The position numbers and the translations under genes were made by a program. From NCBI RefSeq assembly GCF_900103715.1, contig NZ_FNHL01000001.1:725295-789294 (forward strand): 64,000 nt of DNA, written 5' to 3'. Below are positions 1-64,000 of the stretch, in pieces; positions within the stretch are counted from its first letter, which is position 1; the number at the start of each line of letters is the position of its first letter. This DNA is from Halogranum gelatinilyticum. GTDB lineage: Archaea; Halobacteriota; Halobacteria; Halobacteriales; Haloferacaceae. The notes beneath the pieces were generated by a model. That model searched no databases, was not told the origin of the DNA, and saw only the letters and a list, made by a program, of their open reading frames with translations.

Positions 1-284
1 AGGACCTCGACGGAGTCGGGCGTGACTTCGACGCCCGTCGGTGCGCGGGGCTCCTCCTCGACGGCACCCTCGACGACCACGACGCTCTCGCGGTGGACGC
101 CGAGGCCCGTCTCGACGAGCTCCTCGTCCATCTCGTCCTTCTCGAATTTGACCTGAATCTTCCCGGACTTGTCCCGGAGGATCAGAAAGGCGATGCCGCC
201 GAGGTCACGAATCTCGTGGACCCAGCCTGCGACCTTGACGTGGTCGCCGGGTTCGGCGTCTGCCGTGTAGGTTCGGCCTTGCAT
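1..284 (-). CDS. aspS: Aspartate-tRNA ligase, N-terminal part (runs off window)
   Basis: Only the first 94 codons are inside the window. The protein begins [16 protein letters not shown] and continues with the OB-fold anticodon-binding domain of archaeal AspRS (segment [11 protein letters not shown], then FLILRD). It charges tRNA-Asp. In haloarchaea, Asn-tRNA is made by amidating Asp-tRNA-Asn, so this family works together with GatCAB, whose B subunit is also in this window. The ATG at 282-284 has a TATA-like GATTTTAAG about 27 nt upstream on the minus strand, which suggests a leaderless transcript. The catalytic domain lies outside the window. Confidence 0.93.
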
Positions 285-461
285 ACCGCTTCGTTTCCAG
301 TCCGGCGTCTTAAAATCGGCCGTTTCGACCGGCACAGTGGGTCTCGTTGCCACACGCTCTCGATAGCTGTCGGCACGATTCGGGGGGCCATCCCGGTAGG
401 AGAAAGAGCGGCGACTGCAAACGCGCGAGTCGGCGATGAACGCCCCGCTTCCGTCCCAGTC

Positions 462-1202
462 TCAGGCCGTCCGCGCGCCAGCCTCTGCGTCGCGGTCGGC
501 TTTCGCGTCCTTCGCACCCTCGACAGTCTCGCGGACCGCGTCGACGCCCTCGTCGTGCAGGAGGTTGCCGACGACGACGGCGTCCGAGTGCGTCGCCATC
601 CCGTACGCCGAGTCGTAGTCGTGGATGCCGCCGCCGTAGAACAGCGTCGCCTCGTCGAGCGCGTCGTGCGCGGCGGCGACCTTCTCCGTGTCGCCGTAGG
701 TGCCCGAGTATTCGACGTAGACGATCTTCTGGCCGAACATCTTCTCCGCCACGCGGGCGAAGGAGGCGACGTCCTCGGCCGTCTGGTCGGTGTCGGCCTC
801 GGTGTACTCCGCGACGGAGGAGTCGGGGTTGAGCACGATGTACGCCTCGGTGTGGGTGCGCTCCCAGTCGAGACCGTCCTCGATACGGACCCACTCCTTG
901 TGCGCGCCGGTGACCCAGAAGGAGTCCTTGGCGTTGAACACGGTCGGGATGAGGTAGCCGTCGAGCGCGTCGTCGTCGATGACGACGCCGGGGTTCGACG
1001 GCTCCTGATAGACGGGCACGTCGTGCTTCGCACACGCGTCGATGACGCGTTCCATCTTCTCCTCGGTCATGTCGAGCGTGCCGCCGATTTCGAGCGCGTC
1101 GGTGCCGGTCGCACAGACGTCCTCGAACGTCTCACCCTCGACGAGGTCTTTGTCCGGGTCGATCTTCGTGATATGGTCCCAGTCTGTCCACGGCGCGGTC
1201 AT
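462..1202 (-). CDS. Geranylgeranylglyceryl phosphate synthase family protein
   Basis: The 246-aa protein belongs to the GGGP/heptaprenylglyceryl phosphate synthase (PcrB) TIM-barrel family. This family makes the first ether bond of archaeal membrane lipids from sn-glycerol-1-phosphate and a polyprenyl diphosphate. The phosphate-binding C-terminal part [10 protein letters not shown] followed by VVVGNLLHD is clear, and YVEYSGTYG carries the conserved Tyr-rich strand. An upstream in-frame Met exists, but the ATG at 1200-1202 ([10 protein letters not shown]) matches the family start and follows T-rich sequence at promoter distance. It lies 61 nt downstream of topA on the same strand, so a shared transcript is possible. 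Confidence 0.9.
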
Positions 1203-1263
1203 TGGACGATATACTGCGTCTATGGGTGAAAAAGGGTACGAAAGTGGAGTTCGGGTGCTCGGA

Positions 1264-3771
1264 CTAGTCTGCGGAGGCCTGCCACTTCCGCACCGTATCC
1301 GCACCGACCCCGCTCACCTTCGCCGCGATGTCGTCGGGGTCCGAGTCCTTCAGTCCGGGCACGTCCTCGATGCCGGCTTCCTTCAGTTTCTCAGCGGTCT
1401 TCTCGCCGATGCCCTGAATCGACTCCAGTTCCGAGCCGCCAGCCTGCCGGGCCTGATACTCGCGGTAGTTGCAGATCGGGCAGCCAAGCTCCCAGGGTTC
1501 GTCGTCGTCGTCGCCGCTCGTGACGACCAGATGCGGCAGGCCGTGTTCCTCGCACTCCTCGTCTGTGACCTCGATCTCCCCGCGCCGCGGCAGCGGCAGC
1601 GAGTAGTCACAGTCGGGATAGCGCGTACAGCCGACGAGTCGCGAGCCGGAACGGAGCTGTTTGATGGCCAACTCGCCGCCGTGCTCCTCGCCACAGTCCG
1701 GGCAGGCACCGATGACTTCGTCCTCCTGTTCGTCGGCCTCGTCGGCCTTGCACTGCGGGCAGCCGTGGGTGAAGGTCTTGCGCCCGGCGAGCATCTTGAC
1801 CTCGTGGAGTTCGTGCTCCTCGCACTCCTCGTCGAGGATGAGCGGCTTGCCCGTCGACGGTAGCGGCAGGGTGTAGGTGCAGTCGGGGTAGCCGTCGCAG
1901 CCGACGAAGTACGAGCCGTGGCGGGATTTCCGAATCAGGAGGTCCTCGCCGCAGTCGGGACACGGGCCGAGGGTCTTGTCCGCCTTCAGCGACTTCTTGA
2001 GCTGCGACCCCAGCTCGTCGGAGTGCTCCATCAGCCCCTCGAAGACCTGTTCGAGCATCTCGCGGGACTCGTTGGTCACGTCCTCGTAGTTCGCCGTCCC
2101 GTCGGCGATAGCGAGCATATCCTCCTCCAATTGGGCAGTCATCTCCTCGCTCACGATGAGGTCCGCGAAGTCCTCACCAGCCGTGACGACCGCCCGCGCG
2201 AGCCGCGTCGGCTTCGGCGGGTCCGACTCGATGTAGCCGCGGTCGTAGAGCTTCTGGATGACGTCGTGGCGCGTCGCCTTCGTCCCGATGCCCATCTGCT
2301 CCATCGTCTCGATGAGCCGCGACTGGCCGTAGCGGCGCGGCGGCTGGGTCTGCTTGGCCTCGATGCTCGTATCCGTCACCGCCAGTTCCTCGCCCTCTTC
2401 GACGTCCGGCACGAAGCTCTCGGAACTGCTGAAGTAGGGGTAGACCGCGTGGTAGCCCTCCTTGACGAGCCGCTTGCCATTGGCCTTCAGCGAGAGGCCC
2501 GCCACGTCGGCGACGACGCGCAGATGTTCCCACTTCGCGGCCTCGGCGACGGTCGCGAAGAACCGCCGGACGACGAGTTCGTAGACCTCGTACTCGTCTT
2601 CCGAGAGGTCCGACGCCGACGGCAGCTCGCCGGTCGGATGAATCGGGGGGTGGTCCGTCGTCTCCTTCTCGCCCGCGGTCGGCTCGATGTCCTCCTGTTC
2701 GAGCAGCGACTCGGCGTCGTCACCGAAGTCGCGCGTCCCGGTGAACGAATCGAGCAGTTCCCGCGGGTCGAGATCCTCGGGGTAGTGGGTGTTGTCCGTC
2801 CGCGGGTAGGTGATGTAGCCAGCGGTGTAGAGGTCCTCGGCGATGCTCATCGCGCGCTGGGCGGAGTAGCCGATGGACCCCGCCGCGCGGATGAACTGCG
2901 TGGTGTTGAACGGCGCGGGGGGCGTGTCGGTCCGGGTCCGGCGGTTGACGGAGGTGACCGTCGCCGTCGACTTCGTCTGGAGCGTCTCGAAGGCCTCCAT
3001 CGCGGACGCCTCGTCCCAGACGCGCTCGGCCTCGTTGTCGTCCTCGTCGAGGTAGAAAAACCGCGCCTCGAAGGATTCGTCGTCCTTCTCCAAGTCGGCA
3101 AAGAGTTCCCAGTAGTCCTCGGGGTCGAAGGCGTCGATCTCGCGCTCGCGGTCGACGATGAGCTTCAGGGTCGGTCCCTGCACCCGGCCGACCGAGATGA
3201 AGTCGTTGCCGAGTTGGCGCGCCGACAGCGAGAGGAAGCGTGTCAGTGCCGCCCCCCAGACGAGGTCGATGACCTGTCGGGCCTCGCCCGCAGCCGCGAG
3301 GTCGAAGTCGAGGTCGTCGCGGTTCTCGAACGCCTCGGTCACCTCGCGCTTCGTGATGGAGGAGAAGCGCACGCGGTCGACGTTGACGTCCTCGTTGACC
3401 TCGCGGACGAGCTCGTAGGCTTCCTTGCCGATCAACTCGCCCTCGCGGTCGTAGTCGGTTGCGATGACGACGTTGCCTGCTTTGCGGGCGAGCCGTCGGA
3501 GGGCCGCGACGATGTTCTCCTGGGTGGGGTGTTTGTCGATGGGTGCGTCGATGAGTTCGACCGGTTCGACGTCCCGCCAGTCGTTGTACTCCGGGGGGAA
3601 GTCGACGCCGACGACGTGTCCGGAGAGACCGATACAGCGCTTGCCGCCCCACTTGTAGACGTTGACGCCGTTCATCCGCTCGGCCTCCGCGGACTCGCCG
3701 CTGAGGATCGCGGCGATGCGCCTCGCCGCGTTGTCTTTCTCCGTGATTATCAGTTCAGGGCCACGACTCAT
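1264..3771 (-). CDS. topA: DNA topoisomerase I (type IA)
   Basis: 835 aa. The TOPRIM domain at the N-terminus carries the acidic metal site TDYDREGE (about residues 105-112). The catalytic tyrosine is Tyr322 in GYITYPRTD. The C-terminal third has repeated Cys4 zinc fingers (CPDCGEDLL, then GCDGYPDC, and two further sets). It ends with a helix-hairpin-helix segment, [17 protein letters not shown]. It relaxes negative supercoils by nicking one strand through a 5'-phosphotyrosine bond. The ATG at 3769-3771 has an AT-rich promoter element (AAAGATTTAG on the minus strand) at leaderless distance. Its length is usual for haloarchaeal TopA. Confidence 0.97.
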
Positions 3772-3873
3772 TGGGCAGCGATAGGCGCAGGGATGGCCTA
3801 AATCTTTCGTGCCGCAACCGAGAAAACCGCACGACAGCGGCGACCCAAGGCGCGCAGGTGAGCGCGTGGCGGG

Positions 3874-3888
3874 CGCGCATAATGCGCG
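3874..3888. repeat. 15-bp palindrome between topA and MATE gene
   Basis: CGCGCAT-A-ATGCGCG is a perfect inverted repeat with 7-bp arms in the 227-nt divergent region between topA and the MATE exporter. It lies about 95 bp upstream of the T-rich promoter element of the exporter. It could be a regulator site for either gene. No other evidence supports that. Confidence 0.35.
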
Positions 3889-3998
3889 TACACGCGAGAG
3901 ATGTGTCAGCCTCGCCTAACCGGGCTGCCCGTCCTCCGTCTTCCCACGTGAGCCCACAACACGCGGGGTTTTTGCACCCCTCTCCCCTCCTCACGGCC

Positions 3999-5450
3999 GT
4001 GCCGCAGCGAACCGACACTCGCGTCGACATGACGACGGGTGCCATCTCCCCGAAACTCCTCTCGCTCTCCTGGCCGCTGGTCGCGGGCAACCTCCTCCAG
4101 ACGTTCTACAATCTGGCCGATATGTACTGGGTCGGCCGCGTCAGTGCCGAGGCCGTCGCCGCCGTCTCCCTGATGTTTCCGACCGCGTGGCTCTTCGTCT
4201 CTATCGCGATGGGACTCACGGCCGCCTCCGTCGCACTCGTCTCCCAGCACGTCGGCGCGGGCGAGGACCGCGCGGCCGACACCGTCGTCGCCCAGACCGC
4301 CCTCCTGACGGTCGTCGTCGGCGTCGTCCTCTCGTCTATCGGCTACCTCTTTCGGCGTCCCTTACTCGACCTCATCGGCGCGCAGGGACTGGTCTACACC
4401 GAGGCGTTGGCCTACATCGAGGTGCTGTTCGTCTCGATTCCGTTCACGTTCCTCTTCTTCGTCTTCCGGGCGGTCCTGCGCGGCGCGGGCGACACCCGGA
4501 CGGCGATGTGGCTCGTCGTCTTCTCGGCTGGCTTGAACGTCGTCCTCGACCCGCTTCTCATCCTCGGCTACGGTCCCATCGTGGGCATGGGAACCCGCGG
4601 GGCGGCCATCGCGACGCTCATCGCCCGGGTCTTCGCGGCCGTCGTCGGCGTCTACATCCTGCTCCGCGGCGACTGGGGGGTCCAGCTCCACCCCGAGGAC
4701 CTCCGCCCCGACTGGCCGGTCTTGAAGAAACTCGTCGGCATCGGCTATCCGGCCACTCTCGACGGCGCGGCCCGCAGTTTCGCGGCCGTCGCCATGGCCG
4801 CGCTCGTCGCCCGGTTCGGCCCCATCCCGACCGCGGCCTACGGCGTCGGCGTCCGCCTCATGTCCGTCTCGTGGACCGTTTCTGGGGCTGTTGGCCAGGC
4901 GACGGCGACGGGCGTCGGCCAGAACCTCGGCGCGAAGACGCCCGACCGCGCCGCGGAGGTGACGTGGAAGGCCACGGTCGGCACCCTGGTCCTCCTCTTC
5001 GCCGTTGGCGGCCTGCTCTACGCCTTCCCCGAACCCGCGATACGCTTCTTCATCGCCGACCCCGCCGTCGTCGCCGAGGGCACCGACTTCCTCCGCATTA
5101 TCGGCCCGTTCCTCGCGTTCTTCGGCGGGCTGATGGTGATTCAGGGCGGCTTCCGCGGCGCGGGCGACACCCGCGTCGCGATGGTGCTCTCGCTCGTCTC
5201 ACGGTGGGTCATGCGGATTCCCGTCGCGCTCTTCTTGGCCTACCAGTGGGTGTGGACCGTCCCCCTGCTCGGCGTCACCGTCGCCGGACTCGGCTGGGGA
5301 CCGACCGGCATCTGGTGGGCGTGGTCGATCGGCAGCCTCGCCTCGTTCGTTCTCGGAGCCGCGTGGTTCAGCCTCGGCCGGTGGCAGAAGGGCGTGTTGG
5401 ACGGTGAGAGCGACGATACACGCAAGCAGCCGTCAGCGGGCGACGACTGA
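3999..5450 (+). CDS. MATE family efflux transporter
   Basis: 483 aa with twelve hydrophobic segments and the two-fold MatE repeat. The repeats begin at SLSWPLVAGNLLQTFYNLADMYWVG and at the KLVGIGYPATLDG segment, and each half contains a FRGAGDTR-type loop (FRAVLRGAGDTRT and FRGAGDTRVA). MATE proteins export drugs or metabolites using Na+ or H+ gradients. The substrate cannot be read from sequence. I prefer the GTG at 3999 because a T-rich element (GGTTTTTGC, 3968-3976) sits 27 nt upstream and the extra residues align with the usual VDxT lead-in. The ATG at 4029 is the alternative. A second MATE gene lies at 15.5 kb. Confidence 0.9.
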   Translation: MPQRTDTRVDMTTGAISPKLLSLSWPLVAGNLLQTFYNLADMYWVGRVSAEAVAAVSLMFPTAWLFVSIAMGLTAASVALVSQHVGAGEDRAADTVVAQTALLTVVVGVVLSSIGYLFRRPLLDLIGAQGLVYTEALAYIEVLFVSIPFTFLFFVFRAVLRGAGDTRTAMWLVVFSAGLNVVLDPLLILGYGPIVGMGTRGAAIATLIARVFAAVVGVYILLRGDWGVQLHPEDLRPDWPVLKKLVGIGYPATLDGAARSFAAVAMAALVARFGPIPTAAYGVGVRLMSVSWTVSGAVGQATATGVGQNLGAKTPDRAAEVTWKATVGTLVLLFAVGGLLYAFPEPAIRFFIADPAVVAEGTDFLRIIGPFLAFFGGLMVIQGGFRGAGDTRVAMVLSLVSRWVMRIPVALFLAYQWVWTVPLLGVTVAGLGWGPTGIWWAWSIGSLASFVLGAAWFSLGRWQKGVLDGESDDTRKQPSAGDD

Positions 5451-5528
5451 CGAGCGGACCCAGCCTGCCCGGCGACCGCGGTCGACGAGGGCGACACGCT
5501 CTTGACTCGACCGTCTGTCACTCACCAC

Positions 5529-6224
5529 ATGACCCGCTCGTGGCCGCAGCGTGCCCTCCTCGTGCTCGGACTCCTCCTCGTTACAGTCCCGCTCTACGCC
5601 CCCGCGCTCGACGTGACCGGCACCGACTACCACTACGAAGCGACCGAGATAACGGCCGAGGACAACGAACTCACCTTCGTCGACGACCGGCCACGACGAC
5701 TCTACTACGGTCTCTCCGGCTTCGACTGCTACGGCACGCCGGCCGACCGCTCTTGTGCGTTGGAGGCTGCGACGCTCGACGGCCCCGTCGTCGCTCCCCA
5801 TCCGACGATTACGGAAGCGACCGGCGCGGACTTCCTCGACACCGACGAGCCGTATCTCGCCTACGGCGACGGCCGCGTCTACGACTACACGGCCGAGTGG
5901 AACGGGTCGGAGCGCGCGTTCGTGCTCGGCGTCGAGCGAGTGAACGCCGTGGAGGCACTGGACCAGGTGGCGACGCCCGCCCGACACGCTCCCACACCAG
6001 CGTTGAACGCGGTACGGACGGGGACCGCGACTACTGACGGCCCGCTGTGGGGTGACGACTCCCGAGAAGCCCACATCGTCGAGTACGAGGGCGACTACTA
6101 CGTCGTCTCCGTGCAGTTCTACTCGCCGTCTCTCTCCGAGAACCCGCTTCTCGAACGCCTGTTAGAAGGTATCTCGGTCGCGTTCGGACTCGCCGTCCTC
6201 GCGCGAGTCCGGTCGGAGCAGTAG
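5529..6224 (+). CDS. Two-TM membrane protein of unknown function
   Basis: 231 aa if the ATG at 5529 (MTRSWPQR) is used; an in-frame ATG 27 nt upstream is possible. One hydrophobic segment at the N-terminus (LLVLGLLLVTVPLYAPAL) and one near the C-terminus (ISVAFGLAVLARV) flank a soluble region. That region is rich in Asp, Glu and Tyr and lies probably outside the membrane. Two Cys residues (FDCYG and RSCAL) could form a disulfide. I recognise no catalytic motif and do not assign a function. It lies between the MATE exporter and convergent gatB. Confidence 0.7.
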   Translation: MTRSWPQRALLVLGLLLVTVPLYAPALDVTGTDYHYEATEITAEDNELTFVDDRPRRLYYGLSGFDCYGTPADRSCALEAATLDGPVVAPHPTITEATGADFLDTDEPYLAYGDGRVYDYTAEWNGSERAFVLGVERVNAVEALDQVATPARHAPTPALNAVRTGTATTDGPLWGDDSREAHIVEYEGDYYVVSVQFYSPSLSENPLLERLLEGISVAFGLAVLARVRSEQ

Positions 6225-6261
6225 CGAAGGAAGCGCGTCGTCGGCTCGTGCGGTACTCGTG

Positions 6262-7752
6262 TTAGTCGTCCAGTCGCTCGCGGAGCAACTGGTTCACGGT
6301 ACCGGGGTCGGCACTCCCCTTGGACTTCTGCATGACCTGTCCGACGAGGAAGTTGAGCGCGCCGCCCTCGCCCGAGTGGTAGTCGTCGACGGCGTCGGGG
6401 TTCTCCTCGATGGCTTCGTCGACGAAGCCGCCGATCGCGTCGTCGTCGGCCTTGCCGAGGCCCTCCTCGTCGATGACGGTCTCGGGGTCGACGCCGTCGT
6501 CGAGCATCCGCCGGAGGACGATCTCCTCCGCGTTCTTCGTCGTGATCTCGTCGTCGGCGACGAGCGCGACGAGCCGCTTGAACTCGTCGAGGCGGTCGGA
6601 GACGTCCGTGATCTCCATGTCGCGGTAGTTCAGTTCGCCGAGGAGGTTGTCGGCGACCCAGGTCGCGGCGAGGTCCGGGTCGTACTCCTCGGCGACGTCC
6701 TCGTAGAAGTCCGCGACCTCCTTCGTCGAGGTGAGCTTCGAAGCGGACTCCTCGTCCAGCCCGTACTCCTCGCTGAAGCGGTCGCGACGGGCGTCGGGTA
6801 GCTCCGGAATCGGAATCTTCTGCTTCCAGTCCGAAACTTGGAGCGCGGGCAGGTCAGCCTCGCGGAAGTACCGGTAGTCCTTCTCTTCCTCTTTCGAGCG
6901 CATCGAGACCGTAATCCCGCGAGACTCGTCCCAGTGCCGGGTCTCCTGCTCGATGGCGCGGCCACGCTGGATGGCGTTCTTCTGGCGGGTGACCTCGTAG
7001 GCCAGTGCCTTTTCGGCCCCTTTGTGGCTGGAGATGTTCTTGACCTCCGTGCGGTTGGCCTCCTCCAGTGTCTCGACGGCGATGGAGCCGTCGTCACTCA
7101 CTTCGTCGGACGGGACCATCGAGATGTTGGCGTCGATGCGGAGCGAGCCGTCGCGCGTGGAGTCGAAGACGCCGAGATAGTCGAGCACCTCTTCGAGTTT
7201 CGCGAGGAAGTTGCGCACTTCCTTCGGGCTGCGGAAGTCCGGCTCGGTGACGATCTCCATCAGCGGCGTCCCCGCGCGGTTGTAATTGACGAGCGTGTAG
7301 TCGGCGGTGTCGATGCTGCCGCCCTTGTGCTGGAGGCTGCCGGGGTCCTCTTCGAGGTGGGCCCGTCGGATGTTGATGACGCGGCGTCGGTCCTGGATGT
7401 CGACCGCCAGATGGCCGTCCTGACAGATCGGGGCGTCGTACTGGGTGATCTGGAAGTTCTTGGGCAGGTCGGGGTAGTAGTAGTTCTTCCGGTGGAAGGT
7501 GGTCTCCTCGGGGATGTCGGCGTTGAGGGCCTTGCCGATCTTGACGGCCGCCTCCACCGCGCCCTCGTTGAGGACGGGCAGCGCGCCGGGCAGGCCGAGA
7601 CAGACGGGGCAGGTCCGCGTGTTCGGCTCCTCGTCGTCGACCGCTGTCGTGGAACATCCACAGAAGATCTTCGTGTCCGTCTCCAGCTGGACGTGGACTT
7701 CCAGCCCGATAACGGAGGCGAGTTCTCGCTGTTCGAGCGCCTGAGCAGTCAT
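6262..7752 (-). CDS. gatB: Asp-tRNA(Asn)/Glu-tRNA(Gln) amidotransferase subunit B
   Basis: 496 aa, the usual GatB length. The N-terminal cradle domain opens with IGLEVHVQLETDTKIFCGC and the CPVCLGLPGALPVLN signature, with Cys residues placed for zinc. The C-terminal YqeY-like tail domain spans roughly residues 350-496. GatB activates the misacylated Asp-tRNA-Asn with ATP, and GatA delivers ammonia. In haloarchaea GatCAB serves Asn-tRNA, while Gln-tRNA uses GatDE. gatA and gatC are not in the window. The start ATG has a CTTTAGCC element about 27 nt upstream on the minus strand. Confidence 0.97.
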   Translation of the reverse strand: MTAQALEQRELASVIGLEVHVQLETDTKIFCGCSTTAVDDEEPNTRTCPVCLGLPGALPVLNEGAVEAAVKIGKALNADIPEETTFHRKNYYYPDLPKNFQITQYDAPICQDGHLAVDIQDRRRVINIRRAHLEEDPGSLQHKGGSIDTADYTLVNYNRAGTPLMEIVTEPDFRSPKEVRNFLAKLEEVLDYLGVFDSTRDGSLRIDANISMVPSDEVSDDGSIAVETLEEANRTEVKNISSHKGAEKALAYEVTRQKNAIQRGRAIEQETRHWDESRGITVSMRSKEEEKDYRYFREADLPALQVSDWKQKIPIPELPDARRDRFSEEYGLDEESASKLTSTKEVADFYEDVAEEYDPDLAATWVADNLLGELNYRDMEITDVSDRLDEFKRLVALVADDEITTKNAEEIVLRRMLDDGVDPETVIDEEGLGKADDDAIGGFVDEAIEENPDAVDDYHSGEGGALNFLVGQVMQKSKGSADPGTVNQLLRERLDD

Positions 7753-7887
7753 TATCCGGGATTTGCGTGCGGGTGGCTAAAGGCTAACGGGACCGCGATT
7801 GCGGCCACGCTCCGGCCGGGGTCCGTGGGCGGCGGGCCGTGGGGCTGGCGACCACACCGTTTTCCCCTCGTCGGCCGATACGTCTGT

Positions 7888-8175
7888 ATGGCTCCCGTCC
7901 GCCGACTCGTCCTCGACCTGTTGAAACCCCACGACCCGGACATCGTCCGTATCACTCGCCACGTCGCCGACTGCGACGGGGTGAGTGGCGTGAACGCCGC
8001 TCTCGTCGAAACCGACCGCGACGTCCAGACGCTGAAGCTCACGGTCGTCGGCGACGACGTCCCCGAACGCGTCGTCTACGAGACCATCGAGGAACTCGGT
8101 GCGAGCGTCCACTCGGTCGACGAGGTGGTCTGTGGCGAGGTGCTCGTCGAGCAGACCGCGACCCCACAGGACTGA
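7888..8175 (+). CDS. DUF211 family protein (ACT-like fold)
   Basis: 95 aa. The sequence RRLVLDLLKPHDPDIVRITRHVADCDGV is characteristic of the archaeal DUF211 family of small ferredoxin-like/ACT-like proteins of uncertain function. The pattern of two beta-alpha-beta units is plain: LKLTVVGDDV, then VVYETIEELGASVHSVDEV. Its TGA overlaps the ATG of the downstream VIT-like gene (TGATG at 8173-8177). The two are therefore translationally coupled and probably act together. A ligand-sensing or regulatory role for the membrane partner is inference only. Confidence 0.85.
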   Translation: MAPVRRLVLDLLKPHDPDIVRITRHVADCDGVSGVNAALVETDRDVQTLKLTVVGDDVPERVVYETIEELGASVHSVDEVVCGEVLVEQTATPQD

Positions 8176-8780
8176 TGGTTCGGTCGCTTCCGACCGCCGT
8201 CCGCGAGCGACTCGCGGGGCTGCGACAGCTCCTCCGCGACGAGGAGGTCCGCTCGATCTCCCGGCGGTATTTCATCTCCAACGGCTTCGACGGGACGCTG
8301 ACGAGTATCGGCGTCGGCGTGGGCTCCTACCTCTCGGGCGTCGCCGACGGCGCGACGGTCTTCGCCGTCGGTCTCGGCGCGGCGGTCGGACTCGGCACCT
8401 CGGGCGTCTGGAGCGTCTGGGAGATCGAACGCGCCGAGACGCAGGCCGACATCCTCCGGCTCGAACGGGCGATGCTGACCGACCTCGACGACACCGCCAT
8501 CCAGCGACAGAAGGCGAACGCGCGACTCGTCCACGCGGTGATGAGCGGCATCGGCCCGATTCTCGGCGTCGTCCTGCCGCTCGTCCCGTTCCTGTTCGAG
8601 GGACGGGGGTTGTCGCTCGCGGGAGCGACGGTCGGGGGTATCCTCATCGGCGTCGCCCTCCTCTTCGCCTTCGGCGCGTATCTGAGTACCATCTCGCGAC
8701 AACGGTGGTACGTCGCCGGGCTACGGATGGGACTCGCGGGCCTCGTCGTCGCGGCGGTCAACTACCTCCTGCCGGGGTGA
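8175..8780 (+). CDS. VIT1/CCC1-like membrane protein
   Basis: 201 aa. RRYFISNGFDGTLTSIGVGVGSYLSGV is the first membrane segment of VIT/CCC1-type Fe/Mn transporters (family pattern NGxxDGxxTxxGxxxG). Further hydrophobic segments follow at GATVFAVGLGAAVGLGTSG, IGPILGVVLPLVPFLF, ATVGGILIGVALLFAFGAYL and GLRMGLAGLVVAAVNYLL. The cytoplasmic loop is short and lacks the many Glu metal ligands of plant VIT1. Metal transport is therefore plausible but not proven. It overlaps the DUF211 gene by one base, so the two form an operon. Confidence 0.8.
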   Translation: MVRSLPTAVRERLAGLRQLLRDEEVRSISRRYFISNGFDGTLTSIGVGVGSYLSGVADGATVFAVGLGAAVGLGTSGVWSVWEIERAETQADILRLERAMLTDLDDTAIQRQKANARLVHAVMSGIGPILGVVLPLVPFLFEGRGLSLAGATVGGILIGVALLFAFGAYLSTISRQRWYVAGLRMGLAGLVVAAVNYLLPG

Positions 8781-8907
8781 TTCACTCGCCGTCGCTGGCT
8801 CGAACAGCCTCCTACCGCCACTGTCGGCTCCGACCCGCGCTTCGCCACGCGGTCCCCTACTTAATGTCTGACGTACCTTTATACGGCCAGAGACAGCCAG
8901 TAGGGCC

Positions 8908-9201
8908 ATGAGCAACAGGGTGGAGGAACTCGAATCCAAAGTGAAGGAGCTACAGGCAGCGGTCAACGGACTGACCGAAGAACTCGTCGAGACGAAAGAG
9001 CGTGTCCGACAGCTCGAAGACGAGGTCGAAGTCGACGTCGCCCCCCGCCGGAGCCGACAGGTCGAAGCCGACGCTGCCGAGGTCGCTGACGCCGCCGAGG
9101 CCGCCGACGCCGCGGACGAGGCCGAAGACGCTAAAACGGACGAGGCGAAGGAAGACGACAACGAGGAGCAGTCCGGCGAAAGCGACATCATCGTCGCGTA
9201 A
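8908..9201 (+). CDS. Small acidic coiled-coil protein upstream of smc
   Basis: 97 aa. The first 45 residues form a strong heptad coiled coil (VEELESKVKELQAAVNGL, then TKERVRQLEDEVEVD). The rest is a low-complexity Ala/Asp/Glu tail ending in DIIVA. This looks like the conserved haloarchaeal small protein (DUF7518-type) often found next to smc. It precedes smc by 77 nt on the same strand and could be co-transcribed with it. A TATA-like CTTTATACG lies about 27 nt upstream of the ATG. Function is unknown; an accessory role in condensin assembly is speculation from context. Confidence 0.8.
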   Translation: MSNRVEELESKVKELQAAVNGLTEELVETKERVRQLEDEVEVDVAPRRSRQVEADAAEVADAAEAADAADEAEDAKTDEAKEDDNEEQSGESDIIVA

Positions 9202-9251
9202 GCTCGCGACTTCTCCATCGCGAGCGGCGGTGGACCCCGTCCATCGAGCCG

Positions 9252-9269
9252 TTCACGTAGGAACGTGAA
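9252..9269 (+). repeat. Inverted repeat just upstream of smc start
   Basis: TTCACGT-AGGA-ACGTGAA, with perfect 7-bp arms and a 4-nt loop, ends 9 nt before the smc ATG. It could be an RNA hairpin at the translation start or a DNA operator. It could also mark the end of the upstream small gene's transcript, although no T-run follows. Confidence 0.5.
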
Positions 9270-9278
9270 GACAACCCA

Positions 9279-12200
9279 ATGCATATCAAAGAACTCGTCC
9301 TCGACGATTTCAAGAGCTTCGGCCGCAAGACGCGAATCCCGTTCTACGAGGACTTCACGGTGGTCACCGGACCGAACGGCTCCGGCAAGTCGAACATCAT
9401 CGACGGCGTCCTCTTCGCGCTCGGCCTGGCCCGCACCCGCGGCATCCGCGCCGAGAAGCTGACCGACCTCATCTACAACCCCGGCTACGACGACGGCGAA
9501 GAGCCGCCGGGGACGAAGGAGGCGAGCGTCACCGTCGTCCTCGACAACAGCGACGGCAAGCTCGACCGGTCGCAGGTGGTCAACGCCGCCGGGACCGACA
9601 ATATCGGTGACGTCGACGAGATCACCATCAAACGCCGGGTCAAAGAGACCGAGGACAACTACTACTCGTACTACTATCTGAACGAACGCTCCGTCAACCT
9701 CTCGGACATCCAGGACCTGCTCGCGCAGGCGGGCGTCGCCCCCGAGGGCTACAACGTCGTCATGCAGGGCGACGTGACCGAGATCATCAACATGACGCCC
9801 TACCAGCGGCGGGGCATCATCGACGAGATCGCCGGTGTCGCCGAGTTCGACGCGAAGAAGGAGGACGCCTTCGGCGAACTGGAGACGGTCAAAGAGCGAA
9901 TCGGCGAGGCCGACCTCCGCATCGGAGAGAAGGAAGACCGACTCGAACAGCTCGAAGACGAACGCGAAACTGCTCTCAAGTACAAGTCGCTCCGCGAGGA
10001 GAAAGAGGAGTACGAAGGCTATCTGAAGGCCGCCGAACTCGAAGACAAGCGCGCCGACCTCGATAAGACGAAGACGAAGCTGTCGAAGAAAGAGAGCGAA
10101 CTGGAAGAACTCCAGTCGGTCCTCGACGAGAAGCAGGGTCGCGTCACTCGCCTCGACGACGAACTGGAGGAACTCAACCGCGACATCGAGCGGAAGGGCG
10201 AGGACGAACAGCTCCGTATCAAGTCGGAGATCGAGGAGGTCAAAGGCGAGATCAGTCGTCTGGAAGGGAAGATCGAGACGGCCGAAGAGAAGATCGAAGA
10301 GGCCGAAAACGAGCGTCGACAGGCCTTCGTCGGTATCGACCGCAAACAGGAGCAGGTCGAGGAGTACGAAGACGAGATCCGCTCTGTCAAGGTGGAGAAA
10401 GCCTCCATCAAGAGCGACATCCAGTCGAAACAGGTCGAACTCGCCGAAGTGCAGGGCGAGATCGAGAGCGTCGACACCGAGTTCGACGAACTCAAGGACG
10501 AACTGAGTGAGCGGAAAGAGACGCTGGAAGAGCTGAAGACCGAGAAGAACGACCTCCAGCGCGAGAAAGACCGCCTGCTCGACGACGCGCGTCGCCGCTC
10601 GAACGAGATCAGCGAGGCGCGCGACGACATCGAGACGGCCCGCGAACGCATCCCCGAGCTGAAGGCCAAGCTCTCGGAGCTGCACAGCGAACTCGACAAG
10701 GCCGAGAAGAACAAGGCGAAGGTCCAGGGCATCGTCAACGACCTCCGCGACGAGCGCAAAGAGGCCAAGGACGAGCTCTCGGAGGTCGAAGAGGAGATCA
10801 GGCGCAAACAGAGCCAGTACGCCGAACTCGAATCCCGGTCGAACGACGGCGGCAACTCCTGGCCGCGCGCGGTCAACACCATCATGAACGCCGGAATGAG
10901 CGGCGTTCACGGCGCGGTCGGCCAACTCGGCAGCGTCGCCGGCGAGTACGCCACGGCCTGTGAGACGGCCGCGGGCGGCCGACTGGCGAACGTCGTCGTC
11001 GACGACGACGGCGTCGGCTCCTCGTGTATCGACTATCTGAAGCGGCGCAACGCGGGTCGGGCGACCTTCCTGCCCATCACGAAGATGGACAACCGGAGCC
11101 TGCCGCGCAAGCCGAACAACCCCGGCGTCGTCGACTTCGCGTACAACCTCGTCGACTTCGACAGCCAGTACGCGAGCGTCTTCTCCTACGTGCTGGGCTC
11201 GACGCTCGTCGTCGAGGACATGGACACGGCCCGCAGCCTGATGGGTGACTACCGGATGGTCACGCTCGACGGCGACCTCGTCGAACGCTCCGGCGCGATG
11301 ACCGGCGGGTCGGGCGGTGGCTCCCGGTACTCCTTCTCGGCGTCCGGCACGGGCCAGCTCGAACGCATCGCCAGCGAGATTTCGGACCTCGAAGACGACC
11401 GCCAGCGGCTCCAGTCGGAGGTCGACGACATCGAGGACCGCATCGACGACGTCCGTGACCGACAGGCCGACGCGACCGAGAAGGTCCGCTCGATTCAGAG
11501 CGACATCGACCGCGTCGAGGGCGAACTCGAAAGTGCAGAAGACGAGATCGAATCCCTCGAAGACCGCCTCGAGGAGTTGCAGGACGAACGCGAGAGCGTC
11601 GACGCGAAGATGCAGTCGCTCGACGACGACATCTCGGCGAAAGCGAGCGAGATCGCCGACGTCGAGAGCGACATTTCGGAACTGGAGCAGGAGCTGAAGG
11701 ACTCGAAGATCCCCGAACTCACCCAGCAGGCCGACGACATCCGGGCCGACATCAGCGAGCTGGAGGACCGGATGGACGACCTCGACGGGCGGCTGAACGA
11801 GTTACAGCTCGAAAAGCAGTACGCCGAGGAGGCCGTCGACGACCTCCACGACACGGTCGAGACGGCCCAGAACCGGAAGGCCAGTGCCGAGGAAGACATC
11901 GAGGAGTTCGAGGCGAAGATCGAGGAGAAAGAGAGCGTCCTCGACGAGAAGCGCGAGGCGGTCTCGGAGCTCGAAGAGGAGCTCGCCGAACTCAAAGAGG
12001 AGCGTTCGGAGCTGAAAGACCGGCTGAAGGCGGCCAAAGACGAGCGCGACGCGGCGAAAGAGGAGGTCTCGTCGGTCCAGTCGCGTCTCGACTCCCTCGA
12101 GAGTGCCGCTGAACGCCTCGCGTGGGAGATCGACGAACTCGAGTCACAGGTCGGCGACTACGACCCCGAGGCGATTCCGTCCCACGAGGAGGTCGCGTCC

Positions 12201-12866
12201 ACCATCGACCGGCTGACCGGGAAGATGGAGGCGCTCGAACCGGTCAACATGCTCGCTATCGACGAGTACGACGAGGTCCGCGAAGAACTCGACACGCTCC
12301 AGGCAGGCCGGGACACACTCGCCGAGGAGCGCGACGGCATCCGAGAACGCATCGATGCCTACGAGTCACAGAAGCGCGAGACGTTCATGACGGCGTTCGA
12401 CGCCATCAACGACCACTTCCAGGACATCTTCGAGCGGCTCTCGGCCGGGACGGGCGAACTCGTCCTCGAGAACCCCGAGGACCCCTTCGAGGACGGTCTG
12501 ACGATGAAGGCCCAGCCGGGCGACAAGCCGGTCCAGCGGCTCGATGCGATGTCCGGCGGCGAGAAGTCGCTGACGGCCTTGGCATTTATCTTCGCCATCC
12601 AGCGGCACAACCCCGCGCCGTTCTACGCGCTCGACGAGGTCGACGCCTTCCTCGACGCGGTCAACGCCGAGCGCGTCGGCCAGATGGTCGACGACCTCGC
12701 GGGCGACGCGCAGTTCGTCGTCGTCTCGCACCGCTCCGCGCTCTTGGAACGCTCCGAGCGCGCCATCGGCGTGACGATGCAGGAGGACAACGTCAGCGCG
12801 GTCACCGGCATCCAGTTCGGTGACGACGACGAGGAGGAGGAGTTGGAGGTCCCGGCGGATGACTGA
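9279..12866 (+). CDS. smc: Chromosome segregation protein SMC
   Basis: 1195 aa, full family length. Walker A is GPNGSGKSN at residues 31-39. A long coiled coil spans about 170-520, the hinge domain about 525-690 (GVHGAVGQLG, then GGRLANVVVDD), and a second coiled coil about 700-1040. The ABC signature MSGGEKS begins at residue 1091, and Walker B with the D-loop (YALDEVDAFLD) lies near 1117. SMC dimers with ScpA organise and segregate DNA. The gene overlaps scpA by 8 nt, so translation is coupled. The ATG at 9279 gives the usual MHIKELVLDDFKSFG start. Confidence 0.98.
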   Translation: MHIKELVLDDFKSFGRKTRIPFYEDFTVVTGPNGSGKSNIIDGVLFALGLARTRGIRAEKLTDLIYNPGYDDGEEPPGTKEASVTVVLDNSDGKLDRSQVVNAAGTDNIGDVDEITIKRRVKETEDNYYSYYYLNERSVNLSDIQDLLAQAGVAPEGYNVVMQGDVTEIINMTPYQRRGIIDEIAGVAEFDAKKEDAFGELETVKERIGEADLRIGEKEDRLEQLEDERETALKYKSLREEKEEYEGYLKAAELEDKRADLDKTKTKLSKKESELEELQSVLDEKQGRVTRLDDELEELNRDIERKGEDEQLRIKSEIEEVKGEISRLEGKIETAEEKIEEAENERRQAFVGIDRKQEQVEEYEDEIRSVKVEKASIKSDIQSKQVELAEVQGEIESVDTEFDELKDELSERKETLEELKTEKNDLQREKDRLLDDARRRSNEISEARDDIETARERIPELKAKLSELHSELDKAEKNKAKVQGIVNDLRDERKEAKDELSEVEEEIRRKQSQYAELESRSNDGGNSWPRAVNTIMNAGMSGVHGAVGQLGSVAGEYATACETAAGGRLANVVVDDDGVGSSCIDYLKRRNAGRATFLPITKMDNRSLPRKPNNPGVVDFAYNLVDFDSQYASVFSYVLGSTLVVEDMDTARSLMGDYRMVTLDGDLVERSGAMTGGSGGGSRYSFSASGTGQLERIASEISDLEDDRQRLQSEVDDIEDRIDDVRDRQADATEKVRSIQSDIDRVEGELESAEDEIESLEDRLEELQDERESVDAKMQSLDDDISAKASEIADVESDISELEQELKDSKIPELTQQADDIRADISELEDRMDDLDGRLNELQLEKQYAEEAVDDLHDTVETAQNRKASAEEDIEEFEAKIEEKESVLDEKREAVSELEEELAELKEERSELKDRLKAAKDERDAAKEEVSSVQSRLDSLESAAERLAWEIDELESQVGDYDPEAIPSHEEVASTIDRLTGKMEALEPVNMLAIDEYDEVREELDTLQAGRDTLAEERDGIRERIDAYESQKRETFMTAFDAINDHFQDIFERLSAGTGELVLENPEDPFEDGLTMKAQPGDKPVQRLDAMSGGEKSLTALAFIFAIQRHNPAPFYALDEVDAFLDAVNAERVGQMVDDLAGDAQFVVVSHRSALLERSERAIGVTMQEDNVSAVTGIQFGDDDEEEELEVPADD

Positions 12867-13731
12867 GGGGCCTGTCTCCGAGGAGGGGCTTCCCGACGAC
12901 GCGCTTCCGGACGACGTCCCCGAGACCGACGACGACGAGGTCGAGCCGGTCGAACTGCTCGTCCAGTTGGCCGAGGACGGCGAGATCGAGCCGTGGGACA
13001 TCGACATCGTCGCCGTCACCGACGCCTTCCTTGACCGGCTCGACGCGACGGACCTGCGGACCTCCGGGCGGGCACTGTTCTACGCGAGCGTCCTGCTCCG
13101 GATGAAGGGCGACGAGCTGCTCTCGACGGACGAACCCGAGGAGCCGGAGCTCGAACCGTGGGAGCTGGCGATGGAGGGTCGCGAGGAGGAGTTCGACGAC
13201 GCCGACGGCGGCTTCGATCCGGTCGACGCCCTGGAAGCGGAGATGGACCGCCGTCTCGAACGCAAACGTGCCCGTGGCTCTCCGGAGACGCTGGACGAAC
13301 TCGTCCGCGAACTCCGAGAGGTCGAGCGCGGCTCGTGGTGGAAGCAGTCCCGCGAGTACGATACCTCCGCGTCGCCGAAGGGCTTCAGCCGCGGGACGCA
13401 GACGCTCGACTACCACGCGGCCGACGACTTCCGGCGCGAGGGGGAACCCGGCGAGGAGGACGTGACGGGAACGACCCACGACGAGGACATCGAAGCCACC
13501 ATCGAGGAGGTCCAGGCCGCGCTGTCGACACACTACGGCGAGGGGCGCAAAGAGGTGCTGTTCGCGGAGATCCGTTCGGCCGGTGGCCGTACCTTCCAGA
13601 CCTATCTCGCGCTGCTCTTTTTGGCACACCGCGGCGCGGTCCGGCTCGAACAGGACGAACTGTTCGGCGACCTCTGGGTGCAGGACGCGTCGGTCGCGGA
13701 GAAAGAGGAAGTCGAAGCGATCGCCGACTAG
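12859..13731 (+). CDS. scpA: Segregation and condensation protein A (kleisin)
   Basis: 290 aa. The N-terminal kleisin signature is present: LLVQLAEDGEIEPWDIDIVAVTDAFL, then GRALFYASVLLRMKGDELL. A long acidic middle follows, and a C-terminal winged-helix part (VLFAEIRSAGGRTFQTYLALLFLAHRGAVRLEQ) that binds the SMC head. The ATG at 12859 lies within the last codons of smc, an ATGACTGA overlap. The two proteins form the archaeal condensin ring. No scpB is seen in the window. Its stop overlaps the convergent next gene by 4 nt. Confidence 0.95.
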   Translation: MTEGPVSEEGLPDDALPDDVPETDDDEVEPVELLVQLAEDGEIEPWDIDIVAVTDAFLDRLDATDLRTSGRALFYASVLLRMKGDELLSTDEPEEPELEPWELAMEGREEEFDDADGGFDPVDALEAEMDRRLERKRARGSPETLDELVRELREVERGSWWKQSREYDTSASPKGFSRGTQTLDYHAADDFRREGEPGEEDVTGTTHDEDIEATIEEVQAALSTHYGEGRKEVLFAEIRSAGGRTFQTYLALLFLAHRGAVRLEQDELFGDLWVQDASVAEKEEVEAIAD

Positions 13732-14438
13732 TCCAACTGGAGCCAGTCGGTCTGTAGTCCCGTCCGGTGGAGTGTCCACCGCTGTTGTGGCCCGGTCCGA
13801 CCGGGCCGTGTCTCGATGGTCGCGTCGAACAGCGGTCCGAGTTTCTCGCGAATCTCCTCGTCGACGCTGGCCGCGAGATGGAAGTGACCGATGGCGTTTG
13901 TGACTTTGATCCGAGCGGTGACGACTCTGAGGAACCGTGCGAGCTGTGCCGGAGACACGTCGTCGACGAGGGGGTCGAGCGAGTCGAAGCAGACCCGGAC
14001 CTCGCCCGCGTCGGGGTCGGCTGCCTCGAACCGTGAGAGATGGTTGTGGAGATGTCGCGCTACCGTCGCCAGGCTGGGGTCGGTCGGCGTCCGGCTGAAC
14101 CAGTCGGGAGTGGCGTCGGCCTCGGCCGTCGTCACCACCGACTGTCGCGGTTCGACGGCTCCGTCGGCGAGCGACTCGGTCTCGGCAGTGTCGGCAAGTG
14201 TCGTCCGCGTCCCGCTTCCGGCGACCTCACAGAGTCCGAACGTGGCCGGGTCTCGGGACCCCGAGACGACCTCGTTGCCGTGTGTCGTGACGAGCAGGCG
14301 GCGGCGAAGCTCCGCGTCGGACCCGAGCAGACGCTGACAAGCGCGGTCGGCAGCCGGGTCGGCGAGGACGAGGAGATTCGACCCGCGTCGCTTGAGTGAC
14401 TGGAGCTGTCGTTCGAGCGCCGTCGGGTTCCCCTCCAT
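13728..14438 (-). CDS. RecA/GvpD-like protein without P-loop (DUF7504-type)
   Basis: 236 aa. Haloarchaea carry many DUF7504/KaiC-like proteins. The segment GSNLLVLADPAADRACQ (residues 19-35) sits where a RecA-type Walker A would be but lacks GxxGxGK(S/T). RVCFDSLDPLVDDVSP near residue 150 resembles a Walker B strand, and FHLAASVDEE another RecA-fold strand. ATP binding therefore looks lost. The ATG at 14436-14438 is chosen because the upstream extension is basic, low quality and spans the promoter. A role in signalling or as a decoy subunit is inference. Confidence 0.65.
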   Translation of the reverse strand: MEGNPTALERQLQSLKRRGSNLLVLADPAADRACQRLLGSDAELRRRLLVTTHGNEVVSGSRDPATFGLCEVAGSGTRTTLADTAETESLADGAVEPRQSVVTTAEADATPDWFSRTPTDPSLATVARHLHNHLSRFEAADPDAGEVRVCFDSLDPLVDDVSPAQLARFLRVVTARIKVTNAIGHFHLAASVDEEIREKLGPLFDATIETRPGRTGPQQRWTLHRTGLQTDWLQLD

Positions 14439-14532
14439 TTGGGGACAGGTTCTGCGGCCCACTATATAGAACTTCGGAGCACCTGAGCGGTGAGAACAAG
14501 AGCGATTTCCCCCACCGAGGGGACTGCCTACC

Positions 14533-15396
14533 TCACTCGTCGAGATAGTCGCCGACGAACAGATCGACGCGCTCGCGGGTCTCCTCGGGGATGGCCTCGA
14601 CGGGCGTGTTGATGGTGCCCTCCAGTGCCGAGTGCGCCGCACACTCGTGGTCCTCGGGGAGCGTCCGGATGGCCTCCTCGACGGTCCGCTTGATGGCCTC
14701 CTGGTTCTTCGCGGCGTTCTCCAGCACCTCTTCGAGGGTGACCTCGTGGTCCTGCTTCCAGACGTCGTAGTCGGTTACGCCCGTCACGGTCGCGTAGGCG
14801 ATTTCGGCCTCACGGGCGAGTTTGGCTTCGGGGACGGCAGTCATGCCGACGACGTCCCAGCCCTGTTCGCGGTAGAACTCGCTCTCTGCGCGCGTGGAGT
14901 ACTGCGGTCCTTCGATACAGACGTAGGTGCCGTCCTGTTGGACCTCGGCGTCCGTCGCCGTCTCGGCGGCTTCGGCGAGATGCTCGACCAACTCAGGGGC
15001 GTAGGGTTCCGTGATGGGCTGGTGGACGACGATGCCGTCGCCGAAGAACGTCGATTTTCTGTGCTTCGTGCGGTCGAAGATCTGGTCCGGGACGACGAGC
15101 GTCCCCGGCGGCAGTTCCTCTTTCAGGCTGCCGACGGCGTTGCTGGCGAAGATGTGGGTAACGCCCAGTTTCTTGAACGCGTAGATGTTCGCGCGGTACG
15201 GGAGGTTCGTCGGCGAGCGGCCGTGGTCGGAGCCGTGGCGCGGGAGAAAGGCGACCTCCTTGCCCGTGTCGCCGAACTCGCCGATGGTGACCGGCGCGCT
15301 GGGTTCGCCGTAGGGCGTGGTGACTTCCTCTTCGCGGGTGTTCGAGAGGGGCAGCGATTCGTAGATGCCGCTGCCGCCGATGAAGCCGATCGTCAT
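14533..15396 (-). CDS. mtnP: S-methyl-5'-thioadenosine phosphorylase
   Basis: 287 aa of the PNP/MTAP family. Visible motifs are IGFIGGSGIYE (phosphate loop), FLPRHGSDHGRSPTNLPYRANI (phosphate and ribose site), HIFASNAVGSL and CIEGPQYSTRAES. GMTAVPEAKLAREAEI includes the catalytic-site Met and Glu. It cleaves methylthioadenosine to adenine and methylthioribose-1-phosphate in methionine salvage. Archaeal members may also accept inosine-type substrates, and sequence alone does not settle that. The ATG at 15394-15396 gives the standard MTIGFIGGSG start. Confidence 0.95.
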   Translation of the reverse strand: MTIGFIGGSGIYESLPLSNTREEEVTTPYGEPSAPVTIGEFGDTGKEVAFLPRHGSDHGRSPTNLPYRANIYAFKKLGVTHIFASNAVGSLKEELPPGTLVVPDQIFDRTKHRKSTFFGDGIVVHQPITEPYAPELVEHLAEAAETATDAEVQQDGTYVCIEGPQYSTRAESEFYREQGWDVVGMTAVPEAKLAREAEIAYATVTGVTDYDVWKQDHEVTLEEVLENAAKNQEAIKRTVEEAIRTLPEDHECAAHSALEGTINTPVEAIPEETRERVDLFVGDYLDE

Positions 15397-15522
15397 GGCC
15401 CGAACTGCGGACAGCAGCCACCTAAATCGTCCGCTTCCGGGGCTGACGCGCGAGTCGCTGTCGTGTTTGATGATACCACACGTCGGGAGAGTTCAAGTAC
15501 CCCGGCCGTGTTTCGGTTCGTA

Positions 15523-16944
15523 GTGACTTCCTCTTCCGCTTCATCCGGCCTCACGGAGGGGGACCTCGTTCGCCCGATGCTTGCACTCGCGTGGCCGATG
15601 GTCGCCATCCAACTGTTGCAGGTCGCCTACAACATCGCCGACACCTTCTGGCTGGGCGCGCTCTCGGCCGACGCCGTCGGCGCGCTGAGCCTCGCCTTCC
15701 CCATCATCTTTCTGCTCATCTCCGTCGCTGGGGGCTTCACCACCGCCGGGACCATCCTCGTCGCCCAGTATATGGGTGCGGACAACGACCGGAAGGCAGG
15801 CCACATCGCCGGACAGACGCTCTCGTTCGTCACCATCGTCGCGACCGTCATCGCACTGGCCGGCTTCTTCCTGACGCGGCAGATGCTCGGTCTCATCCCG
15901 GCCGACGAGGCGACGGCCGCCCAGATCGTCCCGCTCGCGGGCGACTACATGGAGCTGTTCTTCCTCGGGATGCCCGCACTGGCAGGCTTCTTCATCTTCA
16001 CGTCGCTCATGCGCGGCTACGGCAACACCCGGACGCCGCTGGTCGTGATGGTCGTCAGCGTCGTCATCAACGTCGTTCTCGACCCCTTCCTCATCTTCGG
16101 CTGGTGGATCTTCCCCGCGATGGGGATCGAGGGGGCAGCCATCGCGACGGTCTTCTCGCGGGTCGTCGCGAGCGCGCTCGGTCTCTACGTCCTCTTCGGG
16201 ACGAACGTCGGCCCGGAGATCCTCCTGCCCGACCTCCGACCCCAGCTCGACGACGTCCGCGACATCGTCCGTCTCGGCGTCCCGAGCGCGCTCGAACAGT
16301 CGTCGAGTTCGATGGCGATGATCATCCTGACCGGGATGGTCGCGACGTTCCCGCCCGCCGTCGTCGCGGCGTACGGTCTCGGCAACCGCCTCGTCTCGCT
16401 GGCCTTTCTGCCCGCGATGGGGATGGGCCAGGCCATCGACACCGTCGTCGGCCAGAACCTCGGTGCGGGCAAGCCCGACCGCGCCCAGCGGGCGTCGTAT
16501 CTCTCGATGCAACTCGTCGCCGTCGTGATGTTCGTCCTCGCCCTCGTCGCGTGGGTGTTCTCCGAACCCATCGTCGGCGTCTTCCTCAGCACGGACACGG
16601 CGCAGGCCGCGGCCACCATCGGCCACGCCAGCGACTATCTCCGTATCGTCGCCGTGATGTTCGTCTTCATGGGCGTCCTCCAGGTCGCACTCGGAACGTT
16701 CCGCGGCGCGGGCAACACCCGGACGGCACTGGTGTTCTCGCTCGTGACGCTCTGGGTCGGCCGCGTGCCCGCGACCTACTATCTCGTCTTCGTCGAGGGC
16801 TGGGGACCGACGGGCATCTGGATCGCCGTCGCCATCGGCGACGTGATCGGGTGTATTGCCGCCGTCGCGTGGCTCTCCCGCGGGACGTGGAAGGAGTCCA
16901 TCGTCGACGAGGGGTCGTCGGGTCACCAGCCCGCCGACGATTGA
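15523..16944 (+). CDS. MATE family efflux transporter (second copy)
   Basis: 473 aa with twelve hydrophobic segments. The first MatE repeat starts at LTEGDLVRPMLALAWPMVAIQLLQ and the second at DIVRLGVPSALEQSSSSMAM. Loops LMRGYGNTRTPL and FRGAGNTRTA are the repeat signatures. The GTG at 15523 is preferred because GTTCAAGTA lies about 27 nt upstream. It is a clear paralogue of the exporter at 4-5.5 kb but differs in the repeat loops (GNTR rather than GDTR), so it belongs to a different subgroup. The substrate is unknown. The stop codon is followed by a four-copy 14-bp tandem repeat. Confidence 0.92.
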   Translation: MTSSSASSGLTEGDLVRPMLALAWPMVAIQLLQVAYNIADTFWLGALSADAVGALSLAFPIIFLLISVAGGFTTAGTILVAQYMGADNDRKAGHIAGQTLSFVTIVATVIALAGFFLTRQMLGLIPADEATAAQIVPLAGDYMELFFLGMPALAGFFIFTSLMRGYGNTRTPLVVMVVSVVINVVLDPFLIFGWWIFPAMGIEGAAIATVFSRVVASALGLYVLFGTNVGPEILLPDLRPQLDDVRDIVRLGVPSALEQSSSSMAMIILTGMVATFPPAVVAAYGLGNRLVSLAFLPAMGMGQAIDTVVGQNLGAGKPDRAQRASYLSMQLVAVVMFVLALVAWVFSEPIVGVFLSTDTAQAAATIGHASDYLRIVAVMFVFMGVLQVALGTFRGAGNTRTALVFSLVTLWVGRVPATYYLVFVEGWGPTGIWIAVAIGDVIGCIAAVAWLSRGTWKESIVDEGSSGHQPADD

Positions 16945-16998
16945 GCGGCGACGACTGAGTGACGAGGACTGAGCGGTGACGACTGAGTAGCGACGACG
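16943..16998 (+). repeat. 14-bp tandem repeat x4 after MATE stop codon
   Basis: Four consecutive 14-bp units (GAGCGGCGACGACT, GAGTGACGAGGACT, GAGCGGTGACGACT, GAGTAGCGACGACG) begin inside the TGA stop of the MATE gene. Each unit boundary recreates ACTGAG, so the gene 3' end appears duplicated several times by slippage. Confidence 0.8.
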
Positions 16999-17059
16999 GA
17001 CCGGGAGCCTTCCAGCAACTGTTGCCGGTATTTATGTGTGTCGACAGTCAACGTTAGTC

Positions 17060-17245
17060 ATGGTGACCTGTGAGCGATGTGGAGAGACACTCACCGAGCC
17101 GCGGCCCTGTAGCTACTGTGGGTCGCAGTTCTGTGCCGACCACCGGCTTCCGGAGTCACACGACTGTGCGGGACTCGACGAGTGGCGGGACACGGGTGGA
17201 CACTTCGACAGCGGCTTCGACGACTCCATGTCCGCCGAAGATTAG
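17060..17245 (+). CDS. AN1-type zinc finger protein
   Basis: 61 aa. The Cys/His pattern runs CERCGETLTEPRPCSYCGSQFCADHRLPESHDC, written here as family evidence in two parts: CxxC then CxxC-x4-C, followed by H-x5-H-x-C. This matches AN1 zinc fingers. The C-terminus is acidic and unstructured. The ATG at 17060 (MVTCERCGE) is preferred over one 24 nt upstream because AN1 proteins in haloarchaea start just before the first Cys pair. It may bind protein or nucleic acid; the partner is unknown. It converges with, and overlaps by 4 nt, the AEC transporter gene. Confidence 0.85.
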   Translation: MVTCERCGETLTEPRPCSYCGSQFCADHRLPESHDCAGLDEWRDTGGHFDSGFDDSMSAED

Positions 17246-18198
17246 AACACGACCCCGGCGTCGAGCAGGGCGATGAAGACCGTCAGGAGCGGGACGCTCA
17301 CGAGCGTCGTCGTCAGGACGACCGTGCTGACGTATTCGGCGACGTCGACGCCGCCGACCTGCTCGCCACCGGCGAACTCCGCGACGAGGATGAGCGGCGT
17401 CACCGCCGCGGGCATGGCACACTCCAGCGCGAACACCTTCGCTACCGTCGGGTCCTCGAAGCCAAGCGCGAGCGCGACGCCGATGCCGACGACGGGCGCG
17501 ACGACCATCTTCAGCACGTTCGCCGTCCCGGCCTGTCGGAGTGCCGCCCCGTAGTCAGTACGGGCCAGTTGGAGACCGAGAATCAGGAGCATCACCGGGA
17601 TAGAGGCGTCGCCGACGAGTTTCAGCGTCGCCATCGCCGTCGCCGTCTCCGGGGGAACGATGCCGAGCCACCGCGCGGCGAGCGCGGCGAGGACGGCGTA
17701 GACCAGCGGAATCTTGAACGCACGGCCGACACCGGCGAGACCGCTCGTCCCGCCGCCGCGGGAGGCGATGTAGACGCCCACCGTGTAGACGAGGACGCTC
17801 TGTGTCGCCAGATAGAGGACGGCCGTACTGCGACCGGTCGCGCCGAAGGCGAACTCCGAGACGGGAATCCCGTAGTTGCCGGAGTTGGGGAAGGCACTGA
17901 CGAGGACGAGTGCCGAGAGCAGGGGGTCCGAGCGGCCGAACAGGCGGCCGACGCCCTCGGCGATCAGAATCATGACGACAGTGTAGACGGTGACGCCCGC
18001 GACGACGCGGACCAGCGTCCCTCCGCCGAGGTCGGTCGTCGCGAGGCTGTGAAAGACGAGTGCGGGGGCGAGAACGTAGACGACGACGGTGTTCAACGGG
18101 CCGGGGTCGACGCTCTTGGTGCGGCCGAGGAGGAATCCGACGCCCGCCAGCGCGACGATGGGGAGGATGGCCGAGGCGAAGATAGCGAGGAGGCTCAC
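17242..18198 (-). CDS. AEC family (auxin efflux carrier) transporter
   Basis: 318 aa with about ten hydrophobic segments in two five-helix halves: ILPIVALAGVGFLLGR at the start and APVVGIGVALALGF in the second half. The conserved SAFPNSGNYGIPVSE stretch after helix 3 is typical of AEC permeases, which export organic acids or amino-acid-like compounds. The start is GTG (minus strand of 18196-18198), preceded by a strong Shine-Dalgarno GGAGGTGA 4 nt away. This implies translation from an mRNA that begins upstream, probably with the phosphoribosyltransferase gene 51 nt before it. Confidence 0.9.
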   Translation of the reverse strand: MSLLAIFASAILPIVALAGVGFLLGRTKSVDPGPLNTVVVYVLAPALVFHSLATTDLGGGTLVRVVAGVTVYTVVMILIAEGVGRLFGRSDPLLSALVLVSAFPNSGNYGIPVSEFAFGATGRSTAVLYLATQSVLVYTVGVYIASRGGGTSGLAGVGRAFKIPLVYAVLAALAARWLGIVPPETATAMATLKLVGDASIPVMLLILGLQLARTDYGAALRQAGTANVLKMVVAPVVGIGVALALGFEDPTVAKVFALECAMPAAVTPLILVAEFAGGEQVGGVDVAEYVSTVVLTTTLVSVPLLTVFIALLDAGVVF

Positions 18199-18249
18199 AG
18201 CGTCACCTCCGACCGTCCCGAGCGGCGGCCGCGGGCTGTCACACGCGGG

Positions 18250-18963
18250 TTACGCGCCGACGCCTTCGTTCTCGACGAGCCGCCACGCGCCGTCGCCGGT
18301 CGACTCGACGAAGCCGCGCCGCTCCATCTCGCTCATGACCTCGGGCAGGCGGCCGGGCTGGGCGATCTCCATCTCGATGCGGTCGACGTCGTGGAACTCC
18401 GAGAGGAAGTGTCTGACGTCGTCGGCCTCGAAGGTCTCCTCGTCGGCCTTCTCCATCACGCCGCCGATGAGGTCGATCATGTCCTCGATGAAGTTCCACG
18501 GATAGACGACCCACGCCCACTCTTCGAGCCGTTCGCCGACGTAGTCCGGCTCGAACTCGCTCGTCTGGAGCAGTTGGAGCGTCGCGGTGCGGACCTCACC
18601 GGCCTCGCGCTCGTTGACGTACTCGTCGGCGCGCTTGATGGAGCCGCCGGTGTCGGCGATGTCGTCGATGATGAGGACGTCCTTGCCCTTGACGCTCCCC
18701 TCGGGCATCGGGTAGCGAACCTCCGGCTCGCTGGACTTCTGGGCCGTCCCGACGTAATGTTCCATCTTCAGGCTCGTCAGGTCGTCCATCCCGAGGAAGT
18801 CGCAGATACACCGCCCGGCGAACCAGCCACCGCGGGCGAGTGCGACGACCACGTCCGGCTCGAAGTCGTCCTGTTTGACCTGGTTACTGACATCCCGACA
18901 GAGATCGTAGATGTAGTCCCAGTTGGTAATCGTACATTTGAACTCGTCCGGGAGGTCACTCAT
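18250..18963 (-). CDS. Phosphoribosyltransferase family protein
   Basis: 237 aa. The PRPP-binding motif VLIIDDIADTGGSI is intact, and VVVALARGGWFAGRCICDFLG is the type-I PRTase strand-loop before it. It resembles the purine/xanthine PRTase-like proteins common in haloarchaea. The C-terminal 60 residues (DVRHFLSEFHDVDRIEMEI, then MERRGFVESTGDGAWRL) look like an added winged-helix-like domain. This suggests a sensor or regulator as an alternative to a salvage enzyme. It is upstream of the AEC transporter in a probable operon. The base substrate cannot be read from sequence. Confidence 0.85.
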   Translation of the reverse strand: MSDLPDEFKCTITNWDYIYDLCRDVSNQVKQDDFEPDVVVALARGGWFAGRCICDFLGMDDLTSLKMEHYVGTAQKSSEPEVRYPMPEGSVKGKDVLIIDDIADTGGSIKRADEYVNEREAGEVRTATLQLLQTSEFEPDYVGERLEEWAWVVYPWNFIEDMIDLIGGVMEKADEETFEADDVRHFLSEFHDVDRIEMEIAQPGRLPEVMSEMERRGFVESTGDGAWRLVENEGVGA

Positions 18964-19037
18964 TCCGTCCTGTGGGTGGAGTGCCGCGGCACATAAGGGT
19001 TTACAGGCTGTCTCGAAGGGATTGATTCGCTGAGGAG

Positions 19038-20441
19038 TTACTTCGCGGCCGCGACCAGTGCCTCCAGGTCGAGATGGCCGGCACCGTGGTAGGTCTCGCC
19101 CGACTCGGGCATACTGGCGGTCTCTTGGATGAGTGTCTCGACCTCCTCGACGGAGGCGTCGGGGCGGAGCGAGCGGACCAGCGCGACGGCACCCGAGACC
19201 TGCGGGGCCGCCATCGAGGTGCCCGCCTTCCAGCCGTAGCCGCCCTGCACCGTCGAGTAGACGAGGTCGTTCGCGGCCCCCTCGACGCCGTCGTTGAACG
19301 CCTCCAGGTCGGCGTTGCCGCCCGCGGCACTCACGTCGACCGGACTGCCGTAGTTCGTGTAGAACGCGGGCTGGGTCGTCGGCTCCTCCAGTCGGTTGCC
19401 CGTGAGCCACTTCGCCTCGTTGTCGCTGTGCTTGCCGCCCCAGCCGTAGCCGATGGGACCGGTCGCGCTGACGCCGAAGACGCCCTCTGCCTCCGTCGGG
19501 AGGCTGAGCGTCGTCTCCGGGCTCATGTCCAGTCCGTCGTTTCCGGCGGAGTTGACGATGACCGTTCCCTGCGAGCGGACGTACGCCGCGATCTGCTCGG
19601 CGATACGAAGCTCTTCGAGCAACACCGGGAACTGGTCGGGGTAGACGTACGGAGCGGGGATGCCGACGCTGTAGTTGATGGCGTCACAGCCCGCTTCGGC
19701 CGCCTTCACCCAGGCGGCGTAGCCGTCGCCCTGCTTGCCCGTCTCGCCGGAGAACATCCGGTAGGAGACGATCTCGGTGTCGGGTGCGGTGCCGAGGACG
19801 CCGCCGCCGGGAGCGTCGTTGCTGTTCGTCGCCGCGATGATGCCGGCGACGTGGGTGCCGTGGTCGCCGGCACCGTTGGGTCGCCAGTCGTAGCTGTCCT
19901 CGGAGACGTTCTCCGAGAGGTCGTCGTTGACGACATCCGCGAGGTCGGGGTGGCTGTCGTCGACGCCGCTGTCGACGACGGCGATGCGGGTCCCCTCGCC
20001 GGTTGTGGTGTCGTGGACCGACTTGCCTCCGCCGGGCTTGTCCGTGAGGTCGTTGGTGAGGTCCTGGACGCGCTTGTCCCACTGGTACTCCGTGTTCGAG
20101 GGCGCGCCGTCGTGGTTGTGGCTCGCACTCCCTCCGGCCGCGCTCGGGCCGTCCCGTGAGGCGACCGCGCCGGTGGTGTCGTCGCTCAGGTCGATGGTGA
20201 TGTCGCTGACGGTCGTGCCGTCGACACTGCTCTGGTCGCCGCGGGCGACCAGCACGTCCGCCTGCGAGAGGTCGTGGATGATTTCGATGTCGTCCGGAAT
20301 CGCCGAGCGGTCGACGTCTCGGAGGTTGATGAAGAACCGCGATTCGGACTCCTGTGCAGCGACCTGCCCAGCACCCAGGGTCGCCGCGCCGACTGCCGAA
20401 CCCGTGAGCTGGAGAAACGTCCGTCGATTGAACTTCGACAT
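19038..20441 (-). CDS. Tat-exported subtilisin-like serine protease (halolysin type)
   Basis: 467 aa. The N-terminus NRRTFLQLTGSAVGAATLGAGQ is a Tat signal. An I9-like propeptide covers about residues 35-110. The S8 catalytic triad is Asp157 (VVDSGVD), His197 (DHGTHVAG) and Ser409 (GTSMAAP), with the oxyanion Asn in NSAGNDG. It would be folded in the cytoplasm, exported by Tat and matured outside the cell. The protein ends soon after the catalytic domain, so it lacks the C-terminal extension seen in classical halolysins. A TATA-like AAATTTATG lies about 30 nt upstream of the ATG. Upstream DNA is AT-rich. Confidence 0.95.
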   Translation of the reverse strand: MSKFNRRTFLQLTGSAVGAATLGAGQVAAQESESRFFINLRDVDRSAIPDDIEIIHDLSQADVLVARGDQSSVDGTTVSDITIDLSDDTTGAVASRDGPSAAGGSASHNHDGAPSNTEYQWDKRVQDLTNDLTDKPGGGKSVHDTTTGEGTRIAVVDSGVDDSHPDLADVVNDDLSENVSEDSYDWRPNGAGDHGTHVAGIIAATNSNDAPGGGVLGTAPDTEIVSYRMFSGETGKQGDGYAAWVKAAEAGCDAINYSVGIPAPYVYPDQFPVLLEELRIAEQIAAYVRSQGTVIVNSAGNDGLDMSPETTLSLPTEAEGVFGVSATGPIGYGWGGKHSDNEAKWLTGNRLEEPTTQPAFYTNYGSPVDVSAAGGNADLEAFNDGVEGAANDLVYSTVQGGYGWKAGTSMAAPQVSGAVALVRSLRPDASVEEVETLIQETASMPESGETYHGAGHLDLEALVAAAK

Positions 20442-20621
20442 TGTACCCGTACTGAGGAAGAGGCAAACATAAATTTTTGGTAAACTTGAATAAATGAATC
20501 TCTGATTTGGTTGATTGAACACGGTCAGAATCGGATTCCGAGAGGTGAGCTGTCCGCGGGACTGCCGCTGCGGTCGCCGCGACCCGAACGCTCTGGACCC
20601 TCGGAGGGCAACGGTGTCACG

Positions 20622-21089
20622 ATGAGCCACGACACAGCCGCCGACGTCGACGAATCCCATCTCCGCCGCGCGCTCGCTCTCGCTCGTGAGGCCGCCGACG
20701 CTGGCGACGAACCGTTCGGTTCGCTCCTCGTCCGCGACGGCGAGATCGTCGCCGAGTCGTGCAACACCATCCACACCGACGACGACGTGACCGCCCACCC
20801 GGAGTTGAAGCTCGCGCGGTGGGCCGCACGGGAACTCGATGCTGGCGAACTGGCCGAGACGACGATGTACACGAGCACTGAACCCTGTCCGATGTGTGCG
20901 GGGGCGATGTACCACGCGGGACTCCGGCGGGTCGTCTTCAGCACGTCAGCCGAGACCGTCGGCGAGATTGCGGGCGCGGGACTCGTGATGCCCTCGTCGG
21001 AGGTCTTCGCCCGCGGTGCCGAGTCGGTCGAGACGGTCGGCCCGGTCCTCGAAAGCGAGGGGCGGGCGGTCCACGAGTCGTTCTGGTGA
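20622..21089 (+). CDS. Nucleoside deaminase (CDA/tRNA-adenosine deaminase superfamily)
   Basis: 155 aa. The zinc site is seen as HPELK, where the family has HAE, and PCPMCAGAMYHAGLRRVVF. FGSLLVRDGEIVAESCN is the usual first strand pair. Closest families are guanine deaminase/cytosine deaminase-like nucleoside deaminases and TadA. HPE rather than HAE favours a guanine or free-nucleobase deaminase, but substrate is uncertain. The ATG at 20622 (MSHDTAADV) has GGAGGGCA 25 nt upstream and follows a poor-quality extension. It lies 42 nt before the PhzF gene on the same strand, so the two are probably co-transcribed. Confidence 0.88.
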   Translation: MSHDTAADVDESHLRRALALAREAADAGDEPFGSLLVRDGEIVAESCNTIHTDDDVTAHPELKLARWAARELDAGELAETTMYTSTEPCPMCAGAMYHAGLRRVVFSTSAETVGEIAGAGLVMPSSEVFARGAESVETVGPVLESEGRAVHESFW

Positions 21090-21131
21090 CTTTCTCCCGG
21101 ATTTATGGGGCATCGAAGCGACGACGTGGCT

Positions 21132-22040
21132 ATGGACACCCGACGCGCCCTGCTCGTCGACGCCTTCACCGCCGAGCCGCTCACCGGGAACGCCGCCGGT
21201 ATCGTCCCCGACGGCGACGGTCTCTCGGACGCGCAGATGCAGGCCATCGCCCGCGAACTCGCAGTCAGTGAGACGGTCTTCGTGCAGGACCCCGCGGCCG
21301 ACGGCGACTACCGCGTCCGGTATTTCACACCCACGCAGGAGGTCGACCTCTGTGGCCACGCGACGGTCGCGCTCCACGCGCATCTCCACGCGGAGGGCGA
21401 CCTCGACGCCGGGACCCACGCGATGGAGACGAACGTCGGCACCCTCGATGTCGACATCGCCGACGACGGAACCGTCTGGATGACGCAGGCCGACCCGGAG
21501 GTCCGCCACATCGACATCGACGAGGCGCGGGTGGCCGACGCGCTCGACATCGACGTGGCCGCGTTGCGTGACGTCGGTGCGGACCTCCCGATGGCCGTTG
21601 CCACGACGGGCCTCCCGTTTCTGATGGTGCCGGTCAACTTCCTCGAACATCTCGGCAACGCCGACCCGGACATGGCCGCCGTCGAGACACTGACCGACGA
21701 GTACGACGCCGCCGGAATCTACGCGTTCACCTTCGACGCGCTCGACGCCGACTCGACGCTCCACGGCCGGATGTTCGCCCCCGGTGCCGGGATTCCCGAA
21801 GACCCCGTGACCGGAACCGCGAGCGGGGCCTGCGGCGCGTATCTGGACCACTTCGGCGCGTTCGACGACGAGTTCCCCGAGGAGATGCGGTTCGAACAGG
21901 GCCACTACGTCGACCGCCCCGGACTGGTCCGGGTCCGCGTCGGCGACGCGGTCCGCGTCGGGGGTCACGCCGTGACGGCCTTCGACGGCTCGCTCGTCGT
22001 CCCCGACGACGACGAGGAAGACGACATCATCGAGGCCTGA
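21132..22040 (+). CDS. PhzF family isomerase/epimerase
   Basis: 302 aa with the two-lobe diaminopimelate-epimerase-like fold of PhzF proteins. Motifs are ALLVDAFTAEPLTGNAAGIV, the catalytic-Glu segment ELAVSETVFV, FTPTQEVDLCGHATVA, and in the second lobe EDPVTGTASGACGAYL. PhzF-type enzymes catalyse proton-shift isomerisations. Outside phenazine pathways their substrate is generally unknown. No phenazine genes are nearby, so a housekeeping role is more likely. It starts at the ATG at 21132 (MDTRRALLVDAF). The neighbour upstream is a nucleoside deaminase and downstream is ppsA with its own promoter. Confidence 0.93.
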   Translation: MDTRRALLVDAFTAEPLTGNAAGIVPDGDGLSDAQMQAIARELAVSETVFVQDPAADGDYRVRYFTPTQEVDLCGHATVALHAHLHAEGDLDAGTHAMETNVGTLDVDIADDGTVWMTQADPEVRHIDIDEARVADALDIDVAALRDVGADLPMAVATTGLPFLMVPVNFLEHLGNADPDMAAVETLTDEYDAAGIYAFTFDALDADSTLHGRMFAPGAGIPEDPVTGTASGACGAYLDHFGAFDDEFPEEMRFEQGHYVDRPGLVRVRVGDAVRVGGHAVTAFDGSLVVPDDDEEDDIIEA

Positions 22041-22104
22041 TAGCCCGGGAAACGACCGCCGACTGCGGCAGATTTTGACGGCTCGCATCGTTCAGGAAAA
22101 GGCT

Positions 22105-22120
22105 TACTCAGGTCTGAGTC
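22105..22120 (+). promoter_or_regulatory. TrmB-like operator upstream of ppsA
   Basis: TACT-CAGGTCT-GAGTC matches the haloarchaeal TrmB consensus TACT-N7/8-GAGTA except for the last base, and contains the near-palindrome ACTCAG-GT-CTGAGT. It lies about 40 bp upstream of the probable TATA element TTCTTTACT (22152-22160). That is the position expected for activation of gluconeogenic genes by TrmB when glucose is scarce. The motif and the known ppsA regulation in Halobacterium agree, but binding here is inferred. Confidence 0.55.
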
Positions 22121-22186
22121 AGTAATATTCGCCGTTGTGCGGGTCGGAAAGTTCTTTACTGGGACTGGTGTCGTTTCGAGTGCGCA

Positions 22187-24475
22187 ATGGCAGTAACTTG
22201 GTTGGACGACATCAGGGCTACGGACCTCGAAACGGTCGGTGGCAAGGGGGCCTCACTGGGAGAGTTGACGGCGGCAGGTCTCCCTGTTCCGCCGGGGTTC
22301 GTCGTGACTGCGGGCACCTACCGTGACTTCATCGAGGGTGCCGGCATCGACGACGAACTGTTCGCGGCCATGGACATCGACTCCGAGGACTCCAAAGCGC
22401 TCGCGGGAGCGCAAGAACGGGCCTACGAACTCATCATGGGCACACCGATGCCCGAGGAGGTCCGCGAAGAGATTCTGGAAACCTACCGCGCCATCGGCGG
22501 CGACGAGGAGGCCTTCGTGGCCGTCCGCTCCTCCGCGACGGCCGAGGACCTCCCGGACGCCTCCTTCGCGGGCCAGCAGGAGACCTTCCTCAACGTCCGC
22601 GAGGAGGCACTTCTGGACCGCGTCAAGGAGTGTTGGGCCTCGCTGTTCTCCCAGCGGGCCATCTACTACCGCAACCAGAAGGGCTTCCCCCACCACGAGG
22701 TCGACATCGCCGTCGTCGTCCAACAGATGGTCGACGCCGAGAAGTCCGGCGTCATGTTCACGTCTCACCCCTCGACGGGCGAGCCACGGGTCATCATCGA
22801 GGCCGCGTGGGGACTCGGCGAGGCGGTCGTCTCCGGTGCTGTCTCCCCCGACAACTACGTCGTCGACCGCAAGACCGGTGAGGTCGTCGACGTCACCGTC
22901 GCCGACAAGAAGCTGATGCACGTCAAAGACGAGGCGACCGGCGAGACGGTCGAAGTCGAGGTCCCCGAAGAGAAACGCGAGGAGCGCGTGCTCTCCGACG
23001 AGGAGATCGGCGCGCTCGTCGAGCTGGGCGAACAGGTCGAAGACCACTACGAGACGCCCCAAGACGTCGAATGGGCCACGGTCGACGGAGAGATATTCAT
23101 GCTCCAGTCCCGTCCCATCACGACCATCTCGGACAACGCCGTCGACGCGGCCGCGAGCGAGGCCGCCGCAAACGGCGGGAGCGAGCAGGCACAGGGGTCG
23201 GGCGACGTGCTCCTCCGTGGACTCGGCGCGAGCCCCGGAATCGTCTCCGGGTCGGTCCGCATCGTCACGAAACTCGACCAGCTCGACAAGGTCGCCGAGG
23301 GCGACGTCATCGTCACCGAGATGACGATGCCGGACATGGTGCCCGCGATGAAGCGCGCCGCCGGTATCGTCACCGACGAGGGCGGGATGACCTCCCACGC
23401 CGCCATCGTCTCTCGGGAGCTTGGCGTCCCGGCCGTCGTCGGCTGTGGCAGTGCCACCCGTGAACTCACGGACGGCCAAATCATCACCATCGACGGTGAC
23501 AAGGGGACCATCCGCGAGGGCAAGGAGACGAACGACGTCAAAGAGCGCGAACCGGTCGAGGATATGCGGCCGAAGACGCCGGTCAAGCCGATGACCGCGA
23601 CCGAAGTGAAGGTCAACGTCTCCATCCCCGAGGCCGCCGAACGCGCTGCAGCGACCGGTGCCGACGGCGTCGGTCTCCTGCGGATCGAACACATGGTGCT
23701 CTCGCTCGGCATGACCCCCGAGAAGTACATCAAAGAGAACGGCGAGCGCGCCTACGTCGACGAGATCGTCGAGGGCGTCCGCACCGTCGCCGAGGAGTTC
23801 TACCCGCGGCCGGTCCGCGTCCGCACGCTCGACGCGCCGACCGACGAGTTCCGCCAGCTCCCCGGCGGCGAGGACGAGCCGAAAGAGCACAATCCGATGC
23901 TCGGCTACCGCGGGATTCGACGGAGCCTCGACAAGCCCGACATCTTCCGTCACGAGCTGGAGGCCTTCCGCCGCCTGTTCGACATGGGCTACGACAACGT
24001 CGAGATGATGTTCCCGCTCGTCAACGACGCCGAGGAGATCTACAGAGTGAAAGAGCTGATGCGGTCGGCCGGGGTCGACCCCGAGAAACGCGACTGGGGT
24101 GTCATGATCGAGACGCCCGCCAGTGCCCTCGGCATCCGCAACCTCGCGGAGGCGGGCATCGACTTCGCCTCCTTCGGCACGAACGACCTCACGCAGTACA
24201 CGCTCGCTGTGGACCGCAACAACGAGAACGTCGCCGACCGCTTCGACGAACTCCACCCCGCCGTCCTCGAACTCATCGGGTCGACCATCGAGACCTGCCG
24301 CGAACTCGGCGTCAAGACGAGTATCTGCGGCCAGGCCGGCTCGAAACCCAAGATGGTCCGGTTCCTGGTCGACGAGGGCGTGACCTCGATCTCCGCCAAC
24401 ATCGACGCCGTCCGCGATGTCCAACACGAGGTCAAGCGCGTCGAACAGAAGCTCATCCTCGACTCGGTGCGGTAA
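22187..24475 (+). CDS. ppsA: Phosphoenolpyruvate synthase
   Basis: 762 aa. Domains in order: the ATP-binding pyruvate-phosphate-dikinase domain (VGGKGASLGEL near residue 20 to about 330), the phosphohistidine swivel domain with His404 in GGMTSHAAIVSRELG, and the PEP/pyruvate TIM barrel (about 470-760: GVGLLRIEHM, FGTNDLTQYTLAVDRN, TSICGQAGS). It converts pyruvate, ATP and water to PEP, AMP and phosphate for gluconeogenesis. pyk, the opposing enzyme, lies 7 kb downstream. The upstream TrmB-like motif suggests sugar-dependent control. The start MAVTWLDDIRATD at 22187 fits a leaderless transcript. Confidence 0.97.
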   Translation: MAVTWLDDIRATDLETVGGKGASLGELTAAGLPVPPGFVVTAGTYRDFIEGAGIDDELFAAMDIDSEDSKALAGAQERAYELIMGTPMPEEVREEILETYRAIGGDEEAFVAVRSSATAEDLPDASFAGQQETFLNVREEALLDRVKECWASLFSQRAIYYRNQKGFPHHEVDIAVVVQQMVDAEKSGVMFTSHPSTGEPRVIIEAAWGLGEAVVSGAVSPDNYVVDRKTGEVVDVTVADKKLMHVKDEATGETVEVEVPEEKREERVLSDEEIGALVELGEQVEDHYETPQDVEWATVDGEIFMLQSRPITTISDNAVDAAASEAAANGGSEQAQGSGDVLLRGLGASPGIVSGSVRIVTKLDQLDKVAEGDVIVTEMTMPDMVPAMKRAAGIVTDEGGMTSHAAIVSRELGVPAVVGCGSATRELTDGQIITIDGDKGTIREGKETNDVKEREPVEDMRPKTPVKPMTATEVKVNVSIPEAAERAAATGADGVGLLRIEHMVLSLGMTPEKYIKENGERAYVDEIVEGVRTVAEEFYPRPVRVRTLDAPTDEFRQLPGGEDEPKEHNPMLGYRGIRRSLDKPDIFRHELEAFRRLFDMGYDNVEMMFPLVNDAEEIYRVKELMRSAGVDPEKRDWGVMIETPASALGIRNLAEAGIDFASFGTNDLTQYTLAVDRNNENVADRFDELHPAVLELIGSTIETCRELGVKTSICGQAGSKPKMVRFLVDEGVTSISANIDAVRDVQHEVKRVEQKLILDSVR

Positions 24476-24564
24476 CCGAGTCTGTCGCTCCGTTCTCGGC
24501 CGCCGCGTTCACCGTCCTACGCTGACGGCACGGATTGATACTCTCGGCTGACGTCTCTCTATGC

Positions 24565-25314
24565 ATGGCCCAAGCAGTCGCAACACCGTCTCCGGCCCGC
24601 CCCGGCCGCCGTGCCCAGCTCCGTGCGGTCCTCGTCGCGCTCGGTCTCGTGCTCGGCGCGCTCCTCGTGAGCACGCTCGTCGGCGTCGGCGTCGCCCTGC
24701 CGCTGATTCTCGGCGGGGGGTTCGAGCCGACCTCGGGAACCGTCCTCGTCGCGTCGTTGTTCGCCACCCAAGTCTCGTTCGTCGTCGTCGCCCTGCTCTA
24801 CCTCCGGCGACGTGAGTGGGACGTCTCGCTCTCGGTGCCGACGACGCGCGAGCTGAAGTGGGTCGGCGGCGGCGTCGTCGCCACCGTCGTCGCCGCGTTC
24901 GGGCTGCTTGCCCTCTCGAACGCCCTCGGCGTCGAACCGGTCGAGAGCGTCATCGAAGCACCGATTCTCGCGAATCCGACGCTCCTCCTCGTGCTCGCGG
25001 GGCTCTCCATCGTCCTCGTCGCGCCCGCAGAGGAACTGCTCTTTCGCGGCGTCGTGCAGGGTCGGCTCCGACGGACGTTCGGCGCGCCGGTCGCCGTCGG
25101 CGTGGCGAGCCTGCTCTTCGCGTCGATTCACCTGCTGAACCTCGTCACGGTCGGCTCCGGCGCGGTCGTGATGGTCGGCGTCATCTTCGTCGTCGCGCTC
25201 GTCCTCGGGGTAGCCTACGAGCGGACCGGCAACCTCGCGGTCCCGATTCTCGTCCACGGCGCGTACAACACGACGCTGTTTCTGGTCTCGTTCCTCTCGC
25301 TCGGCGGGGTTTGA
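24565..25314 (+). CDS. CPBP family intramembrane metalloprotease
   Basis: 249 aa, about seven membrane segments. The CPBP (CAAX protease/bacteriocin-processing) motifs are complete: AEELLFRGVVQGRLRR (EE with downstream R), FASIHLLNL (His) and VPILVHGAYNTTLF (His and Asn). These residues form the intramembrane active site of Rce1-like proteases. The substrate is unknown. Of two overlapping ATGs at 24561 and 24565, only the second is in frame (MAQAVATPSP). A related protein occurs at 50.4-51.2 kb. Confidence 0.9.
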   Translation: MAQAVATPSPARPGRRAQLRAVLVALGLVLGALLVSTLVGVGVALPLILGGGFEPTSGTVLVASLFATQVSFVVVALLYLRRREWDVSLSVPTTRELKWVGGGVVATVVAAFGLLALSNALGVEPVESVIEAPILANPTLLLVLAGLSIVLVAPAEELLFRGVVQGRLRRTFGAPVAVGVASLLFASIHLLNLVTVGSGAVVMVGVIFVVALVLGVAYERTGNLAVPILVHGAYNTTLFLVSFLSLGGV

Positions 25315-25341
25315 GCCGTCAGCGACAGCCACGCGGCGAGT

Positions 25342-25365
25342 GACTGTCCACTCGTCGTGACAGTC
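25342..25365. repeat. Inverted repeat upstream of mfnA
   Basis: GACTGTC-N10-GACAGTC, with perfect 7-bp arms, is centred about 33 bp upstream of the TATA-like GATATACC (25383-25390) that serves the leaderless mfnA start. It may be an operator for mfnA, or a hairpin at the 3' end of the upstream protease mRNA. Confidence 0.45.
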
Positions 25366-25413
25366 CGCCACAGAGCGGAACCGATATACCCGGCCGGGGG
25401 TAAAAGGGCGGAT

Positions 25414-26502
25414 ATGCAGCGTGTCGCCCCGGAACCGCAGGATTTCGACCGCGTCCTCTCCTCGATGTGTACGGAGCCACACCCCGCCGCGAGGGAGGCC
25501 GCCGTCCGGTTTCTCGCGACGAACCCCGGCGACCCCGGCACCTACCAGGAGATCGCCGCCTTGGAAGAACGCGCAGTCGAGGGACTGGGCGACATCGCCG
25601 GGCTGAGCGAGCCGGAAGGCTACGTCGCCAGCGGTGGAACCGAGGCGAACATCCAGGCCGTCCGGGCCGCACGCAACCTCGCTCGCGACGCGGGTGGGGT
25701 TCCGACGAAGACCGATGCTCCGACGGTTGTCGCCCCCGAGAGCGTCCACTTCAGCTTCCAGAAGGCCGCCGACGTGCTCGACGTCGAGCTGCGGACGGTT
25801 CCCGTCGACGACGACTACCGCGCGGACCTCGGCGCGGTCGAGGCCGCCGTCGACGACGACACGGTGCTCGTCGTCGGCGTCGCGGGGACGACCGAATACG
25901 GCCGGGTCGACCCGATTCCCGAACTCGCCGCCATCGCCCACGACCACGGCGCGCTCCTCCACGTCGACGCCGCGTGGGGCGGCTTCTGTCTCCCCTTCAC
26001 CGACCACGCGTGGAACTTCGCGCACGCCGCCGTCGACACGATGACCATCGACCCCCACAAGATGGGCCAGGCCGTCGTGCCCGCCGGTGGCCTGCTCGCC
26101 CGTGACCGCTCGACGCTGGACGCGCTCGCCGTCGACACGCCCTACCTCGAATCGACGTCGCAGGCGACGCTGACAGGGACAAGAAGCGGCGCAGGCGTCG
26201 CCAGCGCGGCCGCGGCCCTCGACGAACTGTGGCCCGACGGCTACCGCGAGCAGTTCGAGACGTCGATGGCCGACGCCGAGTGGCTGGCCGACGCGCTGGA
26301 AGACCGCGGCTTCGACGTCGTCGACCCCGAACTGCCGCTCGTCGCTGCCCGCCTGCCCGACGACCTGTTTTCGAACCTCCGCGACGCCGGATGGCGCGTC
26401 TCTCGGACCGCCTCGGGCGAACTCCGCGTGGTCTGTATGCCGCACGTCACCCGCGAGACGCTCCAAGCGTTCGTCGCCGACGTCGACGCGCTACGGGCCT
26501 GA
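25414..26502 (+). CDS. mfnA: Tyrosine/L-aspartate decarboxylase MfnA (PLP-dependent)
   Basis: 362 aa, group II PLP decarboxylase. The PLP lysine is Lys216 in [36 protein letters not shown] is the cofactor phosphate site, and [10 protein letters not shown] carries the PLP-ring Asp. Methanogens use MfnA for tyramine in methanofuran. Haloarchaea have no methanofuran, and the family is thought to make beta-alanine from aspartate for coenzyme A. The ATG at 25414 ([11 protein letters not shown]) lies 27 nt after TATA-like GATATACC. Confidence 0.92.
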
Positions 26503-26585
26503 CAGTCGGTCTGCGCGGACAGTCGAGATTTCGCTGGTACTCCGAAACCTCAAAGTTTACAACGGCATCCGCGTGAGATTCACCC

Positions 26586-27149
26586 GTGACACTCGGCCTC
26601 GCCCTCCCGGATCTCGTACTTGCCGCCGGAGCCGTCGAGTTCAGCTGGCTCGAACGGCTCGTCGAGACCGCGACCGGCTGGGTCGGCCTCGTCATCATCT
26701 GGGTCTACTCGTTTCTCATCGCCTTCGCGCTGCCCGGCGTGAGCGAGGTCGTCCTCATCGCGCCGCTGGACCTCGGTCTCGGCGACACGGCGACGACGGC
26801 ACTCATCATCCTCGTCAGTGCCTTCGGGAAGGCCGCCGGGAGCGTCTTCGCCTTCCACATCGGTCAGGAGGCGAAAGACTCCGGCTGGCTCACGAAGAAA
26901 CTCCGGCAGTCGCGCTTCGACATCCTGGAGTGGTCCGAACGCCAGACCGTCAAAATCGCCCAGAAGTGGGGCTACGTCGGGCTGGCCGCGGCACTCTGTG
27001 TCCCCGGCTTCCCCGACACGCTCTCCATCTACGCCTTCTCCGTCCTCGAGGAGGACTACGTCAAGTTCGCTATCGCGACGTTCGTCGGCAGCGCGGGACG
27101 GCTCGTGCTCTGGCTCGCCGGTGGCCGCGCCATCCTCGCGTTCTTCTGA
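26586..27149 (+). CDS. YqaA/DedA-like VTT domain membrane protein
   Basis: 187 aa with four or five hydrophobic segments. The pattern ALPGVSEVVLIAPLDLG, SAFGKAAGSVFAFHIGQ, and ALCVPGFPDTLSIYAF is that of the YqaA branch of the VTT (SNARE-associated, DedA) family. Related proteins act in lipid scrambling or membrane homeostasis. The conserved Gly/Pro loops are intact, but no specific substrate can be given. The start is GTG at 26586, with CAAAGTTTAC centred about 27 nt upstream, in line with a leaderless transcript. Confidence 0.85.
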   Translation: MTLGLALPDLVLAAGAVEFSWLERLVETATGWVGLVIIWVYSFLIAFALPGVSEVVLIAPLDLGLGDTATTALIILVSAFGKAAGSVFAFHIGQEAKDSGWLTKKLRQSRFDILEWSERQTVKIAQKWGYVGLAAALCVPGFPDTLSIYAFSVLEEDYVKFAIATFVGSAGRLVLWLAGGRAILAFF

Positions 27150-27242
27150 CCGCTTTCGACCGCCCGCGAGTTCTCCCGACGTCGATTCCCACCGGCTGAG
27201 ACTCAATAGCCGAATTATCTCGCCGGAGCGCGTATCTACTGT

Positions 27243-27920
27243 ATGGCCTACAGACGCCTCTCGAACCAGTCTCTCGTCGGGGTACTGATCGTCCTCGTCG
27301 GTGTCGTCCTCCTCGTCGACACCACCGGACTGTACGACACCGGGTTCCTGCTCACCTACGTGCCGTCGTTGTTCGTCCTCGTCGGTCTCTACGCCCTCGT
27401 GAGCAGCGACTTCCGCAACGTCGGCGGGCCGCTCGTACTCGTGACGGTCGCGAGCGCGTGGCAGCTGGTCGCGCTCGACGTCGTCACCGTCGGCCGGATA
27501 CTGCGGTTCTGGCCGCTGCTCATCGTCCTCGTCGGTCTCTCCATCGCGCTCGGCCGCGTCAGACCGTCGGTCGCCGAGGTCGACGACGACCGCTTCGACC
27601 TCGTCGCCGCCTTCGGCGGACTCGACCGCCGGGCCACGTCGAAGACATTCACCGGCGGTAACGTGACCGTCGCGTTCGGTGGCGGCGAACTCGACCTCCG
27701 GGACACCCTCGTCCCCGCCCCGCCGGCCCGCGTGAACGTCGTCGCGTTGTTCGGTGGCGTCGACGTCGTCGTCCCCCGCGACTGGAACGTCCGACTCGAC
27801 GTGCTCCCGGTCTTCGGAGCGGCCGAAGACGACCGCCCGCGCCGCGAGGCCGAACACGACGGGGTCGACCTCGTCGTCACCGGCTTCTGTGCCTTCGGTG
27901 GGGTGACTGTCACGAACTGA
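27243..27920 (+). CDS. LiaF/LiaI-like membrane protein
   Basis: 225 aa. The N-terminal half has four hydrophobic segments in two pairs (VGVLIVLVGVVLLVDTTGL, LLTYVPSLFVLVGLYALV, then VASAWQLVALDVV and ILRFWPLLIVLVGLSIAL). This is typical of LiaI/LiaF-like (DUF5668) membrane domains. The C-terminal half is a beta-helix-like stack with repeating Gly pairs (VAAFGGLD, VAFGGGELDL, VALFGGVDVVVP, CAFGGVTV), as in cell-wall-active antibiotic response LiaF. It may sense envelope stress; no cognate two-component genes are adjacent. Confidence 0.82.
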   Translation: MAYRRLSNQSLVGVLIVLVGVVLLVDTTGLYDTGFLLTYVPSLFVLVGLYALVSSDFRNVGGPLVLVTVASAWQLVALDVVTVGRILRFWPLLIVLVGLSIALGRVRPSVAEVDDDRFDLVAAFGGLDRRATSKTFTGGNVTVAFGGGELDLRDTLVPAPPARVNVVALFGGVDVVVPRDWNVRLDVLPVFGAAEDDRPRREAEHDGVDLVVTGFCAFGGVTVTN

Positions 27921-27929
27921 CGCGGCCCC

Positions 27930-28166
27930 GTGAGCGTTAAGTCCGGCCAGCGTCTTCCTGTCGTTGTGACTTCGGTCCACCCGACCTCGATGCGGATGCG
28001 GATGGGGCTCTTCTAGCCACGGGTGGACCCCTCGCGCGGCGGGCCGGTCGGTAACACGACCGGCGGCCGCAGATGGCGAACCCCGCCAGGCACCGACGTC
28101 GGGACCGCTTGCCAACCGACCGAAACCAGCGGGCTTTAGGCCCGTTTCCGAGATATACGAGACAAG
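27930..28166 (+). promoter_or_regulatory. Structured leader region upstream of metG (candidate attenuator)
   Basis: This 237-nt intergenic region holds ordered structure. A weak TATA-like GTTAAG lies at 27936-27941. A perfect 10-bp stem pairs GGTCCACCCG (27974-27983) with CGGGTGGACC (28020-28029), and three Met codons lie in its 36-nt loop. A second hairpin follows: GCCGGTCG (28043-28050), loop of 6, CGACCGGC (28057-28064). CGGTCGGT (28045-28052) can instead pair with ACCGACCG (28115-28122), which excludes the second hairpin. A third short hairpin, CGGGC-TTTAG-GCCCG (28130-28144), overlaps the probable metG TATA element CTTTAGG. The downstream gene is Met-tRNA synthetase, so sensing of Met-tRNA charging is a natural hypothesis. 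Confidence 0.5.
27966..28016 (+). CDS. Possible 16-codon Met-rich leader peptide
   Basis: A GTG start about 27 nt after a TATA-like GTTAAG opens a reading frame coding VTSVHPTSMRMRMGLF and ending in TAG. Three of its last eight codons are ATG, alternating with CGG. It lies directly upstream of metG, and its Met codons sit in the loop of the 10-bp stem described for the leader. It may be translated as a leader peptide whose ribosome senses Met-tRNA. Translation is not shown, and the start could also be one of the internal ATGs. Confidence 0.35.
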   Translation: MTSVHPTSMRMRMGLF

Positions 28167-30266
28167 ATGAGTCACGAGGACTTCCCCACCGAGAACCCGG
28201 CGGTGGTCACCTGTGGGTTGCCCTACGCCAACGGCGACCTGCACGTCGGCCATCTCCGAACCTACGTCGGCGGCGACGTGTTCGCTCGCTCCCTGCGAAA
28301 GCTGGGGCAAGAGACCGCGTTCGTCTCCGGCTCCGATATGCACGGCACGCCCGTCGCGGTCAACGCCGCGAAGGAGGGCGTCACGCCCGAGGAGTTCGCC
28401 CTGGAGTGGCACGAGAAGTACGAGGCGACGTTCCCCAAGTTCAACGTCGAGTTCGACAACTACGGCCACACCCACGACGAGACCAACACCGAGCTGACCC
28501 AGGACATCGTCCGCGCGCTGGACGAGAACGGCCACGTCTACGAGGACGAGGTCATGGTCGGCTACGACCCCGAAGCGGACCAGTGGCTCCCCGACCGCTA
28601 CGTCGAGGGCACCTGCCCGTACTGCGGCGCGCACGCCCGCGGCGACGAGTGTGACGAGGGCTGTCAGCGCCACCTCGAGCCCGGCGAAATCGAAGACCCG
28701 GTGTCGACGCTGACCGGCAACGCCGCCGAGTACCGCGAGCGGACGCACAAGTTCTTCCGCGTCTCCGAGTTCCAGGACTACCTCCAGGAGTTCATCGACA
28801 GGTTGGAGGGAACCTCGAACGCGAAGAACCAGCCGCGGGAGTGGATCGAGGGCGAACTGCAGGACTGGTGTATCACCCGCGACATGGACTGGGGTATCGA
28901 CTACCCCGACGACGAGACTGCCGAGGACCTCGTACTCTACGTCTGGGTCGACGCGCCCATCGAGTACATCTCCTCGACGAAGCAGTACACCGAGCGCGTC
29001 GGCAGCGACGTCTACGACTGGGAGCAGACCTGGAAGGAGGGTGGCGAGATCGTCCACATCATCGGCCGGGACATCATCCAGCACCACACGGTCTTCTGGC
29101 CGGCGATGCTGAAGGGTGCGGGCTACACCGAACCGCGGGCCGTCATGGCCAGCGGCTTCGTCACGCTCGGCGGCAAGGGCTTCTCGACGAGTCGGAACCG
29201 CGCTGTCTGGGCCGACGAGTATCTCGCCGAGGGCTTCCACCCCGACCTCCTGCGCTACTACATCGCCACCAACGGCGGCTTCCAGCAGGACGTCGACTTC
29301 TCGTGGGAGAAGTTCCGCGACCGCGTGAACTCGGAACTCGTCGGCACCGTCGGCAACTTCCTCTACCGGTCGCTGCTCTTCGCGTACCGGAACTACGAGG
29401 GGACGCCCGACGCCCCCCTGTCGGACGAGGTCCGCGAGCGTATCGAACAGGCCCAGTCGGAGTTCGGCGAGGCCGTCAACGACTACAACATCCGCGAGGC
29501 GGGCAACGCAGCCGTTCGACTGGCGCAGTTCGGTAACGAGTACATCCAGCGCAACGAGCCGTGGAAGCTTACGGACGAGGACCCGGAGCAGGCCGCGCAG
29601 GTCATCCGCGACTGCGTCCAGATCGCGAAGGCCATCGCGGTCCTGTTCGAGCCGGTCGCGCCCGAGAAGTGCCAGCGGCTCTGGCGCGGTCTCAACGAGG
29701 ACGGCCAGGTGGCCGACGTCGGCATCGACGCCGCCCTCGAAGAGCCGTCGGCCTCGTTCGACGAGCCGACGGAGCTGTTCGAGAAGATCGAAGACGAGCG
29801 CGTCGAAGAACTCAACGAGAAACTCGAACAGCGCGTCGCCGAGGCGACCGCTGACGACGCAGACGACGAATCGGGCGCAGACGACGACTCTACAGACACC
29901 GACACCGACACCGACGACACCATGACCGAACTCGAACCCCTCGCAGACGACCGTATCAGCTTCGACGACTTCCAGGCACTCGACCTCCGCGTCGGCGAGA
30001 TTCTCGCCGCCGAAGGTATCGAGGGCGCGGACAAGCTCGCGAAGCTCACCGTCGACATCGGCGTCGAAGAACGGCAGATCGTCGCGGGCATCAAACAGCT
30101 CCACGACCTCGACGACCTGACCGGAAAGCGTGTCATCATCGTCGCCAACCTGGAGAAGGCCGAGCTGTTCGGCGTCGAGTCCAACGGGATGCTGCTCGCC
30201 GCGGGCGACCAGGCGGACATCCTGACGACCCACGGCGACGCCGAGCCGGGCACGAAGGTCCAGTAA
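28167..30266 (+). CDS. metG: Methionine-tRNA ligase
   Basis: 699 aa. The class I HIGH motif is HVGH in PYANGDLHVGHLRTY. The KMSKS equivalent is KGFSTSR. A zinc knuckle with paired Cys (CPYCGAHARGDECDEGC) follows residue 145. The anticodon-binding helical domain covers about 380-540. After a very acidic linker (DDADDESGADDDSTDTDT) comes a C-terminal tRNA-binding OB domain of the EMAPII/Trbp111 type (about 595-699: DLRVGEILAAEGIEGADKL). It charges tRNA-Met with methionine. A TATA-like CTTTAGG about 30 nt upstream suggests its own leaderless promoter in addition to any read-through from the structured leader. Confidence 0.97.
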   Translation: MSHEDFPTENPAVVTCGLPYANGDLHVGHLRTYVGGDVFARSLRKLGQETAFVSGSDMHGTPVAVNAAKEGVTPEEFALEWHEKYEATFPKFNVEFDNYGHTHDETNTELTQDIVRALDENGHVYEDEVMVGYDPEADQWLPDRYVEGTCPYCGAHARGDECDEGCQRHLEPGEIEDPVSTLTGNAAEYRERTHKFFRVSEFQDYLQEFIDRLEGTSNAKNQPREWIEGELQDWCITRDMDWGIDYPDDETAEDLVLYVWVDAPIEYISSTKQYTERVGSDVYDWEQTWKEGGEIVHIIGRDIIQHHTVFWPAMLKGAGYTEPRAVMASGFVTLGGKGFSTSRNRAVWADEYLAEGFHPDLLRYYIATNGGFQQDVDFSWEKFRDRVNSELVGTVGNFLYRSLLFAYRNYEGTPDAPLSDEVRERIEQAQSEFGEAVNDYNIREAGNAAVRLAQFGNEYIQRNEPWKLTDEDPEQAAQVIRDCVQIAKAIAVLFEPVAPEKCQRLWRGLNEDGQVADVGIDAALEEPSASFDEPTELFEKIEDERVEELNEKLEQRVAEATADDADDESGADDDSTDTDTDTDDTMTELEPLADDRISFDDFQALDLRVGEILAAEGIEGADKLAKLTVDIGVEERQIVAGIKQLHDLDDLTGKRVIIVANLEKAELFGVESNGMLLAAGDQADILTTHGDAEPGTKVQ

Positions 30267-30277
30267 ACTCTCGTCTT

Positions 30278-31099
30278 CTATTTCGGCGGTCTGAGCCGGT
30301 AGTACCGCCGGTTGAGGTCGTACATATACCCCTCCCGCATCGTCTTGAGCACCGCGTAGGTCAGGATGCCCGCGACGACCGGAAGCAGGAACGTCAGGTC
30401 GAACAGCAGGTCGACGTTCATCGGCATCAGGTTCTTGATCGCGAGCAGGCTGATGGTGAACGCGAAGACGACGCCGAAGACGCCGACAGCGGCCCAGAAC
30501 GGCTGCTCGACCGGCCGCCGTGCCGACCCCTTGTTGAGGAACGGCACGATGGCGATGACACTCACGACGACGACGTTCGCGAGCACGCCGTAGGTGCGGT
30601 CGGCCATCAACTTCTCGCCACCGAGGATGGCCAACTCGGGGTTGAGTGCCTCGAGCTTCAGCAGGCCGAACGACCAGTAGAGATACCAGTCGGGCAGGAT
30701 GATGGACGGCGTCTGACTCGGGTTCGCCGGTTCGCCGATGTGTGGCGGCATCGTCGCCGAGAGGAAGAAGATCATCCCGACGAAGAAACACGCGATAGAG
30801 GCGTTTCGGACCGTCTCGTGGGGCCAGGTGGGGAAGCCGAGCACGTCGCGCTCGACGTAGTCCGACTGTTGCCGAAGCGTCTGGTCCTCGTAGCGGGCAC
30901 GCTCGAAATACTCGTAGGTGAGCCGTGCGAGTCCCGTCGACCGCGCTTTGCGGTCGTACCACGTGGGCGTCTCGTCGTCCGGCGGGACCGGTCCGACCGG
31001 CAGGCCGCCGTCGGCAACCGTCTCGGATGACGGGCCGCCGTCCACTGGTTCGTTCACCTCCCGGTCTGACGCGGGTGGCCGCTGCTCGTCCGCTGTCAT
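30278..31099 (-). CDS. PetD-like cytochrome b subunit (subunit IV type)
   Basis: 273 aa. An acidic N-terminal region of about 90 residues precedes four membrane segments: ASIACFFVGMIFFLSATM, VLANVVVVSVIAIVPFL, FWAAVGVFGVVFAFTISLLA and LTFLLPVVAGILTYAVL. PDWYLYWSFGLLKLE is the Qo-site signature (PEWY in many cytochromes b, PDWY here). No His pairs for b hemes are visible, as expected for the C-terminal half of cytochrome b. It would need a PetB partner for quinol oxidation. No petB, Rieske or other complex genes are adjacent, so it is an isolated copy. Convergent with metG. Confidence 0.85.
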   Translation of the reverse strand: MTADEQRPPASDREVNEPVDGGPSSETVADGGLPVGPVPPDDETPTWYDRKARSTGLARLTYEYFERARYEDQTLRQQSDYVERDVLGFPTWPHETVRNASIACFFVGMIFFLSATMPPHIGEPANPSQTPSIILPDWYLYWSFGLLKLEALNPELAILGGEKLMADRTYGVLANVVVVSVIAIVPFLNKGSARRPVEQPFWAAVGVFGVVFAFTISLLAIKNLMPMNVDLLFDLTFLLPVVAGILTYAVLKTMREGYMYDLNRRYYRLRPPK

Positions 31100-31233
31100 G
31101 CTAGTGGGTAGGCCCGAGCGGAGATAACCCTCGCGTCCGGCTCTATACGGCTCCGTACCGATTTGATGGGATTGTTACTCGCAATTCAGTTGTTTCGGCG
31201 GGCTTTTTCAAGCCGAGCGTCGTAGCCGAGGCC

Positions 31234-32988
31234 ATGAGAAATGCGAAAATCGTCTGTACGCTCGGCCCGGCCTCAGACGACCGGACGACGATTCGCGACC
31301 TCGTGGACGCGGGAATGTCCGTGGCGCGACTGAACGCCAGCCACGGAAGTCCCGAACACCGCGCGGAGGTCATCGACCGCATCCGCGCCGTCGACGAGGC
31401 CACGAAGACGCCCGTCGCTGCCATGGTCGACCTGCAAGGTCCCGAAGTGCGCACCGCCCCGCTCGACGACCCCATCTCCATCGAAACCGGCTCCGAGGTC
31501 CGCTTCGTCGAGGGCGACGAGGCGACTCCCGAGGAGGTCGGCCTGTCCTACTCCATCGCCGCCGCCGAGGCGGGCGACACCATCCTGCTTGACGACGGCC
31601 GCATCGAGGCGACCGTCATCGACGTCGCCGACGGCGTCGTCACCGCCCACATCGACTCGGGCGGCAAACTCGGCGGCCGCAAGGGGGTCAACCTCCCCGG
31701 CGTCAACCTGGACATCGACCTCATCACCGAGGGCGACCGCAAGGAGTTGGAGGTCGCCGCCGAGAAGAACGCCGACTTCGTCGCGGCCAGCTTCGTCCGC
31801 TCTGCCGACGACATCTACGCCATCAGCAACGCGCTGGAGGAACTCGGCGCGGACATCCCCATCGTCGCGAAGATCGAACGCGCCGGTGCCGTCGACAACC
31901 TCGAAGAGATCGTCGAAGCGTCCTACGGTGTGATGGTCGCCCGCGGCGACCTCGGCGTGGAGTGTCCGCTCGAGGACGTCCCGATGATCCAGAAGCGTAT
32001 CATCCGGACCTGCATCGACGCGGGCGTCCCCGTCATCACGGCGACGGAGATGCTCGACTCGATGATTCACTCCCGGCGGCCCACCCGCGCGGAAGCCTCC
32101 GACGTCGCCAACGCCGTCCTCGACGGCACCGACGCCGTGATGCTCTCCGGGGAGACCGCCATCGGCGACAATCCGGTCCGCGTCGTCGAGACGATGGACC
32201 GCATCGTCCGACAGGTCGAATCCAGCAACGAGTACAAAGAGAGTCAGGAACAGCGCGTCCCGACCGCGGGAGAGGACTCCCGAACCGAGGCGTTGGCCCG
32301 CTCGGCGCGCTATCTCGCCCGCGACATCGACGCCGCTGCCGTCGTCGCGGCCTCCGAGTCCGGCTACACCGCCCGCAAGACCGCGAAGTTCCGGCCGGGC
32401 GTCCCGGTCGTGGCGACGACACCGAACGACCGCGTCCGCCGACAGCTCGCCCTGTCGTGGGGCGTCAACGCCGAGTACACCGAGTACAGCGAGGGCGTCG
32501 ACTCCATCATCGAGAACGGTGTCTCCGCCGCGCTCGACTCGGGTGCCGCCGAGAGCGGCGACACGGTCGTCGTCCTCTCGGGGATGATGACCGAGTTAGA
32601 GGGGACGAACACGACGAACATGCTCAAGGTCCACATCGCCGCCGAGTCGGTGGCGACGGGCCGCAAGATCGTCGCGGGCCGCGTCTCCGGGCCGATCTAC
32701 CGCGCGACGGACGGCGACCTCAGCGACGTGCCGAAGGGTGCGCTACTCGCCATCCCGGCGACGTTCGAGGGCGAGTTCACCGGCGACGTGACGAAACTCG
32801 CCGGTATCATCGACGCCCGTGCCGGGATGACGGGCTACCCGGCGCTCGTCGCCCGCGAACTCGACATCCCGATGATCTCGGGCGCGCCGCTGCCGGACAC
32901 GCTGGCCGACGGCGAGGTCGTGACGCTCTACGCCGAGCGGGGTGTCGTCTACGAGGGCGACATCATCAAACACCAGACCCAGCGGTAG
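31234..32988 (+). CDS. pyk: Pyruvate kinase with C-terminal swivel-like domain
   Basis: 584 aa. The catalytic barrel shows KIVCTLGPASDD, MSVARLNASHGSPEHR, AAMVDLQGPEVRT, IVAKIERAGAVDN, GVMVARGDLGVE and ITATEMLDSMI. The effector C-domain follows to about residue 470. The last 110 residues (KIVAGRVSGPIYRA, then LAIPATFEGEF and ALVARELDIPMISGA) form the PEP-utilizing-enzyme-like extra domain known from some bacilli. It makes pyruvate and ATP from PEP, opposite to ppsA in this window. TACT-N7-CAGT at 31176-31190 only partly fits the TrmB consensus. A CTTTTT element at 31203 suits a leaderless start. Confidence 0.96.
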   Translation: MRNAKIVCTLGPASDDRTTIRDLVDAGMSVARLNASHGSPEHRAEVIDRIRAVDEATKTPVAAMVDLQGPEVRTAPLDDPISIETGSEVRFVEGDEATPEEVGLSYSIAAAEAGDTILLDDGRIEATVIDVADGVVTAHIDSGGKLGGRKGVNLPGVNLDIDLITEGDRKELEVAAEKNADFVAASFVRSADDIYAISNALEELGADIPIVAKIERAGAVDNLEEIVEASYGVMVARGDLGVECPLEDVPMIQKRIIRTCIDAGVPVITATEMLDSMIHSRRPTRAEASDVANAVLDGTDAVMLSGETAIGDNPVRVVETMDRIVRQVESSNEYKESQEQRVPTAGEDSRTEALARSARYLARDIDAAAVVAASESGYTARKTAKFRPGVPVVATTPNDRVRRQLALSWGVNAEYTEYSEGVDSIIENGVSAALDSGAAESGDTVVVLSGMMTELEGTNTTNMLKVHIAAESVATGRKIVAGRVSGPIYRATDGDLSDVPKGALLAIPATFEGEFTGDVTKLAGIIDARAGMTGYPALVARELDIPMISGAPLPDTLADGEVVTLYAERGVVYEGDIIKHQTQR

Positions 32989-33079
32989 ACTGTCGGCGAC
33001 GGCGTCTCGTCGCCCCCGTCGCCGGGGGCGGTCTCCCCGTGGCGGTAGCCCTTTTACGCCTCCTCCCCTATCTCCGACT

Positions 33080-33316
33080 ATGGCCGACTCACCCCGCGAT
33101 TCGCCCGTCGACGACGCCAGCGTCGGCGACGACAGCGACGACCAGTCCGACGAGTGGCGGTTCAGCGTCGACGACGTCGGCGAGGACGCCGCCGACGTCA
33201 CCCCCGACGAGCCGCGTGAACTCCCGCCCATCGAACCGGGCAGCCCCTCGCTGGAGAACGCGCTGTTCGTCCTCCTCGGCGTCGTCGGGACGTTGCTCGT
33301 GTTCCTCTCGGTGTGA
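33080..33316 (+). CDS. Small acidic single-TM protein (DUF7312-type)
   Basis: 78 aa. The first 55 residues are very acidic (DSPVDDASVGDDSDDQSDEW), and WRFSVDDVGED is a conserved-looking block seen in small haloarchaeal proteins. A single C-terminal membrane helix (LENALFVLLGVVGTLLVFLSV) makes it a tail-anchored protein. It starts at the ATG at 33080, with CTTTTACG about 27 nt upstream. It lies between pyk and the NfeD gene, both on the same strand. Function unknown. Confidence 0.8.
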   Translation: MADSPRDSPVDDASVGDDSDDQSDEWRFSVDDVGEDAADVTPDEPRELPPIEPGSPSLENALFVLLGVVGTLLVFLSV

Positions 33317-33351
33317 GAACGTTTAATCCGGGCGGTTCCCTAGGCCTCGCT

Positions 33352-33969
33352 ATGGGATTCCCGCTCGTAGCACTGCAGTTCGACTTCCTCTTCGACCCGG
33401 CGCTCCTCCCCCTGATACTCGTGGTTGCGGGCATCGGCCTGTCGCTGGCGGAGGCGCTCGCACCGGGGGCGCACTTCATCGTCCTCGGGGTGGCTCTGCT
33501 CGCGGCGGGACTCGTTGGCCTCCTCCTCGGGCCGTTCTTCGCCGGCCCCATCGTCCTCGCGCTCCTCGTCTTCCTGTTCGGCGCGCTCGCGCTCTACGGC
33601 TACCGCGAACTCGACATCTACGGCGGGAAAGGGATGCAGCAGACCTCCGACTCCGACTCACTGAAGGGCAAGACCGGCCGGGTGACGACGCGCGTCACCG
33701 AGACCGAGGGTGAGATCAAACTCGACAGTGGCGGCTTCAACCCCTACTACGCCGCCCGGACGCTCCACGGCGAGATTCCCGAAGGGGCGGAAGTGATGGT
33801 CATCGACCCCGGCGGCGGCAACGTCGTCACCGTCGAGCGACTCGACGGCATCGAGGAGGACGAGATCGACCGCGAACTCCGGCGTGGCCGCGAACGTCGC
33901 GAGCGTGAGGCACGGAACGGAAGCGAGGTCGAGGAAGCTGACCGCGAAGAGGAGACAGAACGGGCCTGA
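33352..33969 (+). CDS. NfeD-like membrane protein
   Basis: 205 aa. Three or four hydrophobic segments occupy residues 5-85 (LLPLILVVAGIGLSLAEALAPG, FIVLGVALLAAGLVGLLLG, IVLALLVFLFGALALYGY). A C-terminal OB-fold follows (about 100-165: GKTGRVTTRVTETEGEIKL, then PEGAEVMVIDPGGGNVVTVERL). The end is a charged Arg/Glu helix. NfeD proteins pair with SPFH/stomatin proteins in membrane microdomains, and the SPFH gene follows 118 nt downstream. This is a short NfeD without the serine protease domain. TTTAATC upstream of the ATG at 33352 is the likely TATA element. Confidence 0.9.
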   Translation: MGFPLVALQFDFLFDPALLPLILVVAGIGLSLAEALAPGAHFIVLGVALLAAGLVGLLLGPFFAGPIVLALLVFLFGALALYGYRELDIYGGKGMQQTSDSDSLKGKTGRVTTRVTETEGEIKLDSGGFNPYYAARTLHGEIPEGAEVMVIDPGGGNVVTVERLDGIEEDEIDRELRRGRERREREARNGSEVEEADREEETERA

Positions 33970-34087
33970 GCGGTCGGCCGTCGCCGGGCGGGCGACCGTC
34001 ACCGTCGGCGATACTGACAGCCGAGACTGTCACGCCGTCGTCGGGTTCGGGGGAAGTCTTATTTAACTAACATCCCAAGCCAGGGGT

Positions 34088-35296
34088 ATGGACCCCGTAT
34101 TGCTCCAGACGGGCTTGCTCGGAGGTGCCGCCGTCCTGTTCGTCGGCCTCCTCCTGTTGCTGCTCGCCATCGTCGTGGTTTACTCCATGGTGGAGATCGT
34201 CAACGCGTACGAGAAGCGCGCACTGACGGTCTTCGGCGAGTACCGCAAGCTCCTCGAACCCGGTATCAACTTCGTCCCGCCGTTCGTCTCTCGAACATAC
34301 GCGTTCGATATGCGGACGCAGACGCTGGACGTGCCTCGCCAGGAGGCCATCACGAAAGACAACTCGCCGGTCACCGCCGACGCCGTCGTCTACATCAAGG
34401 TGATGGACGCGAAGAAGGCCTTCCTCGAAGTCGAGGACTACAAGACCGCCGTCTCCAACCTCGCCCAGACGACGCTTCGGGCAGTTCTCGGCGACATGGA
34501 ACTCGACGACACGCTGAACAAGCGCCAGGAGATCAACGCCCGCATCCGTCGGGAACTCGACGAACCCACCGACGAGTGGGGGATTCGCGTCGAGTCCGTC
34601 GAGGTCCGTGAGGTCAACCCGAGTGCCGACGTCCAGCAGGCGATGGAACAGCAGACCTCCGCCGAGCGTCGCCGCCGGGCGATGATCCTCGAAGCGCAGG
34701 GTGAACGGCGCTCTGCGGTCGAGCAGGCAGAGGGTGAGAAGCAGTCGAACATCATCCGCGCCCAGGGGAAGAAGCAGTCGCAGATCCTCGAAGCACAGGG
34801 TGACGCCATCTCGACGGTCCTCCGCGCCAAATCCGCCGAGTCGATGGGCGAGCGCGCCATCATCGACAAGGGGATGGAGACCCTGGAGAAGATCGGTCAG
34901 GGCGAGTCGACGACGTTCATCCTCCCGCAGGAACTCACCTCGCTCGTCGGCCGCTACGGCAAGCAGCTGACCGGCAGCGACGTCCAGGAGAACGAAGGGC
35001 TGAGTTCGATGGACTTCGACGAGGAGACCCGCGAACTCATCGGGCTGGACGACATCGAAGAGATCCTGGGCCAGATCGACAGCGCGGCCGAGATGGACGT
35101 CCAGCAGCTCGAACAGGAGGCCGAGGCCATCAAGGCCGGTGAAGGCGTCGACCTGAAGTCGGCCGACGAGATCATCGAAGAGGCCAACAAGCAGGACACG
35201 ATCAAGAGTGCAGACGAAGTCGTCGACGAGGCCGACTCGGCGGCGGACGGTGACGATACCGACGCCACCGACGACGAAGTCGAACTCGAGAAGTAA
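34088..35296 (+). CDS. SPFH/band 7 (stomatin-like) membrane protein
   Basis: 402 aa. An N-terminal membrane helix (residues about 10-32: LGGAAVLFVGLLLLLLAIVVVYSM) precedes the SPFH domain (about 40-215: EKRALTVFGEYRKLLEPGINFVPPF, then QTLDVPRQEAITKDNSPVTADAVV and VSNLAQTTLRAVLGDMELDD). An Ala/Glu/Gln-rich coiled coil (about 205-270) and a long acidic C-terminal tail follow. Such proteins oligomerise into membrane scaffolds and pair with NfeD, which is the gene upstream. TATTTAACTAAC about 27 nt before the ATG is a clear promoter element. Confidence 0.93.
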   Translation: MDPVLLQTGLLGGAAVLFVGLLLLLLAIVVVYSMVEIVNAYEKRALTVFGEYRKLLEPGINFVPPFVSRTYAFDMRTQTLDVPRQEAITKDNSPVTADAVVYIKVMDAKKAFLEVEDYKTAVSNLAQTTLRAVLGDMELDDTLNKRQEINARIRRELDEPTDEWGIRVESVEVREVNPSADVQQAMEQQTSAERRRRAMILEAQGERRSAVEQAEGEKQSNIIRAQGKKQSQILEAQGDAISTVLRAKSAESMGERAIIDKGMETLEKIGQGESTTFILPQELTSLVGRYGKQLTGSDVQENEGLSSMDFDEETRELIGLDDIEEILGQIDSAAEMDVQQLEQEAEAIKAGEGVDLKSADEIIEEANKQDTIKSADEVVDEADSAADGDDTDATDDEVELEK

Positions 35297-35347
35297 CGCC
35301 CGGCCAAGCAAAGAGTTTTATTTCTTAACTCCCCTACGGTGTAACAG

Positions 35348-35956
35348 ATGTCAGACAGGGTCGACGAGGAGAAGCGGGCGACGCTCCGACGGTTCGCAGC
35401 CCTCGGTGCGGCGACGCCGTTCGTCGGCAGCCTTCGCGGTGACGAGCATGAGTCCACGAGCGACGCCCGCGACGCCATCGTCGGCTATCTCGCGGCGACG
35501 CCGGGCGCGCACTTCTCGAAGGTCCGCGACGACCTCAAGCTCGGGACGGGCGAGACCCAACACCATCTGAAGCGGCTACTCTCGGACGGCGTCGTCGAGT
35601 CACGTCGCGACGGCGACTACCGACGGTTCTTCCCCGCCGGTCGCTTCGGCGAGTTCGAACAGACCGCGCTCGGCTATCTCCGCCGCCGGACGCCGCGCGG
35701 GATGCTCATCGAACTGCTCCGAAATCCTGATGCGACGGGCAGCGACCTCGCGGCCGCGCTCGACGTGTCGCGGGCGACGGTGAGCAACTACGCGAAGGAC
35801 CTCGACGCCGCCGGACTGCTCTCACGCGAGGACGGCTACCGCGTCGAGTCGCCCGAGACGGTCATCACGCTCTTGCTTCGCTACGCGGACTCCTTCGGCG
35901 AGGACGCCGCGACGTTCGCCTCCGACGCCGACCGGTTCATCCGGTTCGACCCCTGA
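35348..35956 (+). CDS. Double winged-helix transcriptional regulator
   Basis: 202 aa. Two winged helix-turn-helix domains are visible. The first is at about 35-95 (AIVGYLAATPGAHFSKVRDDLKLGTGETQHHLKRLLSDGVVESRRDG), and the second at about 115-165 (MLIELLRNPDATGSDLAAALDVSRATVSNYAKDLDAAGLL). The N-terminus (ATLRRFAALGAATPFVG) resembles a Tat or membrane-anchor signal but is followed by charged residues. This type is common in haloarchaea and its targets are unknown. The T-rich GTTTTATTTCTTAAC upstream is both the probable terminator of the SPFH gene and a promoter. Confidence 0.85.
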   Translation: MSDRVDEEKRATLRRFAALGAATPFVGSLRGDEHESTSDARDAIVGYLAATPGAHFSKVRDDLKLGTGETQHHLKRLLSDGVVESRRDGDYRRFFPAGRFGEFEQTALGYLRRRTPRGMLIELLRNPDATGSDLAAALDVSRATVSNYAKDLDAAGLLSREDGYRVESPETVITLLLRYADSFGEDAATFASDADRFIRFDP

Positions 35957-36086
35957 GAGCCGTTTCGACGTTTCGTCTCCGTACTCCACACGGCGAGCGA
36001 CGCGGTCGCTCAGGGAGTCAAACCGCGAGTGAGAAGGGGAACGAGGGTGACGGCGCGGTCGGGTGGAGAACCCGCGAGTGGCCCGC

Positions 36087-36323
36087 TCAGACGCTGACCT
36101 TCCAGGTCGTGCCCGAGGAGTAGCCCCACTTCTCGACGGCGACGTCGTACTCGCCGCCGAGGATGGCGCGCATATTGGCCCCCACTTCCTTCGCGGTGAA
36201 GCCGAGGTCCTCGGCGATGAGCCGCGATTTGAAGTAGGTCTTCGTCTGTCCCTCCTCGCGGAGATACTGGAGGATGCGCTGTTGTTTGTCGGTGAGGTCG
36301 GTTCCCGCGGCAGTGGCGCTCAT
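36087..36323 (-). CDS. Small HTH-like protein (DUF7123-type)
   Basis: 78 aa. The sequence LTDKQQRILQYLREEGQTKTYFKSRLIAEDLGFTAKEVGANM has the helical pattern of a winged-helix domain. The remainder (VEKWGYSSGTTWKVSV) gives the wing strands. It resembles a conserved haloarchaeal family (DUF7123). The ATG at 36321-36323 is chosen because the upstream extension contains the promoter region. It may regulate transcription, perhaps of the divergent glycosyltransferase gene, but the target is unknown. Confidence 0.82.
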   Translation of the reverse strand: MSATAAGTDLTDKQQRILQYLREEGQTKTYFKSRLIAEDLGFTAKEVGANMRAILGGEYDVAVEKWGYSSGTTWKVSV

Positions 36324-36439
36324 ATCAGTACCAAAGAGCGTTCCGGTAATAGGGGATTTGGTACACGCGGTTAACACGCCGCTGTCGTGCGGTTTTCGCT
36401 GTCGAACGTGGGGGAAGACAGCCCCCCGGCGTCCCCGTG

Positions 36440-36496
36440 GGTACGGTTGGCTAACAGTCCGGACGAGCCGTCGGTACAGTCAGCTAACAGTCCGGA
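36440..36496 (+). repeat. Two 24-bp direct repeats, 33-bp period, upstream of glycosyltransferase gene
   Basis: GGTACGGTTGGCTAACAGTCCGGA (36440-36463; first bases GGTAC, last GCTAACAGTCCGGA) is repeated at 36473-36496, with only a few changes in the 6-nt middle. The period of 33 bp is three helical turns, which places both copies on one DNA face. They lie 75-130 bp upstream of the glycosyltransferase start and on the far side of the DUF7123-type gene, so they suit a dimeric regulator. Confidence 0.7.
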
Positions 36497-36569
36497 TAGT
36501 GTGCTGAAACAGTCTTTTCCAGCCGCTAAGACAGAAAGTTCTTACCCGTCACGACAGGATGTATCGGCA

Positions 36570-38417
36570 ATGAACAGGTCGGTCGAAGTAAGCGTCGTCC
36601 TCCCCGCTTACAACGAAGCGAACACCATCGAGGGGACCGTCCGGACGACACTGTCGACCCTCTCGTCGTTCCTCCCCGACGACAGCTACGAGGTCCTCGT
36701 TGCCGAGGACGGCTGTGACGACCGGACGCCCGAAATCGCAGACCGCATGGCCGCCGAGGACCCCCGGGTCCGACATTTCCACAGCGACGAACGACTGGGT
36801 CGCGGCGGCGCGCTCAACCGGGCGTTCGAGGCCGCCGACGGCGACGTGCTCGTCTACTTCGACACGGACCTCGCGACCGACATGAAGCATCTCGAAGAGC
36901 TGGTCGAACGGGTCCGCTCCGGCGAGTACGACGTCGCCACCGGCTCGCGCTGGATGCGCGAGAACGTGGCGAAACGGCCCGCCAAGCGCGGCGTCCCCAG
37001 CCGCTTCTACAACCTCTTCGTCCGGCTCTTCCTCCGCTCGGACCTCCGGGACCACCAGTGTGGCTTCAAGGCGTTCAGCCGCGAGGCGTTCGAGACGCTC
37101 CGTGACGACGTGAAGGACAACCACTGGTTCTGGGACACGGAGATGCTCGTCCGCGCCCAGCGCGCCGGACTCCGCGTCGCGGAGTTCCCGGTCGACTGGA
37201 CGCCGAAGGGCGACACGAAGGTCGACCTCGTCCGCGACGTCTTCGGGATGGGCAGCCAGATCATCCGGACGTGGTGGGAGCTGTCGGTCGAACCGCGCAT
37301 CGACCGGAAAGTCTCGATGGCCGTCGGCGTCCTGATGACGCTCGTCGCCATCGCTCTGATGACCGTCTACATCGACTTCGGGGAGGTGCTGCGGCAGATG
37401 GCACAGGCCGACCCGGTACTCGTCGGCGCGGCCGCCGCGGTCTACCTCCTCTCGTGGCCACTGCGCGGGACCCGCTACCGCGACATCCTCGACGAGTTGG
37501 GCTATCCGAGCAGTTGGAAGTTCCTGACTGGAGCCATCTTCATCAGCCAGACCGGCAACCTCGTCTTCCCGGCACGCCTCGGTGACGGGGTCCGCGCGTA
37601 CGTCGTGAAGGCCCGCCGTGGCGTCCCGTATCCCTCCGGCTTCGCGTCGCTCGCGGCCGAGCGGGTCTTCGACCTGCTGTCGCTCGTCGTGCTCGCGGGG
37701 AGCGTCCTCGTCGGGTTGACGCTGACCGGCGGAACCGCAGACTTGATCGCTGGAATCACGGGCAGCGGCTCCGTGGGTACCGTCGACCGGAGTACAGCCC
37801 GCATCGCGACGGCCGTCGCTGCCGTCGTCGGACTCGGAGCCATCGTCGCCGTCGGAGCCATCGTCGCCAGCGCCCGCTCGGACAGCCAGTTCATCCGCCG
37901 TGCTATCGGCCGCGTCAGCAACGACTCCTACGCCGACCTCGTCGCGGGCGTCGTCGAGCGGTTCGTGAGCGACCTCCAGCGCGCCGCAGGCACGCGCAAG
38001 GCGTTCGCGACGGTCGGGCTGTCGAGTCTCCTCATCTGGACGCTCGACGTCGCCACGGCCTTCCTCGTGCTGCTCGCACTGGGTGTCGGCTCGGGCGCGA
38101 GCGCGGTCGGGATGGTCTCGCTCGTCGCCGTCTCCTTCTTCGCGGTCAGCGTGGGCAACCTCGCGAAGGTCCTGCCGCTCTCTCCCGGCGGCATCGGTCT
38201 CTACGAGGCAGCGTTCACCGTCCTCGTCGTCGCCTTGACCCCGATTCCGGCGGCGGCGGCGCTCGGGGCGGCCTTCCTCGACCACGCGGTGAAGAACATC
38301 GTCACCGCCATCGGCGGCATCGTCTCGATGGCGTCGCTCAACGTCTCGCTGACGACCGCCGTCGAGGAGTCCGCCGACGTTCGCGAGCACGACAGCACCG
38401 AGATCGCACAGGACTGA
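36570..38417 (+). CDS. Fusion: family 2 glycosyltransferase plus UPF0104-like flippase domain
   Basis: 615 aa. Residues 1-245 are a GT2 domain of the dolichyl-phosphate sugar synthase kind: VSVVLPAYNEANTIEGTV, VLVAEDGCDD, and VYFDTDLATD with the metal-binding DxD. RDHQCGFKAFSREAFE and FWDTEMLVRAQRAG follow. Residues 255-600 are a lysylphosphatidylglycerol-synthase-TM/UPF0104 domain with about eight helices and the signature LSPGGIGLYEAAF. It probably loads a sugar on a polyprenyl phosphate lipid and may move or anchor it. The ATG at 36570 (MNRSVEVSVV) is the family start; a long upstream extension covers the direct repeats and is rejected. Confidence 0.9.
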   Translation: MNRSVEVSVVLPAYNEANTIEGTVRTTLSTLSSFLPDDSYEVLVAEDGCDDRTPEIADRMAAEDPRVRHFHSDERLGRGGALNRAFEAADGDVLVYFDTDLATDMKHLEELVERVRSGEYDVATGSRWMRENVAKRPAKRGVPSRFYNLFVRLFLRSDLRDHQCGFKAFSREAFETLRDDVKDNHWFWDTEMLVRAQRAGLRVAEFPVDWTPKGDTKVDLVRDVFGMGSQIIRTWWELSVEPRIDRKVSMAVGVLMTLVAIALMTVYIDFGEVLRQMAQADPVLVGAAAAVYLLSWPLRGTRYRDILDELGYPSSWKFLTGAIFISQTGNLVFPARLGDGVRAYVVKARRGVPYPSGFASLAAERVFDLLSLVVLAGSVLVGLTLTGGTADLIAGITGSGSVGTVDRSTARIATAVAAVVGLGAIVAVGAIVASARSDSQFIRRAIGRVSNDSYADLVAGVVERFVSDLQRAAGTRKAFATVGLSSLLIWTLDVATAFLVLLALGVGSGASAVGMVSLVAVSFFAVSVGNLAKVLPLSPGGIGLYEAAFTVLVVALTPIPAAAALGAAFLDHAVKNIVTAIGGIVSMASLNVSLTTAVEESADVREHDSTEIAQD

Positions 38418-38455
38418 CGGCGACTGTACGGCGTGCCGACAGCCCCTCGGTCACT

Positions 38456-38875
38456 TCAGTCGTCGGCCGGTGAGACGCCGCGCGCGCCGCCGCCGAAGCT
38501 CTGGGTCGTCGTCGTCGCTGCCTGCCAGGCCATGATCAGCATCGCAGCGATCAGACACAGCCCCCAGAGGAACACCGCCGGGAGGAGGATGGTGACGCCG
38601 AAGCCGACACCGACCCAGACGGAGACCGGGAGGAGCCACTGGCCGACGATGTAGAGTCCCGAGACGGCGTTTCTGAGCGTGCCGGTGAGACCGAACGCGT
38701 CGACGGCAAAGCCCATGACGACCGCGAGAATCGACAGCACGCCGAGGTGGGCGTGGCCGCCGACGAGCCACGACGGGACCGGCTGGCCCGCGGCTGCGAG
38801 GCTGTGCTGGTACATTCCGACGCCCATCATCGTCGTCAGGCCGAGAAAGCCCGAGGTCTTGAGTGCGCGAGACAT
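38456..38875 (-). CDS. Four-TM membrane protein of unknown function
   Basis: 139 aa with four hydrophobic segments: SGFLGLTTMMGVGMYQHSL, HLGVLSILAVVMGFAVDAF, VGQWLLPVSVWVGVGFGVTILL, and FLWGLCLIAAMLIMAWQA. VGGHAHLGVLS carries two His close to the membrane and could bind a metal or heme, but no family is recognised. The ATG at 38873-38875 has ATTTATATC about 27 nt upstream on the minus strand. It is convergent with the glycosyltransferase fusion gene. Confidence 0.78.
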   Translation of the reverse strand: MSRALKTSGFLGLTTMMGVGMYQHSLAAAGQPVPSWLVGGHAHLGVLSILAVVMGFAVDAFGLTGTLRNAVSGLYIVGQWLLPVSVWVGVGFGVTILLPAVFLWGLCLIAAMLIMAWQAATTTTQSFGGGARGVSPADD

Positions 38876-38950
38876 GACACCCGAATGTGATTGATTATTT
38901 GATATAAATCTGGTCCTCGGCTCACCCCGTTACCTGGACGTTCGACGGGA

Positions 38951-39463
38951 CTATCGGTCGTAGTGATCCGTCACGAACGGGCCGAACGCGCCCGCGACGG
39001 CCGCGCCGAGCGCGGTGGCGCGGTCGATGCGACCCCCGGAGAGCGCGCCCGCGGCACCCTCCTGTTTCGCGATGTCGTCAGTGCCGAGCACGTCGTCCAT
39101 CACGGGACCGAGTTCCTCGCCGGCACGGAGGCGGTCGGCGACGTGGCCGGGGAGTGCGAGACTCGGCCCCGAGCCGCGGCCGACGCGTTCGCCGTCGGTG
39201 ACGGCGGCCCACATGACGAGATAGAGGTCGTCAGTTCCTTCGAACTCCGCGACGCCGCCTTCGAGACCGACGCCGTAGTCGTAGTCGCCGGCGTCGAGCA
39301 CCGCCCGTGCGCGGTTTTCCGCGCCCGCGACGGTCTCGGCGTGGCCGGTCGGCTGTTCGCTCACGCCCGAGGCGACGGCGACGGACTCGACCGCTGCGTC
39401 GGAAAAGACCTGTTCGACCGCGCGTCGCTTGACGGGGTTGCCGCTGCCGACTCCGATGTGCAT
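38951..39463 (-). CDS. DUF84 inosine/xanthosine triphosphatase
   Basis: 170 aa. IGVGSGNPVKRRAVEQVF is the nucleotide-binding start shared by YjjX/DUF84 house-cleaning NTPases. DYDYGVGLEGGVAEF contains the catalytic acidic residues, and MDDVLGTDDIAKQEGAAGALSGGRIDR is the conserved C-terminal block. The enzyme hydrolyses non-canonical ITP/XTP (the archaeal members also act on related nucleotides) to keep them out of nucleic acids. It is 4 nt downstream of the cobalamin-binding-like gene on the same strand, so the two are translated from one mRNA. Confidence 0.92.
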   Translation of the reverse strand: MHIGVGSGNPVKRRAVEQVFSDAAVESVAVASGVSEQPTGHAETVAGAENRARAVLDAGDYDYGVGLEGGVAEFEGTDDLYLVMWAAVTDGERVGRGSGPSLALPGHVADRLRAGEELGPVMDDVLGTDDIAKQEGAAGALSGGRIDRATALGAAVAGAFGPFVTDHYDR

Positions 39464-39467
39464 AGGC

Positions 39468-40238
39468 TCACTCCGCAGCGGTGACGTTTCGGGCTGTCGG
39501 AGTCGCGTGGATGATGTCGGCGAGCCGTTCGATACCGTCGACGAGCCGGGGGCTGGGTTGGTTGAGCAGCGCGTCGTCGAGGACGTGGACCGGCGCGTCG
39601 AGGTCCCAGCCGCGACCCTCGACGCGCTCCGGGCTGACGCCGTCGCCATGGCCGCAGACGTGGAGGACGACGTGGTCGGGGTCGGCGGCGACGACCGTAG
39701 ACTCCGAAACCTCCCGCGAGCGGTCGCCCGGCTCGACGAAGGGATAGCGGCCACCCGCCGCGGCGACGGCCTCGGGGACCCAGTTTCCGGCGGCCATCGG
39801 CGGGTCGGACCACTCCTCGCAGTAGACGACGGGCCGCTCGTCCGCGGGGATGTGGTCGACCCTGTCGGCGACGCGGTCGAGTCGGCGACGACAGTCCGCG
39901 GCGAGTTGGCGTCCTGCCTCGGGGCGGCCGACCGTCGCACCGATCTCCTCGAACGACGCGAGTGCGTCGTCCAGTGTCGTCGGCGCGGTGTGGTGGACGG
40001 TGAACCCCGACTCGCGCAGGTCGTCACGGATGTCGGCCTGGAGGTCGTCACAGGTCAAGAGAAGGTCCGGGTCGAGGTCGGCTAGTCGGTCGACGTTCGG
40101 ATTGAGCCAGCCGCCGACGACGGGGCGGTCGAGATCACAGTGGGCGGTGACGCCCACGAGGCAGTCGGCCGCACCCATCGCCGAGAGGGTCGCCGTCGCG
40201 CTCGGCGCGAGCGAGACGACGCGAGGTCCGTCGGACAT
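39468..40238 (-). CDS. Cytosolic BtuF-like cobalamin-binding protein
   Basis: 256 aa with the helical-backbone metal-receptor fold: PRVVSLAPSATATLSAMGAADCLVGVT, ADLDPDLLLTCDDLQAD, PVVYCEEWSDPPMAAGNWVPE, and AADPDHVVLHVCGHG. BtuF-type proteins bind corrinoids or siderophore complexes outside the cell. This one starts at MSDGPRVVSLAPS with neither a signal peptide nor a lipobox, so it should stay in the cytoplasm. A role in intracellular corrinoid handling is inference. A GGATATTTG element sits about 27 nt upstream of the ATG in a very AT-rich promoter region. Confidence 0.82.
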   Translation of the reverse strand: MSDGPRVVSLAPSATATLSAMGAADCLVGVTAHCDLDRPVVGGWLNPNVDRLADLDPDLLLTCDDLQADIRDDLRESGFTVHHTAPTTLDDALASFEEIGATVGRPEAGRQLAADCRRRLDRVADRVDHIPADERPVVYCEEWSDPPMAAGNWVPEAVAAAGGRYPFVEPGDRSREVSESTVVAADPDHVVLHVCGHGDGVSPERVEGRGWDLDAPVHVLDDALLNQPSPRLVDGIERLADIIHATPTARNVTAAE

Positions 40239-40257
40239 GGTGGCCTGTCGGCATCGA

Positions 40258-40312
40258 ACCCGCAAATATCCACTGCTGGAATATTAGTATTTAATAGTTT
40301 GTATATAAGCGA
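40258..40312. promoter_or_regulatory. AT-rich divergent promoter region (BtuF-like gene and tfb)
   Basis: About 55 bp of strongly AT-rich DNA (GGAATATTAGTATTTAATAG and TTTGTATATAAG) stands out in this GC-rich window. It contains TATTA-GTATT-TAATA, an inverted repeat, and several possible TATA elements in both directions. The tfb promoter is probably further right, at CTTATACG (40373-40380). Dense regulation of either gene is possible. Confidence 0.5.
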
Positions 40313-40459
40313 CCCAAACAGCCGTCTGAGGCCGAATGTAGGCGATTCACTCGCACTACACCGACACATACTTATACGTTCTATCCTTGGTTCAGGTAAG
40401 GACAGCTCACGGGATTTTTACCGGCATCACGCCCCCCGAGAGTGCCTTCCGTCCCATCT

Positions 40460-41419
40460 ATGAGTGAAAAGACGCAGACCCGGACGCACGCAACGGAGCG
40501 AACGCAACCGGGTACCGAGACGCTTCGATGTCCCGAATGTGATGGTAACGTCGTTACCGACGAGGGCCACGGTGAGACAGTCTGTGCGGACTGTGGACTC
40601 GTCGTCTCCGAGGACTCCGTCGACCGCGGGCCGGAGTGGCGCGCGTTCAACTCTTCGGAGAAAGACCAGAAGTCGCGCGTCGGCGCGCCGACGACCCACA
40701 CGATGCACGACCGCGGCCTGTCGACCAACATCGACTGGCGCAACAAGGACGCCTACGGCAACTCGCTGGGCTCCAGACAACGCCAGAAGATGCAACGGCT
40801 CCGCAAGTGGAACGAACGCTTCCGCACGAGAGATTCCAAAGAACGCAACCTCAAGCAGGCACTCGGCGAGATCGACCGCATGGCGAGCGCGCTCGGCCTG
40901 CCGCAGGCCGTCCGCGAGACCGCGTCTGTCATCTACCGCCGCGCGCTCAACGAGGACCTCCTCCCCGGCCGCTCCATCGAGGGCGTCGCCACCTCGTGTG
41001 TCTACGCCGCCGCGAGGATGGCCGGTGTCCCCCGCTCGCTCGACGAGATCACGGGCGTCTCCCGCGTCGAGAAGAGCGAGGTCGCCCGGACCTACCGCTA
41101 CGTCGTCCGCGAACTCAAACTCGAAGTCCGCCCCGCCGACCCCGAGAGCTACGTCCCCCGGTTCGCCTCCTCGCTCGGCCTCTCCGAGGAGACCGAACGG
41201 CGCGCCCGCCAACTCCTGCGGAACGCCAAAGAGAAGGGCGTCCACAGCGGGAAGTCGCCGGTCGGTCTCGCCGCCGCCGCCGTCTACGCCGCTGCCCTCC
41301 TCACCAACGAGAAGACGACGCAGGCGGCCGTCAGCGACGTGGCCGACATCAGCGAGGTCACCATCCGCAACCGCTACCACGAACTGCTCGAAGCCGAGGA
41401 AGGTCTCGGCGTCGCGTAG
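40460..41419 (+). CDS. tfb: Transcription initiation factor IIB
   Basis: 319 aa. The N-terminal zinc ribbon is CPECDGNVVTDEGHGETVCADC. The B-reader/finger segment is DRGPEWRAFNSSEKDQKSRVGAPTT, followed by GLSTNIDW. Two cyclin repeats follow (about 125-215 and 220-310: SIEGVATSCVYAAARMAG, then SPVGLAAAAVYAAALL). TFB bridges TBP-TATA and RNA polymerase. Haloarchaea carry several TFBs that recognise different BREs. This one looks complete and canonical. The ATG at 40460 (MSEKTQTRTH) is preferred. The probable TATA at 40373 would give a leader of about 55 nt, unusual among its neighbours. Confidence 0.97.
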   Translation: MSEKTQTRTHATERTQPGTETLRCPECDGNVVTDEGHGETVCADCGLVVSEDSVDRGPEWRAFNSSEKDQKSRVGAPTTHTMHDRGLSTNIDWRNKDAYGNSLGSRQRQKMQRLRKWNERFRTRDSKERNLKQALGEIDRMASALGLPQAVRETASVIYRRALNEDLLPGRSIEGVATSCVYAAARMAGVPRSLDEITGVSRVEKSEVARTYRYVVRELKLEVRPADPESYVPRFASSLGLSEETERRARQLLRNAKEKGVHSGKSPVGLAAAAVYAAALLTNEKTTQAAVSDVADISEVTIRNRYHELLEAEEGLGVA

Positions 41420-41544
41420 TCGACAGAGTTCTATCACTTTCTCCGATTTTACCCGCCGACGAGTGACCACGTCCCCGGTCCGTGGCCGCGCTGGGGCTAC
41501 GCTGACCCCAAACTACAACTTCTCGCTTGGAGAACAGTTCGGAA

Positions 41545-42666
41545 GTGCACTCAACCCACGTCCTCCGAGCGAGCGACGCGGCGGACATGACGGCCGTCGC
41601 CGACCGCTCGGTCGACTTGGTCGTCACCTCCCCACCCTATCCGATGATCGAAATGTGGGACGACCTCTTCACAGAGCGTGACTCGGAGGTCCGCGAGGCC
41701 CTCGAGGCGGGCGACGGCGACGCGGCGTTCGAGCGGATGCACGCCCAACTCGACGCCGTCTGGGACGAGGTCGCCCGCGTCCTCGCACCCGGCGGCATCG
41801 CCTGCATCAACGTCGGCGACGCCGTCCGCTCGCTGGCCGGCCGCTTCCAGCAGTTTCCCAACCACGCCCGCGTCATCGACGCCTTGACCGAGCGCGGCCT
41901 CCACTCGCTGCCCGACATCCTCTGGCGCAAGCCCACCAACCGTCTGACGAAGTTCATGGGGTCGGGGATGTTGCCGCCGAGTGCCTACGTCGCGCTCGAA
42001 CACGAGTATATTCTCGTCTTCCGAAACGGCGACGCCCGCGAGTTCCCCCGCGGCGACCCCGAACGCTACGAGAGTGCCTTCTTCTGGGAGGAGCGCAACG
42101 AGTGGTTCTCGGACCTCTGGTCGTTCACCGGCACGGACCAGAGCCTCACGGCCAGTGGCCGCACGGCCGACGACGAGGGCCGCGGTCGGTCGGCGGCGTT
42201 CCCGCTGGAACTCCCGCTCAGACTGATTCGGATGTACTCGACCTACGGCGATACGGTCCTCGACCCCTTCGCGGGCACGGGAACGACGACGCTCGCGGCG
42301 ATGCACGCCGGTCGCGACTCGGTCGGCTACGAACTCGACGCCGACCTCGTCCGCGGCTTCGGCGACCGGCTGACGGACCTCCCAGCGGTCTCACAACAAC
42401 GGACGCGCGAGCGACTCGACCGCCACCGCGCCGCCATCGCCGACCGCGATACGAGTTACGAGGCGGCCCACTACGACGTGCCGGTCGTGACGAAACAGGA
42501 ACGGCAGATCCGACTCTACGGCGTCGCCGACGTCGACTCGACTGACAGCGACTCGGCTGACGACGACCCGGTCGACGGCGACGACGGAACCGTCGGCTAC
42601 CGCGTCGAGCACACGCCCATCGAGGATCTCGTCGACCTCGGAGCGGCCGTCGCCGACGACGACTGA
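41545..42666 (+). CDS. Orphan DNA methyltransferase (beta class, probable m4C, CTAG-type candidate)
   Basis: 373 aa. The catalytic motif TSPPYPMIEMWDDLF near residue 29 precedes the SAM motif VLDPFAGTGTTTLAAMHAG near residue 240, which is the beta-class order. SPPY favours N4-cytosine or N6-adenine methylation. No restriction endonuclease or specificity gene is near. Haloarchaea widely keep an orphan CTAG methyltransferase (zim), and this gene is a candidate because CTAG is very rare in the window. The GTG at 41545 is favoured because AACTACAAC lies at promoter distance; a TTG 18 nt upstream is the alternative. The C-terminal tail is acidic. Confidence 0.85.
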   Translation: MHSTHVLRASDAADMTAVADRSVDLVVTSPPYPMIEMWDDLFTERDSEVREALEAGDGDAAFERMHAQLDAVWDEVARVLAPGGIACINVGDAVRSLAGRFQQFPNHARVIDALTERGLHSLPDILWRKPTNRLTKFMGSGMLPPSAYVALEHEYILVFRNGDAREFPRGDPERYESAFFWEERNEWFSDLWSFTGTDQSLTASGRTADDEGRGRSAAFPLELPLRLIRMYSTYGDTVLDPFAGTGTTTLAAMHAGRDSVGYELDADLVRGFGDRLTDLPAVSQQRTRERLDRHRAAIADRDTSYEAAHYDVPVVTKQERQIRLYGVADVDSTDSDSADDDPVDGDDGTVGYRVEHTPIEDLVDLGAAVADDD

Positions 42667-42700
42667 CGTAGACGACGACTGACACAGACGACTGCGACAC
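42655..42700 (+). repeat. 16-bp repeats spanning the methyltransferase stop codon
   Basis: GACGACGACTGACGTA (42655-42670) and GACGACGACTGACACA (42671-42686) are followed by a degenerate third unit, GACGACTGCGACAC. The first copy contains the true TGA stop, and the second recreates it. This looks like a duplication of the gene 3' end. Confidence 0.7.
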
Positions 42701-42779
42701 GGACGGTTGACGGGCCAGAGACCACCGCGGGACCTGCACCAACGGCCACGGTTTTACCCCTCCGAGCGGTGGGTCGACT

Positions 42780-43493
42780 ATGGACTTCGATTCGTTCACG
42801 CTCGCGGCGAGCACGGCCGACCTCGCCGAGGAACCGGCCGCCCGCGAGCACGCCGATATCGTCGAGTTCCGGATGGACCTCGCGAGCGACCCGCTCGCGG
42901 CACTCGACGCCTACGACGGCGAGCTACCGCTCCTGGTGACCAACCGCGCGACGTGGGAGGGTGGGGAGGCCGCCGAACCCGACGAAGCCGGCCGGTTCGA
43001 CACCTTGGCGGCGGCCACCGAGTACGACGCCGTCGCCGCCGTTGACGTCGAACTCCGAGCACTCACCGGTGACTCCGACGCAGTGACGGATACGTCGCAC
43101 GCGACGGCCCTCCGTGACCTCGCCCGCGAGCGTGACGTGACGGTCGTCGCCTCGGTCCACGACTTCGAGGCGACCCCGCCCGCCGAGCGGCTCCGCGACC
43201 TGCTCGACACGGCCGCGAGCGAGGGCGACGTCGGCAAGCTCGCGGTGACGGCCCACGACCGCAGCGACACGCTCGCGCTCCTCTCGGCGACCCACGAGGC
43301 GACGGCAGCGGGCGAGCGCGTGGCGACGATGGCGATGGGCGAGGCGGGCCGTCACACCCGCGCGGTCGCGCCGGTCTACGGCTCGAAACTCGGCTACGCG
43401 CCGGTCGACCCCGAGAACGCGACCGCACCGGGGCAGTACGACCTGGCGACGCTCGCGGGGCTCGTGGCCGCGCTCGACGCACCCGAGAGTTAA
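42780..43493 (+). CDS. aroD: 3-dehydroquinate dehydratase, type I
   Basis: 237 aa. The Schiff-base lysine is Lys153 (DVGKLAVTA), the catalytic His is His127 (ASVHDFEAT), and EFRMDLASD holds the substrate-binding Arg. [26 protein letters not shown] is the C-terminal lid region with GQYD near the end. It dehydrates 3-dehydroquinate to 3-dehydroshikimate. The enzymes that supply its substrate by the archaeal route are encoded on the other strand just downstream (DHQ synthase II and aroA'). A GGTTTTACC element about 27 nt upstream suits a leaderless ATG at 42780. Confidence 0.95.
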
Positions 43494-43519
43494 AGCCTCG
43501 CGGCTCAGACGTTGTGGGC

Positions 43520-43927
43520 ATGGCTCCCACCGACCGGCGCGCACTCGTTGCGGTCCTCGTCAGCGTCGTCGGGCTGACCGTCGGTCTCGTGGGCGCAGGC
43601 CACGTCTACTTGCGGGAGTGGCGACGTGCTTTTGCCTGGTTCGCGCTCGTCCTCGGGACCGGGCTCGTCCTCACGTCGATCTTCGCCGACCCGCTCGACG
43701 CGACGCCGGAGTCGTTGCCGCTCACGGTGACGCTGCCGGTACTCGTGTTGGTCTCGTTGAGCGTCTACGACGCCTACTCGCTCGGGCAGCGACAGGCCGT
43801 CGGCGGGTCGGACGCGGACGTGCCGACCTGTCCGCACTGCGGCGGCGCGCTCGACCCGACGCTCGACTTCTGTCACTGGTGTACGCAGCCGCTCGCGACC
43901 GAGCAGTCGGCCGACGTCGACACGTAG
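43520..43927 (+). CDS. Membrane protein with C-terminal zinc ribbon
   Basis: 135 aa. Three hydrophobic segments (VAVLVSVVGLTVGLVGAGHVYL, FAWFALVLGTGLVLTSIF, LPLTVTLPVLVLVSLSVYDAYSL) are followed by a rubredoxin-like zinc ribbon CPHCGGALDPTLDFCHWC near the C-terminus. This looks like a haloarchaeal DUF7575-type protein. The ribbon is probably cytoplasmic and may bind protein or RNA near the membrane. It follows aroD by 26 nt on the same strand and may share its transcript. Function unknown. Confidence 0.83.
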   Translation: MAPTDRRALVAVLVSVVGLTVGLVGAGHVYLREWRRAFAWFALVLGTGLVLTSIFADPLDATPESLPLTVTLPVLVLVSLSVYDAYSLGQRQAVGGSDADVPTCPHCGGALDPTLDFCHWCTQPLATEQSADVDT

Positions 43928-43954
43928 AAAGAGCCTCCGAACGGCGACTTGCTG

Positions 43955-45139
43955 CTATTTCTCGATGATGCTCTCTTCGACGGCCTCGCCGAAGTGTCGC
44001 GCCGTGTCCTCGTAGTAGACGAGCATCTCGTCGCCCTCTTGGAGGTCGGTGACAGCCTTCCGACCCTCGCTCGTGGGGACCTTGATGGTCTCGGCGTTCT
44101 GCAGCAGCGTCTCGATGCGGTCGCCGCCGACGTCGGCCTCGACGCGGAACATCGGCCGCTTCTCGATCTTCACGCGGCCGACGATGGCCTCGCGGGTCTG
44201 TCCGTCCGTGTTGACGACCTGCACCTCGTCGCCGCTCTTGAGTTCCGAGAGATACTTCGTCTCGCCGCCGGGCGTCCGGACGTAGGCGTGGACGGCACCC
44301 GCGTTGACGCGGAACGGGCGCGAGGCGACGTAGGGCGACTCGGCGGTCTCGGCGTGGACGAAGAAGAGGCCGCGACCCATCGAGCCGACGAGCATCCCCT
44401 CGTCGTGTTCGAGGAGGTTCCCGGTGTCGACGCAGACGCGGTCGGCCATGCCGGTTCGTTCGACGGCGGTCACTTCGGCCCACGTCAGCTCTAGCGTCTC
44501 GCGCTCGGCGGCGTCGCGGACCTCGACCGTCTTGCGGATCTCGTCGGGGCTGTCGGAGTCCAGCAGGACGCCGTCGGCACCGAGTTCGAGCGTCTCGAAC
44601 GCGGTCTTGGCCTCCTCGGCCGTCGTCACGCCAGTGATGAGGTCCGTCTCGTCGCCGATGCGGGCGATGAGGTTCTCCAGCGGGATGATCTGCCAGTTCT
44701 CGCCGACGACGAGCGTGAACTCGGCGTCGTGGGCGGCCTCCTCGGCGAAGGACTCGTAGTCCTGGTCGAAGATGCGGACGTAGGCACCCTGTGCGCGGTC
44801 GTCGTTGCGGCGGAGCGTCGTCAGGTCCGCAGAGCCGGAGAAGTCCGAGGGGAGGTCGACCGTGCCGTCGCCTTCGCCGTCCTTGCCGACGATGTAGGCG
44901 TCCGCGCGGGCGACCGGCTCGCCCTCACCGGCCTGCTCTTCGGCGTCGAGGACGAACGCCTCGGCGTCCTGCAGGAAGGCGGCGACCTTCACGTCGCCGA
45001 GGTCGCGGACGCGGCCGACGTCGTCCTCGTCGACGAGGACCCAGTCGACGCCGGATTCGAGACCGGCCGTGATTCGCTTCTTTCGTGTCTCCCAGTCGCC
45101 GACGGTGCTGTCGGCCTTCAGCCAGACGCTGCGTGTCAT
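43955..45139 (-). CDS. aroB': 3-dehydroquinate synthase II
   Basis: 394 aa, matching archaeal DHQ synthase II (MJ1249 family), which is unrelated to bacterial AroB. Characteristic parts are SVWLKADSTVGDWETRKKRITAGLESG, WQIIPLENLIARIG, MADRVCVDTGNLLEHDEGMLVGSMGRGLFFVHAE and SRPFRVNAGAVHAYVRTPGG. It oxidatively deaminates and cyclises 2-amino-3,7-dideoxy-D-threo-hept-6-ulosonate to 3-dehydroquinate, using NAD. It lies 165 nt downstream of aroA' on the same strand. The two catalyse successive steps, and AroD is the next one. Confidence 0.96.
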   Translation of the reverse strand: MTRSVWLKADSTVGDWETRKKRITAGLESGVDWVLVDEDDVGRVRDLGDVKVAAFLQDAEAFVLDAEEQAGEGEPVARADAYIVGKDGEGDGTVDLPSDFSGSADLTTLRRNDDRAQGAYVRIFDQDYESFAEEAAHDAEFTLVVGENWQIIPLENLIARIGDETDLITGVTTAEEAKTAFETLELGADGVLLDSDSPDEIRKTVEVRDAAERETLELTWAEVTAVERTGMADRVCVDTGNLLEHDEGMLVGSMGRGLFFVHAETAESPYVASRPFRVNAGAVHAYVRTPGGETKYLSELKSGDEVQVVNTDGQTREAIVGRVKIEKRPMFRVEADVGGDRIETLLQNAETIKVPTSEGRKAVTDLQEGDEMLVYYEDTARHFGEAVEESIIEK

Positions 45140-45253
45140 TACCGCACTCTTTCCGTGACGGTGGCTTGAACGTGGCGGATGGGACAGTCGTCGCCGGGGG
45201 TGATTCGGGCCGACGGCGCGCTGTCGAGGCGACGGTCAGATGGAAAACGAGCA

Positions 45254-45269
45254 TCGGTGGGACCACCGA
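45254..45269. repeat. 16-bp palindrome between aroA' and DHQ synthase II genes
   Basis: TCGGTGG-GA-CCACCGA has perfect 7-bp arms separated by 2 bp. The small spacer favours a DNA-binding protein over an RNA hairpin. It lies 115 nt upstream of the DHQ synthase II start and 36 nt downstream of the aroA' stop. It could be an operator for the former or a 3' structure of the latter. Confidence 0.4.
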
Positions 45270-45304
45270 GCGAAGGAAGGGGCGGGCGACGTGGTGTCGA
45301 CGGA

Positions 45305-46099
45305 TTACTCGTCGGGGGCGAGTTCCGCGACGTCCAGTGCCTCCTCGGCACTCAGGTCGTCGTGGATGACCGCCGAGACGGCGCGGGCGATGGCCTCGGG
45401 GTCGTCGTGCTGGAAGATGCTGCGGCCCATCGAGACTCCGGCGGCCCCGGCGTCCATCGTGCCGCGGACCATCTCGACGGTGTGTCGGTTCGTTCCCTTG
45501 CTGCCGCCGGCGATGACGACCGGGAGCGTCGTCGAGTCGACGACGTGGCGGAAGCTCTCGGCGTCGCCGCTGTAGGCGGTCTTGACGACGTCGGCTCCGA
45601 GTTCTTCGGCGAGGCGGACGGCGTGACCGAGGCTCTCGGGGTCCTGTTCGTCTATACCAGGACCGCGAGCGTAGGCCATCGCGAGGACGGGAATGCCGAA
45701 GCGGTGGGCCGTCTCGGTCAGCTCGCCGAGCTGGGTCATCTGCTTCGGCTCGTAGTCGCTGCCGACGTTGATGTGGAAGGAGACGGCGTCGGCACCGACG
45801 CGGATGGCCTCTTCCACGCTTCCGGTCAGCCGCTTGTCGTTCTCGTCGGGACCGATGACCGTCGACGCGTTGAGGTGGACGATGTAGCCCTTGCCGTTCT
45901 TGTGCGGATGGACGCGTTTCGCCGTGCCTTTGTGCGTGAGGACGGCGTCGGCCCCGCCGCGCGTGATGGCGTCGACGGTCGATTCGAGGTCTTTCAGGCC
46001 CTTGACCGGGCCGAGTGTGATCCCGTGGTCCATCGGGACGATGAGGTAGCGGTCGTCTGTCGAGATGCGGTCGAGTCGAGAGCGGAGTCCTGCGTTCAT
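45305..46099 (-). CDS. aroA': 2-amino-3,7-dideoxy-D-threo-hept-6-ulosonate synthase
   Basis: 264 aa, class I aldolase-like TIM barrel (MJ0400 family). Motifs are RYLIVPMDHGITLGPVKGL, GADAVLTHKGTAKRV, VSFHINVGSDYEPKQM, GADVVKTAYSGDAESFRHVV with the Schiff-base Lys in VKTAY, and VVIAGGSKGTNR for phosphate binding. It performs the first step of the archaeal route to dehydroquinate, by transaldol reaction with aspartate semialdehyde. It follows trpA by 33 nt on the same strand, so it is probably the last gene of the trpCBA-aroA' transcript. This links the common aromatic pathway to tryptophan synthesis. Confidence 0.95.
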   Translation of the reverse strand: MNAGLRSRLDRISTDDRYLIVPMDHGITLGPVKGLKDLESTVDAITRGGADAVLTHKGTAKRVHPHKNGKGYIVHLNASTVIGPDENDKRLTGSVEEAIRVGADAVSFHINVGSDYEPKQMTQLGELTETAHRFGIPVLAMAYARGPGIDEQDPESLGHAVRLAEELGADVVKTAYSGDAESFRHVVDSTTLPVVIAGGSKGTNRHTVEMVRGTMDAGAAGVSMGRSIFQHDDPEAIARAVSAVIHDDLSAEEALDVAELAPDE

Positions 46100-46132
46100 G
46101 TTCGAGATATGTGAATCTGTGTCAAGCTGTCC

Positions 46133-46975
46133 TTATTGCCGTTCCGGATGCGGTACACGTTGCTCGGCACCGCGGACGGCACCGGCTTTCAGTTCGCGGG
46201 CCTTCTCCTCCAGGCGGGCGGCCACCTCGGCCGCGCTGTCGCCGTCTTCGTGGCCCTGCGCGACGATATCGACGAGCGCGCTGCCGACGATGATGCCGTC
46301 CGCGCCGCCAGCGACGATGTTCGCGGCGTGGTCGCCGGTCTTGATACCGAAGCCGACCGCCTTCGGGACGTCCCAGTCGGCGAGCCGTTCGAGGCTCTGG
46401 CCGGTCTCCTCGGAGACGTCGTCCTGCGCGCCGGTGACGCCGAGGCGGGCCTGCACGTAGACGTAGCCCGAGACCTGGTCCATGATGCGCGTGAGCCGGT
46501 CGCCCTGCGTCGTCGGCGCGACGATGAAGACGAGATCGAGGTCGAACTCGTCGCAGGCCTCGCGCAGCGGCCCGGCTTCCTCGGCCGGGAGGTCGGGGAC
46601 GACGAAGCCGTCGAGACCGACTTGGGACGCTTTCTCGACGAAGGGGCGCGGTCCCTGTTCTTCTCCATACTGGTAGATGAGATTGTAGTACGTCATGCAG
46701 ACGAGCGGGACGTCGACGTCGAGGTCCTCGACGAACTCGAAGAACCGCGTCGGCGTCATCCCGCCTTCCAGCGAGCGGACGACGGCCGACTGGATGGTCG
46801 GTCCCTCGGCGATGGGTTCCGAGAAGGGCAGACCGAGTTCGATGAGGTCCGCACCGCCGCGTTCGAGTGCCTCGACGTATTCGAGCGACGACTCGTAGTC
46901 CGGGTCGCCGACAGCCAAATAGGGGATGAACGCCGGGTCGTCGGGGTCGGCGAAGACCTCGGGGATTCGGCTCAT
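46133..46975 (-). CDS. trpA: Tryptophan synthase alpha chain
   Basis: 280 aa TIM barrel. [21 protein letters not shown] contains the catalytic Glu (in ELG). The second catalytic acid, Asp60 in Salmonella ADGP, is Glu here (AEGP), a conservative change. [42 protein letters not shown] and [28 protein letters not shown] are the other family blocks. It cleaves indole-3-glycerol phosphate to indole, which TrpB uses. Its ATG overlaps the trpB stop by one base, so the two are translationally coupled. Confidence 0.96.
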
Positions 46976-48243
46976 TAGAGTCCCCCGATGAACATATCCA
47001 TGTCCGGTGCGTTCGGGATGTCGCGTTTGGCGGTCTCCTCGATAGCGGACTCTAAATCTTTGTCGCCGCGGCCGGAGACGTTGACGACGACCGTTTCACC
47101 CAACTGCTCGTACTCCTCGTGGAGGTACGCGAAGGCGTGGGCGGTCTCCAGTGCCGGGATGATGCCCTCCTCCTGCGACAGGCGGTGGAAGGCTTCCAGT
47201 GCGGCGTCGTCGTCGACGTTGACGGGCGTCACGCGGCCCTCGTCGACGAGATACGCGAGTTCGGGACCGACACCGGCGTAATCGAGTCCGGAGGAGACGC
47301 TGTGGGACTCCATAATCTGGCCGTCGCGGTCCTGGAGGAGCTTCGTCCGCGCGCCGTGGAGGACGCCTTCGTCGCCCGTCGAGAGCGACGCGGAGTTCGG
47401 GGCGACGCCTTTCTCCTCGTCGACCTGGAGACTGCTGCCGCCAGCCTCGACGGCGTACAGCCCGACGTCCGCGTCCTCGACGAAGTTGGCGAAGGCACCC
47501 ATCGTGTTCGAACCGCCGCCCGCGCAGGCGAGTACGGAGTCCGGCAGGCCGCCGAACTGCTCTTTGGACTGTCGGCGGGCCTCCTCCGAAATTACGGCTT
47601 GGAAGTCCCGAACCATGCTCGGGAACGGATGGGGACCGACGACCGACCCGATGACGTAGTGGGTCGTCTCGACGGTCGTCGCCCAGTCACGCATCGTCTC
47701 CGAGATGGCCTCCTTCAGCGTGCCGCGGCCGACGGTCACGGGGTTGACCTCCGCGCCGTTGATGCGCATCCGGAAGACGTTGGGCCGCTGGCGGTTGATG
47801 TCGCGCTTGCCCATGTAGATCTCACAGGGCATCCCGAGATGGGCGGCCGCCATCGCCGTCGCGGTGCCGTGTTGGCCCGCGCCGGTCTCGGCGACGATCC
47901 GCTCTTTGCCCATATATTTCGCCAGAAGCACCTGACCGAGCGCGTTGTTCAGCTTGTGCGCGCCGCCGTGGAGCAGGTCCTCGCGCTTGAGGTAGACCTC
48001 TCTCCCGTATCGCTCCGAGAGCCGGTCCGCCCGCTGGAGCGGCGTTGGTCGGCCGCCGAAGTCGCGGATGCGGCGGCGGAACTCGTCCATGAAGCCGTCC
48101 TCGTTGTTCAGGACGTACCGCTCGTACGCGTCCTCGAGTTCTTCGATGGCGGGCATCAGTGCCTCCGGCACGTACTGGCCGCCGTAGTCACCGAACTTCC
48201 CGTCTGTTCTGTTCGCCTCGACGCCGTCTGAATCCGTACTCAT
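46975..48243 (-). CDS. trpB: Tryptophan synthase beta chain
   Basis: 422 aa. The PLP lysine is Lys97 in [32 protein letters not shown] starts the domain, [16 protein letters not shown] is the catalytic Glu region, and [12 protein letters not shown] binds the PLP phosphate. The short N-terminus marks it as the TrpB1 type that pairs with TrpA, which is encoded directly downstream. It joins indole and serine to give tryptophan. It starts 4 nt inside the end of trpC, so the trpC-trpB-trpA order is translationally coupled. Confidence 0.97.
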
Positions 48244-49013
48244 GTCTGTGTCTCCTGTGTCGCGTTCGTGAACCGCTGGACGTTCTCTCGCACGTCTCCA
48301 TCCATAATCGCCGTCCCGACGAGGAGGGCGTCGGCACCGGCCGCCCGCATCCGACGCACGTCGTCGACGGACGACACGCCACTCTCCGCGATGAGTGTCA
48401 CGTCGTCGGGGGCCTCCTGTGCGACCGTCTCGAACGTCGCGAGGTCTACCTCCAACTTGGCGAGGTCACGGTTATTGATACCGATGATGGAAGCACCTGC
48501 CGCGAGTGCCGCTTCCAGCTCTGCGACGCTATGGACCTCGACGAGTGCCTGAAAACCGCGGGACTCCGCGGCCTCGACGAGGCCAGCGAGGTCGTCGACG
48601 AACCGCGCGATGAGCAGAATCACGTCGGACTCGACGACGTCGAGTTGGTCCTCGCGCACGACGAAGTCCTTCCGCAGGACGGGGACGTCGACCGCTTCTC
48701 GAATCCGTTCGAGGTTCTCCGTCGACCCGCCGAAGTGCTCGGGTTCGGTCAGCACCGACAGGGCGGCGGCCCCACCGGCGACCATCTCTTCGGCCAGTTC
48801 GACGGGGTCGTCGTCGCGCGTCCCCTCGGTCGTCGGACTGGTCGGCTTGACCTCCGAGATGATCGGGACGCGGCCGTCGGCTTCCACAGCGTCGAAGGCG
48901 TCGGTGAGCGACCGTGCGTCGACGGCGAGCCGTTCCGACCCGCCCTCGCGCTCGGCGGCGGCGTCGAGAATAGCGCGCACCGCTGGCGCAACCTCTTCCT
49001 CGTTAGCGTTCAT
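48240..49013 (-). CDS. trpC: Indole-3-glycerol phosphate synthase
   Basis: 257 aa TIM barrel. [16 protein letters not shown] holds the catalytic Lys of the KPTSP motif. [30 protein letters not shown] with the general-acid Lys, [30 protein letters not shown] and [16 protein letters not shown] follow in family order. It forms indole-3-glycerol phosphate from CdRP. It is the first gene of trpC-trpB-trpA-aroA'. The ATG at 49011-49013 (MNANEEEV) is preferred. Two TGTACA palindromes sit in the promoter directly upstream. trpD, trpE, trpF and trpG are not in the window. Confidence 0.96.
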
Positions 49014-49015
49014 CG

Positions 49016-49042
49016 TTGTACAATAACGGACGTATCTGTACA
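49016..49042. promoter_or_regulatory. Paired TGTACA palindromes in trpC promoter
   Basis: TTGTACAA (49016-49023) and TGTACA (49037-49042) have centres exactly 20 bp apart, about two helical turns, in the 84-bp region between trpC and the divergent MGMT-like gene. The distal copy is part of CTTTTGTACAG, which lies at TATA distance from the trpC start. A bound protein could block the preinitiation complex, so this is a candidate trp operator. Confidence 0.5.
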
Positions 49043-49097
49043 AAAGGCTTGTGTCCCTGACTCAAGCTTGAAGGGTCGGACGGCCCTCGGATGGCAT

Positions 49098-49550
49098 ATG
49101 CAAGACGCCGGAATCTACGCTCGCGAATTCGACGCGCTGGGCCGTGCGGTCCAACTCGGTGTCGCCAGCGGGCAGGTCATCAACGTCTCCTTTCCCGACA
49201 CGCCCCCTGCAGACGCCGAGCGCGACCATCCGCTGCTCGACCGGCTCGCCGACTACCTCGCGGGCGAGAACGACCACTTCGACGACGTGCCCGTCGCGCT
49301 GACAGTCCCGACCGACCAGCGTCGCGTGCTCGACGCGGTCCGCAAGCTCCCCTACGGCGAGACCGTCTCGGTCGACCGGGTCGCACGGCTCGCGGGCTTG
49401 GACGACGAGGACGAGGAAGACGTGGCGACGGTCCGACAGGCACTCCGGGCCAACCCGGTGCCGCTGTTCATCCCGGACCACCGCGTGAGCGGCGCGTCGG
49501 GTGCGACCCCCGACGACGTCGCCGAGCGGCTGCGCGTGGTCGAACGCTGA
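49098..49550 (+). CDS. MGMT-like protein lacking the catalytic cysteine
   Basis: 150 aa. The C-terminal half is the DNA-binding domain of O6-alkylguanine transferases: VLDAVRKLPYGETVSVDRVARLAG, then VRQALRANPVPLFIPDHRVSG. The acceptor motif PCHRV reads PDHRV, so Cys is Asp127 and alkyl transfer is not possible. The Gly/Tyr loop after it is also missing. Alkyltransferase-like proteins (ATL) keep base-flipping and flag lesions for excision repair, usually with Trp at this site. A similar non-enzymatic role is plausible. It is divergent from trpC. Confidence 0.82.
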   Translation: MQDAGIYAREFDALGRAVQLGVASGQVINVSFPDTPPADAERDHPLLDRLADYLAGENDHFDDVPVALTVPTDQRRVLDAVRKLPYGETVSVDRVARLAGLDDEDEEDVATVRQALRANPVPLFIPDHRVSGASGATPDDVAERLRVVER

Positions 49551-49561
49551 TTAGAATTAGA

Positions 49562-49903
49562 CTACCTGTTTTTCGCCCGTGCGTAGAGATACAGCCCGAG
49601 TCCCGCGAGGAGCAGGATGTTCGACGTCGTCGCCGCGATGGCGAGTCCGGTGAGGAGTTCGACTGCCTGTGCGACGCCGGAGCCGAGGAACGCCACGCCG
49701 GTCGTCACACCCAACGTCTCGCCGTTGCTGGTCGCGACGATGAGTACGCCGACGACGGCGATGGCGACGCTGAAGATGACGTCGACGAGCAGCGAGACCA
49801 GCGGGTCGCCGGTGGCGATGGTGTAGAGGACGAGCACGACGTAGACGAGTAAGAACGCCCGCAGGAGGTTCTGCTGACGGCTCGTGATTTCGGAAACTGA
49901 CAT
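49562..49903 (-). CDS. Small membrane protein, three TM
   Basis: 113 aa. After a short polar start (MSVSEITSRQQNLL) come hydrophobic segments FLLVYVVLVLYTIA, LLVDVIFSVAIAVVGVLIVA, VTTGVAFLGSGVAQAVELLTGL and ILLLAGLGLYLYARA. No family motif is visible. It lies in a run of minus-strand membrane protein genes between the MGMT-like gene and lonB. The next gene upstream (49961-50362) is 57 nt away and may share its transcript. Function unknown. Confidence 0.72.
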   Translation of the reverse strand: MSVSEITSRQQNLLRAFLLVYVVLVLYTIATGDPLVSLLVDVIFSVAIAVVGVLIVATSNGETLGVTTGVAFLGSGVAQAVELLTGLAIAATTSNILLLAGLGLYLYARAKNR

Positions 49904-49960
49904 ACTCGCCTTCCGTGCCCGCGGCACTTGACTGCAGCGTCCGACGCGCGAGGCCGCCCG

Positions 49961-50362
49961 CTACGACCCACCTGCCCGAACGTCCTTCGACGTCCCGAGT
50001 GTCTTGACCGCGTGGCCGCCGCCGTAGGCGACGGCGGCGAGGAACGCGAAGAGTGCCAAGGTCGTGAGTACACCTTCGGGGTTCGTGTAGGCCGCGACGA
50101 CCATCGCGGCCGTCGAGAAGACCAACAGCCCGACCGAGACGGCTCGCTCGCGACGGCCGAGGCGACGCAGGAACTCGACGTAGAACGTGACGAAGCCGAT
50201 TAGCCCGACGCCGTACTCCGCACCGTCAGGCCAGAAGGTGGTATCGAGCGCGGCGTCGGCGAGTGCGGCACTGCCGAAGGCGAGACAGAGTGCGAGGCCG
50301 ACGCCCGCGACGAGGTCGGTCGCGTCGAGCGCGCGGTCGGCGTCGAACGGAGAGGGGACCAT
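49961..50362 (-). CDS. Small membrane protein, four TM
   Basis: 133 aa with four hydrophobic stretches (LVAGVGLALCLAFGSAAL, YGVGLIGFVTFYVEFL, AVSVGLLVFSTAAMVVAAY, VLTTLALFAFLAAVAYGGGHAV) and a short polar C-terminus. The sequence gives no recognised family. It begins 31 nt after the CPBP protease gene on the same strand. The two, together with the three-TM gene that follows, probably form one transcription unit. Function unknown. Confidence 0.72.
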   Translation of the reverse strand: MVPSPFDADRALDATDLVAGVGLALCLAFGSAALADAALDTTFWPDGAEYGVGLIGFVTFYVEFLRRLGRRERAVSVGLLVFSTAAMVVAAYTNPEGVLTTLALFAFLAAVAYGGGHAVKTLGTSKDVRAGGS

Positions 50363-50393
50363 AGTCGATCCTCGGCCGGACTTGTACTAAAAC

Positions 50394-51245
50394 CTACACC
50401 CACTCGACGTCCAGCCCCTCGTGGACGACGAACTCCAGGGCGTTGACGAGGTAGTGGGCGACGAAGACCACCAGAAAGCTCCCGGTGAGCACGAACGCCG
50501 CCGCGAGGACGAAGCCCAGCGTCCCCGTGACGACGATGCCACCCGGTCCCTGCGCGCCGTGGCCGAGCGCGAACGCGACCGACGAGAGGACGGCGAGGAG
50601 CCACGGCGAGACGCCGAAGCCCGCGCTGACGACGCCGACGAGCGCGGCCCGAAAGAGCAACTCCTCGAACCCCGCGATGACTGGCAGGACGACGAGTAGC
50701 AGGACAGCCCACCCCGCCGCGGAGTCGGGGGCAAGTGCCTGTCGCAGCTCCTCGGAGCTGGCGATGCCGACGCGCTCGCCCGCGGCGGCTCCGAGTTCGT
50801 TGACGACGTAGAGACCGACGCCGAGCGCGGTGCCGACGGCGAGCATGAGCGGACTGACGTCGCCGGAACCTAAGCCGAGTGCCGACAGCGGCACCTCGGT
50901 GAACCACGCGCCGACGACGAGGAGCACGCCGAACAGCCCCTGGGAGACGGCGACGTTGACGAGGAGTGACGCCGTCGACATCTCGTCGATGCCGGACTGT
51001 CGGTGTCCCTGTGGCTGGTCGAGTGCCTCCCAGCGTCGGTTGTGTGCGTCGACACCGCCGTCGGCGCTCGGCTGTGTGTGATATGGGTCCTCGTCTCGAC
51101 GCTTCAGCGGCCGGTCGAGGTCCACGGCACGTCGCTGACGCTCGTCGTCAGCGTCGGAAAAAACCGCCTTCGAGGCGTGTGCGAGGAGGAGAAGCAGACC
51201 GAGGACGACGCCCGCGAATCCCGCGAACGCCGTCCAGTCGGTCAT
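50394..51245 (-). CDS. CPBP family intramembrane metalloprotease (second copy)
   Basis: 283 aa. A first helix (FAGFAGVVLGLLLLLAHAS) is followed by an unusually long polar loop of about 60 residues. Then comes the CPBP core: VIAGFEELLFRAALVG (EE and R), FALGHGAQGPGG (His) and VVFVAHYLVNALEF (His, Asn). Site residues look intact. The long hydrophilic insertion after the first helix (RRAVDLDRPLKRRDEDPYHT) is absent from the copy at 24.5 kb. The start overlaps the lonB stop region by one base junction, so lonB and this gene are adjacent on one strand and may be co-transcribed. Confidence 0.88.
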   Translation of the reverse strand: MTDWTAFAGFAGVVLGLLLLLAHASKAVFSDADDERQRRAVDLDRPLKRRDEDPYHTQPSADGGVDAHNRRWEALDQPQGHRQSGIDEMSTASLLVNVAVSQGLFGVLLVVGAWFTEVPLSALGLGSGDVSPLMLAVGTALGVGLYVVNELGAAAGERVGIASSEELRQALAPDSAAGWAVLLLVVLPVIAGFEELLFRAALVGVVSAGFGVSPWLLAVLSSVAFALGHGAQGPGGIVVTGTLGFVLAAAFVLTGSFLVVFVAHYLVNALEFVVHEGLDVEWV

Positions 51246-53381
51246 CTACTGCGGACTGGGACTGCTCGGACCCTTGTTGACGCTCTGTTGGCTCTTCTTC
51301 TTGTCGAGCGTCGACCCGGTGATGCTCTTGAGGCGGTCGATGAGCGAGTCCTTCTCCGGCTCGCCTTCGAGCGCCACATCGAGCACTTCGCTGATGTGCG
51401 AGACCGGGATGATCTCGACCATCTCCTTGTACTCGTCTTCGATCATGACGTCCTGCATGTTCGCCGCCGGAATGATGACGGTGTCCATGCCGGCCTTCGC
51501 GGCCGCCTCGATCTTGTGGGTGACCCCACCGACCGGGAGCACGTCGCCACGGACCGACAGCGAGCCGGTCATGGCGATGTTCTGTGCGACGCCGACGTTC
51601 TCCAGCGCGCTGATGACGGCGGTCGCCACCGTGACGGAGGCGGAGTCGCCGTCGACGCCCTCGTAGGCCTGCACGAACTGGATGTGGACGTCCTTCTCCG
51701 ACAGGTCCTCGTCGGAGAACTTCTTGATGATAGCCGAGACGTTCTGGACGGACTCCTCGGCGATCTCCTGAAGCTTCCCGGTCGCGATGACCTGACCGGG
51801 CCCCTGCGAGGGAGCCACTTCGGCCATGACGGGCATCACGATACCGGAGTCTTCGCCCATGACGGCGAGACCGTTGACGCGGCCGGTGACGTAGCCGTCG
51901 TTGACCGACAGCTCGTAGTCCTTGCGGCGCTGGATGTAGTCGTCGGCGATCTGCTGCTCGATGGAGCGCGAGCGGCGCTTGGCCTGCAGGACGTGTTCCC
52001 GCGTGACTCTGTCCGCGCCCTCCGCGCGGCCGATGTCGCCGGCGACGCGGACCAGCCCACCGAGGTTACGGAACTCGAGCGTGAGGTGGCCCTTGCGGCC
52101 CGCACGGCGGCGGGCTTCGAGGATGACCTCCTCGATCGCCTCGTGGTCGAAGGCGGGAAGCCGGCCGTCCTTGGCGACTTCCTGCGCGACGAAGCGGGCG
52201 TACTTGCGGCGCATCTCGGGGGTGTCCTCGATGGTGTCGTCCATGTAGACCTCGTACCCGTAGCCCTTGATACGGCTGCGGAGTGCGGGGTGCATGTTCT
52301 CCATCGCGTCGAGGTTCCCGGCGGCGATCATGACGAAGTCCGTCGGGACCGGCTCCGTCTGGACCATCGCACCCGAGGAGCGTTCGGACTGGCCGGTGAT
52401 ACCGAACTCGCCCTCCTGGATGGCGGTCATGAGATGCTGCTGGGAGCGGATGTCGAGCGTGTTGATCTCGTCGATGAACAGGACGCCCTTGTTCGCCTTG
52501 TGGATGGCACCGGGCTCGACGCGGTCGTGGCTCGGCGTCTCCATCCCACCCGACTGGAACGGGTCGTGGCGGACGTCGCCGAGGAGTGCACCCGCGTGCG
52601 CACCCGTGGAGTCCTCGAACGGCGCGGTCTTCGTGTCCGCGTTGTTGACGAGGAGGTTCGGCACCATCGCGTCGCCGCCGCGAGAACCGTAGCGGAAGGC
52701 GAGATAGATGATACCGGCCGCGAGGATGCCCAGCAAGATGTTGCCGACGATGAGGAGCGCGTAGCCCAGCACGACGGCGATGATGATCCACATGAGGAAC
52801 GAGCGCATCTGGTTGCGCTTGCGGGCTTCCTCCTTGTGGGCCTCGACGATCTGTTCGCCCTTGCCCGCGGGGACGGTCCGAACTTTCGGCCGGTTGCCGT
52901 CGTCGGGGTTGTGGTAGACGAGAACGTCCTGCAGCTCCTCCTTCGGGAGGAGTTCGGCCATCGCCTTGGCGAGCATCGATTTGCCCGTCCCGGGCGAGCC
53001 GATCATCATGACGTGTCGGCGCTGCTTTGCCGCTTTCATGACGACGTCCCGGGCGTGTTCCTGCCCGATGACCTGGTCGACGAGACGGTCAGGGACCTCG
53101 ATCTCGTCCGTCGAGTCTACGAGCAGTCCACCGAGGAGGTCATCTTCGTCGACGTCCTCTGCGATGTCTGCCGTGACCTCGACTGTGCTTCCGAGGTCTT
53201 CTATCGAGGGCTCGTCTGCCCCGGCACCGTGGTCGGGGTTGTGGCCCCGCTCACGCTGCCCGTTCGTCTCTTGGTCACCAGACACAGGGAACGACTCCTC
53301 CGGCTCCGAATCCTCGGATCCGTCGGTGTCGCGTGCCCCCTGCTCCGGGTGCCTGTCGTCATTGTCCATGTCGTTGCTCAT
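51246..53381 (-). CDS. lonB: Membrane-bound ATP-dependent protease LonB
   Basis: 711 aa. The AAA+ domain has Walker A GSPGTGKS (about residues 126-133) and Walker B GVLFIDEIN. Two membrane helices inserted in the AAA+ module (about 196-232: LMWIIIAVVLGYALLIVGNILLG onwards) are the archaeal LonB hallmark. The Ser/Lys protease dyad is Ser580 (DGDSASVTVA) and Lys623 (THKIEAA). The first 80 residues are an acidic haloarchaeal extension. LonB degrades regulatory and damaged proteins at the membrane and is essential in Haloferax. A perfect 14-bp palindrome abuts its TATA element. Confidence 0.97.
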   Translation of the reverse strand: MSNDMDNDDRHPEQGARDTDGSEDSEPEESFPVSGDQETNGQRERGHNPDHGAGADEPSIEDLGSTVEVTADIAEDVDEDDLLGGLLVDSTDEIEVPDRLVDQVIGQEHARDVVMKAAKQRRHVMMIGSPGTGKSMLAKAMAELLPKEELQDVLVYHNPDDGNRPKVRTVPAGKGEQIVEAHKEEARKRNQMRSFLMWIIIAVVLGYALLIVGNILLGILAAGIIYLAFRYGSRGGDAMVPNLLVNNADTKTAPFEDSTGAHAGALLGDVRHDPFQSGGMETPSHDRVEPGAIHKANKGVLFIDEINTLDIRSQQHLMTAIQEGEFGITGQSERSSGAMVQTEPVPTDFVMIAAGNLDAMENMHPALRSRIKGYGYEVYMDDTIEDTPEMRRKYARFVAQEVAKDGRLPAFDHEAIEEVILEARRRAGRKGHLTLEFRNLGGLVRVAGDIGRAEGADRVTREHVLQAKRRSRSIEQQIADDYIQRRKDYELSVNDGYVTGRVNGLAVMGEDSGIVMPVMAEVAPSQGPGQVIATGKLQEIAEESVQNVSAIIKKFSDEDLSEKDVHIQFVQAYEGVDGDSASVTVATAVISALENVGVAQNIAMTGSLSVRGDVLPVGGVTHKIEAAAKAGMDTVIIPAANMQDVMIEDEYKEMVEIIPVSHISEVLDVALEGEPEKDSLIDRLKSITGSTLDKKKSQQSVNKGPSSPSPQ

Positions 53382-53420
53382 AGAACTGTGTCGCTGTATA
53401 GTTCGTAGGGTGCGCGATTG

Positions 53421-53443
53421 ATATACTTTCTCCCCGCGGGGAG
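53421..53443 (-). promoter_or_regulatory. lonB promoter with 14-bp palindrome beside TATA
   Basis: On the minus strand CTCCCCGCGGGGAG (53430-53443, perfect palindrome) is directly followed by AAAGTATAT (53421-53429), the likely TATA element, about 43 nt before the lonB start. The palindrome occupies the BRE position, so a protein bound there could compete with or recruit TFB. Confidence 0.55.
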
Positions 53444-53515
53444 GTTCGCTGCATCAGCGTTCCGGGCCGCTTACGCCCAGTGACGCCCGTTTAGCCCCGA
53501 AACACCGACTCGCCG

Positions 53516-53526
53516 GGTTTATAAAT
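53516..53526 (+). promoter_or_regulatory. TATA element of NMNAT gene
   Basis: GGTTTATAAATA is the cleanest TATA box in the window. It is centred about 27 nt upstream of the ATG at 53548, which fits a leaderless transcript of the NMNAT gene and its downstream neighbours. Confidence 0.65.
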
Positions 53527-53547
53527 AATCGGCGGGAACGAGGGTGT

Positions 53548-54087
53548 ATGCGGGGGTTCTACATCGGTCGCTTCCAGCCGTACCACAACGGCCACCACCA
53601 CATGGTGAAGGAGATCGCCACCGAGGTCGACGAACTCGTCCTCGGCATCGGTAGCGCGGGCGACTCTCACTCGACGCGCAATCCGTTCACCGCGGGCGAA
53701 CGCGTCATGATGATCACCAAGTCGGTCGCCGAGTTCGACCTTACGACCTACGTCGTCCCCATCGAGGACCTCGACCGGAACTCGGTGTGGGTCAGCCACG
53801 TCCAGAGTATGTCGCCGAAGTTCGACGTCGCCTACTCCAACAACCCCCTCGTCATCCGGCTGTTCACGGAGGCCGGTGTCGAGGTGCGTCAGTCACCCAT
53901 GTTCCGTCGCGAGGTGCTGGAGGGGACGGAACTCCGCCAGCGGATGATCGACGACGACGGCAACTGGCGACATCTCGTCCCCGACCCCGCCGTCGACGTC
54001 ATCGACGAGATCGACGGCATCAACCGCATCCAGCAGGTCAGTGACAGCGATTCCAACGACGAGGCCGTGCCGGAGACACCCGAATGA
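53548..54087 (+). CDS. nadM: Nicotinamide-nucleotide adenylyltransferase (archaeal type)
   Basis: 179 aa. GFYIGRFQPYHNGHHHMVKEI is the nucleotidyltransferase start, with the HxGH motif as HNGH. IGSAGDSHSTRNPFTAGERVMMI and YVVPIEDLDRNSVWVSHVQ are the NMN-binding parts. SPMFRREVLEGTELRQRM replaces the ISxTxxR motif near the C-terminus. It makes NAD from NMN and ATP. It is followed 10 nt later by the SAM hydroxide adenosyltransferase gene and then by a UPF0126 gene 1 nt further on, a likely three-gene operon. Confidence 0.95.
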   Translation: MRGFYIGRFQPYHNGHHHMVKEIATEVDELVLGIGSAGDSHSTRNPFTAGERVMMITKSVAEFDLTTYVVPIEDLDRNSVWVSHVQSMSPKFDVAYSNNPLVIRLFTEAGVEVRQSPMFRREVLEGTELRQRMIDDDGNWRHLVPDPAVDVIDEIDGINRIQQVSDSDSNDEAVPETPE

Positions 54088-54097
54088 GCCTACACCA

Positions 54098-54883
54098 ATG
54101 TTGACACTCGCTTCAGACTTCGGAACCCCCTACCCCGCCGCGATGAAAGGCGTCGTCCTCGACCGACTGGGCGAGGACACCACGCTCGTCGACGTCGGCC
54201 ACGACTTCCCCCGACAGGACGTCCGCACGGCCGCCTTCTGGCTCCGCGAGACGCTGCCGTACTTCCCGCCCGCGGTCCATCTGGCGGTCGTCGACCCCGG
54301 CGTCGGTACCGACCGCGCGGCCCTCGCGGTTCGCGTCGGCGACCACGCGCTCGTCGGTCCCGACAACGGTCTCCTGCTCCCACCCGCGCGGGTGTTGGCC
54401 GAGCAGCAGGACGCCGACATCGAGGTCTTCGACGTCGCCTACGACGCCCCCGAATCGACCACCTTCCACGGCCGGGACGTCTTCGCGCCCGTCGCCGCCG
54501 AGGTACACGAGGTCGGCGTCGACGCGATGGCGCGTCTCGACGACCTGACGCGGCTGGACGAAGACGACTACGTCGACCTCGCGTTCTCCGAGCCGACGGT
54601 CGAACGCGACGGCGGTGCGACGACCGTCACCGGCGAAGTCCTCGTCATCGACGACTTCGGCAACACCATCACCAACGTTCCCGGTGAGGTGCTCGGCGAC
54701 GCCGACGAGGCCGTCGTCGAGGGGCTCACGGCCCCCATCGTCGAGGCGTTCGCCGACGTCTCCCGCGGCGACCGACTGCTCACCGTCGGCAGTCACGGCT
54801 ACGTCGAGTGCGACGTGAACCACGGCCGCGGCGACAAGGCCTTCGGGCTCACACTCGGCGACGAGGTTCGGTTCTCGTTCTGA
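54098..54883 (+). CDS. SAM hydroxide adenosyltransferase (SAM hydrolase) family
   Basis: 261 aa, DUF62 family. LTLASDFGTPYPAAMKGVVL carries the conserved Asp of the SAM site. VHLAVVDPGVGTDRAALAVR and LVGPDNGLLLPPA are typical, and IDDFGNTITNVP lies in the C-terminal beta-barrel. Characterised archaeal members hydrolyse SAM to adenosine and methionine using water or hydroxide. In the NMNAT operon it may act in adenosine or cofactor balance, which is inference. The ATG at 54098 (MLTLASDFG) is the family start; an upstream in-frame Met lies in the NMNAT gene and is rejected. Confidence 0.92.
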   Translation: MLTLASDFGTPYPAAMKGVVLDRLGEDTTLVDVGHDFPRQDVRTAAFWLRETLPYFPPAVHLAVVDPGVGTDRAALAVRVGDHALVGPDNGLLLPPARVLAEQQDADIEVFDVAYDAPESTTFHGRDVFAPVAAEVHEVGVDAMARLDDLTRLDEDDYVDLAFSEPTVERDGGATTVTGEVLVIDDFGNTITNVPGEVLGDADEAVVEGLTAPIVEAFADVSRGDRLLTVGSHGYVECDVNHGRGDKAFGLTLGDEVRFSF

Positions 54884-54884
54884 G

Positions 54885-55505
54885 ATGGACGCTTTCGACC
54901 TGATGAACGTCGTCGGCCTCGTGGCCTTCGCGATGGTCGGGTCGCTGAAAGCCGCCGACGCGGAGTTGGATCTCTTCGGCGTGACCGTCTTGGGTGTCCT
55001 CACCGCTCTCGGCGGCGGGACGATGCGCGACACGCTGGTCGGCCGGACGCCCGCCTCCTTGCAGTCCATTAGCGACATGAGCGTCGCCTTCGTCGGTGTC
55101 GCACTCGCCGTCGTGTTGTCTCGGCGAATCTCGGGTCGCTTGCGTGACCACCCCGCCATTCTCCTGCCCGACGCCGTCGGTCTCGCGGCCTTCGCCGCGA
55201 CGGGCGCGCTCGTCGGGACGCAGGCCGGACTCTCACCCTACGGCGTGGTCATCCTGGCGACGTTGACCGCCGTCGGCGGCGGCAGTCTGGCGGACCTGCT
55301 GTTGAACCGCGTACCGGTCGTCCTCCAAGAGGACTTCTACGCGACGCCCGCGCTGCTCGGCGGGGTGGTGTTCTGGCTCGTGACGCAACTGAGTGTCGCC
55401 GTCGACACGGCGGCACTGGTCTGTGCGGGCTTCGTCCTCTCGGTGCGGGTGCTCGCGCTGCGGTACGAGTGGGAACTGCCGCGGGTGTCAGGCACCCACG
55501 AGTAA
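54885..55505 (+). CDS. UPF0126/TRIC family membrane channel protein
   Basis: 206 aa with six or seven hydrophobic segments in two UPF0126 repeats. Each repeat has a Gly-rich loop: VLTALGGGTMRDTLVGR in the first and LTAVGGGSLADLLLNRVPVVLQ in the second. Prokaryotic TRIC proteins are trimeric cation channels. The second loop has Ala instead of Arg at the GGGxxRD position (SLADLL). The ATG is one base after the SAM hydrolase stop (TGAGATG), so it is in the NMNAT operon. A transport role for Na+ or K+ is family-based. Confidence 0.9.
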   Translation: MDAFDLMNVVGLVAFAMVGSLKAADAELDLFGVTVLGVLTALGGGTMRDTLVGRTPASLQSISDMSVAFVGVALAVVLSRRISGRLRDHPAILLPDAVGLAAFAATGALVGTQAGLSPYGVVILATLTAVGGGSLADLLLNRVPVVLQEDFYATPALLGGVVFWLVTQLSVAVDTAALVCAGFVLSVRVLALRYEWELPRVSGTHE

Positions 55506-55599
55506 CGTCGTCGGGTTGCTTCAGGAAGGATGTCAGGCTCGGCGTGAGTGAAGACACGGTCGAGCACGCTGTTGGCTGTTCAGAGCATGCTCGAGCACA

Positions 55600-56601
55600 T
55601 CACGCGGTCGCTGCTTCGGCCTCGATAGCCTGTAACTGTGCGAGGCGGCTCTCGAGCGAGGGGTGGAGTGTCGTCAGCGACGCGCCCCAGTAATTCTTAG
55701 TGACTGGGACGGTGGCGATTGAACTCGTCGTGCGTGCATACTGACGGAGGTCTTCACTTGGCGTGGCCGTCGACTCGTCGGATATCCTGTCGAGAGCCGA
55801 CGCTAACGCCGCCGGATTGCCCGTCAGCAACGCTGCAGCACGGTCCGCGGCGAGTTCCCGGCTGCGTGCGAAGATTCCGACGTTGATCGCTGCAACAGAT
55901 GCGAGGAGTGCTGCCACGAGCTCGATAAGGTTCGACGGACGGCCGTCCGTTGGCAGGAGTGTTTCCGCAGAGAGGAGTGGGAGGCGAATCATCGTATACA
56001 ACCGACTGTCGTGGTTCGCAATGTGTGCTAGCTCGTGAGCCAGTACCGCACGCAGTTCGTCAGCGGTGAGTAACTCGAGCAAGCCGCTGGAGACGACGAT
56101 GAAATCGGCTTCGGACCGACGATGTGTGACCTCCTCTCGTGGCTGAACAGTCGTATACGCGAGTGGCTGGCTCATCTCTCGAACACGGACCGTTGGTGGT
56201 TTCAGCCCCAACTGAAGGGCAAGACGGTCGACAGTCCGTTCGAGCTGTCGCTCAACGCTCACGTCGCCGGGCGGGCGCGTATTGGCCACTAACCGCTCGC
56301 GGTCGCTCCGAACGAACCTTACTACTGTCAATGAGGCCAGTCCCACCGCGATACTGCCTGCAACTGCCCAGAGTACCCACCACCACTCTTCGGGGACTGT
56401 AACCTGGCCGAGAGCAAGGAACTCTGCAGCGTACGTCGACAACAGCATTGCGACCACGACGCCGACTGCAGCGACGAGTCCCAGACCAGCCAACAGCATG
56501 AAGAGACTCGTGACGAGCGAGACACCAGCACGAACCGGTAGTGTCCACGAGCTGGCGTGTCCCATTTGTTTCTGATTAAAACGGCTGTACTGAAATGGCA
56601 T
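55600..56601 (-). CDS. M48 family membrane metalloprotease (HtpX-like)
   Basis: 333 aa. Two N-terminal membrane helices (SLVTSLFMLLAGLGLVAAV and WWWVLWAVAGSIAVGLASL) precede the peptidase. The zinc motif is HELAHIANHD, and the third ligand lies in SRELAADRAAALLTG. It resembles HtpX/M48B membrane-quality proteases. The ATG at 56601 is favoured by GGTGA 5 nt upstream; an ATG at 56565 and a TTG at 56613 are alternatives. Its composition is less acidic and its codons less GC-rich than neighbours, and two of the window's few CTAG sites fall in or beside it. Recent acquisition is possible. Confidence 0.88.
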   Translation of the reverse strand: MPFQYSRFNQKQMGHASSWTLPVRAGVSLVTSLFMLLAGLGLVAAVGVVVAMLLSTYAAEFLALGQVTVPEEWWWVLWAVAGSIAVGLASLTVVRFVRSDRERLVANTRPPGDVSVERQLERTVDRLALQLGLKPPTVRVREMSQPLAYTTVQPREEVTHRRSEADFIVVSSGLLELLTADELRAVLAHELAHIANHDSRLYTMIRLPLLSAETLLPTDGRPSNLIELVAALLASVAAINVGIFARSRELAADRAAALLTGNPAALASALDRISDESTATPSEDLRQYARTTSSIATVPVTKNYWGASLTTLHPSLESRLAQLQAIEAEAATA

Positions 56602-56961
56602 TCGGTTCACCAACAGTTCCGTTCGCGTCTCTCCGTAGACACTTGTAGACGACCCGCCACCGATGTCTCGCTAGAGCCTCGCGGTGGGCACGCTCACTCC
56701 CGACACAGAACTGGCCGCGGGACACCGGCGTCGGGCGGATACGGTCCAGCCGTCAGCGACGTGCTCTCGCAGGTCACTGTTTCGTCGCGTGGGAACGGCT
56801 CGTCTGCTGTCGCGTGTCGGACCCAAAGGCGGTCAGATGCAGTTTCGCTCTCGTAGGAACCGTCGGTTCGGTCCGTTACTGGCTCTGGGACGGCCTGCTG
56901 GGACCGTTGTCCGGTGGCGACGAGTTACTGCTCGAAAAGATACTGTTGTCGGTTCGGTCGC
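56602..56961. other. 360-bp gene-free stretch between M48 peptidase and thermosome gene
   Basis: No convincing gene is seen on either strand. Short open frames lack haloarchaeal codon bias and acidic composition. The thermosome end of it holds CGAG-TTACTG-CTCG followed on the minus strand by CTTTT (56930-56945), a possible terminator. The remainder could be remnant DNA from the insertion that brought the M48 gene, or its 5' control region. Confidence 0.5.
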
Positions 56962-58530
56962 TTACTCGGCCGCGATGACGTCGTCGATGCGGACGATCAT
57001 CGTCGCAGCCTCGGTCGCGGACTCGACTGCCTCGCGCTTCACGGCGGCGGGGTCGATGATGCCGTATTCGACGGGGTCGGCGACCTCACCCTTCTGGCCG
57101 TGGGCGATGATGCCGGCGCGGCCCTCCTTGTCGAACATGGCGCGGAGGTCGACGATGGCGTCGATGGGGTCCATGCCGGTGTTCTCGGCGAGCGTGCGCG
57201 GCAGGGCGTCGATGGCGTCGGCGAACGCTTCGACGGCGAGCTGCTTGCGGCCCGTGATGCCCGCGGCCTCCGAGCGGATGTGGTCCGAGATGGCGATTTC
57301 GGTGCAGCCTGCACCGGGGACGACGCCGCCCTTGTTGAGCGCGGCGATGACGACGTCGACGGCGTCCTCCATGGCGCGTTCGAGTTCGTCGACGACGTGT
57401 TCGGTGCCGCCGCGGAGGAACAGCGTCACGGACTTGGCCGCGTCGCCGCCCTCGATGAAGGTGAGTTCGTCGTCACCGTACTTCTCGACGTGGACGTTGT
57501 CGACGTGGCCGAAGTCGGATTTGTCGATGTCCGAGAGCGAGCCGAGCCGCTTCGCACCGGTCGCGCGGGCGAGTGCCTTCGCGTCCGAGGACTTGACGTT
57601 CTTGAACGCGAGGATGCCCGCGTCGGCGAGATAGCCCGCGACGCGGTCGTCGATCTTCTTCGAGCAGAAGACGACGTCGACGCCGGCTTCCGAAAGGGTC
57701 TTCGCGTAGCCGCGGAGTTCGGTGTCCTCGGCCGCGATGGCCGCGTTGAGCTGGTCGACGGAGGTGATGTTGTACTCCGCTTTCGACTCGCCCTTGCGGA
57801 CTTCGAGCTTCATGTCGAGAACAGCGACCGTCGCGTCCTCGACGGACTTGGGCATGTTGTCGTTCGCGCGCTCCTTGTCGATGACGACGCCTTCGACGAG
57901 TTCCGTCGCCGAGGAGGAGGCACCCGTGCGGGTCAGGAGACGGATGTGGTCGCGGTTAATCTTCTCACCGTCGGCGACGTGGCGGACCGCGTCGACGACG
58001 AGCTTCGCGAGGGCGTCGGCGGTGACGTCGCCGGTGCCCTTGCCGGTCATCGAGGACTCGGCGACCTGGACGAGGATCTCGTCGTCGAGGTCGATGTCGA
58101 GGACCATCGCGTCGATGGCCTCCTGTGCGAGCCGCGCGCCCTCGTGGTAGCCCTCGACGATGACCGTCGGGTGGAGGTCGGCGTCGAGCAGGTCTTCGGC
58201 CTGCGCGAGGAGTTCACCGGTGAGGACGGCCGCGGTCGTCGTGCCGTCGCCGACCTCTTCCTCCTGGGTCTGGGCGACTTCGACGATCATCTGCGCGGCG
58301 GGGTGCTCGATGTCCATCTCCTCGAGGATGGTCGCGCCGTCGTTCGTGATGACGACGGTGCCCGAGGAGTCGACGAGCATCTTGTCCATCCCACGGGGAC
58401 CCAGTGTGGTTCGGACCGCGTTGGCGACCGCTTTGCCCGCGCGGATGTTGGAGTCTTGGGCGGCCTGACCGCGGGTCCGCTGGCTACCTTCCGAGAGAAT
58501 GAACAGGGGTTGCTGCATGCGACTTGCCAT
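56962..58530 (-). CDS. Thermosome (group II chaperonin) subunit
   Basis: 522 aa. [15 protein letters not shown] and [20 protein letters not shown] are the N-terminal ATP-site blocks, [19 protein letters not shown] holds the catalytic-loop GDGTT, and [18 protein letters not shown] is the C-terminal equatorial block. It forms eight- or nine-fold double rings that fold proteins with ATP. The protein ends in IDDVIAAE, without the Gly/Met-rich GGM tail of most thermosome subunits. In this it resembles the third (gamma, CCT3-like) haloarchaeal subunit. The ATG at 58528-58530 has GAGG 10 nt upstream, and CATATATAG is the TATA element at 58567-58576. Confidence 0.95.
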
Positions 58531-58566
58531 GATGAGTAAACCTCGACGTTCCAATGGTTAGCGGTT

Positions 58567-58576
58567 CTATATATGC
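58567..58576 (-). promoter_or_regulatory. TATA element of thermosome gene
   Basis: CATATATAGA on the minus strand is an evident TATA box about 40 nt upstream of the thermosome ATG, giving a short leader that contains the GAGG ribosome site. Group II chaperonin promoters in haloarchaea are heat-induced through this region. No specific heat-shock operator is claimed here. Confidence 0.55.
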
Positions 58577-58692
58577 GTTTCTATTGTGGTCCAGAAAACC
58601 GCAAGACTGCGTCGGGGTGGTCTGTCGCGTGCTCGCACGGCACCCAGGTCGGTATCGACAGGAACATAACGGCCGATACGGAGATGTGGACG

Positions 58693-59523
58693 ATGTTGGA
58701 GTTGGAGCACGGCTTCCGGGTCGTCGACGTGAACGCACAGCTCGACCCCGACGCGGGGTCGGTCGCGGCCCGTGGTCGGGAGATCACGCCCGAACGCCTC
58801 GAACGCGAGATGCATCAGGCGGGGGTCGTCCGGGCGGTCGTCTCGCCGGGACGGCGGCCACGAGAGGAGGGCTATCTCCGCGCGAACAACGCCGTCGCCC
58901 GGCTGAGCGTCGACCGCCCGTTCGTCGCCTTCGCGCGGCTCAACGGTGCTCGCGACCCCGGAAGCAAGACCACCTCGCGGCTCCGCAACCTCACCGCCTC
59001 GCGCAAAGAATACCACGTCTCGCCGGACGACGTCGAACAGTACGCCTACGACGGCCGGTTTCACGGCTTCGTCGTCGACCCCGTCCACGACGGGTTGCCC
59101 GACGACGAGGTGCTGGACCGGCTCGACGACGTCGGCCTGCCCATCCTCGTCCACGCGGGCGTCGATTTCACGCCGACCGCTGTCGCCGACGCGCTCCTCG
59201 GCTACGACTTCCCCGTCGTCCTCACGAGCTTCGGCGGCTTCCCGCTCGACCGCGACCTGATGGCGACGGCCATCGACCTGCTCGCCGAGTACGACGACCT
59301 CTACTTAGAGACGAGTTTCGTCCGCTACCGTGCGGTCCTCGAACGCGCACTCCGGGAACATCCCGACCGCGTGCTGTTCGGCAGCGGCGCGCCCGAGACA
59401 CATCCGGACGTGGGCGTCATGGAACTACTCACACTCGACGTCTCGGAGGATGCGATGACCCGCGCGTTCTCGAACAATCCGTCGCGCGTCGTCGAGGGGT
59501 TGGCTCCGGGGAGCGACGAGTAG
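58693..59523 (+). CDS. Amidohydrolase-related TIM-barrel protein with lost HxH
   Basis: 276 aa. The fold order of metal-dependent amidohydrolases/TIM-barrel hydrolases (TatD or ACMSD-like) is visible: FRVVDVNAQLDPDAG, GVVRAVVSPGRRP, VAFARLNGARDPG, LPILVHAGVDFTPTAV, VVLTSFGGFPLDRDLM, LYLETSFVRYRAVLE and VLFGSGAPETHPDVG. The first metal motif HxH is NxQ here (Asn14, Gln16), while the His after strand 5 (LVHAG) is kept. Catalysis in the usual way is doubtful. The ATG at 58693 has GGAG 9 nt upstream; an ATG 9 nt earlier is possible. Confidence 0.78.
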   Translation: MLELEHGFRVVDVNAQLDPDAGSVAARGREITPERLEREMHQAGVVRAVVSPGRRPREEGYLRANNAVARLSVDRPFVAFARLNGARDPGSKTTSRLRNLTASRKEYHVSPDDVEQYAYDGRFHGFVVDPVHDGLPDDEVLDRLDDVGLPILVHAGVDFTPTAVADALLGYDFPVVLTSFGGFPLDRDLMATAIDLLAEYDDLYLETSFVRYRAVLERALREHPDRVLFGSGAPETHPDVGVMELLTLDVSEDAMTRAFSNNPSRVVEGLAPGSDE

Positions 59524-59555
59524 CGGGTCGCTCGCGAGAGCGACGACTGACACTT

Positions 59556-59582
59556 ACCGCCAGTCGCACTCACCGCCAGTCG
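59556..59582. repeat. Duplicated 3' end of glycosyltransferase gene
   Basis: ACCGCCAGTCG occurs at 59572-59582, within the last codons of the minus-strand glycosyltransferase gene, and again at 59556-59566 after its stop, with a period of 16 bp. The gene end was duplicated past its stop, as at two other loci in the window. Confidence 0.65.
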
Positions 59583-60472
59583 TACCGCGCGACCGCCCGG
59601 TCGGCGCGCTTCGACACGCCGTGTGGATTTCTGGAACTCGTCCGGTCGCGCGAGCGGGCGACGAAGCCGTCGGAGCCGCCGGTGGTGATGCCGACGACGA
59701 CGTCCCGGCCGTTGCCGAGCCAGCCGGTCGGCGTCCCGTCGCCGCGGAGGACGCCGCGAGCCGCCGAGTACGCGTCCTCGGCGGCGTGGACCAGCGTCCG
59801 GCGGGCGACCGTCGGCCGGAGCCCGTAGTTCTTGACCAGCCGGTAGGCGAGCGCGCGGTATTTCCAGCCCCAGTCGCGTTCGGTGACGCCGCCGTCGGCC
59901 TCGTACTCACGGCGGACGCACATCCCCGCGCCCCACGTGACTCGTGCGTCGATACCGCCGAGGCGGTGGGCCGCGTCGCGCGCGCCGCCCGTTTCGAGAT
60001 ACTCGTCGAAGCCGTCCAGTCGCTTGAGCGTCCGAGCGCGGAAGGCGACGTTGCCGCCGTTGAAGTAGGTGACGTGGCGGTTGGCGATGTCGCGCTCTTC
60101 GAGTTCGTCGGTCGTCATCCCGCCCTGGAGGGTCTGGTGGGTCGGGCCGGTGACGACGTGGGCCTCGTCGAGACCCGCCCGGATGGCGTCGGCCCACGAC
60201 TCCTCGACGACGAGATCGTGGCCGAGGAAGGCGACGGCGTCGCCGCTGGCGACTTCGATACCGGCGTTGCGAGCGACGTTGAGCGTCCGCGCCGAAATCT
60301 CGACGAGGACGTCGACGTCGTCGCGGTCCCGAACCATGCCGGTCGTGCCGTCGGCCGAGGGACCGTTGACGACGATGACCTCGGCGTCGGGGGCGCGCGC
60401 TGCCAGCGAATCGAGGCTGGCGGCGAGTTGGTCCCGCCCGTTGAGCGTGGGGACCACGACCGAGAGCGTCAT
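59570..60472 (-). CDS. Family 2 glycosyltransferase
   Basis: 300 aa. LSVVVPTLNGRDQLAASLDSL and AEVIVVNGPSADGTTGM are the GT-A nucleotide-binding part. AVAFLGHDLVVEESW occupies the DxD position (GHD), and TYFNGGNVAFRARTLKRLDGFDE with DWGWKYRALAYRLVKNYG are acceptor-side blocks. It probably transfers a sugar in surface glycan or glycolipid synthesis. The acceptor is unknown. It has no membrane segments, unlike the fusion enzyme at 36.6 kb. The ATG at 60470-60472 (MTLSVVVPT) is the family start. Confidence 0.88.
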   Translation of the reverse strand: MTLSVVVPTLNGRDQLAASLDSLAARAPDAEVIVVNGPSADGTTGMVRDRDDVDVLVEISARTLNVARNAGIEVASGDAVAFLGHDLVVEESWADAIRAGLDEAHVVTGPTHQTLQGGMTTDELEERDIANRHVTYFNGGNVAFRARTLKRLDGFDEYLETGGARDAAHRLGGIDARVTWGAGMCVRREYEADGGVTERDWGWKYRALAYRLVKNYGLRPTVARRTLVHAAEDAYSAARGVLRGDGTPTGWLGNGRDVVVGITTGGSDGFVARSRDRTSSRNPHGVSKRADRAVARYDWR

Positions 60473-60626
60473 ACCCGTGAGAAGCACGACGTGCTACTTA
60501 AAGTGACGCGTCTCAGCCCGTCGTGGTGACGCGTCTCGGGGGATGGCCGCTGGAAAAGTCGTTGCCGGACGGGGCTTGGTCGGGCCGTCCGGCGCGGACG
60601 AGTTGTTTCGAGTCGAGTCGGGTCGC

Positions 60627-60905
60627 TTACGCGTTACGGTTCAGGTAGTAGACCTGCTTGCGTGCGTCCTTGAAGCTGTAGCGCGAGCCGACGAGGCCGG
60701 CGTCTTCGAGGCGGTTGAGCGCGTAGCGGACGGTGCGGTCCGGCAGGAGCGATTCGTCGGCGAGCTGGCCCTGCGACAGGGGTGCGTCGCTTTCGAGGAC
60801 TTTCGCGACGAGCTTCGCGCTCGGCGGCAGCTCGCGCAGCCGCTCGCGGTACTCGCTCTGTGACAGACGGTCTTCTTGGGTAACTTCTGCGGTACTGGTG
60901 CTCAT
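60627..60905 (-). CDS. Winged-helix transcriptional regulator (MarR-like)
   Basis: 92 aa, a single winged-helix domain: LSQSEYRERLRELPPSAKLVAKVL, then LSQGQLADESLLPDRTVRYALNRLEDAGLVGSRYSFKDARKQVYYL, with recognition helix RTVRYALNRLEDAG. This compact type is very common in haloarchaea. The ATG at 60903-60905 has CTTTACC about 28 nt upstream. A 19-bp palindrome directly abuts that TATA element, which suggests autoregulation. Targets beyond its own promoter are unknown. Confidence 0.88.
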   Translation of the reverse strand: MSTSTAEVTQEDRLSQSEYRERLRELPPSAKLVAKVLESDAPLSQGQLADESLLPDRTVRYALNRLEDAGLVGSRYSFKDARKQVYYLNRNA

Positions 60906-60937
60906 ACTACACACTGGCAGATGCCTCTTGGTAAAGG

Positions 60938-60956
60938 TTGGCTACATATGAGCCAA
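60938..60956. promoter_or_regulatory. Palindromic operator at the wHTH gene promoter
   Basis: TTGGCT-ACATATG-AGCCAA has perfect 6-bp arms around a 7-bp AT-rich centre. It sits immediately upstream of the CTTTACC TATA element (60931-60937, minus strand) of the winged-helix gene, in the BRE position. A homodimeric winged-helix protein suits such a site, so autoregulation is the natural reading. Confidence 0.6.
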
Positions 60957-61045
60957 AGTGATAGTGACTCCTTAAACACCTAATATCTATGTGGTAGTTC
61001 GCCCGCTGGCAAGCCCTTTTGCCGGTACCGAGCGAACGACCCTGT

Positions 61046-61438
61046 ATGATTCCGGCCTCCCACCGCGACATTCTGGAGAAAGAGTCGTACGCCCAGCTCG
61101 CGACGCTCATGCCCGACGGGACGCCCCACGTCACGCCCGTCTGGGTCAGCCACGACGAGGGCGAATACGTCCTCATCAACACGGCCCGTGGCCGACAGAA
61201 GGAGAAGAACATCCGGCGAGACCCGAAGGTCGGCGTCAGCGTGCTCGACCCCGACGACCCCTACCGCTACGTCTCGGTGCGGGGGACGGCAACGCTGACC
61301 GAGGAGGGAGCAGTCGAGCATACCAACGAACTCGCCCGGAAGTACATGGGCAAAGACGAGTATCCCCATCTCGGCGAGGAGTCGGGACCGCGCGTCGTCG
61401 TCCGCATCTCGACGGACCACGTCTCGACGAGCGGCTAA
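61046..61438 (+). CDS. PPOX-class F420-dependent oxidoreductase family protein
   Basis: 130 aa split-barrel flavin/F420-binding fold: ILEKESYAQLATLMPDGTPHVTPVWVSHDEGEYVLINTARGRQKEKNIRRDPKVGVSV (given here in family order), then DPYRYVSVRGTATLTEEGAVEH. The motif KNIRRDP is typical of F420-dependent members of the pyridoxamine-phosphate-oxidase class. Haloarchaea make F420, so F420 is more likely than FMN. The substrate is unknown. The ATG at 61046 (MIPASHRDIL) is preferred to one 27 nt upstream. It converges with the small zinc protein gene with a 3-4 nt overlap. Confidence 0.9.
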   Translation: MIPASHRDILEKESYAQLATLMPDGTPHVTPVWVSHDEGEYVLINTARGRQKEKNIRRDPKVGVSVLDPDDPYRYVSVRGTATLTEEGAVEHTNELARKYMGKDEYPHLGEESGPRVVVRISTDHVSTSG

Positions 61439-61605
61439 GGGCTAGCGTCCCGAAGGCGGTCGACCTTCGGGCGGTCGCCGTGGCGGCGGTACGCGCCCAC
61501 GACACACTCGCAGTCGGGGCAGTGGACGATGGTCACGCCGGGACGCTCGTGGCGGACGAGGTCGGCGGCGTTGTGCTCGGCCGCACAGTGGGGACAGGTT
61601 GGCAT
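61435..61605 (-). CDS. Small CPxC zinc-ribbon protein (56 aa)
   Basis: A 57-codon frame encodes a protein starting MPTCPHCAAEHNAADLV, with a second pair CPDCECVVGAYRR and a basic C-terminus ending LRDASP. Two CPxC knuckles spaced by about 25 residues give one zinc ribbon, as in the many small zinc-finger proteins of haloarchaea. On the minus strand AAATATATGC lies 27 nt upstream of the ATG, a good leaderless promoter. It converges with the PPOX gene and is divergent from the methyltransferase gene. Function unknown; RNA or protein binding is likely. Confidence 0.72.
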   Translation of the reverse strand: MPTCPHCAAEHNAADLVRHERPGVTIVHCPDCECVVGAYRRHGDRPKVDRLRDASP

Positions 61606-61699
61606 AGCGAAGGTATGTCACCGAGTAGCATATATTTTCCAGTCAAGCGGGCCGACTTCCAATACGACTTTACAGTTCCCCCGTGCAGTCCCCGGTAGC

Positions 61700-62407
61700 G
61701 TGAAAGGTAAGGAGTGGTACCAGGCCGACGACGTCGCCCAGGAGTACGACGCAAAGCGGTTCTCCGACGGTGGGCGACTCATCGACCGGCGAGAGAAGAC
61801 GGCGGTCCTCGAAGCGCTCGGTCCCGTCGAGGACAAGGACGTCCTCGAGATCGCCTGCGGGACGGGTCGCTTCACCGTCATGTTAGCAGAGCGTGGGGCG
61901 AACATCGTCGGACTCGACATCTCCTCGGCCATGATGGCCCAGGGACGGCAGAAGGCGAAGAGTGCCGGTGTCTCGGAGCTCGTCGAGTTCATGCGCGGCG
62001 ACGCTGCCCGCCTCCCGTTCCCCGACGACCACTTCGACGCCGTGTTCGCCATGCGATTCTTCCATCTGGCGGATACGCCGGCGAAGTTCCTCGCAGAGAT
62101 GTGTCGCGTCTCGAAGGACCAGGTGTTCTTCGACACGTTCAACCGGTACAGTACGCGGAGCGTCTACACGTGGCTCCTGCCGATGGGGTCGCGGCTCTAC
62201 TCGCGCAGCGAGGTGGAGGGGCTGCTCTCGGGTGCCGGACTCGAACTCATCGGCGACGCCCACGACTTCGTGCTCCCGTTCGGCTTCTACCGGGAGATTC
62301 CGAACGAAGTCGCGGCACCGATCCGCGGGCTGGACACGAAGCTCCGCGGCAGCGGCGTCGGTGAAAAGCTCGCCTCGGTCTCGTACTGGAACGCCCGCGT
62401 GAAGTAG
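61700..62407 (+). CDS. Class I SAM-dependent methyltransferase
   Basis: 235 aa. DVLEIACGTGRFTVMLAERGANIVGLDIS holds motif I and the ribose-binding Asp. VEFMRGDAARLPFPDDHFDAVFAMRFFHL holds motifs II and III. It is of the UbiE/Methyltransf_11 small-molecule type, and the acceptor is unknown. The start is GTG at 61700 (VKGKEWYQADDVAQEYDAKRF), because no in-frame ATG precedes the conserved N-terminal helix and CTTTACAG is centred about 29 nt upstream. It is divergent from the small zinc-ribbon gene. Confidence 0.87.
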   Translation: MKGKEWYQADDVAQEYDAKRFSDGGRLIDRREKTAVLEALGPVEDKDVLEIACGTGRFTVMLAERGANIVGLDISSAMMAQGRQKAKSAGVSELVEFMRGDAARLPFPDDHFDAVFAMRFFHLADTPAKFLAEMCRVSKDQVFFDTFNRYSTRSVYTWLLPMGSRLYSRSEVEGLLSGAGLELIGDAHDFVLPFGFYREIPNEVAAPIRGLDTKLRGSGVGEKLASVSYWNARVK

Positions 62408-62419
62408 CGGCCGAGGCGA

Positions 62420-62815
62420 TTAGAAGTCGTCTTCGATGATCTCGCCGACGGCGAAGTTGGACTTCACTTCGGTAATCTCGACTTTCACCCGCTCGCCGAT
62501 CTCGGCACCGGGGACGATGATGACGTAGCCGCGCTCGACGCGAGCGATGCCGTCTCCCTGTTTCCCGATATCCTCGATCTCGACGTAGCGAAGTTCACCC
62601 GCCTCGACCGGTGGCTGGGGTTCGGTCGACGACCGGCTCTCGCGCTCCGTCGTCTCGGTTGTCTCCTCGCGGGAGATGAGTGCGACGCGGTAGATTTCGT
62701 CGGTCTCGACCGAGCCGGTCTCGATCTCGCGACGGGGGACTTCGATGAGATATTTGTCGTCCTCTTCGCGGACTTCGGCGTTGAACAGACACAGCAGCTT
62801 ATCTGAGATTTCCAA
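62420..62815 (-). CDS. TRAM domain protein
   Basis: 131 aa. The C-terminal 60 residues form a TRAM domain: LRYVEIEDIGKQGDGIARVERGYVIIVPGAEIGERVKVEITEVKSNFAVGEII. This is an RNA-binding beta barrel shared with tRNA-modifying enzymes. The N-terminal half (LLCLFNAEVREEDDKYLIEVPRREIETGSV) is a conserved haloarchaeal block, separated by a Thr/Glu/Ser-rich linker. The start codon is TTG (minus strand of 62813-62815), with a perfect GGAGGT Shine-Dalgarno 7 nt upstream. It probably binds RNA, for example as a chaperone. Confidence 0.9.
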   Translation of the reverse strand: MEISDKLLCLFNAEVREEDDKYLIEVPRREIETGSVETDEIYRVALISREETTETTERESRSSTEPQPPVEAGELRYVEIEDIGKQGDGIARVERGYVIIVPGAEIGERVKVEITEVKSNFAVGEIIEDDF

Positions 62816-62866
62816 GGTGTAGACCTCCAGTTCGTTCGATTCCTCGGAGCGAGTCGTTAAAGAGCT

Positions 62867-62888
62867 ACCGCCGCCGGAAGCTGGCGGT
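62867..62888. terminator. Inverted repeat between YkgJ-like and TRAM genes
   Basis: ACCGCC and GGCGGT form a 6-bp stem with a 10-nt loop, 79 nt downstream of the minus-strand YkgJ-like gene and 50 nt upstream of the TRAM gene. It may end the first transcript. No strong T-run follows, so support is weak. Confidence 0.3.
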
Positions 62889-62967
62889 CTCTGATTGTCC
62901 GGTAATCGGCGTCGGCGGCGCGGTTCTCGTCAGTGCGCGCGAGCGTCGTCAGGGTGGCCGAGTTTCG

Positions 62968-63687
62968 TCAGCGCGGCAGACCGTCGACGTCCTTCGCTCC
63001 CTCGGAGTCGTGGACGACGACCTCCCCCGCGTCGACTGCGGTGGGTTCGTAATTGTCGCGGACGCCGATGGCCTCCTCCAGTTCGCGGACGGCGCGTTCT
63101 TTGAGGGCCGCGGCGAGGTCTTCGGCCTCTTCGCGAGAGATGTCGCGGCCGAGTCCCTCGCACTCGTGGGCGCGGACCATGCCCTCCTCGTCGACTGCCT
63201 CGCCCATCGGCTGACTGGTCCCGCCAAGCGCGACGCTGAACGGGTACGTCTCGCAGATGAGCGGCCGGTCGTCGTGGACTTGGCAAGCTCCCATCCCTTC
63301 CTCGTCTTCGGTGTAGAAGGTGCAGTCGCCGCACGCATCTGTTTGGAGTGCCCACTCGAACGTCTCGCCTTCGAGACCGTCGTCGCCCTCGACGAGACCG
63401 TAGGGCATGGGGCGGGCGATATCGCGCCATTCCAGTGAGGTCCCCGAACTGGAGCCAGAAGCGGCTCCGCCGCTTCGCAGATCGTAGTCCGTGGTGGCTT
63501 GGAGGGTTCGGGCTTCGTCCGGGAACACGGTCGCTGTGTGGGGTTCACGTTCTCCGTCGTCACCGTCGTAGCCCTTACAGCAGGCTCCACAGCGGGTACA
63601 CTCGAAGCCGATGGCCTCGATGGCGTCGGCTAGCTCTGAAACCCTGAGGTCCTTCGCACGGTCGAGTTCGGCTTCGAGGCTCTGCAT
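62968..63687 (-). CDS. YkgJ family cysteine-cluster protein
   Basis: 239 aa. The Cys pattern is FECTRCGACCKGYDGDDGE near residue 30, DACGDCTFYTEDEEGMGACQVHDDRPLICETYPF in the middle (shown as family evidence: CGDC, then C-x-VH..RP..C), and AHECEG later. This is the zinc/iron-chelating (UPF0153/YkgJ) family, with about eight Cys that could hold a metal or an Fe-S cluster. A linker of low complexity (SGGAASGSSSG) separates the first two blocks. The ATG at 63685-63687 (MQSLEAELDRAK) is preferred. Function unknown. Confidence 0.9.
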   Translation of the reverse strand: MQSLEAELDRAKDLRVSELADAIEAIGFECTRCGACCKGYDGDDGEREPHTATVFPDEARTLQATTDYDLRSGGAASGSSSGTSLEWRDIARPMPYGLVEGDDGLEGETFEWALQTDACGDCTFYTEDEEGMGACQVHDDRPLICETYPFSVALGGTSQPMGEAVDEEGMVRAHECEGLGRDISREEAEDLAAALKERAVRELEEAIGVRDNYEPTAVDAGEVVVHDSEGAKDVDGLPR

Positions 63688-63782
63688 GGCTGTTGATGTG
63701 TGGTCACCGGACTAAACGGCGTCGGGATGGCTATTGGTCGGATATTCCGTATTGGTTGTTGGGCGCGGAGCAGTGAACACCT

Positions 63783-63899
63783 CGAAATCCCACTCTTTTG
63801 CGGTCTGGAACGGTGACGCCACGAAATCCCACTCCTTTGCTATCAGAAACGGAGACTCCTCGAAAGCCCACGCGCTCTCGACTCGGGAGGCTCGTTGCG
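63783..63899 (+). repeat. 39-bp tandem repeat, three units
   Basis: Units start at CGAAATCCC (63783), CGAAATCCC (63822) and CGAAAGCCC (63861), with an exact 39-bp period. The first two share CGAAATCCCACTC, a CTTTTGC/CTTTGC block and an AACGG block near the end (GGAACGGTGAC, then AAACGGAGAC). The third diverges after its first ten bases and becomes the left arm of a large inverted repeat. There is no open frame of note through it. Confidence 0.8.
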
Positions 63900-63967
63900 C
63901 CCTTCACTCGCTTCGCTCGTTCCAGTGCTTACGTCGCCTTCCGTCGCCGAGAGCGCGTCCCCTTTCG
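63861..63967. repeat. Large inverted repeat with 20-bp arms at right edge
   Basis: The left arm CGAAAG-CCCA-CGCGCTCTCG (63861-63880) is mirrored by CGAGAGCGCG-TCCC-CTTTCG (63948-63967): 16 of 20 positions pair, with only the inner 4 nt mismatched, around a 67-nt centre. CGAAAG/CTTTCG-bounded elements of this kind recur in haloarchaeal intergenic regions as I recall. The remaining bases 63688-63782 and 63968-64000 hold no gene I can support. Confidence 0.7.
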
Positions 63968-64000
63968 GTCCCGCCCCGACAGCACAGCCACACCCTCCCC

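Follow-up and report, generated by a model that had tools for sequence, protein, structure and literature searches.

The DNA immediately upstream of metG in Halogranum gelatinilyticum is likely to be an amino-acid-sensing leader, one that would read the position of a ribosome, or the charging of its tRNA, on a short frame with repeated Met codons. Compared across genomes, the metG leader with its Met codons emerges as a conserved haloarchaeal element, and the copy in the window (the whole 64,000-nucleotide stretch analysed here) is real. As matching Phe and Trp leaders lie before pheS and trpS2, archaea probably sense amino acids through the moving ribosome, a form of control that our literature search found for bacteria only. 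Our confidence attaches to the sensing; for any particular output of the leader it is much lower.

Architecture of the metG leader

The first-pass annotation of this region had described a GTG-started frame of 16 codons with Met-Arg-Met-Arg-Met, a 10-bp stem enclosing a 36-nt loop and a second hairpin, all of whose coordinates proved exact on the sequence. Its core idea, that the frame senses Met-tRNA on behalf of metG, draws strong support from the comparisons reported here, through the frame, its Met codons, the AT-rich box, a hairpin that covaries and keeps its spacing, and cognate Phe and Trp leaders that the other genes tested lack. The parts are as follows.

27936-27941, plus strand: AT-rich (TATA-like) box GTTAAG of the putative distal promoter, 30-25 nt 5' of the GTG
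27966-28016, plus strand: leader frame (uORF) with GTG start, 16 codons VTSVHPTSMRMRMGLF and TAG stop at 28014-28016; leaderless translation predicted
27974-27983, plus strand: strand 1, GGTCCACCCG, which pairs with strand 2 in competition with P1; partly conserved
27990-28004, plus strand: three putative sensing Met codons, at 27990, 27996 and 28002
28014-28088, plus strand: post-stop RNA element P1, a conserved rod-shaped hairpin found by model R1
28020-28029, plus strand: strand 2, CGGGTGGACC, the 5' strand of P1, carrying the internal-loop GGA at 28025-28027
28043-28064, plus strand: apical hairpin of the rod, with conserved loop GTAACA (28051-28056) and covarying stem
28075-28085, plus strand: strand 3, GGCGAACCCCG, the 3' strand of P1, carrying the internal-loop GAA at 28078-28080
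28120-28146, plus strand: metG-proximal promoter-like motif CCGAAACCAGCGGGCTTTAGGCCCGTT, a TATA-like box in a GC-rich inverted repeat
28167-30266, plus strand: metG, methionyl-tRNA synthetase, 699 aa

Six nucleotides on from each Met codon of the window leader stands either the next Met codon or Gly. Strands 1 and 2 are exact reverse complements over 10 bp with 36 nt between them, the apical stem pairs GCCGGTCG (28043-28050) with CGACCGGC (28057-28064), and the internal-loop GGA lies 11 nt 3' of the uORF stop codon.

A leader frame with conserved Met codons

One search yielded upstream DNA for 80 haloarchaeal metG loci. Many of these have a short frame that encodes Met-Arg close to its end, about 170-360 nt 5' of metG, and more than half have no recognised leader. 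The leader peptides read VNSVHPTTTMPMRMRLF and VNSVRPTTMVMRMRPF in Halogranum, VTATGLPDNMRMRxxF in Haloferax, VTRxxRxGMRMRSF in Halorubrum, MTTHAVASRSMRMQR and MTTRAVVPVCSHPMRM in Natrialbaceae, and MRRTAHPVASPMRSQR in Haladaptatus. A second set, of 66 distinct elements, was collected by RNA structure alone with no selection for Met codons. Met codons nevertheless lie just 5' of the hairpin in all 66, always in one frame only, and an in-frame ATG falls within the last 12 codons before the stop in 58 of them, as against 3 and 5 for the other two frames, although such counts overstate independence, given the shared descent of the sequences. Of the eight exceptions, at least six have a leader that visibly runs on into the hairpin in a different frame. 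Met leader frames that lack the usual stop and end inside or beyond P1 occur at loci L013, L065, L113, L128, L129 and L130.

The codon that follows an internal ATG is CGN in 102 of 116 cases, with C (45), T (30), G (21) or A (6) as its third base; synonymous change through all four bases is expected if it is the peptide that has been kept rather than the DNA. The well-kept Met-Arg dipeptide and the single internal Met codon of some leaders would also fit a conserved micropeptide, or a nascent peptide that stalls the ribosome in response to some other signal. We consider this improbable, as the peptide beyond Met-Arg is hardly conserved between genera and the kept residue switches to Phe at pheS and to Trp at trpS2, cognate each time.

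A covarying hairpin after the stop codon

The covariance model R1 starts at the stop codon and includes nothing of the preceding frame. Searched against 391 haloarchaeal genomes it matched 57, with one match in each (the E-values of covariance models are rough), and the gene 3' of the match was metG in 56 of the 57, the remaining match lying at a contig end; P1 of the window scores 68 bits. Since R1 finds a single site per genome, which is metG wherever the gene can be read, other Met genes are without P1 at that threshold, and the idea of a methionine regulon sharing the hairpin was rejected for these 391 genomes.

In 21 Haloferacaceae sequences, 85.9% of the pair cells of P1 are standard pairs, and its covariation score is 0.425 versus 0.193 for shuffled alignments and at most 0.199 with the partners slid. 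The internal loop consists of GGA opposite GAA, and both it and the apical loop are constant. In nearly all metG leaders examined the GGA lies 11 nt after the stop, preceded by a variable base (T, C, A or G). When the window sequence 3' of the stop is folded alone, P1 is what forms. The apical loop of Haloferacaceae reads GGTAACR; that of Natrialbaceae and Halomarina reads GGTCATACGG or nearly so (GGTCGTACG in L037), mostly with the Met anticodon CAU (L037, L039, L045, L049, L051, L062, L068, L074, L019). We considered and rejected the idea that the apical loop mimics the tRNA-Met anticodon, since the leaders read show CAU in Natrialbaceae and Halomarina only; a kink-turn of the L7Ae type was likewise rejected, the GGA/GAA loop having no three-nucleotide bulge beside tandem G-A pairs. 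Rfam 15 gave no match to the window leader at E up to 1 and, for eight other leader loci, two weak snoRNA matches only, below the cut-off.

Loops as constant as those of P1, and the CAU in the apical loop of Natrialbaceae, are features that a protein- or ligand-binding RNA might have, acting for example in autoregulation by MetRS or as a riboswitch, in which case the small frame would merely sit at the transcript start or tune access to P1. The GGA/GAA core is, however, common to pheS leaders and is therefore not Met-specific, the Haloferacaceae loops are without CAU, and Rfam offers no match. The conservation of the frame and its Met codons, and the Trp codons kept at trpS2 despite a different RNA, also count against the binding RNA, which we consider improbable. 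Chance is far less probable still. Short frames and stems are to be expected in GC-rich intergenic DNA, stems being common at high GC, and the single-sequence fold z-score is only -2.0, but the element is conserved, covaries and keeps its position, and three synthetase genes have leaders rich in the cognate amino acid, which leaves almost no room for coincidence.

The competing stem

The first-pass annotation had also held that the stems of the leader switch, and this stood in part. The conserved switching element is the P1 rod (28014-28088), of which the hairpin at 28043-28064, itself conserved, is merely the tip; the alternative pairing of CGGTCGGT (28045-28052) with the complementary ACCGACCG (28115-28122), by contrast, was not seen outside Halogranum on inspection by eye. 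The 10-bp stem of strands 1 and 2 belongs to the minimum-energy structure of the full window leader. Stems in related registers turn up in Halogranum, most Haloferax and several further genera, with strong versions in the first two groups; Halorubrum lacks the stem, which is therefore no universal part of the mechanism. Comparison of the DNA upstream of metG bore out the covariation of P1 and the conservation of the Met codons; the 10-bp stem is conserved in part.

Cognate leaders at pheS and trpS2

Met-rich leader frames were found at 22 of 80 metG loci versus none of 163 other loci. The same kind of count gave Phe-rich frames at 24 of 31 pheS loci and at 8 loci elsewhere, and Trp-rich frames at 5 of 6 loci of trpS2, a second, bacterial-like trpS, with none elsewhere. 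The haloarchaeal pheS frames end in GFGFFF or similar and lie about 120-330 nt 5' of the gene; in the Halogranum genome, outside the window (L181; G000:C1, about 10.4-10.7 kb, minus strand), pheS has the Phe leader MTSESDVVTPVRRATTSGFGFFFDA and a hairpin with the GGA/GAA core. Across pheS leaders the hairpin has the same GGA/GAA internal loop as at metG, and it covaries (0.382 versus 0.146). The metG model R1 picks up several of the pheS hairpins at their expected position, the best of them, at 26.4 bits, in the window's own genome; the reverse search, from the pheS model to metG leaders, was weak. Of 292 genomes searched with the pheS model, 136 gave a match, in many cases lying at pheS by coordinates.

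Upstream of trpS2 the frame contains WRWW, WRWR or WRW. The Halogranum copy, also outside the window (L219; G000:C1, about 239.5 kb, minus strand), has the Trp leader frame MQSAPDCRCWRWWPHVSGADSLVVARAVA. The RNA of the trpS2 leaders differs from that at metG and pheS, the P1 core being absent from four of five and weak in the fifth. A stem inside the trpS2 leader frame (CCGCTCCC/GGGAGCGG in relatives) places the Trp codons in a loop.

It is tempting to see in these leaders a haloarchaeal class of Met, Phe and Trp leader-peptide regulators that respond to where the ribosome stands on a leaderless frame, with a GGA/GAA rod shared by the Met and Phe members as the switch and with a mechanism of termination or translation unlike the bacterial hairpin and U-tract; we regard this broader proposal as evenly poised between right and wrong.

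A model for sensing of Met-tRNA

Comparison of sequences and prediction of structures provide the conserved frame, its Met codons, their spacing from the covarying P1, and the cognate leaders at pheS and trpS2; to these we add, by inference, a transcript start, translation, stalling, a direction of control and an output step. In 65 elements AT content peaks at positions -31 to -26 relative to the leader start, and most frames begin about 30 nt after this box, a spacing that would fit a leaderless haloarchaeal transcript; the leader starts are predictions, picked partly by the box. The last Met codon has its first base 18-24 nt 5' of the 5' strand of P1 in most elements. From the size of a ribosome, P1 is expected to stay free while one pauses on the Met codons, and to have its 5' strand covered by one that stands at the stop.

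Transcription is predicted to start at or beside the GTG, and we propose that the leader frame would consequently be translated, leaderless, during its emergence. With ample Met-tRNA, the ribosome would pass the Met codons, reach the stop and cover the 5' strand of P1; after its release there, strand 1 would be free to pair with strand 2, to the exclusion of P1. If Met-tRNA ran short, the ribosome would instead pause at the Met codons, 18-24 nt further 5', covering strand 1, and strand 2, thereby left free, would allow P1 to form. P1 would then raise metG output from the distal promoter, either through continued transcription or by aiding translation of metG.

Promoter-like motifs and possible outputs

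A separate promoter for metG had been suspected from the sequence of the window, and a metG-proximal promoter-like motif is indeed present at 28120-28146; it is conserved in loci with and without the leader, and its presence beside metG could make the leader marginal. Within the inverted repeat at 28129-28145 the matched arm changes between lineages (GGGC/GCCC, GGGT/ACCC), and this repeat has a higher mean stability at loci with the leader, in a comparison that does not correct for kinship.

Between the leader stop and metG there is no U-tract terminator, the longest T run being 2-3 in 51 of 64 leaders and 4-5 in the other 13. H. volcanii can terminate transcription at a hairpin motif, to 59% in one reporter (PMC7237163), and components of its transcription and translation machineries co-purify (PMC8576121), so the output at metG might be transcriptional; it might just as well be translational.

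Relation to known regulators

The closest analogy to the leader described here is the ribosome-mediated attenuation of bacteria, in which the ribosome follows RNA polymerase, as in E. coli pheM-pheST, trp and his. The resemblance lies in a short frame with cognate codons before a synthetase or biosynthesis gene, a stem-loop directly after it and a possible alternative pairing, the last here in some lineages only. The haloarchaeal leader differs in being archaeal, in its apparently leaderless frame, in the GGA/GAA rod of the Met and Phe members, in the second promoter-like motif before metG and in having no U-tract terminator; because of this last difference we do not place it in the bacterial attenuator family.

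T-box riboswitches also control synthetase genes by tRNA charging, as is putatively the case here, and GGGTGGACC has a superficial similarity to the T-box sequence GGGUGGNACC. A translated frame would be the sensor here, however, there is no Rfam T-box match, and the base before GGA varies. E. coli thrS, which is autoregulated through a tRNA-like operator in its mRNA, likewise has a structured RNA in a synthetase mRNA leader; the haloarchaeal leaders differ from it in their conserved frame with cognate codons, predicted to be translated, and in having no consistent anticodon mimic.

A literature search confined largely to openly accessible papers turned up no earlier report of amino-acid-specific leader peptides in archaea. 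Among the uORFs with mapped starts in a transcription start site map of H. volcanii are one of 26 aa before pheS and one of 23 aa before Trp-tRNA ligase (Babski et al., 2016; PMC4983044), lengths that match our Phe leaders (26 aa in several Haloferax) and a Trp leader (23 aa in one Haloferax). The uORF table of that paper does not include metG and its section 12 deals with neither amino-acid content, RNA structure nor a sensing role; the start sites published there for such leaders are those of H. volcanii pheS and trpS only (PMC4983044). The present proposal offers an explanation for these H. volcanii uORFs, which were mapped without a function. If it is right, archaea too use the logic of the bacterial leader peptide, built from parts of their own, simple codon swaps in Haloferax volcanii, which is genetically tractable, become a test of functional coupling between archaeal transcription and translation, and haloarchaea gain a natural amino-acid-responsive expression element.

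Leaders at other genes

The possibility of a leader at every synthetase gene was rejected, nothing comparable being present at tyrS, trpS1, valS, leuS, thrS, serS, proS, glyS, cysS or hisS. Nor does trpC (indole-3-glycerol-phosphate synthase; about 48276-48932 of the window, minus strand) have a Trp-rich leader frame in the window or in 13 relatives. Before ileS of two Haloferax (L274, L277), about 270-350 nt 5', lie frames ending in SLIIAGQ and SPIIAGQ, possibly an Ile leader, which as two cases are too weak to call. Finally, one type of thrS (L302, L303, L308) is preceded, about 100 nt 5', by short frames that are not Thr-rich and that have an FT motif in common.
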